The notes beneath the pieces are model-generated. The model was not told the DNA's origin, searched no databases, and saw only the letters and a list, made by a program, of their open reading frames with translations. A stretch of DNA of 64,000 nucleotides from Caulobacter ginsengisoli (GTDB taxonomy: Bacteria; Pseudomonadota; Alphaproteobacteria; Caulobacterales; Caulobacteraceae): assembly GCF_030814835.1 (NCBI RefSeq), contig NZ_JAUSVS010000006.1, positions 186,001-250,000 of the forward strand. The letters are read 5' to 3'. Made by a program: the position numbers and the translations under genes. The stretch's first letter is position 1; each line of letters begins with the position of its first letter. Of the stretch, positions 1 through 64,000 are shown in pieces.

Positions 1-85
1 TCAGATCGCCATGCCCTATGTCTCGGAAGGCATGAAGCGGGCCGGGTTCACCGGCGACGGGGATATCCTCTCGGCAGCGTTCTGA
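1..85 (+). CDS. C-terminal end of an unidentified protein (partial)
   Basis: Only the last 27 codons lie in the window, in the frame opening at base 2 and closing with TGA at 83-85. The peptide ends GDGDILSAAF. Codon third positions are G/C-rich like the neighbours, so it reads as real coding sequence, but the fragment is too short to name a family. It converges on the next gene with a gap of 20 bases. Confidence 0.55.
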   Translation, partial: QIAMPYVSEGMKRAGFTGDGDILSAAF

Positions 86-105
86 AGCCGACCACCCGGC
101 AATCG

Positions 106-657
106 CTAGAGTCCGCCGGCGGGAACCCCGCCCGGCGACACCGGGTCCAGCTTGAAGTCGCTGTAGAACCGGTCCAGCGGCGGCGCCTCGCCGACCCTGG
201 AGGTGAGCAGCTGGACCAGGTCGCCGCCCCGCAGGACGAACCGGCCCCGGATGTAGACGTTGTCGCTGCTGGGGCCCAGGACCAGGTCGAGGGCCGGCAG
301 GCCCTGGAACGTGAACCGGGTCTGCGAGATGACCGGCAGGTTCAGCTTCTCCGACAGCACCCCGGCCAGGGTGGCGAGCTTGGCGTCGACATCGTCCGGC
401 GGCCGGGTCGAGCGGGTCATCTGCAGGGAATAGAACCGGTCGGCGCCAAAACTGCTGGAGACGATGACCGTCTTGAGGGCCGGCCTTTCCCCTTCCGCGG
501 GCGTGCTGTTGGTAACGGTCTGCGGCGCGGCGGGAAGCGCGGTGGCGACGCCGAACTCGTCATTGCGATAGGCCTGCCAGTCCGGCTCGGCGGCCAGGGC
601 CGCGCCGCTCCACAGCGACAGGCCGACCAGCAGGGCGGCAAGGCTTCGCAACGACAT
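106..657 (-). CDS. secreted protein of unknown function, paralogue 3 of a tandem trio
   Basis: This 183-residue product starts with a typical Sec signal peptide (MSLRSLAALL..., cleavage near ALAAEP). I chose the ATG at 657 because GGGAG lies 8 bases upstream and the signal peptide begins there; an upstream in-frame ATG at 711 would bury the signal. The mature part opens with a W-x2-Y motif and a proline-rich turn, has an R-F/Y-Y-x-L strand, a G-x-PA-x-D motif and ends in P-LDRFYSDF. The same landmarks occur in the next two genes, so all three are paralogues. The opening resembles PsbP/DcrB-like secreted proteins, but I do not recognise a named family. It is last in a same-strand run after dnaK-dnaJ. 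Confidence 0.8.
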   Translation of the reverse strand: MSLRSLAALLVGLSLWSGAALAAEPDWQAYRNDEFGVATALPAAPQTVTNSTPAEGERPALKTVIVSSSFGADRFYSLQMTRSTRPPDDVDAKLATLAGVLSEKLNLPVISQTRFTFQGLPALDLVLGPSSDNVYIRGRFVLRGGDLVQLLTSRVGEAPPLDRFYSDFKLDPVSPGGVPAGGL

Positions 658-713
658 CGTCAGACTCCCGGGATTTGCGGCCACCCTAGAACGGGGCCGC
701 CGAAAGGCCAACG

Positions 714-1220
714 TCAGGGCGTCTCGCCGCCCAGATGCAGGGAGGCCAGGAAGCGGTCAGTCTCGGCCGGCAGCTGGGGCGATCCCACGACGACGGCGAC
801 GTAGAGGCGCGAGTCTCGCACCGTGAAGACGCTCCTGAATTTGAGGTTGTCCGAGTCCCGCTTCATGTCCACGACCATGGCGGGCGAGCCGTCGATCTCG
901 GTACGGGTCTTGGAAACCAGCGTGGCGTTGGCCGCGTTGAGGCCCCCGGCGAGGCCGGCTTCCAGGACGGTCCAGGGATCGCCGTCAAGGACCTCGCCAT
1001 AGGTTACGACCGACAGGCTGTAATAGGCGTCGTCCGTCGAAACCCCCGCCGTGCTGGTCACCCGCCCGTCGCCGTTGGCGGTGCTGAGTTCGGGCTGGCC
1101 CGGAAAGTCCATCGAAGCGCCGCTGGCCGGGTCGCGGTAATGGACCCAGCTGTCGGCCGCCATGGCGCCGCCGCAGATCAGCAGGCTGCCCAGCAGCGCC
1201 GCAAGCCATCGATTGAACAT
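714..1220 (-). CDS. secreted protein of unknown function, paralogue 2 of a tandem trio
   Basis: The 168-residue product has a signal peptide (MFNRWLAALLGSLLICGGAMA, cleaved before ADSW). The mature domain shares with its neighbours the W-x2-Y start, an A-YYSLSV strand, the R-TEIDGSPAMVVDM segment and a closing DRFLASLHL. It is the most diverged of the three. It lies 56 bases upstream of the third paralogue and about 80 bases downstream of the first, all on one strand, so the three may be cotranscribed. An exported role, probably periplasmic, is inferred from the signal peptide only. Confidence 0.8.
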   Translation of the reverse strand: MFNRWLAALLGSLLICGGAMAADSWVHYRDPASGASMDFPGQPELSTANGDGRVTSTAGVSTDDAYYSLSVVTYGEVLDGDPWTVLEAGLAGGLNAANATLVSKTRTEIDGSPAMVVDMKRDSDNLKFRSVFTVRDSRLYVAVVVGSPQLPAETDRFLASLHLGGETP

Positions 1221-1301
1221 TTGGGGCCCCTATGAATTCGAAGGGCGAGCCTAGATGAGCGTCAGCCCGGCAACAATGTGGGAAGCGGCGTTCGCGTCCG
1301 C

Positions 1302-1814
1302 TCAGGGGATGAAGGCGAACTCCGTGAAGAAGCGGTCCAGCGGCGGGGGGCTGTCGGAGGCGGTGGTCAGGTGGATCAGCCTGTCCTCGCGGTTGATCAG
1401 CCGGCTGCGCAGATAGACCCCGCCCTCCCCCGGTCCGAACACGATATCGATGGCGGGGCTGCCGCCGACCGTGGTCTCGGTCCGCGAAATGACCGGCCCG
1501 CGGTCGGGGGTGAGCAGGCCATCGACGGTGCGGTTCAGGCGCTCGCGCGGCGTGCCCCGCCTGGGCAGGTCGAAGATGTCGACCCGCAGCATGTAGTAGC
1601 GGTTCTCCGCCGGCTTGGCGGTGACGGTCAGCGTCCGGCGCGTCGGCTGGCCGTCGGCGGACGGCGGCGTCTCGACCTTGATCTGCGGCGGGCTCGGCAT
1701 CTGGAGCGAGACGCCATAGCTCTTGTTGACATAGGGCTGCCAGCTGTCGGTCGCGGCGGCCGGGCCGGCGCCCAGCAGCAGGCCGCAGACGAGCGCCAGG
1801 ATGCGCAGGATCAT
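1302..1814 (-). CDS. secreted protein of unknown function, paralogue 1 of a tandem trio
   Basis: The 170-residue product starts with a signal peptide (MILRILALVCGLLLG, cleavage near AAATDSW). The mature part has W-QPYVNKSYGVSLQMP, NRYYMLRV, R-TETTVGGSPAIDIVFGP and a C-terminal PPPLDRFFTEFAF, closely matching the gene at 106-657 in order and spacing. It is the first gene downstream of dnaJ, with a 56-base gap. The placement behind a heat-shock operon suggests, but does not show, stress-linked expression. Confidence 0.8.
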   Translation of the reverse strand: MILRILALVCGLLLGAGPAAATDSWQPYVNKSYGVSLQMPSPPQIKVETPPSADGQPTRRTLTVTAKPAENRYYMLRVDIFDLPRRGTPRERLNRTVDGLLTPDRGPVISRTETTVGGSPAIDIVFGPGEGGVYLRSRLINREDRLIHLTTASDSPPPLDRFFTEFAFIP

Positions 1815-1870
1815 GATCGGCCCTCCGGATCAGCGGACGGAGCCTATCGCCGATCGGGACGGGGTGAAAG

Positions 1871-3025
1871 CTAGACCCCCGTCACCTCTTCCCAGAACCG
1901 CTTGGCCTTGCCGATGAAGTTGGCGGACTTGGGATGCTGCTTGTCGCCGCAGAGGTCGGCCAGTTCGCGCAGCAGTTCCTTCTGCCGGGCGGAGAGGTGG
2001 GTGGGCGTCTCGACATAGAGCTCGACGACCAGGTCGCCCCTCTGGCGGTTGCGCAGCGAGGGCATGCCGCGGCCCTTCAGGCGGATGGTCTTGCCGGTCT
2101 GCACGCCCTCGGGGACGTCGACGGGCAGCTTGCACTGGCCGTCGCAGTTCTCGCCGCCCATCAGGCAGGGGGCCTCGATCTGGCCGCCCAGGGCGGCGGT
2201 GGTCATCGGCACGGGGACGGTGCAGAGCAGGTCCAGGCCGTCGCGCTCGAACAGCTCGTGCGGCTTGACCGACAGGAAGATGTAGAGGTCGCCGCGCGGC
2301 CCGCCGCGCTGGCCGGCGTCGCCCTCGCCGGCGAGGCGGATGCGGGCGCCGTCATCGACCCCGGCCGGGATGCGCACCGACAGGACCCGCTCCTTGCGGA
2401 CCTGGCCGGCCCCGTGACAGGCCTGGCAGGGATCCAGCACCAGCTTGCCGGCCCCGCCGCAGCGGGGGCAGGCGCGCTCGATGGCGAAGAAGCCCTGGGT
2501 GGCGCGCACCCGGCCGGCCCCGCCGCAGGTGCCGCAGGTGGTCGGGTTGGTGCCGGGCTTGGCGCCCGAACCGTTGCAGGGCTCGCAGGTGATGGAGGAG
2601 GGGACCTTCAGCTCGACCTCGGCGCCGGCATAGGCCTGCTCCAGGGTGATCTCCAGGTCGTAGCGCAGGTCGGCGCCCCGGGCCGGGCCGTTGGAGCGGC
2701 CCTTGCGGCCGCCGCCGAACATCTCGCCGAACGCCTCGCCGAACACCTCGTTGAAGATGTCGTGGACGTCGCCGAAACCCTGCGGCCCGCCGCCGCCCCC
2801 GCCGCCATTGACGCCGGCATGGCCGAAACGGTCATAGGCCGCCCGCTTCTGGGCGTCGGAGAGGATGGAATAGGCCTCGTTGATTTCCTTGAACCGGCCG
2901 GTCGCGTCCTCGCAGCCGCCGTTGCGGTCGGGATGGTGCTCCATGGCCAGCTTGCGGAAAGCCGCCTTCAGGGCCGCGTCGTCGCAGCCGCGCTGAACGC
3001 CCAGGACTTCATAGTAATCACGCAT
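1871..3025 (-). CDS. dnaJ: chaperone protein DnaJ
   Basis: The 384-residue product is a full-length type I J-protein, the co-chaperone that delivers substrates to DnaK and stimulates its ATPase in the cytoplasm. The J domain (about residues 4-70) carries the HPD motif in MEHHPDRN. A glycine-rich stretch ([10 protein letters not shown]) follows. The zinc-binding region has four CxxCxGxG repeats: [24 protein letters not shown] and CQACHGAG. The C-terminal substrate-binding and dimer domains are complete. It lies 174 bases downstream of dnaK on the same strand and is probably cotranscribed, although a strong stem-loop sits between them. No good Shine-Dalgarno sequence is visible before the ATG. 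Confidence 0.97.
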
Positions 3026-3072
3026 GGGACGGGATCACATCAAAACCGATCTGTATGGGAGGTGGGGTGATC

Positions 3073-3126
3073 CCCGCCCCGAGACAAGCCCGCCACCCAT
3101 TCTCTGGGCCGGGCGCTCGGGGCGGG
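3073..3126 (-). promoter_or_regulatory. stem-loop in the dnaK-dnaJ intercistronic region
   Basis: An 11-base perfect inverted repeat (CCCGCCCCGAG at 3073-3083 with CTCGGGGCGGG at 3116-3126) encloses further nested pairing (GCCCG with CGGGC, GCCCA with TGGGT). No T-run follows on the minus strand, so it is not a classical terminator. It could lower or stabilise readthrough from dnaK into dnaJ, setting the chaperone ratio. That role is inferred. Confidence 0.45.
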
Positions 3127-3199
3127 TTACCGTGAGACGGCGACGATCCCCAGGACGATTTGTGCATCAGTGACGCTCTGACCGCCATGGGGCAAACCG

Positions 3200-5110
<1,911 letters not shown>

Positions 5111-5279
5111 CTGTGGTTCTCTTCGCTCCTCAAGTGGCGGACGGTGGCGGCGAGGGCCCTCGAAAGAGGCGCCCCGGTTTTTCTCTTCCGTCCCCGGTTA
5201 ATCCAGGTTGGGACCGTCAAAGACGACCCGGTTGCATAGCGGAGCCTTCCGCTGACGGAAAGCGCCGTTTCGAGTCGCC

Positions 5280-5307
5280 ATATGGGGAAGTCTCGCCCAC
5301 TCGCAAG
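5280..5307 (-). promoter_or_regulatory. sigma-32 (RpoH) heat-shock promoter of dnaK
   Basis: Read on the minus strand, a -35 element CTTGCGA (5301-5307) is followed after 13 bases by CCCCATAT (5280-5287). This fits the RpoH consensus CTTGAAA-N(11-16)-CCCCATNT closely. It lies about 170 bases upstream of the dnaK start. The rest of the 344-base gap 5111-5454 holds the dnaK leader (with a small TTCCG/CGGAA hairpin near 5246-5262) and, on its right, the leader of the gene at 5455; I see no gene there. Confidence 0.8.
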
Positions 5308-5454
5308 GGGAAAAGCCCTACGGATGTCGGGGGTTTGATCGTTCGGGGCGTTTGAGGACACTCCGTCGCGGAGGCCCCTTTTCGTGGGTATGGGCCCGGC
5401 CGGCGCGCATCCAGGGTGGGGTCCGTCAGTTTCCCTTGGTTTGGAACCCCTCAC

Positions 5455-5805
5455 ATGACCTTCGTTTTCGCCGCCCGCGCCCGCCGGCTGGTTCTGCTCG
5501 CCGCCGGCCTATCGGCCCTCATCGCCGGCCCGGCCCTGGCCGAGGATCGCCGGGTCAAGATCATCAACGAGACCGACCACACCATCGTGCAGTTCTACGC
5601 CTCCAACATCGGCCAGAACGACTGGGAGGAAGACATCCTGGGGACCGACATGCTGCGGCCGGGCGCCTCGGTGACCGTCAATGTCGATGACGGCACCGGC
5701 TACTGCAAATACGATTTCAAGGCGGTGTTCAGCGACGGCGACGTGCTGATCCGCCAGGGCATCGATGTCTGCAACGTCAGCGTCTACCGGTATACGGGGG
5801 ACTGA
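5455..5805 (+). CDS. small exported protein of unknown function
   Basis: The 116-residue product begins with a signal peptide (basic start RARR, then LVLLAAGLSALIAGPALA, cleavage before EDRR). I place the start at ATG 5455 because this gives a normal signal peptide; an upstream in-frame start at 5416 would add residues without the right charge pattern. The mature domain of about 85 residues has a beta-rich pattern (VKIINETDHTIVQFYAS, a GTGYCKYDFKAVFSDGD core) and two cysteines (in YCKYDF and DVCNVS) that could form a disulfide. I recognise no named family. It is transcribed away from dnaK. Confidence 0.75.
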   Translation: MTFVFAARARRLVLLAAGLSALIAGPALAEDRRVKIINETDHTIVQFYASNIGQNDWEEDILGTDMLRPGASVTVNVDDGTGYCKYDFKAVFSDGDVLIRQGIDVCNVSVYRYTGD

Positions 5806-5874
5806 TCCCGTCGCGATTGCGCAGCCACCCCGCCGCTTCTAGGCTCTCCCTGGCAATCTGAGGGAGAGTCCGGG

Positions 5875-6774
5875 ATGCGGCGGCTGGTTTTGATGGCGGT
5901 TCTGCTGGCGGCGGTCCCCGGCCTGGCCTTGGCCCAGGCGGGAGCCTGCACGATCCCGGGCTTTCAGCAGACCACGCCGTTGCTGAAATTCCAGGGCGTC
6001 GCCTTTTCGACCGTGACCGACCCGAACAACGACTTCTTCGGCGAGGTCCTGACCATCGACCTGACCGCGCCGGGGGTTGGCTTCACCGCCTCGACCGGCG
6101 GTGGGTCGCAGGACACCCGGTCGGCGACGACCGGCCAGTTCCTGGTCGCCTCGAACACGGCCGTGGCGATCAACGCCAATCTGTTCTGGCCCTGCTGCCA
6201 GGATCTGGGCAATGGCGGAACCAGCGCGGACACCGTCCTGCTGGGCATGGTGGTCGCCAAGGGCCAGCAGGTCTCGGGGCAGAACATCGACCCGTTCGAG
6301 GCGGGGACGGCCCTGGTCACCTTCGGCGCCGGCAACCAGGTCGCCATCCAGACGCCCGCCGTCCTGACGCCGCTGAACGGAGTCGTCACCGCCGTGGCCG
6401 GCACGGGGATCATCGTCCAGCAGGGACAGAACAACGGCGGCGCCCAGAACCCCCGCTACGCCGATCCGTTCGGCTCGGCGGCCCGCACCATGCTGGGCCT
6501 CTCGCAGGACGGCGACACCCTCTATCTGGTCACCATCGACGGCAAGGCGGGCGACAGCGGCGGCCTGACCGTGCCGCAGGCGGCGAGCGTGATGATCTGT
6601 TTGAACGCCTGGACGGCGGTCAATCTCGACGGCGGCGGCTCGTCCAGCATGGTCCAGTCCGACGGCCAGGGCGGCTACAACGTGCTGAACAACCCCAGCG
6701 ACGGGTCGCTGCGCTTCGTCGGCGCCTCTCTGGGCGTCTTCGCCCAGCCGCTGCCCGCGGCTAGGCGCCCCTGA
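5875..6774 (+). CDS. secreted phosphodiester glycosidase-like (NAGPA domain) protein
   Basis: The 299-residue product has a signal peptide (MRRLVLMAVLLAAVPGLALA, cleaved before QAGAC). The C-terminal two thirds match the NAGPA (DUF2233) fold: an AINANLFWP segment where the substrate loop lies, ARTMLGLSQDGDTLYLVTIDG, and the hallmark AVNLDGGGSSSMV near the C terminus. Family members cleave phosphodiester-linked sugars or hydrolyse related bonds; the substrate here is unknown. A GGGAG Shine-Dalgarno lies just upstream of the ATG. Its last 14 bases overlap the 3' end of the convergent M1 peptidase gene. The sequence has an unusually high Gly/Asn/Gln content, as in exported proteins. Confidence 0.8.
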   Translation: MRRLVLMAVLLAAVPGLALAQAGACTIPGFQQTTPLLKFQGVAFSTVTDPNNDFFGEVLTIDLTAPGVGFTASTGGGSQDTRSATTGQFLVASNTAVAINANLFWPCCQDLGNGGTSADTVLLGMVVAKGQQVSGQNIDPFEAGTALVTFGAGNQVAIQTPAVLTPLNGVVTAVAGTGIIVQQGQNNGGAQNPRYADPFGSAARTMLGLSQDGDTLYLVTIDGKAGDSGGLTVPQAASVMICLNAWTAVNLDGGGSSSMVQSDGQGGYNVLNNPSDGSLRFVGASLGVFAQPLPAARRP

Positions 6775-9322
6775 CCCAGGCGTCGACCTCGCCCAGCCGG
6801 TCGCGCTTGACCCGGGCCCGCTGTTCGACCGCCGAGAGGCCGGCCTTCAGCCGGGCGCCGATGCCGCCATGGGCGGTGGCCCAGGCGCCGATCCTGCCGG
6901 CCAGGGCCGGGTCGTTGGTCCCCCCCGTCAGGCGCGGGACCACGCTGGCCAGGCCGTCGGGGGCGAACTGGGCGTCGGCCCTGGCCTGGTTCTGCATCAG
7001 GAAGTCCCAGGTCATGGCGGCGTTGCGCCGGCTGACCTCGCGCAGCAGCACGGGCCTAAGCGTGATCGGCGGCTCGTCGCTGAGCGCCAGGTCCAGGGTG
7101 CGGCGGGCCAGGGCCGGATCGCGGGCGGCGCCCAGCACCGAGTAGAACTGCTGCTTCTCCAGGGCGTTCTTCGACCCCGCCGCCAGGGCGTGCAGCCGCT
7201 CCCAGGTCGCAGAGTCAGCGTGGCTGGCCACCACGCGCAGGGTTTCGCCCCGGATGGCGGCTGGCAGGGGATCGCTGTCCATGCGGGCGAACCGGGCTCT
7301 AGCCTCCGCGACGACGGCGGCGTCGTCGAACTGGCCGAGCGCCTGGATCAGCTCGGTGCGCAGCAGGATGACGGTGGGAATCTCACCGGCCTTGGGCGTC
7401 CAGCCGACCCGGGCCCAGACCGGCGCCAGGACAGCGCGGGCCTTGGCGCGGAAGGCGGCCTGGCGGGGATCGCCGTCATAGAGGTCGTCGACGGCTTCCA
7501 GGGCATCGGCGACATTGATCCAGACGATGGGGTTGGCGTCGGCGGGCAGCCGGCCGGCCAGGGCGAACCAGCGGGCCAGCGGTTCGACGCCGGCCTCGCC
7601 CAGGGCCCAGCTGTCGTTCAGCACGCCCAACTGGTCGGCGGGGTCGAGTTTGGCGAAGTCCCGGGAGATCCGGGCAAAGCTGCGCGCGTCGTAGTCGGTG
7701 CGGAAATAGCCGGTCTGGCCGGTGTTCACGACCGCATAGCTGTAGATGAAGCCAAGGCTGTGGCCGGGCGTCATGACGCCCTGCTCGCGGCCCACCCGCA
7801 CCGGGATGTTCCAGGACCGCCAGGCCTTCGACTCCGCATCGACGCCAAAGCGCGTCTGCTTGAGCCGCACGCCATCTTCCTCGCCGTAGGCCGACACCTT
7901 GACCATCGGCACCCCGCCCTGGGTGGTGAAGTCCCTGGCGATGGCCAGGATCGGCAGGCCCGAGGCGGCCTGGACCTCGGCCCACAGGTCCTGGCTGGTG
8001 GCGTTGCCGTAGGCGTGTTTCTTCATATAGCTGCGCAGGGCCTGGCGGAATTTGTCCTCGCCGACATAGGCCTCGATCATGCGGATGACCGCCTGGCCCT
8101 TCTGGTAGGAGATGGTGTCGAAGGGGGTGTCGCGGGCGTCGGCGACCGGGACCACGACCGGGTGGGTGGCCGAGCGGGCGTCGAGGTTCTTGGCCGCGTC
8201 GCTGCCCGCCTGGTCCTGCAGCCAGACCGACCATTCGGGATGGAAATGGTCGGTGGCCTTGGTCTCCATCCAGGAGGCGAAGCCCTCGTTCAGCCAGATG
8301 TCGTCCCACCATTTCATGGTCACCAGGTCGCCGAACCACTGGTGGGCCATCTCGTGGGCGATGGTGGTGAAGGCGTTCTGGCGGTCTTCCTCGGAGGAGA
8401 CCTTGGCGTCGACCAGCACGGCCTTCTCGAAATAGAGGATGGCCCCCCAGTTCTCCATGGCCGAGAAGGCGGTCGAGCCGCCGGGGATGGCCACCATGTC
8501 CAGCTTGGGCAGCGGATAGGGCGTGCCGAAATAGTCGTCGTAATAGGGGAGCAGCTTGGCGGCGGCGTCGAGGCCGAACGCCGCCTCGGCCGTCGAGCCG
8601 CGCTTGACCACCATGCCGACATCGACCTTGCCGACCTGGCGGTGAACCCGCTCCAGATCGCCCATGGCCATGAACAGAAGGTAGGAGCTCATCTTCGGGG
8701 ATTGCTGGAAGGTGGTCTTGATGAGGCCGTTGCCCAGGTCCGCCGTCGCGGCGGCCGGCATGTTGGAAACCACCAGCTGGTCCTTGGGGGCGGCGACGCT
8801 GAGGGTGAAGGTGGCTTTGAGGGCCGGCTCGTCCCACATCGGGGCGAATCTGCGGGCGTCGGGGCTTTCGAACTGGGTGGCCAGCAGCCGCTTCTTCTCG
8901 CCGGCCGGACCGTCATAGTCGATGGCGAACAGGCCCTGGGCCTGCTGCTCGATGCGGCCGGTATAGTCGATGGTCAGGCGGTGCTTGCCGGCGGGGAGCG
9001 GCGCGGCGAAGGTCAGGCTGGCCCGCTGGGCGTCCTGGTCATAGGCGATCTTCACGTCGGGCACGCGGCCATCCACCGCCACCTTGAAGAACTTCAGGTT
9101 GGCGGCGTTGAGGGTCAGGGTCTCCATCGGCGCGCCGAGCACGATGTCGGCCCCCATCGTGCCGCCGAACCTCAGGTTGGCGGCGTCGGGGACCACGCTG
9201 ATGTCGTAGTGGATCGGGGTGACGCCGGGGGGCAGGACCTGGCGGGCGTCCTTCTGCGGGGCGCAGGCGGCCAGCAACAGGACAGCCGTGAGCGTGGCGG
9301 CGCGGGCCAGACTTTGGAGCAT
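6761..9322 (-). CDS. M1 family aminopeptidase, lipoprotein
   Basis: The 853-residue product is an M1 (gluzincin) metalloaminopeptidase. The N terminus is a lipoprotein signal with lipobox LLAAC, so it should be anchored in the envelope. An N-terminal beta domain is followed by the substrate-binding SAMENWG motif (GAMEN variant with Ser first) and the zinc site HEMAHQWFGD, with the third zinc ligand in WLNEGFASW. An ERAP1-type C-terminal helical domain follows (LGVLNDSWALGEAG onward). It probably trims peptides in the periplasm. It converges on the NAGPA-like gene with a 14-base overlap. Confidence 0.92.
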   Translation of the reverse strand: MLQSLARAATLTAVLLLAACAPQKDARQVLPPGVTPIHYDISVVPDAANLRFGGTMGADIVLGAPMETLTLNAANLKFFKVAVDGRVPDVKIAYDQDAQRASLTFAAPLPAGKHRLTIDYTGRIEQQAQGLFAIDYDGPAGEKKRLLATQFESPDARRFAPMWDEPALKATFTLSVAAPKDQLVVSNMPAAATADLGNGLIKTTFQQSPKMSSYLLFMAMGDLERVHRQVGKVDVGMVVKRGSTAEAAFGLDAAAKLLPYYDDYFGTPYPLPKLDMVAIPGGSTAFSAMENWGAILYFEKAVLVDAKVSSEEDRQNAFTTIAHEMAHQWFGDLVTMKWWDDIWLNEGFASWMETKATDHFHPEWSVWLQDQAGSDAAKNLDARSATHPVVVPVADARDTPFDTISYQKGQAVIRMIEAYVGEDKFRQALRSYMKKHAYGNATSQDLWAEVQAASGLPILAIARDFTTQGGVPMVKVSAYGEEDGVRLKQTRFGVDAESKAWRSWNIPVRVGREQGVMTPGHSLGFIYSYAVVNTGQTGYFRTDYDARSFARISRDFAKLDPADQLGVLNDSWALGEAGVEPLARWFALAGRLPADANPIVWINVADALEAVDDLYDGDPRQAAFRAKARAVLAPVWARVGWTPKAGEIPTVILLRTELIQALGQFDDAAVVAEARARFARMDSDPLPAAIRGETLRVVASHADSATWERLHALAAGSKNALEKQQFYSVLGAARDPALARRTLDLALSDEPPITLRPVLLREVSRRNAAMTWDFLMQNQARADAQFAPDGLASVVPRLTGGTNDPALAGRIGAWATAHGGIGARLKAGLSAVEQRARVKRDRLGEVDAWVRGA

Positions 9323-9458
9323 CTCGATCCTCCCCGGGAGTTGCGCGGTAACCTAGGCTGTTGCGGATCGCCATGATCATGAAGCTTTTGTCAGGTTCGG
9401 AAGTTCCTTCGCCGATCTCCCGGCGGAATCCGGACGCGTATTCACCGCAAAGGCCGCC

Positions 9459-10091
9459 ATGCTGGCCGCGATGCGCTATCGAAGATCCATGATCCCGTCC
9501 GGCTTCCTCTATCTTCCCGGCCGCCTCGACGCCGAGGCGCAGGCCGCGCTTGTCAGCGCAGTGATGGCGGGCGCTGAGGACGCGCCCTTCTACACGCCGA
9601 TCACCCCCGGCGGCCTGCCCATGCGGGTGGAGATGACCGGGATGGGACCGCTGAACTGGATCACCGACGCCGCCGGCTACCGCTACGAAGCCGCCCACCC
9701 GGTCACCGGCCGGCCCTGGCCGCCGATGCCCCAGTTGTTGCTCGACCTCTGGGCCGAGCTGGCCGACCCCGCCACCCCGCCCGACGCCTGCCTGGTCAAC
9801 CTCTATCGCCCCGGGGCCCGGATGGGACTGCATCAGGATCGCGACGAGGCCGATTTCGGCTTTCCGGTGCTGTCGGTCTCGCTGGGGGACACCGCCGTCT
9901 TCCGCATCGGCGGCCGCAAGCGCACCGATCCCACCCGCTCGCTGAAGCTCAGTTCCGGCGATGTCTGCCTGCTGGGGGGAGAGGCGCGGCTGGCCTATCA
10001 CGGGGTGGACCGCATCCTGGGCGGGTCCTCGCGGCTGGTGCCTGGGGGTGGGCGGATCAATCTGACTTTGCGGCGGGCGCGGCCGGCTTAG
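9459..10091 (+). CDS. alkB: AlkB-type alpha-ketoglutarate-dependent dioxygenase
   Basis: The 210-residue product is a DNA dealkylation repair enzyme that removes methyl adducts oxidatively using Fe(II) and 2-oxoglutarate. The substrate-lid region includes PMRVEMTGMGPLNW; the iron ligands are the His and Asp of LHQDRDEADFG and the His of AYHGVDRI; the 2-oxoglutarate arginines are in RINLTLRRARP. Length is close to E. coli AlkB (216). The ATG at 9459 has AAAGG just upstream; later in-frame ATGs at 9471 and 9489 are possible. Its 3' end adjoins the family B inverted repeat. Confidence 0.93.
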   Translation: MLAAMRYRRSMIPSGFLYLPGRLDAEAQAALVSAVMAGAEDAPFYTPITPGGLPMRVEMTGMGPLNWITDAAGYRYEAAHPVTGRPWPPMPQLLLDLWAELADPATPPDACLVNLYRPGARMGLHQDRDEADFGFPVLSVSLGDTAVFRIGGRKRTDPTRSLKLSSGDVCLLGGEARLAYHGVDRILGGSSRLVPGGGRINLTLRRARPA

Positions 10092-10100
10092 GAAAGTGTG

Positions 10101-10268
10101 CCGCCTTCGGCGGGGAGGAAGAGGAGTTTTAGAGGAGAAGAGTGAGCGGCCGGGCCATCCTTGAAGCGCCGCAGGCATTCCATTCGAAGGACAGCCTGCG
10201 GCGCTCTGCTGGGAAGTCGCTGTCGCTCGCTCTTCTCCTCTAAAACTCCTCTTCCTCCCGCGAAGCGG
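10101..10268. repeat. intergenic inverted repeat, family B copy 1
   Basis: A 28-base arm (10115-10142, GAGGAAGAGGAGTTTTAGAG...) is perfectly complementary to 10230-10257. Each arm is flanked outside by its own small hairpin (CCGCC-TTC-GGCGG at 10101-10113; CCGC-GAA-GCGG at 10258-10268). An inner 11-base stem GCGCCGCAGGC (10166-10176) / GCCTGCGGCGC (10194-10204) encloses the core TGTCCTTC (on the minus strand). The inner stem and core recur, in opposite orientation, in the copy at 39307-39472. It fills most of the 292-base gap between alkB and the hydrolase gene and contains no gene. Confidence 0.9.
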
Positions 10269-10383
10269 CTTAAACCCACATGCACGCCGCCCCGGAAGTC
10301 GGATCGCATCGCACCCCCAGACTCCCCTTCCCCTCGCCGCTTTCCCGGGGATAGGGTGCCGGCAATAGTGGGAGGAAACGCCG

Positions 10384-11280
10384 ATGCGCGTACTGAACCG
10401 GCCCGAAGGTCCCCTTCCGGGCGACTTCGATGTCTCGCGCCGCTCGCTGGGCGGCCTGTTCTTCGCCGGCTATGCGGTAGCCGCCTTTTCGGCCGAGGCC
10501 GACCCGATCCATACGGACGAAACCGGCCTGATCTGCGAGACCGTCATGGTCCCCGCCAGCGACCGCTCGATCCCGGCCTATGTCGCCCGGCCCAGGGCGA
10601 AGGGGAAGTTCCCCACCGTGATGGTGATCTCCGAGGTGTTCGGCATCCACGAATATATCCGCGACATCTGCCGGCGCCTCGCCAAGCTGGGCTATGTGGC
10701 CATGGCCACCGACTTCTTCGTGCGGGCCGGCGATCCGGCCCCGGTCACCGATTTCGCCGAGATCCGCCGCATCGTCTCGGCCGCCTCCGACGCCCAGGTG
10801 ATGACCGACCTGGACGCCAGCGTGCAATGGGCGATGGCGCAGGGCTTCGTCGATCCCAAGAAGATGGCTATTACCGGCTTCTGCTGGGGCGGGGCGGTGG
10901 TCTGGCTGGCCTGCGAGCGGTTCCGCTATTTCAAGTGCGGGGTGGCCTGGTACGGCCGCCTGTCGCGCCCGGCCGACGGGCAGTTCCTGTCCGAGCCCGA
11001 GCGCCGCTGGCCGCTGGAGCTGGCGCCAGAGCTGAAATGCCCGGTGCTGGGCCTCTATGGCGGCAAGGACCAGGGCATCCCCCAGAGCGACATCGAGAAG
11101 ATGCGCCAGGCGATGATCGACGGGCGCAAGACCAACAGCCAGCTGATCGTCTATCCCGAGGCCCAGCACGGCTTCCACGCCGACTACCGGCCCAGCTACA
11201 ACGCCGAGGCGGCGGCCGACGGCTGGAAGCGGATGCTGGACTATTTCGCCTTCTACAAGATGCCGGGTAAGTCGTACTAA
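10384..11280 (+). CDS. dienelactone hydrolase family protein
   Basis: The 298-residue product is an alpha/beta hydrolase of the dienelactone hydrolase type. The nucleophile elbow is GFCWGG, with cysteine in place of serine as in true dienelactone hydrolases; the acid is in the GLYGGKDQGIP loop and the histidine in EAQHGFHADYRPSY. The N-terminal 40 residues contain SRRSLGGLFFAGYAVAAFSAEA, which looks like a weak Tat-type or Sec export signal, so the protein may be periplasmic. GGGAGGAAACGCC precedes the ATG, a strong ribosome site. The natural substrate is not evident; no aromatic-degradation genes are nearby. Confidence 0.9.
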   Translation: MRVLNRPEGPLPGDFDVSRRSLGGLFFAGYAVAAFSAEADPIHTDETGLICETVMVPASDRSIPAYVARPRAKGKFPTVMVISEVFGIHEYIRDICRRLAKLGYVAMATDFFVRAGDPAPVTDFAEIRRIVSAASDAQVMTDLDASVQWAMAQGFVDPKKMAITGFCWGGAVVWLACERFRYFKCGVAWYGRLSRPADGQFLSEPERRWPLELAPELKCPVLGLYGGKDQGIPQSDIEKMRQAMIDGRKTNSQLIVYPEAQHGFHADYRPSYNAEAAADGWKRMLDYFAFYKMPGKSY

Positions 11281-11308
11281 GGCCTAGGTTCTAGAGGGGG
11301 CTCCGCCT

Positions 11309-12409
11309 TTGCGTTTTCCACGCATGCTCATCGAGGCGGAGTCGCCCGAACAGCTCGGCTACGACAAGATCAAGTTCAACCTGACCGAATCCTCGCTGCG
11401 GGACCGCACCCTGGCGGAACTGGGCCTGGACCTGAACGACCAGATCCTCTGCTACACCGATCACCTGGGCCTGCCGCCCCTGCGCGAGGCGATCGCGGCG
11501 CGGGCCGGGATGCAGAGTGGCGAGGTGCTGCTGACCGCGGGCGCCGCGGCGGCCCTGTTCATCGTGGCGGTCACCCTGCTGGATCGCGGCGACCACATGA
11601 TCGTGGTGCGGCCCAACTACGCCACCAACATCGAGACCCCGCGCATCCTGGGCTGCCAGGTCGAATGCCTGGACCTGAAGTTCGAGGACGGCTTTGCGCT
11701 GGACCTGGCGCGGCTCGAGACGATGATCACGCCCAAGACCAGGCTGATCAGCCTGACCACGCCGCATAACCCCACCGGCGTGGCGCTGTCGGCGGCCACC
11801 TTGCGGGCCGTCGCGGCGATGGCCGAGCGCCATGACGTGCATGTGCTGGTCGACGAGACCTATCGCGACATGTCCTTCGTGGAAAAGCCGCCGGTGGCCG
11901 CGACGCTCAGCGAGCGGCTGATCAGCGTCTCGTCCCTGTCGAAGAGCTATGGCATTCCCGGCATCCGCCTGGGCTGGATCGTCAGCCGCGACCGGGGGCT
12001 GAACTACCGCTTCCTGTGCGCCAAGGAGCAGATCGGCATCTGCGGCAGCGTGGTCGACGAGGCCATCGGCCTGGCCGCCTACAGCCAGGCCGACGCCTGG
12101 ATGGCCAGCGTCCAGGCCCCGCTCAAGGCGGCGTTCGACAGCGTGGCGGCCTGGATCGCCGCCGAGCCCATGCTGGAATGGGTGGAGCCGTCGGGCGGCT
12201 GCGTCTGCTTCCCGCGCATCGTCGGCGAGGTCGACATGGCGGTCTTCTACGCGACCTTGAACGACATCCACGGCTGCTATGTCGGGCCGGGGCACTGGTT
12301 CGAGCAGGACGACCGGTATTTCCGGCTGGGCTACGGCTGGCCGCTGCCGGCGGAGCTGGCGGGGGGGCTGAAGGCGATCTCGGCGTCGTTGCGGAAGGCG
12401 GCCCTCTAA
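11309..12409 (+). CDS. PLP-dependent aminotransferase, class I/II
   Basis: The 366-residue product is a fold-type I PLP enzyme. Cofactor motifs are TPHNPTGVALS, the aspartate-tyrosine pair in VLVDETYRDMS, and the Schiff-base lysine in SSLSKSYGIPGIRLGW. A TTG at 11309 is the likely start because AGAGGGGG lies 8 bases upstream; the first ATG (11324) is too far from it. The substrate cannot be told from sequence; the short N terminus and the SLSKSYGIPG motif recall capreomycidine-synthase-like and related aminotransferases of unknown role. It converges on dnaA across a family A element that overlaps its stop codon. Confidence 0.88.
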   Translation: MRFPRMLIEAESPEQLGYDKIKFNLTESSLRDRTLAELGLDLNDQILCYTDHLGLPPLREAIAARAGMQSGEVLLTAGAAAALFIVAVTLLDRGDHMIVVRPNYATNIETPRILGCQVECLDLKFEDGFALDLARLETMITPKTRLISLTTPHNPTGVALSAATLRAVAAMAERHDVHVLVDETYRDMSFVEKPPVAATLSERLISVSSLSKSYGIPGIRLGWIVSRDRGLNYRFLCAKEQIGICGSVVDEAIGLAAYSQADAWMASVQAPLKAAFDSVAAWIAAEPMLEWVEPSGGCVCFPRIVGEVDMAVFYATLNDIHGCYVGPGHWFEQDDRYFRLGYGWPLPAELAGGLKAISASLRKAAL

Positions 12410-12588
12410 ATCCTCACCCGGAGGGGGAGGGGGACCATGCGGAGCATGGTGGAGGGGGTCCGTGTGACTTCCAGGGTTCAAAAAAGGGCGCGGCGGATCG
12501 GCTGAGGACTCAAGCCAAGCGTGGGAACCACACCGACCCCCTCCACCACCGCTGCGCGGCGGTCCCCCTCCCCCTCCGGGTGAGGATT
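12409..12588. repeat. intergenic inverted repeat, family A copy 1
   Basis: Left arm 12409-12460 and right arm from about 12536 to 12588 form an outer stem (AATCCTCACCCGG... / ...CCGGGTGAGGATT, about 28 bp, perfect) and an inner stem (GGTGGAGGGGGTC / GACCCCCTCCACC). Between them lie two opposed self-complementary hairpins, ACCATGC-GGA-GCATGGT on the left and a CCGC-TGC-GCGG hairpin on the right. The core holds a GACTC (GANTC) site near 12507. It fills the convergent gap between the aminotransferase and dnaA genes and overlaps both stop codons, so it may also act as a two-way terminator. Confidence 0.9.
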
Positions 12589-14026
12589 AGCCGCGTAATT
12601 TCCGCGCCAGGGCCTCGAGATCCCGCGCCAGCTGCGCGTCCCCGGCCTTCAGTTCCTCGATCCGCCGCACCGCGTGCAGCACCGTCGTATGGTCCCGGCC
12701 GCCAAACCGCCGGCCGATATCGGGCAGCGAGCGGGTCGTCAGCTGCTTCGCCAGCCACATGGCCGCCTGTCTGGGCCGGGCGATGGAGCGGTTGCGGCGT
12801 TCGCTGATCAGGTCGGCCTGCTTGAGGCCGAAATGCTCGGAGGTGGCCTTCTGGATGTCGTCGATGGTGATGCGCTTTTCGGCGCCGCGCAGGTGGGGGC
12901 GCAGGATGGCCTGGGCTTCGTCCAGCGAGAGCCTGGAAACCCCGACCCCGGCGCGGGCGACCAGGGTGTTGAGGGCCCCTTCCAGCTCGCGGACACTGTC
13001 GGTGAAGCGGTCGGCCAGGAACTGCAGCACTTCGGGCCGGGCGGTGGCGGCGAAGCCCTGCTGGCGGCCGAGGGTGTCGAGCTTCTTTTCCAGGATGCCG
13101 AGCCGCAGGTCGCGGTCGGCCGGCTCGATGCCGCAGACCAGGCCCGCCGACAGGTGGCTGCGCAGGCGGGCGTCGATCTCGGTGATGGCGCTGGGCGGCC
13201 GGTCGGTGGAGAACACCACCCGGCGGCCGTCCTCCATCAGGGCGGTCAGGGTGTGGAACAGCTCTTCCTGCGTGGACTGCTTGCCGCCGACGAAGTGGAC
13301 GTCGTCGATCAAGAGCAGGTCGGCGTCGCGCAGCTCTTCCTTGAAGGCGGTGGTGGCGCGGTCCATCACCGCCCGCACGAAGGTCGACAGGAAGCGCTCG
13401 GCGCTCAGATAGACCACCTTGCGGGTCGGCTGGGTGCGCATGGCCTCCCAGGCCATGGCGTTCATCAGGTGGGTCTTGCCGAAGCCGTAGGAGCTGTGGA
13501 TCACCACCGGGTTGAAGTGACCGTCGGCCCAGCTGGCCACGCGCTTGGCCACCGCATAGGCGAACTCGTTGGCCGGTCCCACCACGAAGGTGTCGAAGGT
13601 GAAGCGCTCCTGCAGCCCGCCCAGGGCGGCGCTGCGGCCGCGGCCGGCGGCGGGGGCCGCGTCGGTGGAGACGGGATCGGCGATTTCCAGCGGCGAGACG
13701 ACGACGGCCGGGCTCGCGGAAGAGGCCGGACCAGCCTCGGCCTCGAACTCCATGCGCGACTTGAGGTCCAGGTGACGGCCCTGCGGGTCGTTCTGGGCCC
13801 ACAGCTCGGCGATGCGGCGCCAAGCGTTGCGGCGAATCCAGTCGCGGGCGACGCCCGTGGGGGTGACCAGCACCAGGGCGCCGGCGGCGCCCTCGCGCAG
13901 GGCCGCTTGGCTCAGCCAGGAACCGAAATCAGCCTCACCCAGCTCACGACGCAGGGCCGAACAGGCCTTGGTCCAAACGGTGTCGGCTGGCGTCAGCTCA
14001 GGCATGCCTTGAGCGCCCCTTGTCAT
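12587..14026 (-). CDS. dnaA: chromosomal replication initiator protein DnaA
   Basis: The 479-residue product binds DnaA boxes at the origin and loads the replicative helicase. Domain I (WTKACSALRRELGEADFGSW) is followed by a linker, the AAA+ domain and the C-terminal DNA-binding helix-turn-helix (FGGRDHTTVLHAVRRI). Walker B is LLLIDDVHFVGGK. In Walker A the usual first glycine is Ser178 (S-S-Y-G-F-G-K-T, residues 178-185), an unusual change. Two adjacent ATGs occur; the one at 14026 has AGGGG 6 bases upstream and is preferred over 14029. Longer in-frame starts lie inside the leader. Confidence 0.97.
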   Translation of the reverse strand: MTRGAQGMPELTPADTVWTKACSALRRELGEADFGSWLSQAALREGAAGALVLVTPTGVARDWIRRNAWRRIAELWAQNDPQGRHLDLKSRMEFEAEAGPASSASPAVVVSPLEIADPVSTDAAPAAGRGRSAALGGLQERFTFDTFVVGPANEFAYAVAKRVASWADGHFNPVVIHSSYGFGKTHLMNAMAWEAMRTQPTRKVVYLSAERFLSTFVRAVMDRATTAFKEELRDADLLLIDDVHFVGGKQSTQEELFHTLTALMEDGRRVVFSTDRPPSAITEIDARLRSHLSAGLVCGIEPADRDLRLGILEKKLDTLGRQQGFAATARPEVLQFLADRFTDSVRELEGALNTLVARAGVGVSRLSLDEAQAILRPHLRGAEKRITIDDIQKATSEHFGLKQADLISERRNRSIARPRQAAMWLAKQLTTRSLPDIGRRFGGRDHTTVLHAVRRIEELKAGDAQLARDLEALARKLRG

Positions 14027-14206
14027 CATTAGCCCCTCACTTCTCTCGTTTCCGGTCACGCCCGAACCCACAACATTGTCCGTCCCCCGCGACGGAAAAC
14101 GCCCTTCAGAAACAGGGAAAGCTTCCCCGCGCGGCGTATGCGCATGCATCCGCCGCCGCTTTTGTTTTCATCCGACTGAGGAAGGAAAAAATGCGTCTGT
14201 GGCCCA

Positions 14207-14234
14207 ACACTAGCCACCTCGATGGGGGGGTCAA
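14207..14234 (-). promoter_or_regulatory. dnaA promoter (sigma-70/73 type)
   Basis: On the minus strand TTGACC (14229-14234) is followed after 17 bases by TAGTGT (14207-14212). Transcription from here would give a dnaA leader of about 170 bases, similar in size to the long dnaA leader known in Caulobacter. The 449-base gap 14027-14475 between dnaA and rpsT holds this leader, the promoter, the GANTC cluster and the rpsT terminator; I see no gene in it. Confidence 0.65.
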
Positions 14235-14248
14235 ACGGGAAATTTGAC

Positions 14249-14275
14249 GACTCCAGCGAATCTTTCTGTTGACTC
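14249..14275. promoter_or_regulatory. cluster of GANTC (CcrM-type) methylation sites upstream of dnaA
   Basis: GACTC at 14249, GAATC at 14258 and GACTC at 14271 lie directly upstream of the dnaA -35 element, with a fourth site (GACTC) at 14361. In Caulobacter the methylation state of GANTC sites at the dnaA promoter tunes dnaA transcription through the cell cycle. The sites are seen; the regulation is inferred by analogy. Confidence 0.6.
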
Positions 14276-14387
14276 GCGAGGACCCCTCGCCCCGCAAGGG
14301 AATTCGTTAACCGCGCGAGTTCGGAGCAGGGTTAATTGGCCGCAGGCAGCGCGTACGACGGACTCCGAACGGGGCTTGGGTCAAGCG

Positions 14388-14418
14388 AAAAAACCGACCC
14401 GGTCAGGGACCGGATCGG
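14388..14418 (-). terminator. rho-independent terminator downstream of rpsT
   Basis: On the minus strand an 11-base stem (CCGATCCGGTC / GACCGGGTCGG, one mismatch, 3-base loop) is followed by T6. It lies about 60 bases after the rpsT stop codon. A second small hairpin (CGCTGAT/ATCAGCG, 14427-14442) sits between them. Confidence 0.85.
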
Positions 14419-14475
14419 TTCAAAAGCGCTGATAAATCAGCGTTCTACGGAAATCGTGGGCAATCAGCCCAAAGA

Positions 14476-14745
14476 TTAGGCCGCGGCCATCTTCTTGAGC
14501 TGGGCCGCCAGGCGCGAGACCTTGCGCGAGCCGGTGTTCTTGTGGACCACGCCCTTGGACACGGCCCGCATCAGTTCGGACTGAGCCTCGATGAAGGCGG
14601 CCTTGGCGGCCCCGGCGTCGCCGCCGGTCAGAGCTTCTTCGAACTTGCGCAGGAAGGTGCGGACACGCGAGCGGCGGGCCTTGTTGACCTCGGTGCGGCG
14701 CTCGATCTTACGGATCGCTTTTTTAGCGCCGGGATTGTTGGCCAT
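14476..14745 (-). CDS. rpsT: 30S ribosomal protein S20
   Basis: The 89-residue basic protein is small-subunit protein bS20, which binds 16S rRNA early in assembly. The N terminus [17 protein letters not shown] and the motif [14 protein letters not shown] are diagnostic, and length is normal (about 87). It lies upstream of dnaA on the same strand, the arrangement seen in Caulobacter, but has its own promoter and terminator. Confidence 0.97.
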
Positions 14746-14809
14746 GGCTTAGAAAACCTCGAACGGACTGGACGCCCGAGAATGGGCGCCACTGAATTGG
14801 AAGGCGCGC

Positions 14810-14838
14810 GATATACGCAACGCTGGCCCCCGGGTCAA
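14810..14838 (-). promoter_or_regulatory. rpsT promoter (sigma-70/73 type)
   Basis: On the minus strand TTGACC (14833-14838) is spaced 17 bases from TATATC (14810-14815), a near-consensus housekeeping promoter about 65 bases upstream of the rpsT start. A strong promoter fits a ribosomal protein gene. Confidence 0.75.
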
Positions 14839-14875
14839 TGCGCAGACGCCAGGCAAGTCGTTGAAAGGACTCTTT

Positions 14876-15331
14876 ATGCACCGCCGGACCTTGCTGGTTT
14901 CCCTCGCCGCGCTGGGCGCGGCAGCCAGTTGCAGTCAGAAGAGCGACGACCTGGCGGTGATCTGCGATCCGGACCTGGTCGAGGCCGTCAAGCGCTCGTT
15001 GACGACGTATCAGAAGTCGCACCCGGACAGCCGCTGGACGATTGCGCAGGGACCGCCGACGGAGCTCATCAAACTCGCCGAAGCCGACGGCGCGCGAATC
15101 CTGATCACCCACCAGCTGCTGCTGGCCGACAATCTTCAGCGCACGCGCCGGGCGCCGCTGGAAAACCGCTGGACGGTGGGAACCCCGGAAGCGCCCGTCG
15201 CGGTGGTGGTGACCAAGGGCGCGGGCGAAGCGGCGGCCAAGGCCTTCGCCGAATGGCTGGGGTCCATCGCCGGCCAGTTCATCTTCAGCGGCGCCACCCT
15301 GCCTAACGCCGACGCCCCTACCGCCCCTTGA
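14876..15331 (+). CDS. small lipoprotein resembling part of a ModA-type binding protein
   Basis: The 151-residue product has a basic start (MHRRTLL), a hydrophobic segment and a lipobox AASC, so it is a predicted lipoprotein. ATG 14876 has GAAAGGA 7 bases upstream and is preferred over an upstream TTG at 14861. The mature part ([60 protein letters not shown]) resembles the fold of molybdate/anion-binding proteins, but at about half their length. Whether it still binds a ligand is unknown. It overlaps the 3' end of the convergent enoyl-CoA hydratase gene by 14 bases. Confidence 0.8.
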
Positions 15332-16097
15332 AGTCAGGCTTCCGCTTTTCCACGAAGGCGGCCATGCCCTCCTTCTGGTCCTCGAAGGCGAAGAGGGAGT
15401 GGAAGAGGCGCCGCTCCAGGGCGACGCCGGCGGTCAGGGTGGTCTCGTAGGCGGCCTCGACCAGCTCCTTGTTCATCATCACCGCCAGCGGTGAGAGCGA
15501 GGCGATCTTGGCGGCGGCCTCCAGGGCCTCGTCCAGCAGGCGGTCGGCGGGCACGACCCGGCTGACCAGCCCGGCCCGCTCGGCCTCGGCCGCGTCCATC
15601 ATTCGGGCCGTGAGGATCATGTCCATGGCCTTGGACTTGCCGACGAACCGCGTCAGCCGCTGGGTGCCGCCGATGCCGGGGGCGACGCCGAGATTGATCT
15701 CCGGCTGGCCGAATTTCGCCGTGTCGGCGGCGATGATGAAGCTGCACATCATGGCCAGCTCGCAGCCGCCGCCCAGGGCATAGCCCGAGACCGCCGCGAT
15801 GATCGGCTTGCGGAACCCCTCCAGCGCCTTGGCCGCGTCGGCGAAGAAGTTCGACGTGAACATCTGCGCATAGGACTTGGACGACATCTCCTTGATGTCG
15901 GCCCCCGCCGCGAAGGCCTTGGGCGAGCCGGTCAGCACCAGGCAGCGGATGCTGTCGTCGGCCGTGGCGGCGGTCAGGGCCTGGGCCAGTTCGCCGAGCA
16001 GCTCGCTGTTGAGGGCGTTGAGCGCCTCGGGGCGGTTGAGGCGCACCAGGGTCACGCCGGGGGAGGGGGTTTCGATCAGCAGGGTGTTGTAGGTCAT
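15318..16097 (-). CDS. enoyl-CoA hydratase
   Basis: The 259-residue product is a crotonase-fold enzyme hydrating 2-enoyl-CoA in fatty-acid beta-oxidation. The CoA/oxyanion motifs are [11 protein letters not shown] and [35 protein letters not shown] in two blocks, with the catalytic glutamates in CELAM and [12 protein letters not shown] 16097 gives the normal N terminus [10 protein letters not shown] and family length; an upstream open frame to 16268 runs into the family E repeat and is not coding. An enoyl-CoA hydratase gene beside rpsT-dnaA is typical of Caulobacter. Confidence 0.94.
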
Positions 16098-16142
16098 GAC
16101 GCGGGTTTTGGACCGGCTCGCGGCTGCGCTCAAGCCCTTCGC

Positions 16143-16309
16143 ATTCCTCGCCCATTGGGCGAGGGGGACCACGAAGTGGTGGAGTGGGCTCTGGGGAGCA
16201 CACGGAGCTTCAAGCATGCCCACCCCGACAGTGCTCGATCCGGAAACACCGTGTGCTCCACGGCCCACTCCGTCGGCTTCGCCGCCACCTCGCCCAACGG
16301 GCGAGGAAT
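16143..16309. repeat. intergenic inverted repeat, family E copy 1
   Basis: Outer arms ATTCCTCGCCC (16143) and GGGCGAGGAAT (ending 16309) flank self-complementary segments (CTCGCCC-ATT-GGGCGAG left, CTCGCCC-AAC-GGGCGAG right), then opposed hairpins ACCAC-GAA-GTGGT (left) and CGGC-TTC-GCCG (right), then an inner stem GGAGTGGGC/GCCCACTCC and GAGCACACGG/CCGTGTGCTC. It fills the 235-base gap between the enoyl-CoA hydratase and TraB-family genes, which run on the same strand. Confidence 0.88.
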
Positions 16310-16332
16310 TAGGGGAAGGCGGTTAAGCCCCC

Positions 16333-17220
16333 CTACCTCGGCCCCTCGACCTTGAACCCCCTCGCCCGCAGCAACGCCGGCACCCCGTCCGGGCCGACCA
16401 GGTGGCCGGCGCCCACGACGATGACCGTCTCGCCCGAGCCCGCCATGCGCTGGGTGATGGCCTCGACCCAGCGGTTGTTGCGCTGGGTGATCATGCGGTC
16501 GAAGAGGTCGGGCGAGGCGCGCTTCATCGGCTCCAGCCCCTCGGTCTGCAGGGCCTTGAGGTCGCCCGACAGCCAGGCGGCCAGCAGGCGGTTGTAGGCG
16601 TCCGGCTCTTCTTCGATCTGGCGCAGGGTGTCCTCCAGCGAGGCCAGCTGGTCGGCCTCGGGGGCGTCGGCGAAGAAGCCGATCTGTTCGTCGGCCGTCT
16701 CGAAGGCCTTGCGCAGGGCGGTGGGCGGGGTCGCTTTCTCGATGGTCTGCTCGACCCCGTCGGCGGCCCCGGCCCCGCGCTGGGACATGTCCACCAGTCC
16801 CACGGTGACGTCGGCCAGCCAGGGGCGCAGGCGGTCCATCTGCTCCAGCGACAGGCCAAGCTTCGGGGCCAGCCGGGCCAGCCGCTCGCGGCCGGCGGGG
16901 GTCAGCTTGGCGAGCAGGCTCTCGCCCGGCGGCAGCAGGCCCTTGGCCTTGACCACCTCGACCCCGGCCGCCTGGCTGGCCGGGTCGAAGGGCAGCTCGA
17001 ACCACAGGTCGTCGGCCTTGGCCAGGGCGTCGGTCAGCACCTTGGGCTTCCAGTCCAGGCCGGGCGGCAACACATGCACCGAGCCGAAGATGACCACGGT
17101 GGAATCGGCGTCCCTCACGACCCAGACCGGCGGCTGGGCGGCGGCGACGCCGAAGCCGACCAGCCAGACCGTGGCCGCGGCGACCAGGCGCTTCCACGCC
17201 CTGCTGAAATTGAAGGCCAT
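16333..17220 (-). CDS. TraB/GumN family protein
   Basis: The 295-residue product has an N-terminal signal or anchor (LVAAATVWLVGFGVAAAQP) and the TraB/GumN domain: VVIFGSVHVLPPGLDW at the N terminus (the family's G-T/S-x-H motif) and VVGAGHLVGPDGVPALLRARG at the C terminus (second conserved His). The family is related to Tiki-type metal-dependent proteases; the substrate in bacteria is unknown. It starts only 10 bases after mutM and is very likely cotranscribed with it. Confidence 0.9.
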   Translation of the reverse strand: MAFNFSRAWKRLVAAATVWLVGFGVAAAQPPVWVVRDADSTVVIFGSVHVLPPGLDWKPKVLTDALAKADDLWFELPFDPASQAAGVEVVKAKGLLPPGESLLAKLTPAGRERLARLAPKLGLSLEQMDRLRPWLADVTVGLVDMSQRGAGAADGVEQTIEKATPPTALRKAFETADEQIGFFADAPEADQLASLEDTLRQIEEEPDAYNRLLAAWLSGDLKALQTEGLEPMKRASPDLFDRMITQRNNRWVEAITQRMAGSGETVIVVGAGHLVGPDGVPALLRARGFKVEGPR

Positions 17221-17230
17221 GGAAACTCCG

Positions 17231-18094
17231 TCAGGTCTGGCAGATGGGACAGTGGAAGGTCGAGCGGCCGGCCTGGACCTGGCGGGCTACCACGCCGCGG
17301 CAGGTCGGCCGGGGACAGGGATCGCCCTCGTGGTCATAGACCTGGAAGCGGTGCTGGAAATAGCCCAGGGCGCCGTCGGCGGCGGCATAGTCCTTGAGCG
17401 AGGAGCCGCCGGCCGCGATGGCCTCGGTCAGCACCTCGCGGATGGCCGTGGTCAGGGCGGTCAGCTTGCGTCTGGGGACCTCGCCGGCCGGCTTGTCGGG
17501 GGCGATCTTCGCCCGGTAGAGCGCCTCGCAGACATAGATGTTGCCCAGCCCCGCCACGACATGCTGGTCGAGCAGCAGGGTCTTGGGCCCCTGTTTGCGG
17601 CCGGCGAAGGCTTTGGCGAGCACCTCGACATCGAAGTCGGGGCCCAGCGGCTCGGGCCCCATGCCGGCGAACCAGGGGTGCTGGGACAGGCGGTCGGTGG
17701 GGATCAGGTCCATGAAGCCGAACCGGCGCGGGTCATAGTAGGTAATGCGGCTGCCGGCCTCGGTCTCGAAGACGACATGGGCGTGCTTGGGATCGGGCGG
17801 GGTCGAGTAATAGAACTCGCCGGGCTGTTCCTTGAGGCGCGCGCCCTCGATCTCGAACCGACCCGTCATGCCGAGATGCATGACCAGGGTGTCGCCGCGA
17901 TCCAGCGGGGCCAGCAGGTATTTGGCCCGCCGGGTCAGGCCCTCGATCCTGGCCCCGGTCAGCCTTTGCACAAACCCCTCGGGCAGCGGAAAGCGCAGGT
18001 CCGGGCGCCGCGCCTCCACCCGGCTCAGCCTGGCCCCCTCCAGGGCGGGCGCCAGACCGGCGCGGACGGTTTCGACTTCGGGAAGCTCGGGCAT
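17231..18094 (-). CDS. mutM: formamidopyrimidine-DNA glycosylase (Fpg/MutM)
   Basis: The 287-residue product excises oxidised purines such as 8-oxoguanine and nicks the abasic site. The catalytic N terminus MPELPEVET (Pro2 nucleophile, Glu3) is intact. RRAKYLL carries the conserved beta-lysine, GLGNIYVCEALYRAKI the helix-two-turn-helix, and the C-terminal zinc finger has CPRPTC and CPICQT. Length is slightly above the usual 270. In Caulobacter relatives mutM lies divergent to ubiE; here a LytTR/DUF2306 pair and a family C repeat intervene. Confidence 0.97.
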   Translation of the reverse strand: MPELPEVETVRAGLAPALEGARLSRVEARRPDLRFPLPEGFVQRLTGARIEGLTRRAKYLLAPLDRGDTLVMHLGMTGRFEIEGARLKEQPGEFYYSTPPDPKHAHVVFETEAGSRITYYDPRRFGFMDLIPTDRLSQHPWFAGMGPEPLGPDFDVEVLAKAFAGRKQGPKTLLLDQHVVAGLGNIYVCEALYRAKIAPDKPAGEVPRRKLTALTTAIREVLTEAIAAGGSSLKDYAAADGALGYFQHRFQVYDHEGDPCPRPTCRGVVARQVQAGRSTFHCPICQT

Positions 18095-18165
18095 GTGGGG
18101 AGCATATGGGGCGGGGTTGGAATTGCGCCATCCGGCGGTTGGCGAATTTGGCGTTGTGCAGATTT

Positions 18166-18309
18166 TTCACCACGAACAACACGAACAACACGAACGGGTC
18201 GGCGCTAGCCCAGCTCTGACCCGAAGGGTCTGTTTGATAGATCGGGCCTTCGGCCGGGAGGACGCGTTTGGCTCCGTCTGTTCGTGTTGTTCGTGTTGTT
18301 CGTGGTGAA
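18166..18309. repeat. intergenic inverted repeat, family C copy 1
   Basis: A 30-base arm at 18166-18195 (TTCACCACGAACAACACGAA...) is perfectly complementary to 18280-18309. Each arm is itself made of tandem nonamers, ACGAACAAC on the left and GTTGTTCGT on the right. The core of 84 bases includes a hairpin (CGGGCCTTCGGCCGG region near 18243). The second copy, 39231-39547, has the unit ACGAACCAC with matching changes in the other arm. It lies between LytTR and mutM genes of the same strand. Confidence 0.92.
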
Positions 18310-18329
18310 CCTTTCCTGTCGCATCCAGC

Positions 18330-19118
18330 CTAGCGCCAGCCGGCCTCCTTCAGAGCGGCCATGTAGCTTCGGCTCACCGGCGCAATGAGGCCGCCGGCCA
18401 GGCGGGCCTCGCCGCCGCCGCGTTTCCAGCGCACCGCTTCGATGGCCTGCGCGGGGACCCACCAGGAGCGGTGCAGGCGGTGGCCGTGGACCTGGGCCAG
18501 TTCGTCGAGGGCCTCGGAGAACGGCATCCGGATCAGCTCCGAGCCGCTGTCGGTGTGGGCGCGCACATAATGGTCTTCCGCCTCGACCGCGATCAGCCGG
18601 GCGGCGCGCCGCCTGGCCGAGAGCCTGAGCCGGAAGGCGCGTTCGGCGTCCGGGAGCGGGGGCTCTATGACCGTGCGGGTTTCGATCACCCGCCGCCGCG
18701 CCAGGCCCCGCAGCGTCATGAGCAGCAGGGCGACGACCAGCACCTGGCCGCCGAGCTGGGGCAGCATCCAGGGGCGCCTGGGCAGGTCGAGCATCAGGGC
18801 GTTGAGCGCGTAGATGAACAGGGTGACCGGCGGCGTCATGATCAGCGAGACGGCGGCGACGCGCGGCCAGAAGGCGCGGATCTTCGTTCCCAGCAGAGCC
18901 TCGACGCCGGCGCCGAACAGCCCGCAGGCGATCACCGCGATCAGCCAGTAGGCCGTCCGCAGCGGGGTGGGCGTGTCCAGGGTGCGATAGGGGCCCAGCG
19001 CCGTCATCACCAGGCCAAACCCGCCGAACAGCAGCAGGTCGAGCAGAAGCCCCCGCCAGCGCCGGCCCCCGGCTTCCCGTGAACCAGGCGCCGTTCGCGA
19101 CCCGGATGCACGGTTCAC
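18330..19118 (-). CDS. membrane-bound LytTR DNA-binding regulator
   Basis: The product of about 262 residues has an N-terminal membrane domain with about four hydrophobic segments (LLLDLLLFGGFGLVMTALG, YWLIAVIACGLFGAGVEALL, VAAVSLIMTPPVTLFIYAL, LGGQVLVVALLLMTL) and a C-terminal LytTR domain (RLIAVEAEDHYVRAHTDSG, IRMPFSEALDELAQ, LHRSWWVPAQAI). Such proteins bind DNA directly while anchored in the membrane, without a receiver domain. The start is uncertain: GTG 19118 has AAAGGCGG upstream, while ATG 19169 adds 17 residues with a poorer ribosome site. It is divergent from the DUF2306 gene, a common pairing. Confidence 0.85.
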   Translation of the reverse strand: MNRASGSRTAPGSREAGGRRWRGLLLDLLLFGGFGLVMTALGPYRTLDTPTPLRTAYWLIAVIACGLFGAGVEALLGTKIRAFWPRVAAVSLIMTPPVTLFIYALNALMLDLPRRPWMLPQLGGQVLVVALLLMTLRGLARRRVIETRTVIEPPLPDAERAFRLRLSARRRAARLIAVEAEDHYVRAHTDSGSELIRMPFSEALDELAQVHGHRLHRSWWVPAQAIEAVRWKRGGGEARLAGGLIAPVSRSYMAALKEAGWR

Positions 19119-19184
19119 GGCAAACCGCCTTTCCACGGCCCGGCGACGGGGCGAGCGCTGTGCGCCCATTCCTGCCCGGAGCCC

Positions 19185-19826
19185 ATGATGATCAGAAGAC
19201 TTGCCCCTCTTTCTTCGGCCGCCTGGCGTGCGGCGCTCGTGCTGCTGACCGCCCAGGTCGCCTGGTCCGCGGCCGCCCGCTACCTGGTCGGCAGCGAAAC
19301 ACCGCCGCAGGTGATTGTCGAGAACACCTTCGCCAGCCCCGTCCTGGTCATTCACGTCGCCGCGTCCATCGTCGCCCTGGCCATCGCGCCGCTGCAGTTC
19401 GTGGCCGCGATCCGCAGGCGCTGGCCCGGCTTCCACCGCCTGAACGGCCGGCTCTATCTGCTGGCCTGCGCCATCGGCGCGCCGGCCGGCTTCGTCCTGG
19501 CCTTCGGCGTCACGGCGGGGCCGGTCGCGGGCCTGGGGTTTTCCATTCCCGCCGTGCTGTGGCCGCTGTTCACCTGGCTGGGCTGGCGCGCGGCCGTTGA
19601 AAGGCGCTTTGGCGACCACAGGGCCTGGATGCTGCGGTCCTACGCCGTCCTGGCGGGGGCGATTACGCTTCGGCTGATGCTGCCGTTTTCCGGGCTGGTG
19701 CTCGGCATCGACTTCTTCCCGGCCTACCGGGTCATTTCCTGGCTGTCCTGGAGCGCCAACCTGGTGCTGGCCGAGGCCTATATCCGCTTCAGGCGCGCGC
19801 CGGCCGTGACCTATGCGCCTTCCTAA
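19185..19826 (+). CDS. DUF2306 membrane protein
   Basis: The 213-residue integral membrane protein has about six hydrophobic helices. Histidine-centred motifs typical of DUF2306 are visible: [17 protein letters not shown] and [23 protein letters not shown]. The function of the family is unknown. It is divergent from the LytTR regulator gene with a short shared promoter region, so LytTR may control it or sense through it. Two adjacent ATGs (19185, 19188) are equally possible. Confidence 0.85.
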
Positions 19827-19843
19827 TCGCCGCCGCGCCCGCT

Positions 19844-20617
19844 ATGACGGCGGCCATGTCCGAGCGCACAGCGACTTTTGGTTTTCGCGATGTCGACGCC
19901 CGCGAGAAGCCCTCGCTGGTGCGCGGCGTGTTCGACAAGGTCGCGGGCCGCTACGACCTGATGAACGACCTGATGAGCGCGGGCGTGCACCGGCTCTGGA
20001 AGGACGCGACAGCCGCGCGGCTCAACGTCCAGCCCGGCGAGGTCATCGTCGACTGCGCCGGGGGGACCGGCGACATGGCGCGGCGGTTCGCCAAGATGGC
20101 CCGGGCGGCGCAGCTGCGCCGGGGGCTGGACAAGGACGCCGTCGTCCATGTCATCGACTACAACGCCGAGATGATCGCCGCCGGCCGCGAGCGGGGCTCC
20201 GAGCCGGAGATTACCTGGGCCGTCGGCGACGCCCAGCGGTTGCCCCTGCCCGACGCCTGCGCCGACGGCTACTGCATCGCCTTTGGCATCCGCAACGTGA
20301 CCGACATCGCCGCGGCCCTGCGCGAAGCGCGGCGGGTGCTCAAGCCCGGCGGGCGGTTCGTCTGCCTGGAGTTTTCGCGGCCGACCAGCGAGGCGGTGCG
20401 GGCCGCCTATGACCTGTGGTCGTTCAAGGCCATTCCGGCCATCGGCGAACTGGTCGTCAAGGACCGGGAGTCCTACCAGTATCTGGTCGAGAGCATCCGC
20501 CGTTTCCCCGACCAGCAGACCTTCGCCCAGATGATGCGCGACGCCGGGTTTTCGCGGGTGACGTTCACGAATTTCACCGGCGGGGTCGCCGCCCTGCACC
20601 AGGGTTGGGCCATCTAG
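19844..20617 (+). CDS. ubiE: ubiquinone/menaquinone C-methyltransferase UbiE
   Basis: The 257-residue product is the SAM-dependent C-methyltransferase of ubiquinone synthesis. The N-terminal signature [23 protein letters not shown] motif [10 protein letters not shown], and the second family signature ([21 protein letters not shown], in parts) are present. An ATG at 19856 ([10 protein letters not shown]) is an alternative start. It is followed after two bases by ubiB, forming a ubiquinone operon as in other alphaproteobacteria. Confidence 0.96.
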
Positions 20618-20619
20618 CC

Positions 20620-22128
20620 ATGGCAAGCCTGCCGGCTTTCGGCCGCCTGGTCGCGGCGGGCTGGACCCTGGTCCGGGCCGACGCGCTGATTCCCCGCGAG
20701 ATCGACCCGGTGCTGCCGGCCGGGGTAAGGGCTGTGGCCGGGTTTCTGCGCCTGTTCGCCGGTCGGGCCGCGCGCGAGGGCCGGCCGGGCGAGCGGCTGG
20801 GCCGCTGCCTGGAGCATATGGGCCCGGTCGCCATCAAGCTGGGCCAGTTCCTGGCGACCCGCTCCGACATCTTCGGCATCCAGTTCAGCGACGACCTGGG
20901 CCGGCTGCGCGACCGGCTGGATCCCTTCCCCACCGATGTGGCCCGGGCCGAGGTCGAGCAGGCCCTGGGCCGGCCGCTGGCGGGCTTCCTCAATGAGTTC
21001 GGCGACCCGATCGCCGCCGCCTCCCTGGCCCAGGCGCACCGGGCGGTGCTGGCCGACGGGCGGATCGTGGCGGTCAAGGTGCTGCGGCCGGGCATCGAGC
21101 AGCGGGTGGCCAAGGACAGCGCCACGCTGCGCCTGGCCGCCGGGCTGCTGCTGGGCTTCGCGCCCGCTCTGAAGCGGCTGGAGCCCAAGCTGTTCACCGA
21201 GACGGTGATCCGCTCGCTGGAGCTGGAGCTGGACCTGCGCTTCGAGGCCGCTGGCGCCGCCGAGATGGCCGAGGTCATGGGTCGCGACGCCTTCATGACC
21301 TGCCCCAAGGTGGTCTGGGACGGGGTCGCCCGCCGGGTGCTGACCCTGGAATGGGCCGACGGCGTCCCGCTGTCCTCGCCGGCTTCGCTGACCCTGCCGG
21401 GGCTGGACCATCGCCTGCTGGCCGACAACCTGATCCGCGCCTTCCTGGCCCAGGCCCTGGACCACGGCGTCTTCCATGCCGACCTGCATGAGGGCAACCT
21501 GTTCATCGACGCCCCCGCGAAGCTGGTGGCGGTCGATTTCGGCATCCTGGGGCGCTTGGGAAAAGCCGAGCGGCGCTATCTGGCCGAGATCCTCTACGGC
21601 TTCCTGCGCAAGGACTACGCCCGGGTCGCCGCGGTGCATTTCGAGGCCGGCTATGTGCCGCCGCACCACGATGTCGACGCCTTCGCCCAGTCGCTGCGGG
21701 CGGTGGGCGAGCCGGTGTTCGGCCGGGCCGCCTCGGCGGTGTCGATGGGCCGGCTGCTGGCCCAGCTGTTCGACATCACCGCCCTCTTCGACATGCACCT
21801 GCGGCCCGAGCTGGTGCTGCTGCAGAAGACCATGGTCACGGTCGAGGGCGTGGCCCGCCGCATCGATCCCAGCCACGACCTCTGGGCCGCCGCCGACCCC
21901 ATCGTCCGTCGCTGGATCGCCCGGGAACTGGGCCCGGCCGCCAAGGCCCGCGACTTCGCCGACGAGGGCCTGCGGGCCGTCCGGGCGTTGGCGAGGCTGG
22001 CCGAGGAGCATGGCGCCCCGATCGTGATCGCCCCGCCCCCCCGCCCGCCCTCGCGGCTGGCCTGGTTCGCGGTCGGCGCCGCCGTGGCGGGGGCGGCCTT
22101 CCTGCTGGCCCGTTGGTGGCCTCTATAA
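20620..22128 (+). CDS. ubiB: ubiquinone biosynthesis kinase-like protein UbiB
   Basis: The 502-residue product is an ABC1/ADCK-family atypical kinase/ATPase needed for ubiquinone synthesis. Family hallmarks are the KxGQ motif (AIKLGQFLATRSDI), the alanine-rich nucleotide loop (IAAASLAQAHRA), VKVLRPG (ATP-binding Lys), HADLHEGNLF (catalytic Asp) and VDFGILGRL (metal-binding DFG). A proline-rich linker leads to a C-terminal membrane helix (LAWFAVGAAVAGAAFLLARWW). The start codon lies 2 bases after the ubiE stop codon. Confidence 0.96.
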   Translation: MASLPAFGRLVAAGWTLVRADALIPREIDPVLPAGVRAVAGFLRLFAGRAAREGRPGERLGRCLEHMGPVAIKLGQFLATRSDIFGIQFSDDLGRLRDRLDPFPTDVARAEVEQALGRPLAGFLNEFGDPIAAASLAQAHRAVLADGRIVAVKVLRPGIEQRVAKDSATLRLAAGLLLGFAPALKRLEPKLFTETVIRSLELELDLRFEAAGAAEMAEVMGRDAFMTCPKVVWDGVARRVLTLEWADGVPLSSPASLTLPGLDHRLLADNLIRAFLAQALDHGVFHADLHEGNLFIDAPAKLVAVDFGILGRLGKAERRYLAEILYGFLRKDYARVAAVHFEAGYVPPHHDVDAFAQSLRAVGEPVFGRAASAVSMGRLLAQLFDITALFDMHLRPELVLLQKTMVTVEGVARRIDPSHDLWAAADPIVRRWIARELGPAAKARDFADEGLRAVRALARLAEEHGAPIVIAPPPRPPSRLAWFAVGAAVAGAAFLLARWWPL

Positions 22129-22133
22129 AAACC

Positions 22134-22256
22134 CCGCTCATCCCCGCGAAAGCGGGGACCCAGGCGTTTTTCGTTTCAGCCTTCCAACCGCTCACCCCCG
22201 CCCGATCGCCCCGAACAGTAAAAAGCCTGGGTCCCCGCTTTCGCGGGGATGAGCGG
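22134..22256. repeat. intergenic inverted repeat, family F
   Basis: A 32-base arm (22134-22165) is perfectly complementary to 22225-22256. The arm contains the self-complementary CCCCGC-GAAA-GCGGGG and ends in ACCCAGGC. This CCCCGCGAAAGCGGGGACCC motif is common in intergenic spaces of Caulobacterales and sphingomonads. It fills the convergent gap between ubiB and the lipoprotein gene and could serve as a bidirectional terminator (the loop side carries TTTTT and AAAAA). Confidence 0.9.
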
Positions 22257-22264
22257 ATTATTGG

Positions 22265-22819
22265 TCAGGCCTGATCGTCATCCTTGCGGCCCGAAGCCTT
22301 GCGCGGCTTGGCCTCCCCCGCCTTGACCTTTTCCCAGTAGGCCGCCCCGTCGTCGGGCTTGAACATGGTGCGGGGGGCGCCGTCGCGGGTGACGACGGCG
22401 AAGACGTTGCCGCGCGGGTCGTAGATCAGTTTGTCGCCGTTGCGGCGGGTGAGGGTCTGGGCGCCCTTGGGCGGGTTGCCGGTGAAGGCGTGGACCTTGG
22501 CGACATAGGCCTCGAGGGTGGCGGCGCCGAAGGCCTCGCCATTGCGGTCGAAGGCCTTCTGGGCCTGCTCCTCGGCCGTGCCCTTGCGGCTGGCGGCCCA
22601 GATCGGCCGGCCATCCTCGGCCAGCTTCACCGGCGCGTCGGCCTTGGAGCGGCGGGCCGAGGGGCGGTCATAGCTGTTGTCGGCCTGCTGGCTGTCGCCC
22701 CCGGACCAGGCGGCGGGCGCGGCCGGATCACGCTTGGCCACCGCAGAGGGGCCGCCGTCACAGGCCGCCAGCGCTAAAACGCCGGCCGCCAGAAGCCACT
22801 GGATTCTCATGCGGGACAT
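22265..22819 (-). CDS. lipoprotein with a colicin/CDI-toxin-like C-terminal segment
   Basis: The 184-residue product has a lipoprotein signal (MSRMRIQWLLAAGVLALAAC, lipobox LAAC). ATG 22819 is chosen because GGAGG lies 7 bases upstream. After a low-complexity linker the C-terminal 75 residues (GAQTLTRRNGDKLIYDPRGN, VFAVVTRDGAPRTMFKP, YWEKVKAGE) resemble a domain found at the end of phage and contact-dependent toxin proteins. The tail is lysine-rich (KPRKASGRKDDDQ). No immunity gene is obvious next to it, so a toxin role is doubtful; a cell-envelope house-keeping role is as likely. Confidence 0.75.
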   Translation of the reverse strand: MSRMRIQWLLAAGVLALAACDGGPSAVAKRDPAAPAAWSGGDSQQADNSYDRPSARRSKADAPVKLAEDGRPIWAASRKGTAEEQAQKAFDRNGEAFGAATLEAYVAKVHAFTGNPPKGAQTLTRRNGDKLIYDPRGNVFAVVTRDGAPRTMFKPDDGAAYWEKVKAGEAKPRKASGRKDDDQA

Positions 22820-22932
22820 TGCTTGCCCTCCATCCCCAGGTTGTCTTGGAACAAACAAAGAACAGATTTGATCCTTTGTCCAGTCCCCTTCGGCGCCCTA
22901 AAGGAAAATGAGATTTGAGCGGGGTCTGACGC

Positions 22933-24120
22933 GTGGCCGAGAAGCGAGTCCTGTTGATCGTCGGCGGCGGGGTGGCGGCCTACAAGGCGCTGGAACTGAC
23001 CCGGCTGCTGCGCAAGGCCGGGGTGGCCGTGCGGCCGCTGCTGACCAAGGCGGGCGCGGCGTTCGTCACGCCCCTGTCGCTGGCCTCGCTGGCCGAGGAC
23101 AAGGTCTACCAGGACCTCTTCTCCCTGACCGACGAAGCCGAGATGGGCCACATCCAACTGTCGCGCTCGGCCGACCTGGTGGTCGTCGTCCCGGCCACCG
23201 CCGACCTGATGGCCAAGGCGGCCGCGGGCCTGGCGAACGACCTGGCCTCGACCACCCTGCTGGCCACCGACAAGCCGGTGTTGATGGCCCCGGCCATGAA
23301 TGTGCGGATGTGGCAGCACGCCGCCACGCGCCGCAATCTGGCGACCCTGCAGGCGGACGGGGTGCATTTCGTGGGGCCGGACGAGGGCGCCATGGCCTGC
23401 GGCGAGTATGGCCCCGGCCGCATGGCCGAGCCGCCGGCCATTCTCGAGGCCATCCTGGGCCTGTTGCAGACCGGCGCGCCGCTGGCCGGCAAGCATGTGC
23501 TGGTCAATGCGGGGCCGACGCTCGAGGCGCTGGACCCGGTGCGCTTCATCTCCAACCGCTCCAGCGGCCAGCAGGGCTATGCGATCGCCACGGCCCTGGC
23601 GCGGCTGGGCGCGCGGGTGACCCTGGTCTCGGGACCGACCGGCCTGGCGGCTCCCGCCGAGGTGACGCGGGTCGATGTCGAAAGCGCCCGCGAGATGCTG
23701 GCGGCCTGCAAGGCGGCCCTGCCGGCCGATGTCGCGGTCTGCGTGGCGGCGGTGGCCGACTGGCGGCCGGACGAGGTCTATGGCCTGAAGCTGAAGAAGG
23801 GGCGGGAAGGCCCGCCGGCCATCACCCTGGTCGAGAATCCCGACATCCTGGCCGAACTTTCGGCCTCTGGGCCGGGCCGTCCGAAGCTGGTCGTCGGCTT
23901 CGCGGCCGAGACCAACGACGTCGAGGCCCATGCGGTCGCCAAGCGCCAGCGCAAGGGCTGCGACTGGATCGTCGCCAACGATGTCACCGAGCCAGGCGTG
24001 ATGGGCGGGGGCGAGAACGCCGTCCTGCTGATCACCGCCGCCGGAACCGAGCGCTGGGAGCGCGCCCCCAAGTCCGAAGTCGCCCAGCGCCTGGCGCTGC
24101 GCATCGCCCAAAGCCTTTAA
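22933..24120 (+). CDS. coaBC: bifunctional phosphopantothenoylcysteine decarboxylase/synthetase CoaBC
   Basis: The 395-residue product catalyses two steps of coenzyme A synthesis. The N-terminal flavoprotein decarboxylase domain has GGGVAAYKALELTRLL, the active-site His in GHIQLSRSADL, APAMNVRMW and the substrate clamp MACGEYGPGRMAEP. The C-terminal synthetase domain has VNAGPTLEALDPVRFISN and RSSGQQGYAIA, and the CTP-site region DWIVANDVTEPGVM. A GTG start at 22933 gives MAEKRVLLIVGG. It is followed after 14 bases by dut, and the pair is probably one operon. Confidence 0.96.
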   Translation: MAEKRVLLIVGGGVAAYKALELTRLLRKAGVAVRPLLTKAGAAFVTPLSLASLAEDKVYQDLFSLTDEAEMGHIQLSRSADLVVVVPATADLMAKAAAGLANDLASTTLLATDKPVLMAPAMNVRMWQHAATRRNLATLQADGVHFVGPDEGAMACGEYGPGRMAEPPAILEAILGLLQTGAPLAGKHVLVNAGPTLEALDPVRFISNRSSGQQGYAIATALARLGARVTLVSGPTGLAAPAEVTRVDVESAREMLAACKAALPADVAVCVAAVADWRPDEVYGLKLKKGREGPPAITLVENPDILAELSASGPGRPKLVVGFAAETNDVEAHAVAKRQRKGCDWIVANDVTEPGVMGGGENAVLLITAAGTERWERAPKSEVAQRLALRIAQSL

Positions 24121-24134
24121 GAGAGAGCCTTTAA

Positions 24135-24590
24135 GTGAGCCAAGACCGTCCCAGCGTCCCGATCACCCGCCTGGCTCACAATCCCGACCTGCCGCTGCCG
24201 GCCTATGAAACCGAGGCCGCCGCCGGCATGGACCTGCGCGCCGCCATTCCCGAGGACGAGCCGCTTATCCTGGCCCCCATGGCGCGGACGGCGGTGCCGA
24301 CCGGGCTGGCCTTCGCCCTGCCGCTGGGCTTCGAGGGGCAGATCCGCTCGCGCTCGGGCCTGGCGATCCGGCACGGGATCACCTGCCTGACCGGCACCAT
24401 CGACGCCGACTATCGCGGCGAGCTGAAGGTGGTGCTGGCCAATCTGGGAGAGACGGATTTCACCATCCGGCGGGGCGACCGCATCGCCCAGCTGATCGTC
24501 GCCGCGGTGGCGCGGGCGGCGTGGGAGGAGGTGGCGGAACTGGACGCGACGGTGCGCGGCGCCGGCGGCTTCGGCTCGACGGGGGCTTAG
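24135..24590 (+). CDS. dut: deoxyuridine 5'-triphosphate nucleotidohydrolase
   Basis: The 151-residue product hydrolyses dUTP to dUMP, preventing uracil incorporation and feeding thymidylate synthesis. All five trimeric dUTPase motifs are present: [30 protein letters not shown] (catalytic Asp), RGDRIAQLI and the C-terminal GAGGFGSTG arm. The start is GTG at 24135. Its last four bases overlap the stop codon of the convergent 39-residue membrane protein gene. Confidence 0.97.
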
Positions 24591-24706
24591 CCCTGCACGC
24601 CCGGCATGAACAGGGCGAGGTAGCCCAGAAAGCCCGTGATGAAGGCCAGCGCCCCCACGATCAGGAAGGGCCGCAGGATGTCGTGGCTGTGATCGGCGGC
24701 TTGCAT
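24587..24706 (-). CDS. 39-residue single-helix membrane protein
   Basis: A short gene encodes a 39-residue peptide with a polar N terminus ([13 protein letters not shown]), one membrane helix ([20 protein letters not shown]) and a short tail MPGVQG. The ATG at 24706 is preceded by AAGGA with 9-base spacing, and the stop codon TAA overlaps the end of dut. The clean amphipathic-hydrophobic pattern and ribosome site argue for a real gene. Small proteins of this form accompany respiratory or envelope complexes, but no partner is visible here. It is below usual gene-calling length. Confidence 0.6.
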
Positions 24707-24801
24707 CGGTGGCGGTCCTTGGTCCTTCAGGGGCCGGGTTTCAAAGCGGGAAACACTCAGGCGGCGCGAAGGTTGCAGGCGTCGTCTGAACTGAATCTGA
24801 C

Positions 24802-26046
24802 ATGATTCGCGTCACAGTCGATCTTTTGGCCCGGAAACTCGCCGAACGGGCGAGTATTGGCGGCGGTCGCGTCTTTATCCAGGGCGGTGCGGCAGAACCG
24901 CTACAGCTGCTGGAGATTTTCCAGCGCGAACCGGACCTGGCGGCCGGGCTGACCTTCGTCGGGGCGCTGGTCCCGGGGGTGAACCGCCGGGACTGGGCCG
25001 CTTGCGGGGCGCGGTCGGAGGGGACGTTCGCCTCGGCCGACTGGCGGGCCAGTTTCGAAGCCGGCCGTTTCACCCTGCGGCCGCAGACCTGGTTCCAGAC
25101 CTTTGGCTGGTTGGCCCAGACGCCGCTGGACGCGGTGATGATGCAGGTCTCGCCCCCGGACGAGGGCGGGACGTGCTCGCTGGGCGTCGCCGCGGACATG
25201 GCCCCGGCGGTGATGGACCGCGCCGTTTTCAAGGCGGGCCTGATCAACCCGGCCATGCCGCGCACCCAGGGGCCTTCGATCCCGCTGGCGGCCTTCGATG
25301 TGGTCGCCGAGACCGACGCCCCGCTGCTGACCTATGACGCCGGCGGACTGGACCCGGCCTTCGCGGTGATCGCCGGCAGGATCGCCGAGCTGATCCCCGA
25401 CGGCGGGGTGCTGCAGTTCGGGGTCGGCAAGGTGGGGGTCGCGGCCCTGGCCGGGCTGGCGGGGCGGCGGGGGCTGAAGATCCATTCCGGCATGGTCACC
25501 GAGCCGCTGCTGGACGCGCTCGACGGCGGGGTGCTGGACGAAGTGCTGACCGGCATGGCGATGGGGACGGACGCCCTCTACCGGCGGTGTGGCGAGGACC
25601 GCCGCATCCGGTTCGCCCCGTCGAGCTTCACCCACGATGTGCGGGTGTTGGCGGCGATCCCGAAGCTGGTGGCGATCAACTCCTCGCTGGAGGTCGACCT
25701 GTTCGGCCAGGCCAATGCGGAGTTCATGGGCGGGCGGCAGATTTCCGGGATCGGCGGGCTGACCGATTTCCTGCGCGGGGCAAGGCTGTCGGAGGGCGGG
25801 GTCCCGATCGTCGCCCTGGCGGCGACGGCCAAGGGCGGGAGTCTGAGCCGGATCGTGCCCCGGCTGGAGATGAATGCGGTGTCCGTGCCTCGCGCGGACC
25901 TGGCGGTGGTGGTGACGGAGTTCGGGACGGCCGACCTGCGGGGGCTGACGCTCGAGGGGCGGGCCCAGGCGCTGATCGGGGTGGCGGCGCCGCAGCATCG
26001 CGACGGGCTCGAGGCGGCCTGGGTGGAGATGCGGCGGGGGATGTAG
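24802..26046 (+). CDS. acetyl-CoA hydrolase/CoA-transferase family protein
   Basis: The 414-residue product is a family I CoA-transferase fold of the acetyl-CoA hydrolase/4-hydroxybutyrate CoA-transferase group. The second domain shows LQFGVGKVGVAALAGL, KIHSGMVTEPLLDAL and INSSLEVDLFGQANAEFM, which holds the likely catalytic glutamate, then GGLTDFLRGARLSEGG. The first domain is shorter and more diverged than in characterised enzymes (about 430-500 residues), so substrate is uncertain. It stands alone between the dut region and the family G repeat. No clear Shine-Dalgarno precedes the ATG. Confidence 0.85.
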   Translation: MIRVTVDLLARKLAERASIGGGRVFIQGGAAEPLQLLEIFQREPDLAAGLTFVGALVPGVNRRDWAACGARSEGTFASADWRASFEAGRFTLRPQTWFQTFGWLAQTPLDAVMMQVSPPDEGGTCSLGVAADMAPAVMDRAVFKAGLINPAMPRTQGPSIPLAAFDVVAETDAPLLTYDAGGLDPAFAVIAGRIAELIPDGGVLQFGVGKVGVAALAGLAGRRGLKIHSGMVTEPLLDALDGGVLDEVLTGMAMGTDALYRRCGEDRRIRFAPSSFTHDVRVLAAIPKLVAINSSLEVDLFGQANAEFMGGRQISGIGGLTDFLRGARLSEGGVPIVALAATAKGGSLSRIVPRLEMNAVSVPRADLAVVVTEFGTADLRGLTLEGRAQALIGVAAPQHRDGLEAAWVEMRRGM

Positions 26047-26058
26047 AAAGTCAAAAAG

Positions 26059-26215
26059 CCCTTCCCCCGCTGGCGGGGGAAGTGGGCCGACAGCGAAGCT
26101 GGAGGCTCGTTGGGGGCCCTTACCCACGGTGGGAATATCCGCCAACGCCGCAAGGACCCCCAACGACCTTCGATGCTGCGCATCTCAGGCCACTTCCCCC
26201 GCCAGCGGGGGAAGG
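26059..26215. repeat. intergenic inverted repeat, family G
   Basis: Arms CCTTCCCCCGCTGGCGGGGG... (26059-26083) and its exact 25-base complement (26191-26215) form the outer stem. Inside it lie opposed hairpins CAGC-GAA-GCTG (near 26090) and GATGC-TGC-GCATC (near 26171), then an inner stem CGTTGGGG/CCCCAACG and a core of about 40 bases. The right arm overlaps the 3' end of mobA and supplies its stop codon. It closes the convergent gap after the acetyl-CoA hydrolase gene. Confidence 0.88.
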
Positions 26216-26721
26216 TCTTCTGGCCTGTTCACGTTCCGAAATGCCCGCTCGTTCTCGAACAGCAGCTGCGCCCCACCCAGCCGCGCCTGCAGATCTTGGA
26301 TGGACGGGTGGCCGGCGGCCAGTTCGGCTGTGATGGCGTCCAGCAGATCGACCGACCACAGCGCGCAGAGCGGCTGAGACCCATCGACCGTACGGGCTGA
26401 GACGACGCGTGCATCGACAGCCGCCAGGCAAGGGACGAGGTCGGCCGGAACCCTCGGCACATCGCAGGGCAGGGTGGCCAGGCGGCTCGCCCCGATCTCC
26501 CGAGCCCAGATCAGCCCCGCCTTGACCCCCGACAGCGGCCCATCCGGATCTCCCGGCGCGTCGGCCAACCCGCCGGGCCCACTCACCGCCAGCGCCATGC
26601 AGTGCGGCCGCAACGCGTCCAGCGCCCAGTCCAGCAGCGGCCGGCCGTCCAGCAGCGCCGCCGCCTTGTCCGAGCCGAAGCGGCTGGACCTTCCCCCGGC
26701 CAGGACGAGGCCGGCGATCAT
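26185..26721 (-). CDS. mobA: molybdenum cofactor guanylyltransferase MobA
   Basis: The 178-residue product transfers GMP to molybdopterin to form the guanine-dinucleotide cofactor. The N-terminal nucleotide-binding signature GLVLAGGRSSRFGSDKA and the metal motif LPCDVPRVPADL are clear. The gene overlaps fdhF by four bases (ATGA), so it is the last gene of the fdhD-fdhF-mobA operon and presumably supplies the cofactor for that enzyme. The last residues (DLPPLAGEVA) and the stop codon are encoded by the arm of the family G repeat, so the original C terminus has been replaced or extended. Confidence 0.92.
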   Translation of the reverse strand: MIAGLVLAGGRSSRFGSDKAAALLDGRPLLDWALDALRPHCMALAVSGPGGLADAPGDPDGPLSGVKAGLIWAREIGASRLATLPCDVPRVPADLVPCLAAVDARVVSARTVDGSQPLCALWSVDLLDAITAELAAGHPSIQDLQARLGGAQLLFENERAFRNVNRPEDLPPLAGEVA

Positions 26722-29003
26722 CCGGCCCGCATCAGCCGCACGGGCATGGACTTGTAGGCCGGGGTGCCGCTGCGCCTGTCGTGGTCGGCCAGGGCCAGCA
26801 GGGGGTTGGCCTCGGGGTAGTAGGCGGCAAGGCAGCCGGTCGGGAGGACCCGTTCGACGACAGTGAAGCCGGCCAGGCGGCGGACATGGCCCCCATTTGG
26901 GCCGGTATCGGCGAAGGCGGCGACCACGTCGACGAGGTCGCCGTCGGCCAGGCCTCTCGCCTTGAGGTCGGCGGGGCTGGCGAAGATGACGTCCCGGCGG
27001 CCGGAGACGCCGCGGTAGCGGTCGTTCAGGCCGTAGATGGTGGTGTTGTACTGGTCGTGGCTGCGCACGGTGGTCAGCAGCAGCACGTCGGGATCGCCGC
27101 GCCGGGGGTCATCGCCGTCGGCCTGGTAGGGGATGAAGTTGGCCTTGCCGCTGGCCGTCTTCCAGATCCGCTCGGAGGGCGGGACGGGCAGGCGGAAGCC
27201 GCCGGGCGTCAGGATGCGCTGGTTGTAGCCGGTGAAGGTCTCGGGGAAGACCTGCTCGATCAGGTCGCGCACCTTGCCGTAGTCGGCGACCAGGCCCCGC
27301 CAGTCGACGCCGGTGTCGGGGCCCAGCAGGGCCAGGGCCAGTTCGGCGACGATCCAGGGTTCGGAACGGAGGTGCTCGGAGGCCGGCGGGTTGAGGCCTC
27401 TGGAGGCATGGACCATCGACATGGAGTCCTCGACCGTCACCGCCTGGCGCCCGCCGGCCTGGTCGTCGCGCTCGGTGCGGCCCAGGCAGGGCAGGATGTA
27501 GCTCTCGCGGCCGCAGAGCAGCTGGGTGCGGTTGAGCTTGGTGGCGACGGTGACGGTGAGGTCGAGGCCGGTGAGGGCGGGGAAGGTGGCGGCCGGGTCG
27601 GGGGCGGCGACGGCGAAGTTGCCGCCCAGGCTGATCAGCGCCTTGCTCCCGCCGTCGCGCATGGCGGCGATGGCCTCGACCACGGTGTGGCCGTGGTGTT
27701 GCGGCGGCCGGAAGCCGAAGACCTTTTCGATATTGTCCAGCAGGGCCTGGGTCGGCTTTTCCGCCACCCCGACGCTGCGGGCGCCCTGGACGTTGGAATG
27801 GCCGCGCAGGGGGCAGATGCCGGCGCCGGGCCGGCCGATATTGCCGCGGATCAGCAGCAGGTTGGCCAGCTGATGGACGGCGCTCGAGGAGGAGCGGTGC
27901 TGGGTGATGCCCATGCCGTAGCAGAGGATCACGGCTTTCGAGCGGGCGTAGATGGCGGCGGCTTCTTCCAGGTCGGCTCGGGTCAGGCCGCTCTGCGCCT
28001 CGATGGTCGGCCAGTCGGCGGCGTCGACGGTTTCGGCGAGGGCCTCGAAGCCGGCCGTGTGCTCGACGACGAAGGGCCAGTCGATGACCTGGCCGCCGGC
28101 GCGATCGGCCGCCAGCAGGGCCTTGAGCATGCCGGTGACGGCGGCGGCGTCGCCCCCGACCGCGACCTGGAAATAGCGCGAGGCGATGTCGGTCCCGGTC
28201 AGGGTGGCCATCTCGACCGGGTCCTGGGGCGAGGCGAACTTCTCCAGCGCCCGCTCGCGCAGCGGGTTGAAGACCACGATGGCCGCCCCGCGCTTGGCGG
28301 CGGCCCGCAGGGTGGACATCATCCGCGGGTGGTTGGTGCCGGGGTTGTGGCCGAAGGAGAAGACCGCGTCGCAGAGGTCGAAGTCCTCCAGGGTGACGCT
28401 GCCCTTGCCCATGCCGATGGCGTCCGGCAGGGCCACGCTGGTCGGCTCGTGGCACATGTTGGAGCAGTCGGGGAAGTTGTTGGTCCCGAACTTCCGCCCC
28501 ATCAGCTGGAACAGGAAGGCCGCCTCGTTGGAGGCCCGGCCCGAGGCGTAGAACTCGGCCTGGTCGGGACTGGAGAGGCCGCGCATGACCTCGCCGATGC
28601 GGTCGAATGCCCCGGCCCAGTCGATGCGGCGATAGCGGTCCGTGGCGCGGTCATAGACCATCGGCTCGGTCAGCCGGCCCAGGTCCTCCAGGGCGTGGTC
28701 GCTCCAGGTCAGCAGTTCGGCGACGGTGTGGGCGCCGACGACCTCGGGGGTGGCCCGCTTGGTGGTCGATTCCCAGGCGACGGCCTTGGCCCCGTTCTCG
28801 CAGAACTCGAAGCTGGAGGTGTGCTTGGGGTCGGGCCAGGCGCAGCCGGGGCAGTCGAAGCCGTCCGGCTGGTTGGCCGACAGCAGCGAGCGGCCGCCCT
28901 CGACCACGGTCTCCTGGTCGCTCAGGGCGCCGGCGACCGCACGGAGGGCGCCCCAGCCACCGGCGGGCTTACGGTAGGTCTTGACGCCTTTGACCTTGGT
29001 CAT
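26718..29003 (-). CDS. FdhF/YdeP family molybdopterin oxidoreductase
   Basis: The 761-residue product belongs to the formate-dehydrogenase-H-like YdeP branch of the DMSO-reductase superfamily. It has the family start FDCPGCAWPDPKH, with two cysteines rather than the four of a [4Fe-4S] motif, then NFPDCSNMCHEPTSVALPDA around the cofactor site, VFSFGHNPGTNHPR, and a C-terminal dinucleotide-binding domain (SHDQYNTTIYGLNDRYRG). The reaction is unknown; YdeP of E. coli is tied to acid resistance. It overlaps fdhD and mobA by four bases each, so the three are translationally coupled. It is not a selenoprotein here. Confidence 0.92.
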   Translation of the reverse strand: MTKVKGVKTYRKPAGGWGALRAVAGALSDQETVVEGGRSLLSANQPDGFDCPGCAWPDPKHTSSFEFCENGAKAVAWESTTKRATPEVVGAHTVAELLTWSDHALEDLGRLTEPMVYDRATDRYRRIDWAGAFDRIGEVMRGLSSPDQAEFYASGRASNEAAFLFQLMGRKFGTNNFPDCSNMCHEPTSVALPDAIGMGKGSVTLEDFDLCDAVFSFGHNPGTNHPRMMSTLRAAAKRGAAIVVFNPLRERALEKFASPQDPVEMATLTGTDIASRYFQVAVGGDAAAVTGMLKALLAADRAGGQVIDWPFVVEHTAGFEALAETVDAADWPTIEAQSGLTRADLEEAAAIYARSKAVILCYGMGITQHRSSSSAVHQLANLLLIRGNIGRPGAGICPLRGHSNVQGARSVGVAEKPTQALLDNIEKVFGFRPPQHHGHTVVEAIAAMRDGGSKALISLGGNFAVAAPDPAATFPALTGLDLTVTVATKLNRTQLLCGRESYILPCLGRTERDDQAGGRQAVTVEDSMSMVHASRGLNPPASEHLRSEPWIVAELALALLGPDTGVDWRGLVADYGKVRDLIEQVFPETFTGYNQRILTPGGFRLPVPPSERIWKTASGKANFIPYQADGDDPRRGDPDVLLLTTVRSHDQYNTTIYGLNDRYRGVSGRRDVIFASPADLKARGLADGDLVDVVAAFADTGPNGGHVRRLAGFTVVERVLPTGCLAAYYPEANPLLALADHDRRSGTPAYKSMPVRLMRAG

Positions 29004-29824
29004 GGGGCGATCCTCCGGGGACCGGCGAAGACCGCGAAGCCGTCGGAACGGGCCAGGGCGACCAGGGAGAGGTTGGCCTCCTCGGCCTTGCGGATGGCCA
29101 GCGCCGTGGGGGCCGAGATGGCGACCAGCAGCGGGAAACCCGCCATGGCGGCCTTCTCGACCATCTCGTAGGAGCAGCGGCTGGTAACGAGGACGAAGCC
29201 GTCGGAGGGCCTGAGCCCCTGGCGGGCGGCGGCGCCGACGATCTTGTCGAGGGCATTGTGGCGGCCGACGTCCTCGCGCACGGCCAGCAGGGTTCCGTCG
29301 GCGGAGGCGAAGGCGGCGGCGTGCATGGCGCGGGTCAGCTTGCCGAGCGCCTGCTGGTCTTCCAGGGCGTCGAGGGCGGCCTCGATGGCGGCCTGGGTGA
29401 GGGCGGGGCTGTCCGGGAGGCGGGGCAGGGGCCGCACGGCGGCGGCCAGCCGTTCGACGCCGCAGAGGCCGCAGCTGGAGCGGCCCTCGAGGCTACGGCT
29501 GCGGGCCCGGGCTCTGGACTTGCGGGCGGATTCGGCGAGAGTCAGGCGGACCTGCACGCCCTGCGCCAGGATCTCGGTGTCGATCGCCTCGATCTGGTCG
29601 AGGGTGGCCACCCGCTCGGTGAGGGTGAAGCCGACGGCCAGGTCCTCGACCTCGGCGGGGGTGGCCATCAGCACGGCGTGGGGGCGGTTGTCATAGATCA
29701 GGCCGATGGGGGTCTCGTCGGCCAGGGGGCGGGTGATGGCTTCCCCGCCGCCGCCGCGCCGCCACTGGCGGGCCGGGCGGGTTTGGGTCGTGCTGAACAC
29801 TGGAAACTGTGGCGCGTCGTCCAT
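29000..29824 (-). CDS. fdhD: formate dehydrogenase accessory sulfurtransferase FdhD
   Basis: The 274-residue product passes sulfur from a cysteine desulfurase to the bis-MGD cofactor of formate-dehydrogenase-type enzymes. The catalytic loop CGLCGVERL is present, along with HAVLMATPAEVEDLAVGFTL and REDVGRHNALDKIVGAA, both hallmark segments. It is the first gene of the operon with fdhF/ydeP and mobA, which argues that the YdeP-type enzyme needs a sulfurated cofactor. Confidence 0.95.
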   Translation of the reverse strand: MDDAPQFPVFSTTQTRPARQWRRGGGGEAITRPLADETPIGLIYDNRPHAVLMATPAEVEDLAVGFTLTERVATLDQIEAIDTEILAQGVQVRLTLAESARKSRARARSRSLEGRSSCGLCGVERLAAAVRPLPRLPDSPALTQAAIEAALDALEDQQALGKLTRAMHAAAFASADGTLLAVREDVGRHNALDKIVGAAARQGLRPSDGFVLVTSRCSYEMVEKAAMAGFPLLVAISAPTALAIRKAEEANLSLVALARSDGFAVFAGPRRIAP

Positions 29825-29859
29825 GCGGAGAGACTACGCCGCCGCCCACCGGCTTAGAA

Positions 29860-30047
29860 CCCCTCCTCCTCGATGGAGGAGGGGCAGGGGTGGTGGTGTG
29901 CGCTCGGTGTCAGGGGAAGGGTGCGGGGTGGCGACCACGCCTCCCTGAGCGCTTCCGGAAACGCTGTGCCACCATCACCATCCCCGCCCTTCCTCAGCCT
30001 GCCCTCGGGCGGGCCGGGCGAGGCCCGACCCGGGGGAGGAGGAAGGG
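29860..30047. repeat. intergenic inverted repeat, family D copy 1
   Basis: The left arm is a hairpin (CCCCTCCTCC-TCGAT-GGAGGAGGGG) followed by GCAGGGGTGGTGGTG; the right arm is CACCATCACCATCCCCGC then CCCTTCCTC ... GAGGAGGAAGGG. The core shares GCTTCCGGAAACGC with the copy at 42971-43125. In this copy the right terminal hairpin is enlarged by an extra GC-rich palindrome (TCGGGC...GCCCGA, about 30008-30028). It occupies most of the 291-base divergent gap between fdhD and the PepSY gene. Confidence 0.85.
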
Positions 30048-30115
30048 AGAAACAAGAGGATTGCAGTTGAGAAGCGTTTGCACTAGCGCTTCAGCCTCAT
30101 CATCGGAGCCCGCCC

Positions 30116-31300
30116 GTGACCCGTTCCCTGCTCGGCCGCCTGCGTCGCCTCTGGCTGGATGTGCATCTCTGGCTGGGGGTGGGGCTGTTCGTGCTGACGG
30201 TTCCGCTGGGGCTGTCGGGGGCGTACCTGGTCTGGCATGACGGCTTCGACCGGCTGACCCATCCGGGCCGCTATGCGGTCAGCCGGAGCGCCGAGGTCGT
30301 TCCGGCCTCCACCCTGCTGGACGCCGCCCGCGCGGCGCTGGGCCAGCGGGCGACCCCGACCCAGCTGCGCCTGCCCGAGGACGAGGGCGGGCCCGCCACC
30401 GTGCAGGGCCGGGTTCCCGGACCCGTGGCGGCCGGGGCGCGGCCGAAGACCCTGACCGCCTTCCTCGACCCGGCCACCGGCAAGGTGCTGGAGGTGGTCG
30501 ACACCGAGGCCTCGTTCACCCGGATCATGCACCGCCTGCACGGCCAACTGCTGGTTACGACGCCGGGGCTGGGGCGCAAGATCGTCGGCTGGCTGGGCTG
30601 GGCGATGACGGTTTCCTGCCTGACGGGCCTTTGGCTCTGGTGGCCGCGCAACGGACGGGTGCTCAAGGCCCTGCGCTGGCGGCGCTCACCCTCGACCTGG
30701 AACAACCTGCACCACATGGTCGGCTTCTGGGTGCTGGTCCCGCTGCTGATCCTGTCCCTGACCGGGGTCTATATTTCCTTCCCGCAGACCGCCCGCGCCC
30801 TCTTCGGGGTCGCTCCGCCGGCGGCGCAGCGCGGCGGCATGCCCGGGATGGGCGGCCCACGGCGCACCCCGCCGCCGCCCCTGGCCGAGACCAGGCTGAC
30901 CATCGACGAGGCCGTTCAGGCGGCCCAGGCCGAGACCCCCGGCGTGCTGACCGCGGTGACCCTGCCGACCAAGGGCAAGGCCCCGGCCTGGCGGGTGGCC
31001 CTGAAGGTGGACGGCCTGGACGCGCCGGTCACCGTGCGGGTGGACGATGCCAGCGGCGAGGTCCGCCAGGGCGGCGGCCCCGACGGCCCGGCCGCGCAGG
31101 ACCCGCTGTCGCGCTGGATGCGCCGGCTGCATGACGGCGACGACATGGGTCCGGTCTGGCAGGCGCTGATCTTCCTGGCCGGCCTGGCCCCCGCCCTGCT
31201 GGGGACCAGCGGCACGATCATGTGGCTGCATCGCCGGCATCTGCGCAAGGCGATCCGGCATGGTCACGATGCGGGCCACGACACGGCTGCGACAAGCTGA
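30116..31300 (+). CDS. PepSY-associated TM protein, probable siderophore/iron reductase component
   Basis: The 394-residue product is a PepSY_TM family inner-membrane protein. Four membrane helices are visible: VHLWLGVGLFVLTVPLGLSG, IVGWLGWAMTVSCLTGLWLW, MVGFWVLVPLLILSLTGVYI and ALIFLAGLAPALLGTSG. Periplasmic PepSY-type segments lie between them (LDPATGKVLEVVDTEASFTR; VTVRVDDASGEVRQGGG). Membrane histidines (DVHLWLG, IMHRLHGQLL, NNLHHMVGFW) suggest haem or metal contact. A GTG start at 30116 has GGAG upstream. Just ahead of a TonB-dependent receptor, it probably helps release iron from ferric siderophores. A Fur-like TTGAGAAGCGTTTGCAC at 30067-30083 precedes it. Confidence 0.88.
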   Translation: MTRSLLGRLRRLWLDVHLWLGVGLFVLTVPLGLSGAYLVWHDGFDRLTHPGRYAVSRSAEVVPASTLLDAARAALGQRATPTQLRLPEDEGGPATVQGRVPGPVAAGARPKTLTAFLDPATGKVLEVVDTEASFTRIMHRLHGQLLVTTPGLGRKIVGWLGWAMTVSCLTGLWLWWPRNGRVLKALRWRRSPSTWNNLHHMVGFWVLVPLLILSLTGVYISFPQTARALFGVAPPAAQRGGMPGMGGPRRTPPPPLAETRLTIDEAVQAAQAETPGVLTAVTLPTKGKAPAWRVALKVDGLDAPVTVRVDDASGEVRQGGGPDGPAAQDPLSRWMRRLHDGDDMGPVWQALIFLAGLAPALLGTSGTIMWLHRRHLRKAIRHGHDAGHDTAATS

Positions 31301-31307
31301 CGTTTTT

Positions 31308-31365
31308 GAGAACGATTCTCATTGCGAGTCTGAAACAAGCCATCTAAGAACGACTCGCAATCGCA
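31308..31365 (+). promoter_or_regulatory. two tandem Fur-box-like operators upstream of the TonB receptor
   Basis: GAGAACGATTCTCATTGCG (31308-31326) matches the Fur box pattern GATAATGATAATCATTATC at most palindrome positions. A related AAGAACGACTCGCAATCGC lies at 31347-31365; both share A-GAACGA-TC. They lie 50-110 bases upstream of the receptor start. Iron repression of the receptor is inferred. Confidence 0.6.
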
Positions 31366-31417
31366 GTTTCGGGGGCGGGCCACAGTCTGGCGCCGCCGGG
31401 TTCCAGAGGTCAGTTTC

Positions 31418-33865
31418 ATGCGTCGTTATCAGGGTCAGGGCGTCACCGCCCGCGCCGGTTCGTCTCTCCGTCGCGCGCCTCTGCGGATGGCCGCCCTGGC
31501 CGGCGTCGCGGGGCTGAGCCTGGCCCCGGGCCTGGTCCATGCCGAGGCGGCCACGGCCGCGACGGCCGATGCGGCTGACGCCGCCGACGCGGCGGACTCC
31601 GCCAACACCGTCTCCTCGGTCAACGTCCAGGCCCCCAAGCAACTGCTCGACATGGCCGCCGCCCCGACCTCGGTGCAGGACACCCCCCAGACCGTCCAGG
31701 TGATCAACCAGGACGAACTGCGCGCCAAGGGCGTCAGCAGCCTGGAGCAGGCCCTGCGCAGCGTGCCCGGCATCACCATCGCCATCGGCGAGGGCGGCAC
31801 GCTCAGCGGCGACCAGTTCAAGATTCGCGGCTTCGACGCCAAGGACGATGTCTATGTCGACGGCCTGCGCGACTTCGGCGTCTACAGCCGCGACAGCTTC
31901 CCCTACGAGGAGGTCCAGGTCCTCAAAGGCCCCTCGGGCGCCCTGTTCGGCCGCGGCTCGGTGGGCGGGGCGATCAACACCGTCTCCAAGAAGCCCAATA
32001 CCGGCGAGGCCGAGACGACGCTCGACCTGTTCGGCGGTTCGGGCGGCTATGTCCGCGCCCTGGCCGACGTGAACATCCCCCTGGGCGATGCGACCGCCCT
32101 GCGCATCAACCTGATGGGCCAGTCCAGCCGGGCCGTCGACCGCGATGTGATCCAGGACGAGCGCTGGGGCGTGGCTCTCGCCCTGGGCCTGGGCCTGGGG
32201 ACCGACACCAGCCTGAACCTGAACTATGTCCACCAGAACGACGAGCGCATCCCCGACTACGGCATCATCATCGTCCAGAAGCCGGGCGACCTGATCGCCC
32301 GCCCGGCCAGCTCGTACAATGTCGGCGTCGATCGCTCGACCTTCACCGGCTATTCGGAAGATATCGACCAGACCCAGGCCGACGTCGTCACCGCCCGGTT
32401 CTCCAAGACGTTCGGCAATGGCTGGGTGGTCACCAACGACAGCCGGGTCGGGGTCTATTCCCGCTATTTCGCCTATTCGACCACCGACCAGTGCAACGCG
32501 ACCTGCACGGCCAACCTGTTCGACGGCAACCCGGCCACCGCGCCCAACGCCGGCATGGGCGGCGGCGGCCCCTATGACATGGACGCCTGGGGCGCCCAGA
32601 ACCTGACCACCCTGAAGGGCGAGTTCGAGGCCCTGGGCCTGCGCAACCTGGTGATCGCCGGCCTGGACGTCAGCTACCAGTCCAACGACAAGACCTTCAG
32701 CTTCTACACCCTGCCGGCCGGGGTCACGGCGCGGAACCTGATCCCGCGCAATCTGACGGGGCCAGACCGGCGCTATCCGGCCGGCTATGCGGTCTATCAC
32801 CCGACCGCCAGCAACGTCTGTCCGGCCGCCCCGCGCGTCTGCACGGCGACGGCGACCTCGGTCCTGACCACCAGCGGCGACGCCACCGACTTCGGGGTCT
32901 TCCTGACCGACCGTCTGTGGCTGACCGACCAGGTCTCGCTGATCGGCTCGGTGCGCTGGGAGCGCTACAGCGCCCGCTATGACGCCATCGCCGTCAACGG
33001 GACGGCCACCCGCATCAAGTCCAAGTCCGACCTGGTCAGCCCGCGCCTCAGCCTGGTCTGGGAGCCGGCCGAGGACCGCACGGTCTATGTGACCTGGGGC
33101 CGCTCGGAGACGCCGCAGGGGACCTCGGTGGTCGGGGCCGGGACCAACCTGACCCTGGCGGCCCGGGATCTGGAGCCCGAGATCGCGACGACCTGGGAAC
33201 TGGGTTCCAAGCTGGGCTTCCTCGATGGCCGGCTGAACGTCAGCGCCGCCGTCTTCAAGGTCGAGAAGAACAACGCCACCCAGACCGATCCGGGCACCGG
33301 CTTCCTGCTGGCCCAGTCGGGGGAAAAGCAGGAGGTCAAAGGCCTGGAACTGGGGACCACCGCCCAGATCACCCCCGACTGGTCGGTGGCGCTGAACTAC
33401 GCCTATCTGGACAGCGAGACGCTGGAATCCTTCACCAACTGCTCGGCGACGACGCTGGAATGCGGGGCGGGGGTTCCGATCGGCACCCCGACCCTGAACC
33501 GCTTCGTGGTCGGCCGGCCGGTGATCTTCACCCCGAAGAACTCCGGCAGCTTCTACACCACGCTCGACCTGGACAGCCTGGTGACCGGCCTCACCGCCGG
33601 CGGCGGGGTCACCTATCAGAGCAGCATGCCGGTCCGCTACACGGTGACCCGCGTGGCGCCGGCCCCCTCGCGGCTGTCGCTGATCGCCGAGATCCCCGAC
33701 AGCCTCAGCCTGGACGCCTATGTCGCCTGGCAGGTCGGCGACTGGCGGGTGGCCGTCAATGGCTACAACCTGACCGACCGGCTGAACTACAGCCAGGCGT
33801 TCGGCAACCGTGGCGTCCCGGCGGCGGGCCGCACCTTCATCCTGTCGCTCGGCCGGAAGTTCTGA
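31418..33865 (+). CDS. TonB-dependent siderophore receptor
   Basis: The 815-residue product is an outer-membrane ferric-siderophore receptor. A signal region ([19 protein letters not shown], cleaved before EAAT) is followed by an Ala/Asp-rich spacer, the TonB-box area SSVNVQAP, the plug domain ([38 protein letters not shown]) and a 22-strand-type barrel ending in the C-terminal phenylalanine FILSLGRKF. Plug features ([41 protein letters not shown] in parts) place it with catecholate (Fiu-like) receptors. A paired cysteine loop ([12 protein letters not shown]) is visible. It is followed after 13 bases by a PiuC-type hydroxylase, a typical partner. Confidence 0.95.
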
Positions 33866-33878
33866 CAAAACCGGCCCC

Positions 33879-34562
33879 ATGCTGATCCAGGTTCCCGCCC
33901 TGCTGTCGCCCCAGGAAGTCGCGGACGCCCGCGGCGTCCTCAGCGGCGGCGACTGGGTCGACGGGCGGGTGACGGCGGGCGCCCAGTCGGCCCTGGCCAA
34001 GCACAACCTGCAGATCCCGGAAGAGGCGCCCCAGGCCCGGGCCCTGGGCGAGACCATCCTGACTGCCCTGGGCCGCAACCCTTTGTTCGTCTCCGCCGCC
34101 CTGCCGCTGAAGGTCTTCCCGCCGCTGTTCAACCGCTATGACGCCGGGATGAAGTTCGACGAGCATGTCGACAACGCCATCCGCTTCGCGAAAGGCGCGG
34201 GCGTCCGCTACCGCACCGACCTGTCGGCCACCCTGTTTCTCAGCGACCCGGACGATTATGACGGCGGTGAGCTGATTATCGAGGATACCTACGGCGAACA
34301 TGCGGTGAAGCTGGCCGCCGGCGACCTGATCCTCTACCCCGCCTCCAGCCTGCACCGGGTGGCGCCCATCACCAGGGGCTCGCGCTGGGCGTCCTTCTTC
34401 TGGGTGCAGTCGATGATCCGCGACGACGGCCGCCGCACCCTGCTGTTCGACCTGGACCAGTCGGTCCAGGCGTTGGGCGGCCGGCTAGGCGCGGACGATC
34501 CCCAGGTCGTCTCGTTGACCGGCGCCTATCACAACCTCCTGCGGATGTGGGCGGAGGTTTAG
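33879..34562 (+). CDS. Fe2+/2-oxoglutarate-dependent dioxygenase, PKHD-type (PiuC/YbiX)
   Basis: The 227-residue product matches PKHD-type hydroxylases. The iron triad is in [11 protein letters not shown] (His, Asp) and [20 protein letters not shown] (His, with the 2-oxoglutarate Arg following). The conserved [20 protein letters not shown] segment lies between. ATG 33879 gives the family N terminus [10 protein letters not shown] and the usual length of about 226. In Pseudomonas and E. coli the gene neighbours siderophore receptors (piuA, fiu), as here, and may modify the siderophore or receptor pathway. Confidence 0.93.
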
Positions 34563-34582
34563 GCGTTCAGCCGCCGCCAGGA

Positions 34583-34752
34583 CTCTCCTCGCCCCTAGGG
34601 CGAGGTGGCCCGGAGGGCCGGAGTGGGGAGCGATTACAGCACATAAGAAAAGGCGTTCCCCCGCCGGCGAGGTTTCGTTCTGCCCATGTGTGCCGGGCGT
34701 GCTCCCCACTCCGTCAGCTTCGCTGCCACCTCGCCCTAGGGGCGAGGAGAGA
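34583..34752. repeat. intergenic inverted repeat, family E copy 2
   Basis: Outer arms CTCTCCTCGCCC and GGGCGAGGAGAG enclose CTCGCCC-CTA-GGGCGAG (left) and CTCGCCC-TAG-GGGCGAG (right), opposed hairpins GGCCC-GGA-GGGCC (left) and CAGC-TTC-GCTG (right), and an inner stem GGAGTGGGGAGC/GCTCCCCACTCC. Compared with copy 1 the hairpin stems differ (ACCAC/GTGGT there, GGCCC/GGGCC here; CGGC/GCCG there, CAGC/GCTG here) yet remain paired. It fills the gap between the hydroxylase and histidine kinase genes, both on the plus strand. Confidence 0.88.
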
Positions 34753-34840
34753 GCAGAGCACTGGCCCATCCCCTGCGACCGGACGTCGCGATCCGCCTCT
34801 GCAAACCGATGATTCACGCCTCCGGCCTAGGGTGGCGGGA

Positions 34841-36754
34841 ATGAGCGACGGAAAGAATTTCCGCAGACCCAAACGCACGCCCTCGAGCGTCCGGTTCGAC
34901 GCGGCCGGCTGGTTCTTCGAGAATGCGCTCGACATCTTCATCGTCATCGACAGCGAAGGGGTGATCCAGGAGGTCAATCCGGCCTGGGAGCGGGTCACCG
35001 GCTGGCTGCGCGACCAGACGCTGGACCGCCCGGTGCTCGACTTCATCCTGCCCGAGAGCCAGGCCGAGGGCCGGGCCACCGCCCAGCGCATGCGCAAGGA
35101 TGGCTTCGCGCTCAACTGCCTGAAGGTGAGGACCAAGGAGGGCGGCTGGCTGTGGCTGGAGGGCCGCTCCAGGCTGGGTCCCGACAACGAGATGATCGGC
35201 ACCATGCGCGACGTCACCCTCGAGCGCGACCGCGAGGACGAGCTGGCGGCGGCCCGCCGGACCCGCGCGATGCTGTCCGAGGCGGCCGGGATCGGCAGCT
35301 GGAACTTCGAGCCGGAGCGGGGGGTGATCGAGTGGTCGCACGACATCACCGTGCTGACCGGCTGGACCCAGAGCGAGATCGGCGACCCCGACGACTTCAA
35401 CGCCAAACTGCATCCCGACGATGTCGAGGCGGCCAGGAAGGCCTTCGCCCGGGGCGCCCTGAAGGGGATCGGGACCAGCATCGATCACCGGATGATCACC
35501 AAGGACGGCCGCTGGCTGACCCTGCGCGCCACCTTCCGCACCGAGCCCCGGGCCAGCGGCCGGTTCGCGCTGAAGGGCATCTCGCAGGACGTCACGGCCA
35601 TGGCGGAGGCCAGGGACGCGGCCCTGGCGGCCGGCGAGGCCAAGGCCCGCTTCCTGGCCAATATGAGCCACGAGCTGCGCACCCCGATGAACGGGGTGAT
35701 GGGGGTCATGCACCTTCTGAAGAAGGAGCCGATGTCGCCCGACGCCCAGCGGCTGCTGGCCGAGGCGGCGGGCTGCGGCGAGATGCTGGCGACCCTGCTG
35801 GACGATGTCATCGACTTCTCGCGCATCGAGGCCGGCGCCCTGGAACTGACCGACGAGCCGGTCGATGTCGGCGCCCTGCTGCAGGGCGTGGCCGGCCTGA
35901 TGCAGGCCCAGGCGGCGGCCAAGGATGTCGAACTGCGGCTGGTCGGCGAGACGGCGCTGGGCTGGGTGCGGACCGATCCGGTGCGCCTGCGCCAGGCCCT
36001 GTTCAACCTGGTCGGCAACGCGGTGAAGTTCACCCTGAAGGGCAGCGTCACCATCCTCGCCCGGCGTCTCGATGGGGATGGGCTCAGCTTCGAGATCGCC
36101 GACACCGGGGTCGGCATTCCGCTGGAGGCCCAGGCCGGCCTCTTCGAGCGCTTCCACCAGGCCGACGCCTCGACCACCCGCCGGTTTGGCGGCTCGGGCC
36201 TGGGTCTGGCCATCACCCGGCGGCTGGCCCAGATGATGGGCGGCGATGTCAGCTTCGTCTCGATCCCGGGCCAGGGCTCGACCTTCCAGCTGGAGATTGT
36301 CGCCCCGGCCTGCCCCGCCCTGGCGATGTCGGAACAGGCCCGCGGCGAATTCCTCGAGGGCCTCAAGGTGCTGGTGGTCGAGGACAACCCGACCAACCGC
36401 CTGGTGGCCACCCGCCTGCTCGAGGCCCTGGGCTGCCAGGTCGAGACCGCCGCCGACGGCGAGCTGGGGGTCGAGGCGGCGTCTCAGGGAAGTCACGACC
36501 TGATCCTGATGGATATCCAGATGCCCGGCATCGACGGCCTGGAGGCCACGCGCCGCATCCGCGCCCTGACCAGCGCGGCCGCCCGCATCCCGATCATCGC
36601 CCTGACCGCCAACGTCCTGGCCCACCAGACCCAGGCCTACCGCGCCGCCGGCATGGACGGGGTCGTCGGCAAGCCGATCTCGCCCCCGGTGCTGCTGGGC
36701 GAGATCGCCCGGATCGCGGGCGGGGATGGGGATGAGGCGGCCTGGGTGGCTTAG
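34841..36754 (+). CDS. PAS-containing hybrid sensor histidine kinase
   Basis: The 637-residue product is a cytoplasmic hybrid kinase with no membrane helices. Two PAS domains come first (about 18-130, FENALDIFIVIDSEGVIQEV; about 135-260, ending in GISQDVTAMAEARD). The HisKA phospho-acceptor is His277 in MSHELRTPMNGVMG. The HATPase region has the N box (ALFNLVGNAVKFT), G1 (DTGVGIP) and G2 (GGSGLGLAI). The C-terminal receiver domain has VLVVEDNPTNRLVATRLLEA and phospho-acceptor Asp558 in LILMDIQMPG. No cognate phosphotransferase or output gene is adjacent, so its pathway is unknown. Confidence 0.94.
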   Translation: MSDGKNFRRPKRTPSSVRFDAAGWFFENALDIFIVIDSEGVIQEVNPAWERVTGWLRDQTLDRPVLDFILPESQAEGRATAQRMRKDGFALNCLKVRTKEGGWLWLEGRSRLGPDNEMIGTMRDVTLERDREDELAAARRTRAMLSEAAGIGSWNFEPERGVIEWSHDITVLTGWTQSEIGDPDDFNAKLHPDDVEAARKAFARGALKGIGTSIDHRMITKDGRWLTLRATFRTEPRASGRFALKGISQDVTAMAEARDAALAAGEAKARFLANMSHELRTPMNGVMGVMHLLKKEPMSPDAQRLLAEAAGCGEMLATLLDDVIDFSRIEAGALELTDEPVDVGALLQGVAGLMQAQAAAKDVELRLVGETALGWVRTDPVRLRQALFNLVGNAVKFTLKGSVTILARRLDGDGLSFEIADTGVGIPLEAQAGLFERFHQADASTTRRFGGSGLGLAITRRLAQMMGGDVSFVSIPGQGSTFQLEIVAPACPALAMSEQARGEFLEGLKVLVVEDNPTNRLVATRLLEALGCQVETAADGELGVEAASQGSHDLILMDIQMPGIDGLEATRRIRALTSAAARIPIIALTANVLAHQTQAYRAAGMDGVVGKPISPPVLLGEIARIAGGDGDEAAWVA

Positions 36755-36755
36755 A

Positions 36756-36974
36756 ACTCCGCCCCCGTAGGGGGCGGACGGCCCGCCCGAGGCGCGCTTG
36801 CAGCGCGCCCGTGGCCGGCCCGGTGGGGGTGTTTGGGCAGAGGCTGGGGCCGACCGGCTTCTATCGGGCTGACTGCAAAACACCCCAGCGTAACCGGGAA
36901 ACGGCGCGCCCTTGCCCGAAGACCCCCTCCTGACCGCGCTCTGGCGCGGTCGTCCTCCCCCTACGGGTGAGGAG
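36756..36974. repeat. degraded intergenic inverted repeat, family H
   Basis: The convergent gap between the kinase and MarR genes has scrambled inverted-repeat segments: CTCCGCCCCCGTAGGGGGCGG at the left, a GGCGCGC-TTGCA-GCGCGCC hairpin, GGTGGGGGTGTTT pairing with AAACACCCC, and on the right GACCCCCTCCTGACCGCG...CGGTCGTCCTCCCCCTACGGGTGAGGAG in parts. The right half resembles family A; the left half does not. It may be a family A relative broken or overwritten by another element. No gene is seen here. Confidence 0.6.
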
Positions 36975-36976
36975 CT

Positions 36977-37540
36977 TTACTCCACCGCTTCCTTCACGGT
37001 TTTCGCCGCTTTCTTTTTCTTCTTCTCCGCCTTGGCCGCCTTGCGCTCGGCCTTTTCCGCCTTGTCCTTCTTGACCTTCTCGGGCCTGGCCTCGTCGCCG
37101 GTCAGCAGCCGCAGCAGGTCGACGAACACATCCCGCTTGCCGCGCGGCAGCAACGCCAGCAGCTGGGCGTCGGCCGCCGTCGCCTGGGGGGCGGCGGCGT
37201 CGAGGGCGGCCCGGCCGGCCTCGGTCAGGTGGACGGCGTTGGCCCGGGCGTCGGCCTTGGAGCGTTCGCGGGCCAGGAGGTCCTTGCCGATCATCCGGGC
37301 CACCAGCTCGGCCAGGGTCGAGCGGTCGATGCCGGTGGCGGCCACCAGCTCGGCCTGGGCGGCGCCCTCACGGGCGGCCACGGCGGCCAGCACCGCATAC
37401 TGACGCTGTGTCACCGCCCCGGCCGGACCGGCGGCGGCGTAGAAGTCCAGCGCCCGCTGCTGGGCGCGGTGCAGCAGATGGCCCGGCGAGCGGTCCAATG
37501 TTCCGTCCGAGTGTTTCGAACCCGTCTTGGTCTTGGCCAT
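36977..37540 (-). CDS. MarR-family regulator with lysine-rich C-terminal tail
   Basis: The 187-residue product has a MarR winged-helix domain (VTQRQYAVLAAVAAREGAAQ, TGIDRSTLAELVARMIGKDL recognition helix, ARANAVHLTEAG wing). The last 35 residues (from about 150) are highly charged and lysine/alanine-rich (KVKKDKAEKAERKAAKAEKK), like histone-H1-type tails, and are not usual for MarR proteins. ATG 37540 gives MAKTKTGSKHSDG; an upstream in-frame start at 37582 is possible. The tail may add nonspecific DNA affinity. Targets are unknown. Confidence 0.85.
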   Translation of the reverse strand: MAKTKTGSKHSDGTLDRSPGHLLHRAQQRALDFYAAAGPAGAVTQRQYAVLAAVAAREGAAQAELVAATGIDRSTLAELVARMIGKDLLARERSKADARANAVHLTEAGRAALDAAAPQATAADAQLLALLPRGKRDVFVDLLRLLTGDEARPEKVKKDKAEKAERKAAKAEKKKKKAAKTVKEAVE

Positions 37541-37630
37541 CGCCGTATTCCCCGTTGACGGAGAAACCCTATAGTCCAGCAATCACGTCGGTTTGACGAC
37601 AGACATTCCGTGGGCGGTTCTAATCGCTCC

Positions 37631-38239
37631 TCACTCGTCAGGCGCGACCGGCTTGTCGCCGACATGCAGGGCCTCCGCCTCGCCGGCGCTCTTCATGATC
37701 AACGGCACCTGGCTGAAGGAGAACAGCAGCGCCAGGACCTGCAGGCCGGGAAAGCGGAAGAAGGTCCAGGTGGTGTCGCTCTGTGTGCGCCAGACCACCT
37801 CGTTGAGCGCGGCGACGAACAGGAAATACAGGCCATAGCGCAGGGTCAGGGTCCGCCAGCCGGCGTCGGTCAGGTGCAGGGCCTCGCCGATCAGATGCTT
37901 GAGCGGGTTGCGCTTCAGCACCGTGCCGCCCAGCAGAAAGACGGCGAAGGCCAGGTTGATGATGGTCGGCTTGACCTTCAGGAACCGGGTGTCGTGGAAG
38001 ATGAGGGTCAGGCCCCCGAACACCAGGGCCGCCCCGCCGGCCAGCAGCGGCATGGTCGCCAGCCGCTTTTCGAAGACGAAGCCGACGATGAGGCCAATGG
38101 CGCTGCCGGCCACCAGCCACCAGGTGGCCTCCATCAGGTTCCGGTGGATCAGAAAGCCGATCAGGAAGAGGACAAGGCCGCCGTAGTCGACGGCCGGGCG
38201 GACCCATTTGGGATTCTTGCGGGGTTCCACGGTCGCCAT
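37631..38239 (-). CDS. yciB: inner membrane protein YciB/septation protein A
   Basis: The 202-residue product has five to six membrane helices and matches the YciB/IspZ family: VRPAVDYGGLVLFLIGFL, KPTIINLAFAVFLLGGTVL and RYGLYFLFVAALNEVVWR. Family members interact with cell-elongation and division proteins in E. coli and Shigella. The start (ATG 38239 or GTG 38242) overlaps the ftsY stop codon, so it is translationally coupled to ftsY. The tail is soluble (AEALHVGDKPVAPDE). Confidence 0.93.
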   Translation of the reverse strand: MATVEPRKNPKWVRPAVDYGGLVLFLIGFLIHRNLMEATWWLVAGSAIGLIVGFVFEKRLATMPLLAGGAALVFGGLTLIFHDTRFLKVKPTIINLAFAVFLLGGTVLKRNPLKHLIGEALHLTDAGWRTLTLRYGLYFLFVAALNEVVWRTQSDTTWTFFRFPGLQVLALLFSFSQVPLIMKSAGEAEALHVGDKPVAPDE

Positions 38240-39168
38240 CACGCCTCCAGCCCAACCAGCGAACGCGAAAAGGCCCGCGCGTCGAAAGGTTGCAGATCCT
38301 CGATGCCTTCGCCGACCCCGATCAGCTTGATCGGTGAGTCCGAGGCCTGGGCCACCGGCACCAGCACCCCGCCCCGGGCGGTGCCGTCCAGCTTGGTCAT
38401 CACGATGCCGGAGACCCCGATCTGGTTGCCGAACATGTTTTCCTGGGCGAGCGCATTGCGCCCGACCGTGGCGTCGAGGACCAGCAGGGTCTCGTGCGGG
38501 GCGTCGGGATCGATCTTCTTGACCACCCGGATGACTTTCAGGAGCTCGTCCATCAGGCCCTGCTTGTTCTGCAGCCGCCCGGCGGTGTCGATCAGCACCA
38601 CGTCATAACCCTCGGCCCGGCCCTTCTCGATGGCGTCATAGGCCAGGCCGGCGGCGTCCGCCCCGGTCGGCCTGGACATGAAGTCGGCCCCGGCCCGGTC
38701 GGCCCAGATCTTCAGCTGCTCGACGGCGGCGGCCCGGAAGGTGTCGCCGGCCGCTATGAGGACCTTGGCGCCCTTGCCGGTCAGGTCGGCGGCGATCTTG
38801 CCCAGGGTGGTGGTCTTGCCCGAGCCGTTGACCCCGATGAACAGCACCACATAGGGCTTGGGGCCGGCGAGGGGGTCGAACTCGCCCTGGCGGGGGATCA
38901 GCTCCTTGGCCACCGCCTCGGCCAGGGCCTCCTTGACCTCGTCCTCGGAGGCCGACTTGCCGAACCGCGCCTCGCCGAAGGCCTTGGTGATCCGCGCGGC
39001 GGCATGGGGGCCCAGGTCCGCCTCGATCAGCATTTCCTCGAGGGCGTCGAGCTGTTCCTGGTCGAGCGGCTTGCGGAAGATCTCCGCCACCTGCTCGGTC
39101 ATCGCCTTGGACGAGCGGGAGAGACCGCTGGTCAGCCGCTGGAACCAGCCTTGTTTCTGTTCTGCCAT
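38239..39168 (-). CDS. ftsY: signal recognition particle receptor FtsY
   Basis: The 309-residue product is the SRP receptor GTPase directing ribosome-nascent chains to the Sec translocon. The N domain begins near residue 20; the G domain has VNGSGKTTTLGKIA (P loop), VLIDTAGRLQNKQGL (G3), the I-box region and TKLDGTARGGVLVP (G4). The long acidic A domain of E. coli FtsY is absent, which is normal in alphaproteobacteria. It heads an operon with yciB. Its upstream space holds a nested pair of inverted repeats. Confidence 0.97.
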   Translation of the reverse strand: MAEQKQGWFQRLTSGLSRSSKAMTEQVAEIFRKPLDQEQLDALEEMLIEADLGPHAAARITKAFGEARFGKSASEDEVKEALAEAVAKELIPRQGEFDPLAGPKPYVVLFIGVNGSGKTTTLGKIAADLTGKGAKVLIAAGDTFRAAAVEQLKIWADRAGADFMSRPTGADAAGLAYDAIEKGRAEGYDVVLIDTAGRLQNKQGLMDELLKVIRVVKKIDPDAPHETLLVLDATVGRNALAQENMFGNQIGVSGIVMTKLDGTARGGVLVPVAQASDSPIKLIGVGEGIEDLQPFDARAFSRSLVGLEA

Positions 39169-39230
39169 GGGCGGCCTTTAGCCTGCCGGCCTCGCGGCGT
39201 CACCCTTTGCGCGGCGCGGGAGAGATTTTG

Positions 39231-39547
39231 TCCACGAACCACACGAACCACACGAACGGGTGGGCGTGACGGTTTGCGCTTTGCGGCGGGTTCGGCTTGA
39301 AAGAATGCCGCTTCGCGGGAAGGAAGAGAAGTTTAAGGGAAGAAGAGCAAGCGATAGCGGCATCGCTGGATGCGCCGCAGGCTGTCCTTCCGATTTGATC
39401 GCCTGCGGCGCTTCGGGGTTGCCCCTACCCCTTGCTCTTCTTCGCTTCCTTATCTTCCTGTCGCGAAGCGACCCAAAACCCACGCCTGACCGAGTCACGG
39501 CGTCGGCGGACCCAGCCCCCGTTCGTGTGGTTCGTGTGGTTCGTGGA
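39231..39547. repeat. intergenic inverted repeat, family C copy 2, interrupted by family B copy 2
   Basis: A 30-base arm at 39231-39260 (TCCACGAACCACACGAACCA...) is perfectly complementary to 39518-39547. The tandem unit here is ACGAACCAC/GTGGTTCGT, against ACGAACAAC/GTTGTTCGT in the copy at 18166-18309, so two base pairs have changed on both sides. The space between arms (257 bases) is far longer than in copy 1 (84 bases) because a complete family B element (39307-39472) lies inside. The 414-base divergent gap 39169-39582 between ftsY and the TRIC gene holds little else; their promoters must lie in or beside it. Confidence 0.9.
39307..39472. repeat. intergenic inverted repeat, family B copy 2 (nested)
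   Basis: Terminal hairpins CCGC-TTC-GCGG (left) and GTCGC-GAA-GCGAC (right) flank arms AGGAAGAGAAGTTTAAGGGA... and their imperfect complement. The inner stem GCGCCGCAGGC (39372-39382) / GCCTGCGGCGC (39401-39411) and core TGTCCTTC are the same as in copy 1 (10101-10268) but in opposite orientation. The arms are less perfect than in copy 1. The element lies wholly within the family C element. Confidence 0.88.
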
Positions 39548-39582
39548 CTCCCTTCTTCTCGCAGGCGCGCTAGACAGCACCC

Positions 39583-40215
39583 ATGAGCGTCATCGACACC
39601 GCCATCCTGGTCCTCGACTACGCCGCCGTGGCCGTGTTCGGCGCCACCGGGGCGCTGGCGGCGGCGCGGCGCAAGCATGACATCGTCACCTTCGCCTTCT
39701 TCTCGGCGGTGACCGGGGTGGGCGGCGGCACGCTGCGGGACCTGTTGATCGGGGCGCCGGTGATCTGGGTGCAGCGGCCGGGCTATCTGCTGGTCTGCCT
39801 GGCGGCGGCGGTCGTGGTCTGGCTGACCGGGCGGCGGACCTGGCGGTTCTCGGCGCTGCTGTGGCTGGATGCGCTGGGCATGGCCGCCTACGCGGTGGTC
39901 GGGGCGGCCAAGGCGCTGGGGCTGGGCGTGCATCCCATCGCGGCGGCGGTGATGGGGGTGCTGACGGCCTGTTTCGGCGGGGTGATCCGCGACGTGCTGG
40001 CGAACGAGCCCTCGGTGCTGCTGCGGCGGGAGATCTATGTCAGCGCGGCCCTGCTGGGGGCGGCGGTGTTTGTCGGCCTGGCGAGCCTGGGCGTCGACCA
40101 GCTCCTGGCCGGCGGCATCGGGTTCGCGGTGGCGCTGGGCGTGCGGGCCGGGGCCATCTTGTTTGGCTGGTCGCTGCCGGGCTTTCCGGGGCCGGAGGAG
40201 GAAGACCGCCCCTGA
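39583..40215 (+). CDS. trimeric intracellular cation (TRIC)-type channel family protein
   Basis: The 210-residue membrane protein has seven hydrophobic helices in two repeated halves (the UPF0126/YicG family, prokaryotic relatives of TRIC channels). Each half has a glycine-rich kink: AVTGVGGGTLRDLLIG and TACFGGVIRDVLANE. The latter is the strongest family signature. It probably forms a trimeric cation-permeable pore in the inner membrane. It stands alone, divergent from ftsY. Confidence 0.9.
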   Translation: MSVIDTAILVLDYAAVAVFGATGALAAARRKHDIVTFAFFSAVTGVGGGTLRDLLIGAPVIWVQRPGYLLVCLAAAVVVWLTGRRTWRFSALLWLDALGMAAYAVVGAAKALGLGVHPIAAAVMGVLTACFGGVIRDVLANEPSVLLRREIYVSAALLGAAVFVGLASLGVDQLLAGGIGFAVALGVRAGAILFGWSLPGFPGPEEEDRP

Positions 40216-40266
40216 CCAATCCGCCGCCGCCGGCCCTGCGTATCAGCGGGAAACCGGGAGGCCAGG

Positions 40267-41145
40267 ATGCGGCAGGAGAGCATGCAGGATTTCACTTTCG
40301 ACGCTGAGGGCGTGACGCTGTCGGGCTGGGTCATGCGGCCGCCGCGCCGGACAGGCCCCGCGCCGGTCATCGTGCTGTCGCATGGCCTCTCGGCGGTGAA
40401 GGCCCAGCACATCCCGCGCTTCGCGGCGGCCTTCGCCGAGGCCGGCTTCGTCTGCATGGCCTATGACCACCGCAATTTCGGAACCAGCGGCGGAACCCCG
40501 CGCCAGGAGGCCGACCCCTGGCGGCAGGTGCGCGACATGCGCATCGCCATCTCCCATGCCCGAACCCTGGAGGGGGTCGATCCCGAGCGGCTGGGCCTGT
40601 GGGGCACCAGCTATTCCGGCGGCCATGTGCTGAGCGTCGCGGCCCGGGACTCCCGGGTCAAATGCGTGGTCAGCCAGGCGCCCATCACCCACGGCTATGA
40701 AACCCTGACCCGCTCGATTTCGCCCGAGGTGATGACGGGCTTAAGGGCCTGGATCGCCCAGGACGCCGACGCCCGGGCCCGGGGCGAGGCGCCGGTGATG
40801 GTCAACACCTTCGAGCCGGGCGAGGAGGGCTGGGACTGCCTGATGGCCGGCCACGAGACCACCGGCTACAGCCCGCAGCTGACCCTGCAGAGCCGGGACA
40901 TGATCTTCAGCTACGCCCCCGCCGAACTGATCGCCCAGATCGCCCCGACCCCGCTGCTGATGGTCATCGCCGACACCGACGTCATCACCCCCACCGACCT
41001 GCAGGAACAGGCCTTCGCCCAGGCGGGCGAACCCAAGCGGCTGCATGTGATCAAGGGCGCCCGGCATTTCGACGTCTACGAGAGCCATTTCGACGAGGCC
41101 AGCGCGGCAGCCCGCGACTGGTTCGTCCAGCACCTGAAACCTTAG
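40267..41145 (+). CDS. alpha/beta hydrolase
   Basis: The 292-residue product is an alpha/beta hydrolase with the nucleophile elbow GTSYSGG, acid in IADTDVITP and histidine in GARHFDVYESH. The oxyanion region is VLSHGLSAVKAQ. An inserted cap (EVMTGLRAWIAQDADARA to YAPAELIAQ) follows the nucleophile. It has no signal peptide. The family includes fermentation-respiration switch/DltD-like esterases of unknown substrate. An ATG at 40282 is an alternative start. It overlaps the convergent GFA gene by four bases. Confidence 0.88.
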   Translation: MRQESMQDFTFDAEGVTLSGWVMRPPRRTGPAPVIVLSHGLSAVKAQHIPRFAAAFAEAGFVCMAYDHRNFGTSGGTPRQEADPWRQVRDMRIAISHARTLEGVDPERLGLWGTSYSGGHVLSVAARDSRVKCVVSQAPITHGYETLTRSISPEVMTGLRAWIAQDADARARGEAPVMVNTFEPGEEGWDCLMAGHETTGYSPQLTLQSRDMIFSYAPAELIAQIAPTPLLMVIADTDVITPTDLQEQAFAQAGEPKRLHVIKGARHFDVYESHFDEASAAARDWFVQHLKP

Positions 41146-41588
41146 GTGTCACGGTCCGGGTGCTGGTTGGAGACCACGGCGGCATAGTGGCCGGCGGCGG
41201 CTTCGGATTCCTCGGGCGAGCGGTGCGGGATGTCGCCGACATCCATGACCCAGGGCGGGGCCGTGTCGGTGGCCATCTGCACGACCGGCACGATGTCCGC
41301 CGGCTCATCGAAGGCGAAGATGGCCAGGTCCGTGACCTTGTCGCTCCATTCGAAGGTCAGGGGCGTGCCGCAGGCGCTGCAGAAGCCGCGCCTGACCAGG
41401 TTGGAGCTCTGGAAGCGGCTGGGCGCGCCGCGCGTCCAGGTCAGGCGGTCGGTCTTGACCGAGACCAGCGCGCCATAGGGCCCGCCGAACGCCTTCTGGC
41501 ACATGCGGCAGTGGCAGAGGCTGGGGCGGCCCAGATCGCCCTCGACCTTGAAGCGGACGGCGCCGCACTGGCAGCCGCCGCTCCTCAC
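41142..41588 (-). CDS. GFA family (glutathione-dependent formaldehyde-activating-like) protein
   Basis: The 148-residue product is a zinc-binding GFA/CENP-V domain protein. Cysteine ligands are visible in GGCQCGAVRF, LCHCRMCQKAFG and GFCSACGTPL. The true catalytic role in this branch is unknown; the glutathione-formaldehyde activity was assigned to one member only. A GTG at 41588 overlaps the mtaB stop codon (GTGA), so the gene is translationally coupled to mtaB; a TTG at 41603 is an alternative. Confidence 0.9.
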   Translation of the reverse strand: MRSGGCQCGAVRFKVEGDLGRPSLCHCRMCQKAFGGPYGALVSVKTDRLTWTRGAPSRFQSSNLVRRGFCSACGTPLTFEWSDKVTDLAIFAFDEPADIVPVVQMATDTAPPWVMDVGDIPHRSPEESEAAAGHYAAVVSNQHPDRDT

Positions 41589-42871
41589 GCCAGCACCGCC
41601 CAATCTTGCACTGCTATGGCGCGGACGCCGTCATGGCCGGTGATCTTGAAGGGGACGATCTCGCCCACCGGAGCGGGGCCCTCGAAGGCCAGTTCGGTGA
41701 AGTCGTCGGCGCGGGCGACGCCGGGCTTTTCGACCAGGCCGTTCAGGGTGCGGCCAACCTGGGCGTCCAGGTGGCGGGTCAGGGCGGCGGCCCCGGCTTC
41801 GCGGAGGCGGCGGGCGCGGTCCTTGATGGCCTTGCCGTTCACCGGCGGCATGCGGGCGGCGGGCGTGCCGGGGCGGGCGCTGTAGGGGAAGACGTGCAGG
41901 AAGGCGAGGCCCGCCTCATCGACCAGGTCCAGGGTGTTCTGGAAGGCCGCCTCGCTCTCGGTCGGGAAGCCGGCGATGAAGTCGGCCCCGAACGCCGTCT
42001 CGGGGCGGACGGCGCGGACATCGGCGATCAGCTTCAGGGCGTCGGCGCGCAGGTGGCGGCGCTTCATGCGCTTGAGGATCAGGTCGTCGCCGACCTGCAG
42101 CGACAGGTGCAGGTAAGGCATCAGCCGGGGCTCTTCGGCGAGGCACCGCATCAGGTCCGGGTCGATCTCGGCCGCGTCGATGGAGGAGAGGCGCAGACGC
42201 GGCAGGTCGGGGACCAGCTTGAGGATGCGGGCGACGAGCTGGCCCAGGGTCGGCTGGCCGGGCAGGTCGGCGCCCCAGCTGGTCAGGTCGACCCCGGTCA
42301 GCACCACTTCTCGGTAACCTTCGGCCGTGAGGCGGCCGATCTGACTGACGACCTGGCCGGCGGGGACCGAGCGGCTGGCGCCACGCCCGAAGGGAATAAT
42401 GCAGAAGGTGCAGCGGTGATCGCAGCCGTTCTGGACCTCGACATAGGCCCGGGCCCGGTCGCGCAGGCCGTCGATCAGGTGGCCGGCGGTCTCGGTGACG
42501 CTCATGATGTCGTTGACGCGGATGCGGGCGCCGTCAGCGGCCAGAGCGCCGGGCGAAGCCTTGTCGGCGTTGCCGACCACCAGGTCGACCTCGGGCATGG
42601 CGGCGAAGGCGGCGGGGTCGATCTGGGCGGCGCAGCCGGTGACGATCAGTCGGGCGTCCGGCCGCTCGCGGCGGGCGCGGCGGATGGCCTGGCGGGCCTG
42701 GCGCACGGCCTCGCCGGTGACGGCGCAGGTGTTGAAGACCACGGCGTTGGAGAGCCCGTCGGCCTGGGCCTGGGCGCGAATCTGCTCGGACTCATAGCCG
42801 TTCAGCCGGCACCCGAAGGTGACGACCTCGACCTCGGGGGTCTGGGCGATGATGGCGGCGGTGTCGCTCAT
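41585..42871 (-). CDS. mtaB: tRNA (t6A37) methylthiotransferase MtaB
   Basis: The 428-residue radical-SAM enzyme converts t6A37 to ms2t6A37 in tRNAs reading ANN codons. The N-terminal MTTase domain has cysteines in TFGCRLNGYESE, FNTCAVTGEA and VTGCAAQ for the auxiliary cluster. The radical-SAM cluster motif is GCDHRCTFCIIPFGRG. A C-terminal TRAM domain follows (DAQVGRTLNGLVEKPGVARA). ATG 42871 gives MSDTAAIIAQTPEVEVVTFG. In Caulobacterales it usually sits between dapF and ftsY, as it does here apart from the inserted genes. Confidence 0.95.
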   Translation of the reverse strand: MSDTAAIIAQTPEVEVVTFGCRLNGYESEQIRAQAQADGLSNAVVFNTCAVTGEAVRQARQAIRRARRERPDARLIVTGCAAQIDPAAFAAMPEVDLVVGNADKASPGALAADGARIRVNDIMSVTETAGHLIDGLRDRARAYVEVQNGCDHRCTFCIIPFGRGASRSVPAGQVVSQIGRLTAEGYREVVLTGVDLTSWGADLPGQPTLGQLVARILKLVPDLPRLRLSSIDAAEIDPDLMRCLAEEPRLMPYLHLSLQVGDDLILKRMKRRHLRADALKLIADVRAVRPETAFGADFIAGFPTESEAAFQNTLDLVDEAGLAFLHVFPYSARPGTPAARMPPVNGKAIKDRARRLREAGAAALTRHLDAQVGRTLNGLVEKPGVARADDFTELAFEGPAPVGEIVPFKITGHDGVRAIAVQDWAVLA

Positions 42872-42970
42872 GATCCAAACGCAAGCGGGCGGCCAACGCG
42901 GCCGCCCTTGGCGCGGGCTATAGCAAACTTTGGGCGGAAGGGCGACGCCTCGGCGCTGGTGGTTTCTCAC

Positions 42971-43125
42971 CACCCTTCCTCCTCGATGGAGGAAGGGCAG
43001 GGTTGGTGGTGTGCCCTCGGGATATGGGTGACTGGCTCAGGGTGGCGTGGTCGCCTCCCCGCGTGCTTCCGGAAACGCACTGCCACCACCACCATCCCCG
43101 CCCTTCCTCCATCGAGGAGGAAGGG
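42971..43125. repeat. intergenic inverted repeat, family D copy 2
   Basis: The left arm is the hairpin CCCTTCCTCC-TCGAT-GGAGGAAGGG then GCAGGGTTGGTGGTG; the right arm is CACCACCATCCCCGC then CCCTTCCTCC-ATCGA-GGAGGAAGGG. Relative to copy 1 (29860-30047) one stem position has changed T-A to C-G on both sides. The core GCTTCCGGAAACGC is shared. It fills the 265-base gap between mtaB and the S9 peptidase gene, same strand. Confidence 0.88.
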
Positions 43126-43136
43126 AGAAGAGGGAG

Positions 43137-45179
43137 CTACTTCGTCCGATACCGCTCGAACCAGGCCACGATGGCGGCGTTCTCCGCCGCCAGCTGGCTC
43201 GGCCTTTCCGCCAACCCCCCGTGCGACGCCCCCGGCACCCGGACCAGCATTGTCGGGATCTTGCGCAGCTGCAGGGCCTGGTAGAGCTGTTCGGACTCGC
43301 TCGGCGGGGTGCGGCGGTCTTCCTCGCCGACCAGGACCATGGTGGGCGTGGTGACATTGCCGACCAGGGACAGGGGCGAGTGGGCCCAGTAGCCGGTGGG
43401 GTCTTCCCAGGGCTGCTTGCCCAGCCAGTAGGGGCCGTAGAGCGGATAGCCGTCCGAGGTCAGCACGAAGCTGGACCAGTTGATCACCGGCTTCTGGCTG
43501 ACGGCGGCCTTGAAGCGGTGGGTCTTGCCGACGATCCAGGCGGTCAGCACCCCGCCGCCCGAGCCGCCGGTGACGAACAGGTTGTTCGGATCGACCGAGC
43601 CCTGGCCGATGGCGGCGTCGACCACGCTCATCAGGTCGTCGTAGTCGTGGCTGGGATAGTCCTTGTCGATCAGGTTGGCGAAGGCCGCGCCCTGCGAGGT
43701 CGAGCCGCGCGGGTTGGCGTAGACCACGATATAGCCGGCGGCGGCGTAGAGCTGGTCCTCGCTGCTCCAGACCGGGCCATAGGCGGCGAACGGACCGCCG
43801 TGGATTTCCAGCAGCAGCGGATACTTCCTGCTCGGATCGAAATTGGGCGGGGTGACGATCCAGGCGTCGATCTTCTTGCCGTCGAAGGACGAATTGACCA
43901 GCAGCGGCGTCACCTGGCCGAGGGCCTTGCCCTGGAAGAGTTCGTCATTGAGCCGGGTCAGGCGTTTGGTCCCGCTTTTGGTCGCCACGGCCAGGTCGGA
44001 GGGATGGTTGGGATCGCCCGCCGTGAAGGCGACCATGCCGTTGTTCGCCAGGCTGAACTCACCGCCGGCATAGGGGCGGTCGAGGGCGCGGGGGGTCAGG
44101 CCCTGGGCGATGGGGGTGAGCGTCCCATCGAGCGTAACCCTGGCCAGCTTGGTGATGCCGTGGTCCGTGTACTGGATGACCAGGGACTTGTTGTCGGCCG
44201 ACCACTGCGCGCCGTCGACGGCGCGATCGAGGCCTGTGGTGACGGCCCGGGGCGTCCCGCCGCTCAGCGGCATGACGTAGAGCAGGTTGTCCTCATAGGC
44301 CCGGCCCTTGTCGTCGAAGCCCAGCCAGGCCAGCGTCCTGCCGTCCGGCGAGACCACCGGGTTGAAGTCGGGGCCGTTGCGGTCGGTGAGGGCCGCGACC
44401 GTCCCGTCGGCGACGGTGACGCGGTAGATCTCGCTCTCGACCGGGTCGCGCTCCCAGTCCGCGCCGCGGCTGGAGGCAAACAGTACCGCCTTGCCGTCGG
44501 GGGTCCAGGCCAGGGGACCGGTGTCGTCATAGGCCCCGAAGGTCAACTGGCGCGGGGCGCCGCCGTCGGCGTCGATGACGAAGACCTTGTTGTAGCCCGG
44601 GCGCAGGTAGCCGGCCCCGTCGGCCCGGTAGTTGACCTTGCCGATGATGGTCAGCGGCGCGGCCCATTTGGCCCCCTCGGGCTTGGCCAGGGGCGAGCCC
44701 AGGGTTTCGCCCTCGTCGGGGATGAACATGGTGAAGGCGATGGACCTGCCGTCCGGCGACCAGGAAATGTCGCCGGGGCTCTCCGCGAGCGTGGCCAGGC
44801 GGGCGGCGACGCCGGTGGCCATCCAGCGGACATAGAGCTGCGGGCTGCCGCCATCGGTCGAGGCGACATAGGCCAGCCGCTTGCCATCCGGCGACCAGCG
44901 GGGCGAGCCGTAGGAGCCCGCGCCCGCGGCGATGGGCGCCTGGCCGCCGCCGTTCGCATCGGCCAGCCAGATGGTGTTGACCGCCTTGTCGCCCATGATG
45001 TCGTAGGTCGAGCGGACGTAGGCGATGGCCGAGCCGTCCGGCTTGATGCGCGGGTCGGAGGCGATCTCCAGGCTGAAGAGGTCGCGGGCGGTGAAGATCT
45101 TGTCGGGGCCGGCGGGGGGCTTGGCGAGGGCCGGGGCCGCGAGGACCATTGCAATGGCGGCGGCGAGAACGAGACGCAT
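43137..45179 (-). CDS. S9 family peptidase (acylaminoacyl-peptidase/DPP-like), exported
   Basis: The 680-residue product starts with a signal peptide (MRLVLAAAIAMVLAAPALA). The N-terminal half is a beta propeller built of PD40/TolB-like repeats (ASDPRIKPDGSAIAYVRS, YGSPRWSPDGKRLAYVAS, DISWSPDGRSIAFTM). The C-terminal alpha/beta hydrolase domain has the nucleophile in FVTGGSGGGVLTAW, the acid in LVGEEDRRTPPSES and the histidine in PGASHGGLAERP. It probably cleaves di- or acyl-peptides in the periplasm. GGGAG lies 7 bases before ATG 45179; an upstream open frame runs into the family A repeat. Confidence 0.93.
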   Translation of the reverse strand: MRLVLAAAIAMVLAAPALAKPPAGPDKIFTARDLFSLEIASDPRIKPDGSAIAYVRSTYDIMGDKAVNTIWLADANGGGQAPIAAGAGSYGSPRWSPDGKRLAYVASTDGGSPQLYVRWMATGVAARLATLAESPGDISWSPDGRSIAFTMFIPDEGETLGSPLAKPEGAKWAAPLTIIGKVNYRADGAGYLRPGYNKVFVIDADGGAPRQLTFGAYDDTGPLAWTPDGKAVLFASSRGADWERDPVESEIYRVTVADGTVAALTDRNGPDFNPVVSPDGRTLAWLGFDDKGRAYEDNLLYVMPLSGGTPRAVTTGLDRAVDGAQWSADNKSLVIQYTDHGITKLARVTLDGTLTPIAQGLTPRALDRPYAGGEFSLANNGMVAFTAGDPNHPSDLAVATKSGTKRLTRLNDELFQGKALGQVTPLLVNSSFDGKKIDAWIVTPPNFDPSRKYPLLLEIHGGPFAAYGPVWSSEDQLYAAAGYIVVYANPRGSTSQGAAFANLIDKDYPSHDYDDLMSVVDAAIGQGSVDPNNLFVTGGSGGGVLTAWIVGKTHRFKAAVSQKPVINWSSFVLTSDGYPLYGPYWLGKQPWEDPTGYWAHSPLSLVGNVTTPTMVLVGEEDRRTPPSESEQLYQALQLRKIPTMLVRVPGASHGGLAERPSQLAAENAAIVAWFERYRTK

Positions 45180-45249
45180 GCGGATACTCCCCCGAGGAAC
45201 TGTCAGGCGGGGGACTTTAGCGGGGGATTTGCGGAAGGAAACTCCACAA

Positions 45250-45430
45250 ATTCTCCCCCGGAGGGGGAGGGGGACCATGCGGAGCATGGTGGAGGGGGTC
45301 AGACGCTACATCCAGGCGTCAGGATAGGGCGCAGCCGATAAGCCGCGGGCTTGCCGGCAGAAGTGGTTGTAGCTTCAACCCCCTCCACCACCCCTTCGGG
45401 GCGGTCCCCCTCCCCCTCCGGGTGAGGATT
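45250..45430. repeat. intergenic inverted repeat, family A copy 2
   Basis: The outer stem, the left hairpin ACCATGC-GGA-GCATGGT and the inner stem are as in copy 1; the right hairpin is CCCC-TTC-GGGG. A further inner pairing GCTACA...CCA / TGG...TGTAGC joins the core ends. The core CATCCAGGCGTCAGGATAGG is shared with copies 4 and 5. It lies between the S9 peptidase and dapF genes on the same strand. Confidence 0.9.
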
Positions 45431-45438
45431 TTCCCGAG

Positions 45439-46263
45439 CTACAGCCTGCCCGCGAACTCGACCTCGACCGGGCCGGTCATGATCACGTGGTTGTCGCTCT
45501 CGCGCCACTCGATGACCAACTCGCCGCCGTCCATTTCCAGGGTGGCCTTGCGGTTCACGAAGCCCCGGCGATGGGCCGCCACCAGGGCCGCGCAGGCGCC
45601 CGTGCCGCAGGCTCTCGTCAGGCCGGCGCCGCGCTCCCAGACCCGCAGGCGGATACGGTCTCGGCTCTTGATCTGGGCAAACCCGACATTGACCCCTTCC
45701 GGGAACAGCGGGTGGTGCTCGATCAGGCTGCCGGCTTCGCGGACCGGGGCGGTCTCGGCGTCGTCGACGAAGAAGACCACGTGCGGGTTGCCCATGTTGA
45801 CGGCGCCCGGGGTGTGCAGGTGCGGATCGTCGATGGGGCCGACCTGCAGCTCGATATTGCGGGTGTCCATCTCGTTCTCGAGCGGGATCTGGTCCCAGCG
45901 CAGCCGGGGCTCGCCCATGTCGACGCTGATCAGGGTCTCCCCGGCTCTCGTGGCGCTGAGCGTGCCGGCCACGGTCTCGATGGTGACGGCTTCGCGCCCC
46001 GAGGCCTGCATGGTCAGCCAGGCCACGCAGCGGGTGGCGTTGCCGCAGGCCTCGACCTGGCCGCCGTCGGCGTTCCAGATGCGCATGAAGGCGTCGGCGG
46101 TGGCGGAGGGCTCGATGGCGATCAGCTGGTCGCAGCCTATGCCGCCGTCGCGGGCGGCGATGGCGCGCGCCTCCTCCACCGTCGGCGCGAACGGCTGGCT
46201 GCGGGCCTCGACCACGACAAAGTCGTTGCCGGCCCCGTTCATCTTCAGGAACGGACGGCTCAT
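45439..46263 (-). CDS. dapF: diaminopimelate epimerase
   Basis: The 274-residue product interconverts LL- and meso-diaminopimelate for lysine and peptidoglycan synthesis. Both catalytic cysteines are visible: EACGNATRCVAW and ACGTGACAALVA. The N terminus LKMNGAGNDFVVVEA and substrate motifs MGNPHVVFFVDD and GVNVGFAQI are typical. ATG 46263 gives MSRPFLKMNG. It lies upstream of the S9 peptidase and mtaB genes on the same strand, separated by repeats. Confidence 0.97.
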   Translation of the reverse strand: MSRPFLKMNGAGNDFVVVEARSQPFAPTVEEARAIAARDGGIGCDQLIAIEPSATADAFMRIWNADGGQVEACGNATRCVAWLTMQASGREAVTIETVAGTLSATRAGETLISVDMGEPRLRWDQIPLENEMDTRNIELQVGPIDDPHLHTPGAVNMGNPHVVFFVDDAETAPVREAGSLIEHHPLFPEGVNVGFAQIKSRDRIRLRVWERGAGLTRACGTGACAALVAAHRRGFVNRKATLEMDGGELVIEWRESDNHVIMTGPVEVEFAGRL

Positions 46264-46383
46264 CTCGCCCGCAGATATAGGCGAGATCGTGGGCCGGCGC
46301 ACCTTTCCTGGGATTAACTTGCCGCCCGCTCGCGGCGACGCCTATGCTCGCGCGGCCCGACCCTCATCGCTGAGCCTTCCCGC

Positions 46384-48477
46384 ATGTTCCTGACCGCCTT
46401 CGCCGCCGCGCTGCTCACCTGCGCGAGCCCCGCCCCCCTGCCCGACAATCTGTGGCTGGAAGACATCGACGGGCCCAGGTCGATGGAATGGGTCAAGGCC
46501 GAGAACGCCAAGAGCCTGCCGGTGCTGCAGGGCGACAGGCGCTATCAGCTGCTGCACGACAACGCCCTGGCCATCCTGTCGGCCACCGACCGCATCCCGG
46601 CCCCCGACTTCATCGGCGAGGCCGTGTTCAACTTCTGGCAGGACCGCGAGCATGTGCGGGGCGTCTGGCGCCGCGCGACCCTGGCCAGCTACCGGACCGG
46701 CAAGCCGACCTGGGAAACCGTCATCGACCTGGACGCGCTGGCCAAGGCCGAGAAGGCCAACTGGATCTGGAAGGGCGCCGAGTGCCGGGCGCCTGCCTAT
46801 GACCGCTGCCTGGTCGAGCTGTCGAACGGCGGCAAGGACGCCGTCGAGATCCGCGAGTTCGACCTGAAGACCAAGAGCTTCGTGGCCGGCGGCTTCAAGC
46901 TGACCGAGAGCAAGCAGACCGTCGCCTGGCTGGACCCCGACACCCTGATCCTGACCCGCGACTGGGGGCCGGGTACGCTCACCGAGTCCGGCTATGGCTA
47001 CATCGTCAAGACGCTCAAGCGTGGCCAGGCCCTGTCCGACGCCAAGGAAGTGTTCCGGGGCGATCCCAAGGACGTCAGCGCCCAGCCCAACGTGCTGCGC
47101 GACGGCGAGGGCAGGCAGGTGGTGCTGCTGGAGCGCGGGGTCGACTTCTTCCACACCCGCTACTGGCAGCTGACCGACAAGGGGACGGTGGAGCTGGCCC
47201 TGCCGCAGAAGTCCAACATCCAGGGCCTGCTGCACGGCCGGATCATCCTGACCACCGGCGAGGACTGGAAGTATTCCGGGGCCGACATCAAGGCCGGCTC
47301 GCTGGCCGCCGCCGACCCGGCGCTGCTGGTCCCGCCGTCGGGGGACGAGATCGTCATTTCGAACGCCGTGCCGGTGATCTTCACCCCGGGTCCGCGCCAG
47401 TCGATCGACCAGGTGAAGGTCACCCGGGGCCGGGTCGTGGCCGTGGTCTATGACAACGTCCGGGGCCGCATCTTCAGCTTCGCGGACCGAGGCGAGTGGG
47501 GCTGGCCGCAGACCGCCCTGCCGGCCGCCGACAACTCCTCCATCAACCTCGCCAGCGCGTCCGACAGGGACGACCAGGTCTTCTACAGCGTCGAGAGCTT
47601 CCTGGTTCCGACCGAGCTGAACCTGGCCGACGCCGCCAGCGCCAAGGCCGAGGTCGCCTTCAGGATGCCCGGCCGCTTCAACGCCGACGGGCTGATGGTC
47701 GAGCAGTTCCAGGCCAAGTCCAAGGACGGCACGCTGGTCCCCTACTTCGTCGTCCATCGGAAAGACATCAAGTACGACGGGTCGAGCCCCTCGCTGCTGT
47801 TCGCCTATGGCGGCTTCCAGCTCTCCAAGCTGCCCCTCTACGACCCGCTGGTCGGCAAGCTGTGGCTCGAGCGCGGCGGGGTGTTCATCGTCGCCAATAT
47901 CCGCGGCGGCGGCGAGTTCGGGCCGGCCTGGCACGAGGCGGCGCTGAAGGAAAACCGCCAGCGGGCCTATGACGACTTCTTCGCGGTGGCCGAGGACGCC
48001 ATCGCCCGCAAGATCACCTCGCCGCGGCGCCTGGGCGCCTACGGACGCTCCAACGGCGGCCTGCTGATGGGCGTGGCCCTGACCGAGCGGCCGGACCTGT
48101 GGAACGCGGTGGTGGTGGAAAGCCCGCTGCTCGACATGCTGCGCTACAACCACCTGTCGGCGGGCGCCTCCTGGGTGGGCGAATACGGCGATCCCGACGT
48201 ACCGGCCGAGGCGGCCTGGATCGCCAAATACAGCCCCATGCAGAACCTCAAGCCGGGGGTGAAATATCCGCTGGCCTATATCACCACCTCGACCAAGGAC
48301 GACCGGGTGCATCCCAGCCATGCCCGGCGGTTCGCCGCCCGGCTGGGCGAGATGGGCGATCCCTACCTCTATTTCGAGAACACCGACGGCGGCCACGCCA
48401 ACGGGGCCGACCCCGAGGCCAACGCCCGGCGCTGGGCCATGCACTATGTCTACCTGACCCGCCAATTGATGGACTGA
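46384..48477 (+). CDS. prolyl oligopeptidase family serine peptidase (paralogue 1)
   Basis: The 697-residue product is an S9A prolyl oligopeptidase. A short hydrophobic N terminus (MFLTAFAAALLTCASP) suggests export. The propeller domain starts with NLWLEDIDGPRSMEWVKAEN. The catalytic domain has the serine in YGRSNGGLLMGVAL (about residue 560), the aspartate in TKDDRVHPSHAR (about 640) and the histidine in TDGGHANGAD (about 677). It is followed after six bases by a close paralogue; the two share nearly all catalytic-domain motifs. Confidence 0.92.
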   Translation: MFLTAFAAALLTCASPAPLPDNLWLEDIDGPRSMEWVKAENAKSLPVLQGDRRYQLLHDNALAILSATDRIPAPDFIGEAVFNFWQDREHVRGVWRRATLASYRTGKPTWETVIDLDALAKAEKANWIWKGAECRAPAYDRCLVELSNGGKDAVEIREFDLKTKSFVAGGFKLTESKQTVAWLDPDTLILTRDWGPGTLTESGYGYIVKTLKRGQALSDAKEVFRGDPKDVSAQPNVLRDGEGRQVVLLERGVDFFHTRYWQLTDKGTVELALPQKSNIQGLLHGRIILTTGEDWKYSGADIKAGSLAAADPALLVPPSGDEIVISNAVPVIFTPGPRQSIDQVKVTRGRVVAVVYDNVRGRIFSFADRGEWGWPQTALPAADNSSINLASASDRDDQVFYSVESFLVPTELNLADAASAKAEVAFRMPGRFNADGLMVEQFQAKSKDGTLVPYFVVHRKDIKYDGSSPSLLFAYGGFQLSKLPLYDPLVGKLWLERGGVFIVANIRGGGEFGPAWHEAALKENRQRAYDDFFAVAEDAIARKITSPRRLGAYGRSNGGLLMGVALTERPDLWNAVVVESPLLDMLRYNHLSAGASWVGEYGDPDVPAEAAWIAKYSPMQNLKPGVKYPLAYITTSTKDDRVHPSHARRFAARLGEMGDPYLYFENTDGGHANGADPEANARRWAMHYVYLTRQLMD

Positions 48478-48483
48478 GGCCCA

Positions 48484-50613
48484 ATGCGTTCGTATCTACT
48501 CGCCGCCATCATGACCGCCGCCACGCTCACCGGAGCCGCCGCTCCCGCCGCCAGCTCAGACGATCCCTTCACCTGGATGGAGGAGATCGAGGGGACCCGC
48601 GCCCTCGACTGGGCCCGGGCCGAGAATGCCCGCTCGCTGCCGGTGCTGCAGAACGATCCGCGCTACCAGGGCTTCCTCGACGAGGCCCTGAAGATCGTCA
48701 ACGCCAAGGACCGCATCCCGGCGGTGGCCTTCTCCGGGCCCGGCGAGCGTGAATTGCGAAATTACTGGCAGGACCCCGACCATGTGCGGGGCCTGTGGCG
48801 GCGCACGACGATGGAGAGCTATCGGACCGCCGAGCCTCAATGGGAGACCATCCTCGACGTCGACACCCTGGCCAAGGAAGAGAAGGCCAACTGGGTGTGG
48901 GAAGGCTCCAACTGCCTGGCTCCCGACTATACCCGCTGCCTGGTCACCCTGTCGGACGGCGGCAAGGATGCGGTGTCGTTCCGCGAGTTCGACACCGTCA
49001 CCAAGAGCTTCGTGAAGGACGGCTTTACCGCGCCCGAAGGCAAGCAGAACTACAGCTGGCTGGACAAGGACACCGTGCTGATCGCCCGGGACTGGGGCGA
49101 GGACACCAAAGCGGGAGGAGGGGGCCAGCCGACCCTGACCAAGTCCAGCTATCCCTATGTGCTGAAGGCCTGGAAGCGCGGCACGCCGCTGTCGTCGGCG
49201 ACCGAAGTGTTCCGGGGCACGGTGGACGACGTGGCGGTGCAGCCCTTCGTGTTGCGCGACGCCGACGGCAAGGTCGCCGCGGTGATGGCGACGCGGGCGG
49301 TCAGCTTCTTCGAGGCGGAATACTACCTGATCGAGGGCGGCAAAACGGTGAAGCTGCCCTTCCCGCTGAAGTCCTCGGTGCAGGGCCTGGTCAAGGGCCG
49401 GCTGGTGTTCACCCTGGAACAGGACTGGCCGGAGAAGAACCTCAAGCAGGGCGACCTGGCCGAGTACGACCTCGCCGCCCTGAAGGCCGATGCGGCCAGG
49501 GCGGCGCCCAGGCTGGTTCTGCGGCCGACCGGGCGCCAGGCCATCGAGGGCATTACCACGACCCGCAACACCCTGGTCCTGGCCCTCTATGAGAACGTCA
49601 AGGGCAAGGCGCTGGTGATGAGCCCCTCAGGCGAGGGCTGGACGACCAGGACCCTGGACCTGCCGGCCAACGCCTCGGTCAGCCTGGGATCGGCCTCGGA
49701 CCAGACCGACCGCTTCTTCGTTTCGGTGGAGAGCTATCTGACCCCGACCACCCTGTGGCTGGCCGACGGGGCCAGGGACACGGTCGAGCAGGTCAAGACC
49801 CTGCCGCCCAAGTTCGACGCCTCCAAGGACGAGGTCGAGCAGTTCGAGGCGGTGTCCAGCGACGGGACGAAAATCCCGTATTTCGTCGTCCACCCCAAGG
49901 GCATGAAGCTGGACGGCGCCAACCCCACCCTCCTCTATGCCTATGGCGGCTTCCAGGTCTCGATGACCCCGGGCTATTCGGCCACCATCGGCAAGCTGTG
50001 GCTGGAGCGCGGCGGGGTCTATGTGGTGGCCAATATCCGCGGCGGCGGCGAGTTCGGGCCAGCCTGGCACAATGCGGGCCTGAAGGAGCATCGCCAGCTG
50101 GTCTATGACGACTTCTTCGCCGTCTCCCGCGACCTGATCGCCCGCAAGATCACCTCGCCCCGGCGGCTGGGGATCATGGGCGGGTCGAATGGCGGCTTGC
50201 TGATGGGCGTGGCCCTGACCCAGCATCCGGAGCTCTACAACGCCATCGTCATCCAGGTGCCGCTGTTCGACATGATCCGCTACACCCAGATCGGCGCCGG
50301 CGCTTCCTGGGTCGGCGAATATGGCGACCCGGCCATCCCGGCCGAGCGGGCCTGGATCGAAAAATACAGCCCCTACCAGAACCTGCGGGCCGGCATGCCC
50401 TATCCGGAAGTCTATATCGAGACCTCGACCAAGGACGACCGCGTCCACCCCGCCCACGCCCGTAAGGCGGCGGCCCGGCTGGAGGCGTTGGGATATAAGT
50501 TCCTCTATTACGAGAACATCGACGGCGGCCACGCCGCGGCGGCCAACCTCAACGAGAAGGCGCGGCGGGTGGCGTTGGAGTATGCGTATCTCAGCCAGAA
50601 GCTGATGGACTGA
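48484..50613 (+). CDS. prolyl oligopeptidase family serine peptidase (paralogue 2)
   Basis: The 709-residue product has a signal peptide (MRSYLLAAIMTAATLTGAAAPAAS) and the same S9A architecture as the gene before it: DPFTWMEEIEGTRALDWARA start, catalytic serine in MGGSNGGLLMGVAL (about 567), aspartate in TKDDRVHPAHAR (about 651), histidine in IDGGHAAAAN (about 684). It has an extra Gly-rich loop (KAGGGGQPTLTKSS) in the propeller. The tandem arrangement with a 6-base gap implies one operon from a duplication. Confidence 0.93.
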   Translation: MRSYLLAAIMTAATLTGAAAPAASSDDPFTWMEEIEGTRALDWARAENARSLPVLQNDPRYQGFLDEALKIVNAKDRIPAVAFSGPGERELRNYWQDPDHVRGLWRRTTMESYRTAEPQWETILDVDTLAKEEKANWVWEGSNCLAPDYTRCLVTLSDGGKDAVSFREFDTVTKSFVKDGFTAPEGKQNYSWLDKDTVLIARDWGEDTKAGGGGQPTLTKSSYPYVLKAWKRGTPLSSATEVFRGTVDDVAVQPFVLRDADGKVAAVMATRAVSFFEAEYYLIEGGKTVKLPFPLKSSVQGLVKGRLVFTLEQDWPEKNLKQGDLAEYDLAALKADAARAAPRLVLRPTGRQAIEGITTTRNTLVLALYENVKGKALVMSPSGEGWTTRTLDLPANASVSLGSASDQTDRFFVSVESYLTPTTLWLADGARDTVEQVKTLPPKFDASKDEVEQFEAVSSDGTKIPYFVVHPKGMKLDGANPTLLYAYGGFQVSMTPGYSATIGKLWLERGGVYVVANIRGGGEFGPAWHNAGLKEHRQLVYDDFFAVSRDLIARKITSPRRLGIMGGSNGGLLMGVALTQHPELYNAIVIQVPLFDMIRYTQIGAGASWVGEYGDPAIPAERAWIEKYSPYQNLRAGMPYPEVYIETSTKDDRVHPAHARKAAARLEALGYKFLYYENIDGGHAAAANLNEKARRVALEYAYLSQKLMD

Positions 50614-50633
50614 GGCTAAGACGCCCCCTCCTT

Positions 50634-50819
50634 CAAATCCTCACCCGGAGGGGGAGGGGGACCGCGCCGAAGGCGTGGTGGAGGGGGTCAGCCACTACAT
50701 CCACGCCTGGAGGTTCCCTCGGCCGACCCGCCGCGTTCTATCCTGACGCCTGCATGTAGGCTCAAACCCCCTCCACCATGCTCCGCATGGTCCCCCTCCC
50801 CCTCCGGGGGAGGATTTGA
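50634..50819. repeat. intergenic inverted repeat, family A copy 3 (reverse orientation)
   Basis: The element is inverted relative to the other copies: the ATGC-TCC-GCAT hairpin is on the right and the variable hairpin (GCGCC-GAA-GGCGT) on the left. The core reads TATCCTGACGCCTG on the plus strand, the complement of the other cores. Outer stem CAAATCCTCACCCGG/CCGGGGGAGGATTTG. It fills the convergent gap between the second peptidase and mmcB. Confidence 0.9.
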
Positions 50820-50824
50820 GGACC

Positions 50825-51265
50825 TCAGAACATCGCGCTTCGCATCGCCGCCAGCCGCCCGAACGCAATCGTCAACGCCTTGCGCCGCGCCCCGACCAGC
50901 GGGGTGTGGGGCGCTTCCCGCAGCACCGCCCCGCCAAAGCCGTCGGCGACGATCAGGCCGGGTTCCTCCGGCAGCAGGTCACGCGGGAAGTGGGGGGCGA
51001 CGGCGAAGAAGAAGCGGTCGCAGTAGGGCAGGTATTCCCCCCACTTGCGGTCGGTCAGGTAGTCCTCGGCGCTCGACTTGACCTCGACGATGGCGATCTC
51101 GCCGCGCGGGCCCAGGCACATCAGGTCGGCCCGCCGCCCGTTCGGCAGCCCGACCTCAGCCACCGGCGCATAGCCCAGGTCCAGCATCAGCCGCCCGGCG
51201 CCCCGGGTGACCGACAGGGTGGTCTCCGGGCGCGAGATGGTGACGAGGGTGAGGACGGCCTCCAT
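50825..51265 (-). CDS. mmcB: MmcB family DNA repair protein
   Basis: The 146-residue product matches MmcB, a damage-inducible protein of alphaproteobacteria with a PD-(D/E)XK nuclease-like core: RRADLMCLGPRGEIAIVEVK (Asp and ExK) and a DRKWGEYLPYCDRFFFAVAP segment. ATG 51265 gives MEAVLTLVTISRPE. A LexA box lies 12 bases upstream of the start, so the gene should be SOS-repressed, as mmcB is in Caulobacter. The precise biochemical role is not established. Confidence 0.9.
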   Translation of the reverse strand: MEAVLTLVTISRPETTLSVTRGAGRLMLDLGYAPVAEVGLPNGRRADLMCLGPRGEIAIVEVKSSAEDYLTDRKWGEYLPYCDRFFFAVAPHFPRDLLPEEPGLIVADGFGGAVLREAPHTPLVGARRKALTIAFGRLAAMRSAMF

Positions 51266-51277
51266 GCCGCCATGGAA

Positions 51278-51292
51278 GTTCCTGTTTCGTTC
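51278..51292. promoter_or_regulatory. LexA (SOS) box, GTTC-N7-GTTC
   Basis: GTTC at 51278-51281 and GTTC at 51289-51292 are separated by exactly seven bases, the alphaproteobacterial SOS operator. It lies between divergent mmcB (start 51265) and the GFA gene (start 51360). Repression of mmcB is the natural reading; the GFA gene could also be affected. Confidence 0.8.
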
Positions 51293-51359
51293 GGTGTCAA
51301 GCGGCGCGCCCTGGGCGGGTGGTATAATGGTCCGGCAAACCAAGAGACGGACAAGAGCG

Positions 51360-51773
51360 ATGCAAATCCAAGGCGGCTGCCATTGCGGCCGGATCGGCTA
51401 TGAGGCCGAGATCAATCCGAAATACGTCATCATCTGCCACTGCACGGACTGCCAGACCAACTCCGGCGCCCCGTATCGGGCCAATGTGCCGGTGCTGCCT
51501 GAGAAGTTCCACCTGCGGGGCGAGCCCTCGACCTATGTGAAGACGGGGAGCAGCGGGGCCAAGGCGGTGCTGGCCTTCTGCGGTAACTGCGGCTCGGCGC
51601 TGTTCTCGCACCGGCAGGAGAACCCGACCCATTTCAATCTGCGCCTGGGGGCGATCCGGCAGCGGGCCGAACTGACCCCAAAGGCTCAGTACTGGTGCGA
51701 CTCGGCCATGCCCTGGGCCATGGATATCAGTCGGATTCCCCGCTCTCCGGATCAGCGACCGGTGGCCCCTTAG
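51360..51773 (+). CDS. GFA family zinc-binding protein (second copy)
   Basis: The 137-residue product is a GFA/CENP-V domain protein with ligands in GGCHCGRIGYE, ICHCTDCQTNSGAPY and FCGNCGSALFS. It differs clearly from the protein at 41142-41588, so it is not a recent duplicate. ATG 51360 gives MQIQGGCHCG; AGAGACGGACAAGAGCG lies upstream. Its last 47 bases overlap the 3' end of the convergent small protein gene. Confidence 0.9.
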   Translation: MQIQGGCHCGRIGYEAEINPKYVIICHCTDCQTNSGAPYRANVPVLPEKFHLRGEPSTYVKTGSSGAKAVLAFCGNCGSALFSHRQENPTHFNLRLGAIRQRAELTPKAQYWCDSAMPWAMDISRIPRSPDQRPVAP

Positions 51774-51999
51774 GCTTGGGCGCGGCCTTCTGGGCCACGA
51801 ACTTGCGGGCCTTGGGCGGGATCATGTGCAACTCCTCCCTCACCGCCTCGACCCAGAGCAGGCGGTCGAACAGCGCCTTGCGGTCGGCCGGGTCGTCGGC
51901 GTCTTCGTAAGCGACCCGCAAGCGGTTGATCTCGGCGTTGACCGCATCGAGGCTGAGCGCCGCCAGCTTTTCGGCCGTGTCGGGATATTTCTTGGCCAT
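51727..51999 (-). CDS. small conserved-looking protein of unknown function
   Basis: The 90-residue product starts MAKKYPDTAEKLAALSLDAV and is mostly helical, with a likely coiled coil (AEINRLRVAYEDADDPADRK, ALFDRLLWVEAVREELHM). The C-terminal 25 residues are Lys/Pro/Ala-rich and disordered-looking. It has no signal peptide or membrane helix. I recognise no family. It follows no obvious operon and converges with the second GFA gene, overlapping it by 47 bases. Confidence 0.7.
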   Translation of the reverse strand: MAKKYPDTAEKLAALSLDAVNAEINRLRVAYEDADDPADRKALFDRLLWVEAVREELHMIPPKARKFVAQKAAPKPKGPPVADPESGESD

Positions 52000-52010
52000 T
52001 CGGGCCCTCT

Positions 52011-52550
52011 CTAGCTCCCCAGCTGCCGGGGAAGCTCCAGCCGTCCGGTGTCATAGCCCAGCGCCTTGATGCGGGCGAGGGCCTGGGCCTTGGCGGCGGC
52101 GCTCATCACCGGCCGGCGCGACAGCAGCCAGACATAGTTGCCGCCGGGCGTGGCCATGATCGCCCACTGGCCGTCGCCCGAGCAGTCCAGCACCCAGTAT
52201 TCCTGCTTGGCCAGGCCGAAGAAGGTGACGGTGAACTTGGCGTTCTGGGCGCCGGGGACGAGGGCGGCGGTGGATTTGAACACCTTGGCCTCGCCGGTGG
52301 GGGCGCCGCGGTGGCAGGTCTGGACGATCTGATAGCGGCCGCCGGCGTTGGCGGTGAACTCGCTGGTCGGGGCCTGGCAGTCGCGCTGGTTGGAATTGGG
52401 CGTGCGGGCGATCTCATACCAGCGGCCGCTGTAGAAGCTGGCGGCGATGGGCTTGACCGGCTGCGGGGCCGACTTGGCCCAAGCAACAGAGGGGCCGACG
52501 GCGGGCGCGAACAGCAGGGCGGTCGCCAGCAGGGCGGAAACGATCTTCAT
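52011..52550 (-). CDS. lipocalin family protein
   Basis: The 179-residue product has a signal peptide (MKIVSALLATALLFAPAVG..., cleavage near WAKSAP) and a lipocalin (Blc-like) domain. The first structural motif G-x-W is in YSGRWYEIARTPNSNQRD, and the TFFGLAKQEYWVLDCSGDG segment and ALGYDTGRLELP end match bacterial lipocalins. There is no lipobox, so it is likely soluble in the periplasm. Two cysteines (RDCQAP, QTCHRG) may pair. It binds hydrophobic ligands by family analogy. Confidence 0.9.
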   Translation of the reverse strand: MKIVSALLATALLFAPAVGPSVAWAKSAPQPVKPIAASFYSGRWYEIARTPNSNQRDCQAPTSEFTANAGGRYQIVQTCHRGAPTGEAKVFKSTAALVPGAQNAKFTVTFFGLAKQEYWVLDCSGDGQWAIMATPGGNYVWLLSRRPVMSAAAKAQALARIKALGYDTGRLELPRQLGS

Positions 52551-52582
52551 GCGGGGGATTTTTACCGATTACGCGCCCAACG

Positions 52583-52611
52583 AAAAGCGCCCCGCAGTGA
52601 TGCGGGGCGCT
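52583..52611 (-). terminator. rho-independent terminator after the diiron protein gene
   Basis: On the minus strand an 11-base perfect stem (AGCGCCCCGCA / TGCGGGGCGCT, 4-base loop) is followed by TTTT. It lies 28 bases after the stop codon of the gene at 52639-53766. Confidence 0.9.
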
Positions 52612-52638
52612 TGCGGCCTCAGTGAGGCGTAGGCTGAG

Positions 52639-53766
52639 CTATTCGGCGGCGATGCTCACCGGCTTGTTGGCGCCGTCGCGGAAGTTGATGGTCTGCAGGT
52701 AGCGGATGCCCTCTTCGGCGATGTCGTCGCCGACCATCCGGTCGCCTTCGCCGCGCAGCTCTTCCAGGTCGACATACATGCCGTAGAAGGCCTTGGTGCG
52801 GTCGGTGATGATGCCGGCGTTGAGCAGGGTCTTGACCAGCACGCGGAAGATGTTGGTCTGCTCCTTCATGTTCTCGCGGCGCTGGTCGTCGGTCATGATC
52901 TGAGCGAACTCGGCGATGACCTTGTCCGGGTCCAGGCCGAAGGACTCATAGAGGTCCTTCTGCTGGGCCGGGCCGACCAGGTTGAACAGCACCGCCTGGA
53001 AGCAGTGGGCGGCCCAGTCCTCGATGACATTGTGCTCTTCGGCCGAGAGCTTGGGCACGGTGCGGTCGGCCCAGATCTTCCCGAACTTGTGGTGGAAGGC
53101 CTCGTCGGTCATCACCAGCTGCAGCAGCTTCTTGCCGAGCGGATCGTTGATCGAGTTGAACAGCGAGGCGAAGGCGCCCATGGCCAGGCCCTCGACCAGC
53201 ATCTGCATGCCGATGATCTTCTTGTAGACCTCCGGGGCGTGGATGATCTCGACCAGCAGGTTCTTCAGCGTGGGCCCACACTCGACGGGCCGGCCCCAGC
53301 GCGCCTTGATGTATTTGGCGAAGGCGGTGACGTGGCGGGCTTCTTCGCGGGTCTGGTTGGCGGCGTATTCCTGCGCGCCCTGGTCCTTCAGCACGTGGCA
53401 GAGGCTGGCCGACAGGTTCAGCGCGCCCTGCTCGCCGTGCAGGATCGAGGAGAAGATCCGCAGGGTGGACTCGTTGATGAAGCGGATGCGCTCCTTGGGG
53501 TCCGACAGGTGGTTGGAGACGTAGTCGGTCTGCAGGGCGACCACGAAGTCCTCGGGAACCAGCGGCTGGTTCTCCATGTCGAAGGGCTCGTCGAAGTCGA
53601 TGTAGTTCTTGTCGAGCGGATCCCAGAAGTGGTCGTGGGTGGCGCTGATGATCTTGTCGAACGCCGTCGAGCGGGCGTTGTAGCGGTCCAGCTCCAGCAT
53701 GGACTCGAAATCGTCCGGCGCCACGGCGTCGTACATGGCGTCCTTGGTGATGTTCTTGTCAGTCAC
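52639..53766 (-). CDS. ferritin-like diiron protein, possible oxygenase or RNR-R2-like
   Basis: The 375-residue product has a complete ferritin-like diiron ligand set: Glu112 (HGEQGAL), Glu142 and His145 (REEARHVTAFA), Glu192 (MLVEGLAMGA) and Glu222 with His225 (TDEAFHHKFG). This E, ExxH, E, ExxH pattern is shared by ribonucleotide reductase R2, AurF-type N-oxygenases and related oxidases. It is not a standard NrdB by sequence. A GTG start at 53766 has GGAGG 8 bases upstream. It has its own terminator, so it is probably a single-gene unit. The substrate is unknown. Confidence 0.88.
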   Translation of the reverse strand: MTDKNITKDAMYDAVAPDDFESMLELDRYNARSTAFDKIISATHDHFWDPLDKNYIDFDEPFDMENQPLVPEDFVVALQTDYVSNHLSDPKERIRFINESTLRIFSSILHGEQGALNLSASLCHVLKDQGAQEYAANQTREEARHVTAFAKYIKARWGRPVECGPTLKNLLVEIIHAPEVYKKIIGMQMLVEGLAMGAFASLFNSINDPLGKKLLQLVMTDEAFHHKFGKIWADRTVPKLSAEEHNVIEDWAAHCFQAVLFNLVGPAQQKDLYESFGLDPDKVIAEFAQIMTDDQRRENMKEQTNIFRVLVKTLLNAGIITDRTKAFYGMYVDLEELRGEGDRMVGDDIAEEGIRYLQTINFRDGANKPVSIAAE

Positions 53767-53818
53767 GCTGCGCTCCTCCGGCCTGGGTTTGCCGGGCCCC
53801 GGGCGGGCCTCTGGGCAA

Positions 53819-53835
53819 TGTGAACACTGTCCACA
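53819..53835. promoter_or_regulatory. possible operator palindrome upstream of the diiron gene
   Basis: TGTGAACACTGTCCACA is a 17-base dyad with one mismatched pair, centred about 60 bases upstream of the diiron gene start. It resembles CRP-family half-sites (TGTGA/TCACA) but spaced one base wider. No regulator is assigned. The rest of the 304-base gap 53767-54070 holds the family A copy 4 repeat and no gene. Confidence 0.35.
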
Positions 53836-53886
53836 TATATGGGTTAAGGGTCAATGAAAAAGGTGACGAGGGCGTCATTTTGACTT

Positions 53887-54065
53887 TCCTCACCCGGAGG
53901 GGGAGGGGGACCATGCGGAGCATGGTGGAAGGGGGTTTGAGCTACATCCAGGCGTCAGGATAGGGCGCGGCGGATCGGCTGAGATACGCTGGATCGAGGT
54001 GGATGTAGGGGTTGACCCCCTCCACCACCGCTTCGCGGCGGTCCCCCTCCCCCTCCGGGGGAGGA
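53887..54065. repeat. intergenic inverted repeat, family A copy 4
   Basis: Outer stem TCCTCACCCGG.../...CCGGGGGAGGA (one mismatch), left hairpin ACCATGC-GGA-GCATGGT, right hairpin CCGC-TTC-GCGG, inner stem with one extra A on the left, and a perfect nine-base inner pairing CTACATCCA/TGGATGTAG. The core shares CAGGCGTCAGGATAGG with copies 2 and 5. It lies between the diiron and ptsN genes, same strand. Confidence 0.9.
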
Positions 54066-54070
54066 TCAGC

Positions 54071-54535
54071 CTACGCCGCGGTCGACCGCGCTTCCCGCAC
54101 CAGCAGCGCATGGATGGCGTCCGCCGTCCGCGCCTGGCGCAGCTGCTGGCGCAGTTCCGGCTGGCGCAGGCGGCGGGAGACGCTGGCCAGGGCGCGCAGG
54201 TGTTCGGAGCCGCCGGTTTCGGGGGCCAGCAGGGCCAGCAGCAGGTCGACCGGCTGGTCGTCCACCGCCTCGAAGGCCGTGGGGGTGTCGAGCTTGACGA
54301 AGACGGCCTTCATGCCGCTCAGGCCCGGGATGCGGGCGTGCGGCACGGCGACGCCGTGGCCCAGGCCTGTCGAGCCCGCGGACTCCCGCTCGAGAAGCGC
54401 GTCCAGCACCACGGCCGCCTCCAGGCCGTAGCTGCGGGCGGCGACGTCGGCGATGACGCCCAGGATCTGTCGCTTGGAGCCGCCGCTGACATGCGGGGCT
54501 ATGGCGCGCAAATCCAACAAGTCACCGATCAGCAT
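54071..54535 (-). CDS. ptsN: nitrogen-regulatory PTS protein EIIA(Ntr)
   Basis: The 154-residue product is EIIA-Ntr, the terminal phosphoacceptor of the nitrogen PTS and a regulator of potassium, nitrogen and stringent responses. The active His lies in GLGHGVAVPHARIPGL. DDQPVDLLLALLAPE and HLRALASVSRRLR are further family signatures. It lies in the classic rpoN-hpf-ptsN order, on the same strand. Confidence 0.94.
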   Translation of the reverse strand: MLIGDLLDLRAIAPHVSGGSKRQILGVIADVAARSYGLEAAVVLDALLERESAGSTGLGHGVAVPHARIPGLSGMKAVFVKLDTPTAFEAVDDQPVDLLLALLAPETGGSEHLRALASVSRRLRQPELRQQLRQARTADAIHALLVREARSTAA

Positions 54536-54606
54536 ACTGGCATGCCTGCTCTATTAGAGGCCGGGGGGAGGAAGCGGTGGGGGGCGGGCCTGACGGCCCA
54601 CCTGCC

Positions 54607-55221
54607 CTAATTTCCGTTCGGCTTGTTCGTTCTCGAAGGGTCGATCCAGCCGATATGGCCGTCCGGGCGACGGTAGACCACGGACAACCCGCCGTGAGCG
54701 GCGTTCCTAAACACGATTGTCTGGGATTCGGTCAAGTCCATCTCCATAACCGCCATGGAAACAGTCATTGTTTTCAGATCCGCCTCGGATTCGGCGATGA
54801 TCATGCTCTGGGGCGGCTCGTGGTCGTGGTGGTCGTCGCCCCAGCTGTCGACGCCGTCGTCGACGTCATCGGCGCCGCGCAGCACATAGAAGGCGGCGGT
54901 CTCGGCCTGGCGGGCGCTGGACTGCTCGCTGTGGCTTTTGAGCCGTCGCTTGTAGCGGCGGATGCGCGTCTCGATCTTGGCGAGGGCGGCGCTGAAGGCC
55001 CCGTGGGCGTCGCCGCCCAGGCCGTGGCTCTGCAGCCTGGCGCCCGAATCCAGGGACAGGGCGCAATCGACCCGGAAGGAGTGACCCTCCCGCCCGACGG
55101 TCACGTCGGCGGAGCCGCCGCGATCGAAGTATTTGCCGATGCTGGTGGAAAGTTCGTCGGAAACCCGCGAACGCAGGGCCTCCCCGACGTCGACTTGCTT
55201 GCCGGAAACATGCACTTGCAT
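54607..55221 (-). CDS. hpf: ribosome hibernation promoting factor, long form
   Basis: The 204-residue product is a long-type HPF that drives 100S ribosome dimer formation in stationary phase. The N-terminal S30AE domain begins MQVHVSGKQVDVGEALRSRV and contains HGAFSAALAKIETRIRRYKR. After an acidic/His linker (DSWGDDHHDHEPP) the C-terminal dimerisation domain reads MDLTESQTIVFRNAAHGGLS and VVYRRPDGHIGWIDP. It lies between ptsN and exoD-rpoN. Confidence 0.94.
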   Translation of the reverse strand: MQVHVSGKQVDVGEALRSRVSDELSTSIGKYFDRGGSADVTVGREGHSFRVDCALSLDSGARLQSHGLGGDAHGAFSAALAKIETRIRRYKRRLKSHSEQSSARQAETAAFYVLRGADDVDDGVDSWGDDHHDHEPPQSMIIAESEADLKTMTVSMAVMEMDLTESQTIVFRNAAHGGLSVVYRRPDGHIGWIDPSRTNKPNGN

Positions 55222-55306
55222 GGCTAGACAACGCGCCTCCTGCGCCAAGGTGTCAAGAAAACCCGACCCACTGGGGATCGCAGTTTCGTGAACCCCCCCA
55301 ACAGTC

Positions 55307-55972
55307 CTAGAGGGGGGCCTGGACCCCACCCGAGACGATAGGCGAAAGGTGATGAAGAAGTGTCACCACCGCCCCCGCGCCCAGCATGAACAGCACCGCT
55401 GAGAGCAGGGTCAGGCCGATGGCGACGATCAGCAGCACGCCGTCGCGCTGCATCAGGGCTAGGCCATAGATCCCCACCGCGATGGCCGGGGCCATGTGGG
55501 CAAAGGGGATCGGGATCATCGAGACGATGGCCAGGATGGCGCAGACCAGGCCGATCAGCCGCTCGGCCGGTGGGTTGAAGAGGAAGGTCAGGCGGGGCCG
55601 CGAAAAGGCTTCCAGCCAGTCGAGGGCCGGCAGGGTGCGCTTGAGGGCCTTGCCGAAGCGGGGCTGGCTGATCCGGCGGTGGCGCACGAAGCGGGGCAGC
55701 CAGGGGGCCCGGGCGCCCAGCGCCGCCTGCGCGCCGATCAGCACCAGCGGCGCAGCCAGGATGACGCCCGATCCCGGCGGGGCGGGGAGCAGGTTGACCA
55801 GGGAGAACAGGGCCAGCAGGGCCCCGAACGCCCGCTCGCCCATGCGGGTGGTCAGTTCATGCACGGCGACCGAGTCGGCGCCCTCGTCGCGGATGTCACG
55901 CAGGGCCCGCGAGAGCCGGCGGCCGGGAGGATGGGGGGCGGCCGGGTCGGGGGCTTCGAGGACCAGGGTCAT
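55307..55972 (-). CDS. exoD: exopolysaccharide synthesis protein ExoD
   Basis: The 221-residue membrane protein matches the ExoD family, first seen in Sinorhizobium exopolysaccharide and alkali-tolerance mutants. The soluble start (LSRALRDIRDEGADSVAVHE, LTTRMGERAFGALLALFSL) is followed by about five helices, including RLIGLVCAILAIVSMIPIPF. In most alphaproteobacteria hpf directly follows rpoN; here exoD is interposed on the same strand with 31 bases to rpoN and 85 to hpf. The molecular role of ExoD is unknown. Confidence 0.9.
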   Translation of the reverse strand: MTLVLEAPDPAAPHPPGRRLSRALRDIRDEGADSVAVHELTTRMGERAFGALLALFSLVNLLPAPPGSGVILAAPLVLIGAQAALGARAPWLPRFVRHRRISQPRFGKALKRTLPALDWLEAFSRPRLTFLFNPPAERLIGLVCAILAIVSMIPIPFAHMAPAIAVGIYGLALMQRDGVLLIVAIGLTLLSAVLFMLGAGAVVTLLHHLSPIVSGGVQAPL

Positions 55973-56003
55973 AGGCGTTCAACGCACGCCGATGTGAAAA
56001 GGA

Positions 56004-57506
56004 TCACACCGAGGCGCGTAACATTCTCCGTCGCTCGACCGACGACGGAATCCGCATCGCCTCGCGGTATTTGGCGACGGTCCGGCGGGCGATATCGACC
56101 CCCGCTTCCTTGAGGATGTCGACGATATGGTCGTCGCTGTGCACCTCGGTCTCGCTGCGCTCGGCCTCGATCAGCTGCTTGATCTTGTGGCGCACGCTCT
56201 CGGCCGAATGGGCCTCGGCGCCGGCCGAGGTCGAGGCGATGGAGGAGGTGAAGAAGAACTTCATCTCATAGACCCCGCGCGGGGTGGCCAGGTATTTGTT
56301 CGAGGTCACCCGGCTGACGGTGGATTCGTGCATGCCGATGGCGTCGGCCACGGTCTTGAGGTTCAGCGGCCGCAGATGCTCGACGCCATAGGCCAGGAAG
56401 CCGTCCTGCTGGCGGACGATCTCGGAGGCGACTTTCAGGATGGTCTTGGCCCGCTGGTCCAGGCTCTTGACCAGCCAGTTGGCGGTGGCCAGGCAGTCGG
56501 AGACGAAGGTTTTTTCCTGGTCGGTGCGCGCCCCGCCGGCCACCCGGGCGTGATAGCGCTGGTCGACCAGCACCCGCGGCAGGGTGTCGGTGTTCAGCTC
56601 GACGAGCCACAGGCCGCCCAGGCCTTCACGGACGAAGACGTCGGGGACGACCGGGGCGCTGGGCTCGCCGCCGAAGGCCGCGCCCGGGCGGGGCGTCAGC
56701 GACTTCAGCTCGGCGATCATGTCGCGCAGGTCCTCGTCATCGACCCCGCAGGCGCGGCGCAAAGCATTCATGTCGCGGCGGGCCAGCAGTTCGAGATTGT
56801 CCAGCAGGGCGGCCATGGCGGGATCGAGCCGGTCGCGCTCCTTGAGCTGCAGGGCGAGGCATTCGCGCACGTCGCGGGCCAGGACGCCGGTCGGCTCGAA
56901 GCCGTGCAGGACGGTGAGCACGCCCTCGACGAAGCCGAGTTCGCAGCCCAGCCGCTCGGCGATCTCCCAGAGGTCGGCGCGCATGTAGCCGCCCTCGTCG
57001 GCGGCGTCGATCAGCTGGGCGGCCACGGCCCGCTCGGCGTCGTTGAGGCCGGCCACGGCCAGCTGGTCGTGCAGATGTTCGGACAGGGTCTTGGCGCGGG
57101 TGAGTCGGCCTTCCAGGTCGTCCTCGCCGCCCTCGAAGCTGCCGCCCTTGCCGGCCTTGGACCAGTCGACCGCCCCGCCGGCCTGCTGGGCGCCCAAATC
57201 GCCATCGCCGGTGGCCCGTTCGCCGGGCGAGGCGTCGCCCTCGCCGCCGTCGAACTCGGCCGCCGCCACGCTGTCGGGGGCGTTGTCGACGCTCCAGTCA
57301 TCGGTGGACTCGGCCTTGACGGCCTCGGCCTCCGGCTCGGCGTCGCGTTCGTCTTTCTGGAGCAGCGGATTGCGCTCGATCTCGGCCTCGACATAGGCCT
57401 CGAGCTCGATGTTCGACAGCTGCAGCAGCTTGATCGCCTGCTGCAGCTGCGGCGTGATGACCAGGCTCTGGCCTTGCCGAAGCTCAAGTCTGGGTCCCAA
57501 CGCCAA
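56004..57506 (-). CDS. rpoN: RNA polymerase sigma-54 factor RpoN
   Basis: The product of about 500 residues is sigma-54. Region I is glutamine-rich (LGPRLELRQGQSLVITPQ, LQQAIKLLQLSNIELEAYV), region II is acidic (about residues 50-140), and region III has the core-binding domain, the helix-turn-helix (LKTVADAIGMHESTVSRVT) and the RpoN box ARRTVAKYRE near the C terminus. A TTG at 57506 gives the family N terminus (M)ALGPRLELRQ and has GGAGAGGG 8 bases upstream; ATG 57551 would add 15 residues without a ribosome site. In Caulobacter sigma-54 drives flagellar and stalk genes. Confidence 0.95.
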   Translation of the reverse strand: MALGPRLELRQGQSLVITPQLQQAIKLLQLSNIELEAYVEAEIERNPLLQKDERDAEPEAEAVKAESTDDWSVDNAPDSVAAAEFDGGEGDASPGERATGDGDLGAQQAGGAVDWSKAGKGGSFEGGEDDLEGRLTRAKTLSEHLHDQLAVAGLNDAERAVAAQLIDAADEGGYMRADLWEIAERLGCELGFVEGVLTVLHGFEPTGVLARDVRECLALQLKERDRLDPAMAALLDNLELLARRDMNALRRACGVDDEDLRDMIAELKSLTPRPGAAFGGEPSAPVVPDVFVREGLGGLWLVELNTDTLPRVLVDQRYHARVAGGARTDQEKTFVSDCLATANWLVKSLDQRAKTILKVASEIVRQQDGFLAYGVEHLRPLNLKTVADAIGMHESTVSRVTSNKYLATPRGVYEMKFFFTSSIASTSAGAEAHSAESVRHKIKQLIEAERSETEVHSDDHIVDILKEAGVDIARRTVAKYREAMRIPSSVERRRMLRASV

Positions 57507-57647
57507 GGTCCACGCCCTCTCCGAATGCTCGAAGGGCCATCTGACGCGCATTGGGTTAACGGAGGGCTGACAGGCCCTGCAAGATCGGGGCCGGTCTTGC
57601 CGGCTGATGGCGGACGACGCTAGTTTCTGTCAGTAGGGGTGTCTCCA

Positions 57648-58148
57648 ATGAAGCCGCCAGAACCGACCCCAGGTCTGCCCGAGAGGGTGGACGGCTCGGC
57701 TTCCAATGGTCCGCATAAGGTCCGTTGGCAGCGAAGCATCCCCTCAAGGCTGTGGCTCGACATCCCTGTCGTCCTGCTCCTCGGCGCTGCATACGCCTAC
57801 CAATATTTGAGCGTCGGGGATGTGCGCAGAGGCGCCATCGCCGGCGTCATCGGAGCCCTACTTGGCGTGGTTTTGGTGGTCACCGGTATGGTCCTAAATC
57901 ACCTGCTGAGCAAAGGCGGTGAACGCGGGCGGGCGTTCATCCTCGAAGCCAGGAATCGTCTGGTTCGATTCCTGGCGGGCCTGGCTTTGGGTGTCCTCGC
58001 CTTCCTGGGGCTGCACTGGCTGCTGATCGGAACCGAGACGCCGTCCAGCCTGGGCGGCCAGCTGCTGTTCGCGGCGGTCCTCGTCGGCGGCGGCTTTGGG
58101 TTAGCCTTCTTCGACCTGATCGGATCGCGGCGGCGGCCCCGCCCCTGA
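57648..58148 (+). CDS. membrane protein of unknown function
   Basis: The 166-residue product has a soluble proline-rich N terminus and four hydrophobic helices (LWLDIPVVLLLGAAYAYQYL, AGVIGALLGVVLVVTGMVL, FLAGLALGVLAFLGLHWLLI, LLFAAVLVGGGFGLAFFDLI). ATG 57648 has AGGGG 9 bases upstream. I recognise no family. It lies on the opposite strand between rpoN and lptB, which are neighbours in most alphaproteobacteria, and its stop codon runs into a family A repeat. Both facts suggest a later insertion. Codon use at its 5' end is slightly less GC-rich than the flanks. Confidence 0.75.
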   Translation: MKPPEPTPGLPERVDGSASNGPHKVRWQRSIPSRLWLDIPVVLLLGAAYAYQYLSVGDVRRGAIAGVIGALLGVVLVVTGMVLNHLLSKGGERGRAFILEARNRLVRFLAGLALGVLAFLGLHWLLIGTETPSSLGGQLLFAAVLVGGGFGLAFFDLIGSRRRPRP

Positions 58149-58329
58149 ATCCTCCCCCGGAGGGGGAGGGGGACCATGCGGAGCATGGTGGAGGGGGTCT
58201 GACGCTACATCCAGGCGTCAGGATTGGGCGCAGCCGATAAGCCGCGTTCCCGCGTGCAGAAGTGGTTGTAGTTTCAACCCCCTCCACCACCCCTTCGGGG
58301 CGGTCCCCCTCCCCCTCCGGGGGAGGATT
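58148..58329. repeat. intergenic inverted repeat, family A copy 5
   Basis: Outer stem AATCCTCCCCCGG/CCGGGGGAGGATT is perfect; left hairpin ACCATGC-GGA-GCATGGT; right hairpin CCCC-TTC-GGGG; inner stem GGTGGAGGGGGT/ACCCCCTCCACC. The core is almost the same as that of copy 2, so these two are the closest pair. It fills the convergent gap between the unknown membrane protein gene and lptB. Confidence 0.9.
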
Positions 58330-58338
58330 TGAAGGAAG

Positions 58339-59091
58339 CTAGTACCGGTCGCCCAGATAGACCCGCCGCACTTCCGGGTTGTCCGTAATCTCCTTCGGCG
58401 CGCCCTCGAACAGCACTTCGCCGCCGGCGATGATCGAGGCGCGGTCGATGATCTCCAGGGTCTCGCGGACATTGTGGTCGGTGATCAGGATGCCGATGCC
58501 GCGGCCCTTGAGGTAGGCGATGACGTCGCGGATGTCCTGGATGGCCAGGGGGTCGATGCCGGCGAAGGGCTCGTCCAGCAGCATGAAGCTGGGCTCGCTG
58601 GCCAGGGCCCGGGCGATTTCCACCCGCCGCCGCTCGCCGCCCGACAGCGAGATGGCCGGGGCGGCCCGCAGATGAGCGATGTGCAGCTCTTCCAGCAGGG
58701 CGGTGACGGTGTCGCGGGCCTTGTCGCGGTTCTTCTCGCGCAGCTCGACCACGGCCAGGACGTTCTGCTCGACCGTCATGCCGCGGAAGATCGAGGCTTC
58801 CTGCGGCAGATAGCCGACCCCCATCCGGGCCCGCTGGAACATCGGCAGGGCGGTGATGTCGGCGCCGTCCAGGCTGATCCTGCCGTAGTCGGCCGGGATC
58901 AGGCCGGTGATCATGTAGAAGCAGGTGGTCTTGCCCGCCCCGTTGGGGCCCAGCAGGCCGGCCACCTCGCCGCGCTTGAGGCGCAGGGAGACATTCTTGA
59001 CGACATGGCGGTCGCCAAAGGCCTTGCCGATCCGCTCGACCACAAGGCCTTCGTCAGCCAGAACCGGTTTGTCGGTTACCGCCGCGTCCAT
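58339..59091 (-). CDS. lptB: LPS export ABC transporter ATP-binding protein LptB
   Basis: The 250-residue product is the ATPase of the LptB2FGC complex that moves lipopolysaccharide from the inner membrane. Walker A GPNGAGKTTCF, the Q-loop region VGYLPQEASIFRGM, the signature LSGGERRRVEIARAL, Walker B FMLLDEPFAGIDP and the switch His in ITDHNVRETL are all present. It is the last gene of lptC-lptA-lptB. Confidence 0.97.
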   Translation of the reverse strand: MDAAVTDKPVLADEGLVVERIGKAFGDRHVVKNVSLRLKRGEVAGLLGPNGAGKTTCFYMITGLIPADYGRISLDGADITALPMFQRARMGVGYLPQEASIFRGMTVEQNVLAVVELREKNRDKARDTVTALLEELHIAHLRAAPAISLSGGERRRVEIARALASEPSFMLLDEPFAGIDPLAIQDIRDVIAYLKGRGIGILITDHNVRETLEIIDRASIIAGGEVLFEGAPKEITDNPEVRRVYLGDRY

Positions 59092-59094
59092 CGG

Positions 59095-59628
59095 TCAGGG
59101 CTTCTTGGCGGCGGGCTTGTCGGACGGATAGAAGACGCCGCGCACCCGGCCGCCATTGGCGCGGCCCGCCGACTGCAGCTGGGTCTCGCCGGTCTTGGTG
59201 TTGATCACCGCCTTGTCGGCGCGGACCACGTTCTTGCCCTGCACGATGATGACCCCGCCCGTCAGGGTGATGATCTCGCTGCCGGCGTCATAGACGGCGT
59301 GGTCGGCCTTCACGTTGCGGTCGGCGGTGACGTAATAGACGTTGCCGTCGGCGACCAGCCGGTCGGCCTGGGCGCAGTCGCCCTTGACGCCATAGACCTT
59401 CATGGAGTCGGAGCGCAGGCGGGTGCGGCCCTGCAGGGCTTCGACATTGCCCTTCCATTCCGAGATGCAGGTGGCGTTGTCGACCACCGAGGAGTCGGCG
59501 GACAGGTCGATGGGCGAGCGGGTGTCGAGCTGGGCCAGGGCAAGGGTCGGGGCGAGCAGGCCCGCCGCCAGAATAGCCAGGCTCAGTCGGTTGCGCGCGC
59601 CGGTCATGCTGAGTCTCTTGGTGGTCAT
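59095..59628 (-). CDS. lptA: LPS transport periplasmic protein LptA
   Basis: The 177-residue product bridges LPS across the periplasm. It has an export signal (LSLAILAAGLLAPTLALA) and the OstA-like beta-jellyroll pattern: PIDLSADSSVVDNATCISEW, GNVEALQGRTRLRSDSMKVY, NVKADHAVYDAGSEIITLTG. It ends four bases before lptB, and begins ten bases after lptC. Caulobacter-type LPS assembly is essential except in special lipid-A-less mutants. Confidence 0.92.
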   Translation of the reverse strand: MTTKRLSMTGARNRLSLAILAAGLLAPTLALAQLDTRSPIDLSADSSVVDNATCISEWKGNVEALQGRTRLRSDSMKVYGVKGDCAQADRLVADGNVYYVTADRNVKADHAVYDAGSEIITLTGGVIIVQGKNVVRADKAVINTKTGETQLQSAGRANGGRVRGVFYPSDKPAAKKP

Positions 59629-59638
59629 CGGGTTCCTA

Positions 59639-60265
59639 CTACTTCGTATTCATCCGGGCGCGAACCCTGCCTTTGAATTCGAGCTTCTTGCTCTTTTGGT
59701 CGACATTGTATGACTGGGCGCTGAACTGGCCCATGGGCCCGTCGCCGGTGATGCCCGACTGGCCGACCACCTTGCCGGTCCGCGTATCGACCACCGCCCG
59801 CTCGCTGTTCACCCGCCGGCCGCTGCCGTCGTCGATCCGCACATCGCCGATCAGGGTCAGGATGCGCTTGACCTCGTCATATTCGCCGCGCCTGGCGGCC
59901 AGCCGGGCCGGGGTCGGGGTCTCGCCGCCGATGGTCAGGTTGGGCTCGCTGAGGATGACCAGGTTGAGGTTCTTCTCGTCGCGCATGGCGTCGCGGGCGC
60001 CGATCTGGAAGCTGCGGCCGTCCTTGACCCGGCCCATGAAGCGGGCGTTGACCAGCCGGATGGCGGTGGAGGCGGCCTTGAGGTCGGGTTTGGCGCTCTT
60101 GACCCCGCTCAGCACCACCATGGCCACCAGGAAGGCGGCGATCAGCCCCATGGCCAGCGGCAGGGCCCAGCGCAGGGCCTTGATCAGGGCCGAACGCCGG
60201 CGCCACCGGCCCATGGCGGGGCCGATGCGGCGGGGCTCGAAACCATGGGCGGCGGCGTGGGTCAT
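59639..60265 (-). CDS. lptC: LPS export system protein LptC
   Basis: The 208-residue product is a single-pass inner-membrane protein that passes LPS from LptFG to LptA. One N-terminal helix (ALPLAMGLIAAFLVAMVVLS) is followed by a periplasmic LptC domain (LNLVILSEPNLTIGGETPTP, KRILTLIGDVRIDDGSGRRV, SYNVDQKSKKLEFKGRVRAR). It is the first gene of the lptCAB run and lies 21 bases after the RNase D-like gene, so all four may be one transcript. Confidence 0.92.
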   Translation of the reverse strand: MTHAAAHGFEPRRIGPAMGRWRRRSALIKALRWALPLAMGLIAAFLVAMVVLSGVKSAKPDLKAASTAIRLVNARFMGRVKDGRSFQIGARDAMRDEKNLNLVILSEPNLTIGGETPTPARLAARRGEYDEVKRILTLIGDVRIDDGSGRRVNSERAVVDTRTGKVVGQSGITGDGPMGQFSAQSYNVDQKSKKLEFKGRVRARMNTK

Positions 60266-60286
60266 GTGGGGGCTATATAGGTCGGC

Positions 60287-60916
60287 CTAGCTGTGAGCGA
60301 AGATGTCCATTTCCCCCCACCCCGCCAGATCAAGGCGCGCGCGGTGCGGCAGGAAGTCGAAACAGGCCTGGGCCAGGCCCATGCGGCCTTCCCGGATAAG
60401 CATGGTTTCAAGCTTTTCCTTGACCGCATGCAGATGCAGCACGTCGGTGGCGGCATAGGCCAGCTGCTCGGGGCTGAGTTTGGCGGCGCCCCAGTCGCTG
60501 CTCTGCTGGGCCTTGGAGAGGTCGACCCCGACCAGCTCCTTGACCACGTCCTTGAGGCCATGGCGGTCGGTATAGGTGCGGGCGATCTTGGAGCCGATCT
60601 TGGTGCACCAGACCGGCGTGGTGGTGACGCCCAGATAGAGCTCGAACATGGCGATGTCGAACCTCCCGAAGTGGAAGATCTTCAGGATGGAGGGATTGAG
60701 CAGCAGGGCCTTGAGGTTGGGGCAGTCGTAGCTCGAGCGGTCCAGCCGCACCATGTGGGCGTCGCCGTCCCCGGCCGACAGCTGCACCACGCAGAGGGGA
60801 TCCCGCCTCAGGTTGAGGCCCATGGTCTCGGAATCGATGGCGAGACTGCTCGCGCCCTCGAACAGGCCCTCCGGCAGGTCGCCCTCATGCAGATGATTGG
60901 CCAAGGCTCGCTCCAC
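60287..60916 (-). CDS. RNase D-like 3'-5' exonuclease (short form)
   Basis: The 209-residue product has a DEDDy exonuclease domain: LAIDSETMGLNL (Asp, Glu), FHFGRFDIAMFELYL (Asp) and LAYAATDVLHLHAV (Tyr, Asp). The HRDC domains of full-length RNase D are absent, as in the short ribonuclease H-like proteins of alphaproteobacteria. A GTG start at 60916 is used. It probably trims structured RNAs such as tRNA 3' ends. It precedes lptC on the same strand, a conserved neighbourhood. Confidence 0.93.
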   Translation of the reverse strand: MERALANHLHEGDLPEGLFEGASSLAIDSETMGLNLRRDPLCVVQLSAGDGDAHMVRLDRSSYDCPNLKALLLNPSILKIFHFGRFDIAMFELYLGVTTTPVWCTKIGSKIARTYTDRHGLKDVVKELVGVDLSKAQQSSDWGAAKLSPEQLAYAATDVLHLHAVKEKLETMLIREGRMGLAQACFDFLPHRARLDLAGWGEMDIFAHS

Positions 60917-60963
60917 GCTCCCAAGGGCGCATCTATAGAGAGTGATGACGGCTATTCAAAATT

Positions 60964-60983
60964 GCCACCTAGGTAAGGGTGGC
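60964..60983 (-). terminator. possible terminator downstream of tRNA-Leu
   Basis: On the minus strand GCCACCC...GGTGGC forms a six- to seven-base stem followed by AATTTT, about 35 bases after the tRNA. A second perfect hairpin GCTCTC-GTTA-GAGAGC lies between it and the tRNA. The T-run is weak, so confidence is modest. Confidence 0.4.
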
Positions 60984-61017
60984 TCGCCATCCGAAGCTCT
61001 CGTTAGAGAGCGAAGGG

Positions 61018-61104
<87 letters not shown>

Positions 61105-61142
61105 CCGCATCTCCGACCCTTTCGGATCGGCGCGAGGCGAGC

Positions 61143-61171
61143 CTCTTAGGGCGCCGTCATCGGACGGTCAA
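61143..61171 (-). promoter_or_regulatory. promoter of tRNA-Leu (sigma-70/73 type)
   Basis: On the minus strand TTGACC (61166-61171) is spaced 17 bases from TAAGAG (61143-61148), about 40 bases upstream of the mature tRNA 5' end. The 322-base region 60917-61238 holds the tRNA, this promoter and the hairpins downstream of the tRNA; no protein gene is seen in it. Confidence 0.65.
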
Positions 61172-61238
61172 CAGCGGCCGTTGCCTCTTGAGGGGGCATC
61201 GTCTATCCGAACCTCTTCTTCTTAGGAGCGCGGCGCGC

Positions 61239-62213
61239 ATGCAGGGTCTGGTCACCGTCTTTGGGGGAACCGGTTTTGTCGGCCGCCAGGTCGTGCGCGC
61301 CCTGGCCAAGCGGGGCCTGCGGGTCCGGGTCGCCGCTCGCAACCCCGGGCGGGGCTATCGCCTGCGCATGCTGGGCGATGTCGGCCAGATCGAGGTGGTC
61401 CAGGCCAACCTCCGCAACAAGGCCTCGGTGGCCCGGGCGCTCGAAGGCGCCGAGGGCTGCGTCAACCTGGTGGGCGTGCTGCAGGAGGTGGGCCGCCAGG
61501 GCTTCCAGACCATCCATGCCATGGGGGCCAAGACCGTCGCCGAGGCCTGCGCGGCGGCCGGCGTCACCCGGCTGGTGCAGATCTCGGCCGTCGGCGCCGA
61601 TGAGCATTCGGCCTCGAAATACGCCCGCACCAAGGCCATGGGCGAGGCGGCGGCCCGCGAGGCCTATCCAGGCGTGACCATCGTGCGGCCCTCGATCGTC
61701 TTTGGCCCCGAGGATCGCTTCTTCAACCAGTTCGCCCAGTTGGCGGCGCTCAGCCCGGCCCTGCCGCTGTTCGGCGGCGGCCATACGAAATTCCAGCCGG
61801 CCTATGTCGCCGACGTGGCCGAGGCCATCGCCCGAATCATCGAGGACCCGGCGACCCAGGGCCAGACCTACGAACTGGGCGGCCCGGGGGTGTTCAGCTT
61901 CAAGGAACTGATGGAGTTCGTGTTGCGCGAGACCGGCCGCAGCCGGCTGTTGCTGCCGCTTCCCTGGCCCGTGGCCGGGCTGATCGGCATGGGCGGCGAC
62001 CTGGCCGCGCTGGTCTATGGCTACATCCCGCTGGTCCCGGCCCCGATCACCTCCGACCAGGTCACCGCGCTGAAGAGCGACAATGTCGCTTCGGGCCAGG
62101 GCTTCGAGGCCCTGGGCATCGTTCCCAAGAGCATCGAGGCCATCGTCCCCAGCTACCTCTACCGCTACCGCAAGGGCGGCCAGTACGCCGAGGCGCCGGA
62201 AGGGGCGTTCTGA
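61239..62213 (+). CDS. complex I NDUFA9-like NAD(P)-binding protein
   Basis: The 324-residue product is an atypical short-chain dehydrogenase of the NDUFA9 (complex I 39 kDa subunit) family. The Rossmann motif is VTVFGGTGFVGRQVVRALA; TRLVQISAVGADEHSASKYA and RTKAMGEAAAREAYPGVTIV carry the modified active-site region; YELGGPGVFSFKELMEFVL and a C-terminal extension follow. In alphaproteobacteria the protein associates with or supports NADH:ubiquinone oxidoreductase. ATG 61239 has AGGAG 10 bases upstream. An open frame extending upstream crosses the tRNA and is not coding. Confidence 0.93.
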   Translation: MQGLVTVFGGTGFVGRQVVRALAKRGLRVRVAARNPGRGYRLRMLGDVGQIEVVQANLRNKASVARALEGAEGCVNLVGVLQEVGRQGFQTIHAMGAKTVAEACAAAGVTRLVQISAVGADEHSASKYARTKAMGEAAAREAYPGVTIVRPSIVFGPEDRFFNQFAQLAALSPALPLFGGGHTKFQPAYVADVAEAIARIIEDPATQGQTYELGGPGVFSFKELMEFVLRETGRSRLLLPLPWPVAGLIGMGGDLAALVYGYIPLVPAPITSDQVTALKSDNVASGQGFEALGIVPKSIEAIVPSYLYRYRKGGQYAEAPEGAF

Positions 62214-62215
62214 GG

Positions 62216-62284
62216 TTAGGGGCTAGGGATTAGGGATTAGGGATGGCGCAGGCTGCTAGCCCCTAGCCCCTAGCCCCTAGCCCC
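62216..62284. repeat. short tandem/inverted repeat (TAGGGGC/TAGGGAT units), family I
   Basis: The left half has tandem heptamers TAGGGGC-TAGGGAT-TAGGGAT-TAGGGAT and the right half has four CCCCTAG units, so the two halves form an imperfect hairpin around GGCGCAGGCTGC. The arms differ by GAT versus GGC wobble changes. The convergent gap between the NDUFA9-like gene and uppP is entirely made of it, and the uppP stop codon TAG lies inside the last units. Confidence 0.8.
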
Positions 62285-63074
62285 TGATCAGCCACAGCCC
62301 CAGCGCCCCGACGACGATCCGCCAGACGCCGAACAGGCTGAAGCCGCGCTTTCCCACGAAGCCGATCATCCACTTCACCACCGCCAGCCCGACCAGGAAC
62401 GACACCCCGAACCCGATGGCGATCAGCCAGGCCTGGCTGGAGTTGAGCGTGTCGCGGGCGTCCCACAGGTCCAGGGTGAAGGCGCCGGCCATGGTCGGCA
62501 TGGCCAGGAAGAAGCTGAACTCGGCGGCGGCCTTGCGGTCGACGCCGGCCAGCATGGCGCCGGCGATGGTGGCGCCCGAGCGGGAGACGCCCGGGACCAG
62601 GGCCAGGCACTGCACCAGGCCGATGATCAGCGAGGTGTGCAGCGGCAGGGTCATGGCGTCCTCGTGCCGGGGCGTGGGGCGCCAGCGGTCCAGGACGATC
62701 AGCAGGACGCCGCCGATGATCAGCGACCAGCAGATCAGGCTGACGCTCTCCATGAAGGTCCCGTTGATCACCTTGTGCAGGCCCAGACCGGCGGCCACCG
62801 CCGGCAGGAAGGCGATCAGCACGCTGAGCACGAAACGGCGGGCCGCCGGATCGCTGGGCAGGCGCAGGACCACGTCCCACAGCCGCTGGAAATAGAGCAC
62901 CACCACCGACAGGATGGCGCCCAGCTGGATCAGCACCACGAAGGTCTTCCAGGACGGGTCTTCCAGGCCCAGCAGCCTGGCCGCCAGCAGCAGGTGGCCG
63001 GTGGACGACACCGGGATGAACTCGGTCAGGCCCTCGACCAGACCCAGGATAATGGCGTTCAGCCAGTCGGCCAT
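62277..63074 (-). CDS. uppP: undecaprenyl-diphosphatase UppP (BacA)
   Basis: The 265-residue membrane protein recycles undecaprenyl pyrophosphate for peptidoglycan synthesis and confers bacitracin resistance when abundant. Both signature motifs are present: GLVEGLTEFIPVSSTGHLLL near the N terminus and LALVPGVSRSGATIAGAM in the middle, carrying the catalytic Glu/Ser/Arg residues. Eight helices are predicted by eye. The stop codon TAG is contributed by the family I tandem repeat. Confidence 0.96.
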   Translation of the reverse strand: MADWLNAIILGLVEGLTEFIPVSSTGHLLLAARLLGLEDPSWKTFVVLIQLGAILSVVVLYFQRLWDVVLRLPSDPAARRFVLSVLIAFLPAVAAGLGLHKVINGTFMESVSLICWSLIIGGVLLIVLDRWRPTPRHEDAMTLPLHTSLIIGLVQCLALVPGVSRSGATIAGAMLAGVDRKAAAEFSFFLAMPTMAGAFTLDLWDARDTLNSSQAWLIAIGFGVSFLVGLAVVKWMIGFVGKRGFSLFGVWRIVVGALGLWLIRG

Positions 63075-63270
63075 TTCGGCTTCCCCAAAGCTATTGTCCC
63101 AAGATGGGACCAGTTATTTCGTTACGAACCGCGAAGCCGTTCATTTATCCGTCAGTCGCGCGAAATTTGGTCCCTGAAGTTGACCAACGCATTTTTCTTC
63201 CCCTTTGGGCGCGATAAGGAGCCCGCTGTGAAAGTTTTCTCCGCCCGCACAGGCACTGAAAGGGTTTGGC

Positions 63271-64000
63271 ATGGCCGAGCGCATGCTGAAGTTCACCACC
63301 GTCGCGCGCTCCACCCCTGAAAAGCGGGACGCGCAGGCGCGCGACCGCGACTTTCACGAAATCTATGCCGACTTCATCGACGCCAAGGCTGCCGAGCAGT
63401 CCTCGCGCTGTTCGCAGTGCGGCGTCCCCTTCTGCCAGACCCATTGCCCCCTGCACAACAACATCCCCGACTGGCTGCGGCTGACCGCCGCCGGGCGGCT
63501 GGAGGAGGCCTATCAACTCTCCCAGGCCACCAACTCCATGCCGGAGATCTGTGGCCGCATCTGTCCGCAGGATCGCCTGTGCGAGGGCAACTGCGTCATC
63601 GAGCAGTCGGGCCATGGCACGGTGACCATCGGCTCCGTGGAGAAATACCTGACCGACAAGGCCTGGGAGGAGGGCTGGGTCCAGCCCCTGACCCCCGGGG
63701 CCGATCGCGGCCAGTCGGTGGGGATCATCGGCGCCGGACCGGCCGGGCTGTCGGCGGCCGAGCTGCTGCGCGAGCAGGGCTACAGCGTCACCGTCTATGA
63801 CCGCCATGACCGGCCGGGCGGGCTGCTGATCTACGGCATCCCGGGCTTCAAGCTGGAAAAAGACGTCGTCCAGCGCCGCACCCGGCGGCTCGAGGACGGC
63901 GGCGTCGAATTCAGGCTGAACTTCGAGGTCGGCCGCGACGCTTCGCTGGATGATCTGCGCGGGAAGCATGACGCCATCCTGCTGGCGACCGGCGTCTACC
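63271..64000 (+). CDS. gltD: glutamate synthase small subunit GltD (5' part)
   Basis: The visible 243 residues are the N-terminal half of the beta subunit of NADPH-dependent glutamate synthase (GOGAT), which delivers electrons from NADPH to GltB. The N-terminal iron-sulfur domain has the cysteine clusters CSQCGVPFCQTHCPLHNN and CGRICPQDRLCEGNC. The FAD-binding Rossmann motif is IIGAGPAGLSAAELL, followed by GGLLIYGIPGFKLEK. ATG 63271 has AAAGGG upstream. The gene runs off the window end; gltB is not in view. It is divergent from uppP. Confidence 0.94.
   Translation, partial: MAERMLKFTTVARSTPEKRDAQARDRDFHEIYADFIDAKAAEQSSRCSQCGVPFCQTHCPLHNNIPDWLRLTAAGRLEEAYQLSQATNSMPEICGRICPQDRLCEGNCVIEQSGHGTVTIGSVEKYLTDKAWEEGWVQPLTPGADRGQSVGIIGAGPAGLSAAELLREQGYSVTVYDRHDRPGGLLIYGIPGFKLEKDVVQRRTRRLEDGGVEFRLNFEVGRDASLDDLRGKHDAILLATGVY

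Follow-up and report, generated by a model that had tools for sequence, protein, structure and literature searches.

A palindromic repeat within a palindromic repeat upstream of ftsY in Caulobacter ginsengisoli, and its relation to GxxExxY genes carried between inverted arms

The window analysed here, a stretch of 64,000 nucleotides from the genome of Caulobacter ginsengisoli, contains between two divergent genes a structure (39230-39548) in which a hairpin of one repeat family, B, lies in the loop of a hairpin of another, C. The features of this region, together with further copies of both families in the window, are listed below.

10113..10259, plus strand: family B copy not enclosed in a family C element
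18166..18309, plus strand: family C copy 1, without B; arms 18166-18195 and 18280-18309, with 84 nt between them
38239..39168, minus strand: ftsY-type gene (SRP54 GTPase), divergent left neighbour
39230..39260, plus strand: left arm of family C copy 2; a terminal GTC, then three CACGAAC units spaced 9 nt
39308..39473 (about), plus strand: gene-less hairpin of family B, placed centrally in the C loop
39369..39389, minus strand: part of B aligning with the final GxxExxY codons of locus L122
39369..39414, no strand assigned: central palindrome of B, GATGCGCCGCAGGC / GCCTGCGGCGCTTC, 93% complementary
39518..39548, minus strand: right arm of family C copy 2, a perfect reverse complement of the left arm
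39583..40215, plus strand: PF03458 gene, divergent right neighbour

The arms of family C copy 2 are 100% complementary and 257 nt apart, as an earlier note on this DNA had stated, but each is 31 nt long rather than 30; the 84-nt spacing that it gave for copy 1 was measured at the same value. The earlier note also placed a complete family B element between the arms, and a B-type hairpin is indeed found there, with the feet CCGCTTCGCGG on the left and GTCGCGAAGCGAC on the right, but it is imperfect, its left end lacking the GTGGG present in most other B copies. The 329-nt strand folds with z scores of -12.3 (DNA) and -13.6 (RNA), and no shuffle out of 100 folded equally well. Genome-wide the arm pattern is matched 105 times, versus once for a reversed control pattern; the window structure is far from chance. 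Family C copy 1 aligns with 10 further places in the genome, most of which have identical borders, and the genome stretches examined hold 28 places with C-type arms and 26 scored B copies. Further palindromes of other sequence lie in the window at 26038-26237, 22134-22256 and 29860-29950 / 42966-43132, and perhaps represent more hairpin-element families.

The sole gene seen inside such arms, in the stretches of this genome examined, is a GxxExxY gene (PF13366). That CACGAA-type arms flank GxxExxY genes was suspected beforehand and then tested. Among 61 sampled genomes of the genus, GxxExxY occurs in one, the present genome (G000), in two copies, and C-type arms occur in two, with 53 matches in this genome and 2 in G044. 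The first gene (in locus L122, 143 aa) lies between B-type arms, at about L122:1444 to 1911, and the second (L121, 133 aa) stops some 40 bp short of a family C element, beside rather than inside it. Both pass the cut-offs of TIGR04256 (130.7 and 129.6 bits vs 35) and PF13366 (130.1 and 132.4 bits vs 22), and the two proteins are 36% identical.

Family B is a shortened form of this gene-bearing element. Each of the 11 short B copies can be aligned to the left end of L122, along the arm, past the stop and into the last codons of the gene, the identity being 64-77% over 64-86 columns. In the window copy the left part aligns with the arm of L122 (GGGAAGGAAGAGAAG...), and the stretch at 39369-39389 is out of frame by the motif used, K-D-[GS]-L-R-R, which was fixed after some B copies had been read by eye; the motif is in frame in four other short copies, the same four among all 26, compared to 0.1% of shuffles. 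Once the arms are set aside, single short copies resemble the gene weakly, 0 to 23 of 100 shuffles doing as well, and in three of the 11, including the window copy, the best gene match falls elsewhere in the gene. Each of the 15 long copies has a match to the gene at 1596-1623 that was equalled by 0-2 of 100 shuffles; since these copies are interrelated, their matches count as few events. Several of the long copies (C18:13762, C7:227962, C16:29318, C10:93103, C5:280644, C15:34553 and C10:43881 of G000) have sequence in common beyond the limits of B, in some cases inverted, as though it belonged to a larger repeat. For family C, 34 tests of the interiors of 17 copies lacking B against both GxxExxY genes gave no clear similarity, three of them having 1-3 of 60 shuffles as good.

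GxxExxY is a predicted PD-(D/E)XK nuclease. In the AlphaFold2 model of a relative, L221, built with 57 sequences (pLDDT 93), helices and strands follow the order expected for the PD-(D/E)XK core, and the residues of the D...ExK signature, D80, E90 and K92, are invariant in 57/57 sequences. The nearest solved structure is SSO0001 (4ic1), a Cas4, with a Z of 9.7 and an rmsd of 3.2 over 98 residues; archaeal Hjc (1gef) follows the model with an rmsd of 3.0 over 85 residues at a Z of 7.4, a range in which the score may mean merely a common arrangement. Foldseek alone returned no match to the model at E <= 0.001, and a sequence profile found no solved structure at E <= 1.

The arrangement of gene and arms is found far beyond this genus. 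The best 80 GxxExxY matches of a collection scan span Alphaproteobacteria, Bacteroidetes, Planctomycetota, Chloroflexi, Acidobacteria, Methanosarcinales and others, archaea thus included, and an inverted-repeat score was computed by comparing the 300 bp on either side of the gene, which was possible at 76 of the 80. A score of at least 40 was reached at 43/76 of these loci versus 0/467 shifted windows, and a score of at least 30 at 64/76 versus 5/467. Within the class, 27 of 30 loci were scored, three short ones being dropped; 13 of them reached at least 39, and no shuffle exceeded 35. In the 49 loci with a score of at least 38 the outer arm edges span 435-762 bp (median 496), and in 41 of the 49 the two arms of a locus are a closer match than is the right arm of any other locus, a test biased towards the own pair because the right arm was defined by its alignment to the left.

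The arms of these loci are built of iterated units, for example CACAGAG, CGCAAAG, CACGAAG and CACCAAG, which can be summarized as CRCNRAG and often follow ACC. The arms of family C have the same layout, with CACGAAC repeated every 9 nt after TTCAC or TTGTC; the B arms are not made of CRCNRAG units. Three units in the right sense lie beside the gene at 65/80 loci, compared with 6/80 for a control pattern; opposite-sense units occur nearby at 20/80, and 15/80 have no unit arm on either side. In the remainder of the same 80 loci (668,505 bases) there are 67 unit matches versus 4 for the control, and 21 inverted pairs without a gene, so that gene-less copies stand beside the gene-bearing form across phyla. 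Because the pattern was read off loci that were later scored with it, a cleaner test is provided by the inverted-repeat score and by 12 later loci from viral and plasmid collections. Eight of these 12, two of them apparently one sequence, score at least 40, a count that comes without control windows, and the triple pattern fits 3/12.

GxxExxY does not resemble a usual phage or plasmid gene in its distribution, as one protein query found it in 0/50,697 phage records and 7/72,556 plasmid records, and five loci are from viral contigs (alignment A3). In the class, PF13366 is present in 20/289 genomes and the C-type arm pattern in 6/289. Three of these six (G000, G163 and G140) have GxxExxY, the C-type match of G140 lying about 54 bp before its gene, and the other three have a single match and no gene. 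A generic unit pattern matches in 43/289 genomes, mostly as single CGCCAAG-type matches that resemble GC-rich coding sequence. Of the genomes with at least four matches, G223 and G163 have GxxExxY, and G169 (34 matches) and G261 (4 matches) do not, even at E <= 1. Arms can therefore exist without the gene, or another gene serves them: in G169 and G261 either the gene was lost or some other gene acts on the arms.

The closest known kind of element is the rRNA IVS with its S23/IVP ORF. The 23S rRNA IVS is described, in part of one account, as an inverted-repeat stem that has tandem heptamers and carries an ORF in its loop, and that replaces a hairpin loop (PMC4990558). The GxxExxY elements are alike in the inverted-repeat stem, the small ORF in the loop, which L122 and 43/76 of the best-match loci have, and the heptamers beside the arm. 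They differ in that they encode a predicted PD-(D/E)XK nuclease, lie, at the sites read, in intergenic DNA rather than in rRNA helices, and have many gene-less copies. No IVP gene (PF05635) was matched in the present genome. In the class, the IVP genes at L259-L272 and L274-L278 (19 of 20 matches, one below the cut-off being omitted) lie between iterated inverted arms of their own, whose units are unlike those of GxxExxY, with 12/19 scoring at least 38. DUF559 genes of relatives are likewise found in inverted arms: 19 of 20 loci were taken, and of the 18 that could be scored 12 reached at least 40. The shifted windows described above are the only matched control for the inverted-repeat score, so that the IVP and DUF559 counts, like that of the 12 later loci, stand without one. 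In the window, palindromic repeats of the CCCCCTCC type lie at 12386-12600, 45226-45440, 50613-50830, 53862-54075 and 58125-58340. By blastn they match stretches beside a DUF559 gene at 8/20 loci of relatives, and they are probably gene-less DUF559 hairpin elements.

Likenesses to other small repeats are partial. REP/REPIN sequences with RAYT (TnpA-REP) are described, in the part of the literature drawn on here, as a single small gene accompanied by palindromes that match it and by numerous copies lacking the gene, and the GxxExxY elements likewise combine a small gene, palindromes and gene-less copies. RAYT is an HUH enzyme. According to a portion of PMC3733652, a GTAG or CGTC tag is typical of most REPs; unlike these, the feet of the C palindromes have no GTAG (0/23 copies). 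Bacterial MITEs, as part of PMC10969869 presents them, are 50-500 bp long, have inverted ends, are mostly intergenic and are shortened from a gene-bearing parent. The present repeats share the small size, the inverted ends, the intergenic position and, probably, a gene-bearing parent, and they differ from a MITE of a DDE transposon in that no target duplication was found for C and the gene seen between such arms is not a known transposase. The CcrM site is GANTC, and the Caulobacter CIR are named for CcrM; unlike CIR, most C and B copies lack this site, which is present in 8/23 and 6/26, respectively. B and C are like CIR in being intergenic repeats of an alphaproteobacterium, which is how CIR appear in the same portion of PMC10969869.

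These comparisons bear on whether the arms could have been moved by a different agent, such as replication slippage, a RAYT or IS enzyme or another hairpin-gene family, with GxxExxY being a passenger or a selfish user of arms. The arms without GxxExxY in G169 and G261 fit that explanation, as do the IVP and DUF559 genes, whose own inverted arms show that more than one protein comes with this architecture. Against it, arm sequence follows gene family: CRCNRAG units occur at 9/14 class GxxExxY loci (those with strong matches and full flanks among 28, besides the two of G000) versus 0/19 IVP and 0/18 DUF559 loci, and these units accompany the GxxExxY gene. Furthermore, the GTAG tag is missing from the feet of C, and in the only sampled member of the genus that bears GxxExxY both genes are in or beside the repeats. 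We consider a different mover unlikely.

The earlier note had read the window copy as an insertion of one palindromic element into another and as direct evidence that B moves. In its simplest form, this would make B and C two small transposons with no relation to each other, of which B jumped into the C copy at ftsY. That B and C are each also found alone is consistent with this, and means that one entered the other at some time; the ftsY gaps of 19 relatives, compared by reading, are likewise without the element. These relatives proved too diverged for the target site, or the junctions of the window copy, to be aligned with them. Set against simple nesting, the combined structure recurs at five places, all within this genome, which goes part of the way towards the composite unit that the earlier note had named as the alternative. 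Besides the window copy, C6:67854, C6:159641, C15:71063 and C6:88102, the last missing its right arm, are C elements containing B, and two of the four align with the window copy from end to end at 75-77%. In the four two-armed composites B lies near the centre of the loop, 35-41 nt from the left arm of C and 35-42 nt from the right, with the left border of the window B set by analogy in this measure.

Moreover, the C-side flanks of B are common to several composites. In 45 pairwise comparisons of these flanks, six gave p < 0.02 where about one would be expected. For four pairs (71063-left/88102-left, 159641-right/71063-left, 159641-right/88102-left and 67854-left/71063-right) 0/300 shuffles were as good, and window-right against 67854-left gave a p of 0.003. 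One flank is thus common to 71063-left, 88102-left and 159641-right, and some of the flanks also resemble the outer sequence of B copies that lie outside C. Five composites, some with common flanks, indicate that the composite was copied at least partly as a unit, and the window copy taken alone is therefore not direct evidence of B insertion. What stands of the earlier reading is at least one entry of B into a loop of C, after which composites were copied. B and C do not look unrelated either, because each of the two GxxExxY genes in this genome is linked to one of these families, and simple nesting of unrelated elements at ftsY is improbable. Two other arrangements were observed. At L095 (G000:C7:165863-166061) the arms of two C-type elements interlock in the order 1L 2L 1R 2R, which simple nesting cannot produce, and in G163 outward-facing CTTCGTG/CACGAAG palindromes lie within the loops of CACAGAG-type hairpins (L285, L286, L287 and L289).

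The ends of family C are sharp. For 23 of the 28 C places, half, doubled and interlocked ones being omitted, the palindrome ends after TTCAC or TTGTC; further out, pairing falls to the level of mismatched copies. The earlier note had pointed to the junctions as a place to look for target duplication; no direct repeat of at least 5 nt was found at matching offset in any of the 23 copies, and direct repeats at any offset were at the level of shuffles. For the gene-bearing element, a pair of sites was found between fabD and fabG. In Sphingomonas parapaucimobilis a GxxExxY gene lies between these two genes, which are 464 nt apart, and the distance from fabD to the start of fabG is 32 nt in S. paeninsulae, where the fabG start is unannotated and reads alike, and 30 nt in Rhizobium indigoferae. 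These are the occupied and the empty site of the element. A candidate empty site at family C copy 1 was rejected, its two sides matching separate places in relatives.

It is very improbable that the palindromes are immobile terminators or RNA-processing hairpins, held by selection and with arms corrected by template switching, as the strong RNA hairpin and the within-locus arm matches (41/49, with the right arm chosen by its match to the left) might suggest, because the window copy stands between divergent genes, where no terminator is expected, the structure was not seen in the ftsY gaps of the 19 relatives, B copies contain relics of a gene, and a whole gene-bearing element is found inside an operon.

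The explanation that we favour, and regard as probable, is that B and C are gene-less versions derived from hairpin elements which, when complete, carry a GxxExxY gene between inverted arms, and that such elements may insert into loops. The full element would be about 435-760 bp long and consist of one GxxExxY gene and two inverted arms of iterated short units. The arms would fold to a hairpin in single-stranded DNA (or RNA), on which GxxExxY may act both in cis and in trans; hairpins would be copied through the folded strand, and new copies would prefer the loops of existing hairpins. B in C would then represent one loop insertion that was afterwards copied as a composite. The composites, few in number and related to one another, do not suffice to prove loop targeting.

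More tentatively, and with the doubt outweighing the confidence, these elements could belong to a domain-wide class of mobile DNA hairpins, each moved by a single small nuclease of the Cas4/Hjc fold group through arm cutting and loop insertion, without a transposase or target duplication. GxxExxY, IVP and DUF559 would then form three branches, each with its own arm code, and their gene-less offspring would account for much of the anonymous palindromic repeats of prokaryotes, in this genome families A, B and C. In the open-access papers searched, we found nothing on hairpin elements of GxxExxY/PF13366, three papers that mention the family having titles on other topics, no match for DUF559 with inverted repeats and none for the six repeat strings.

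On this interpretation an orphan nuclease family of bacteria and archaea, GxxExxY, would gain a testable role, and a common class of intergenic palindromes would gain a parent, the two coming under a shared explanation. Three gene families would be joined in one architecture, a gene in a hairpin accompanied by gene-less copies, and where palindromes are found nested in a genome, as upstream of ftsY, they may be the trace of an insertion into a hairpin loop.
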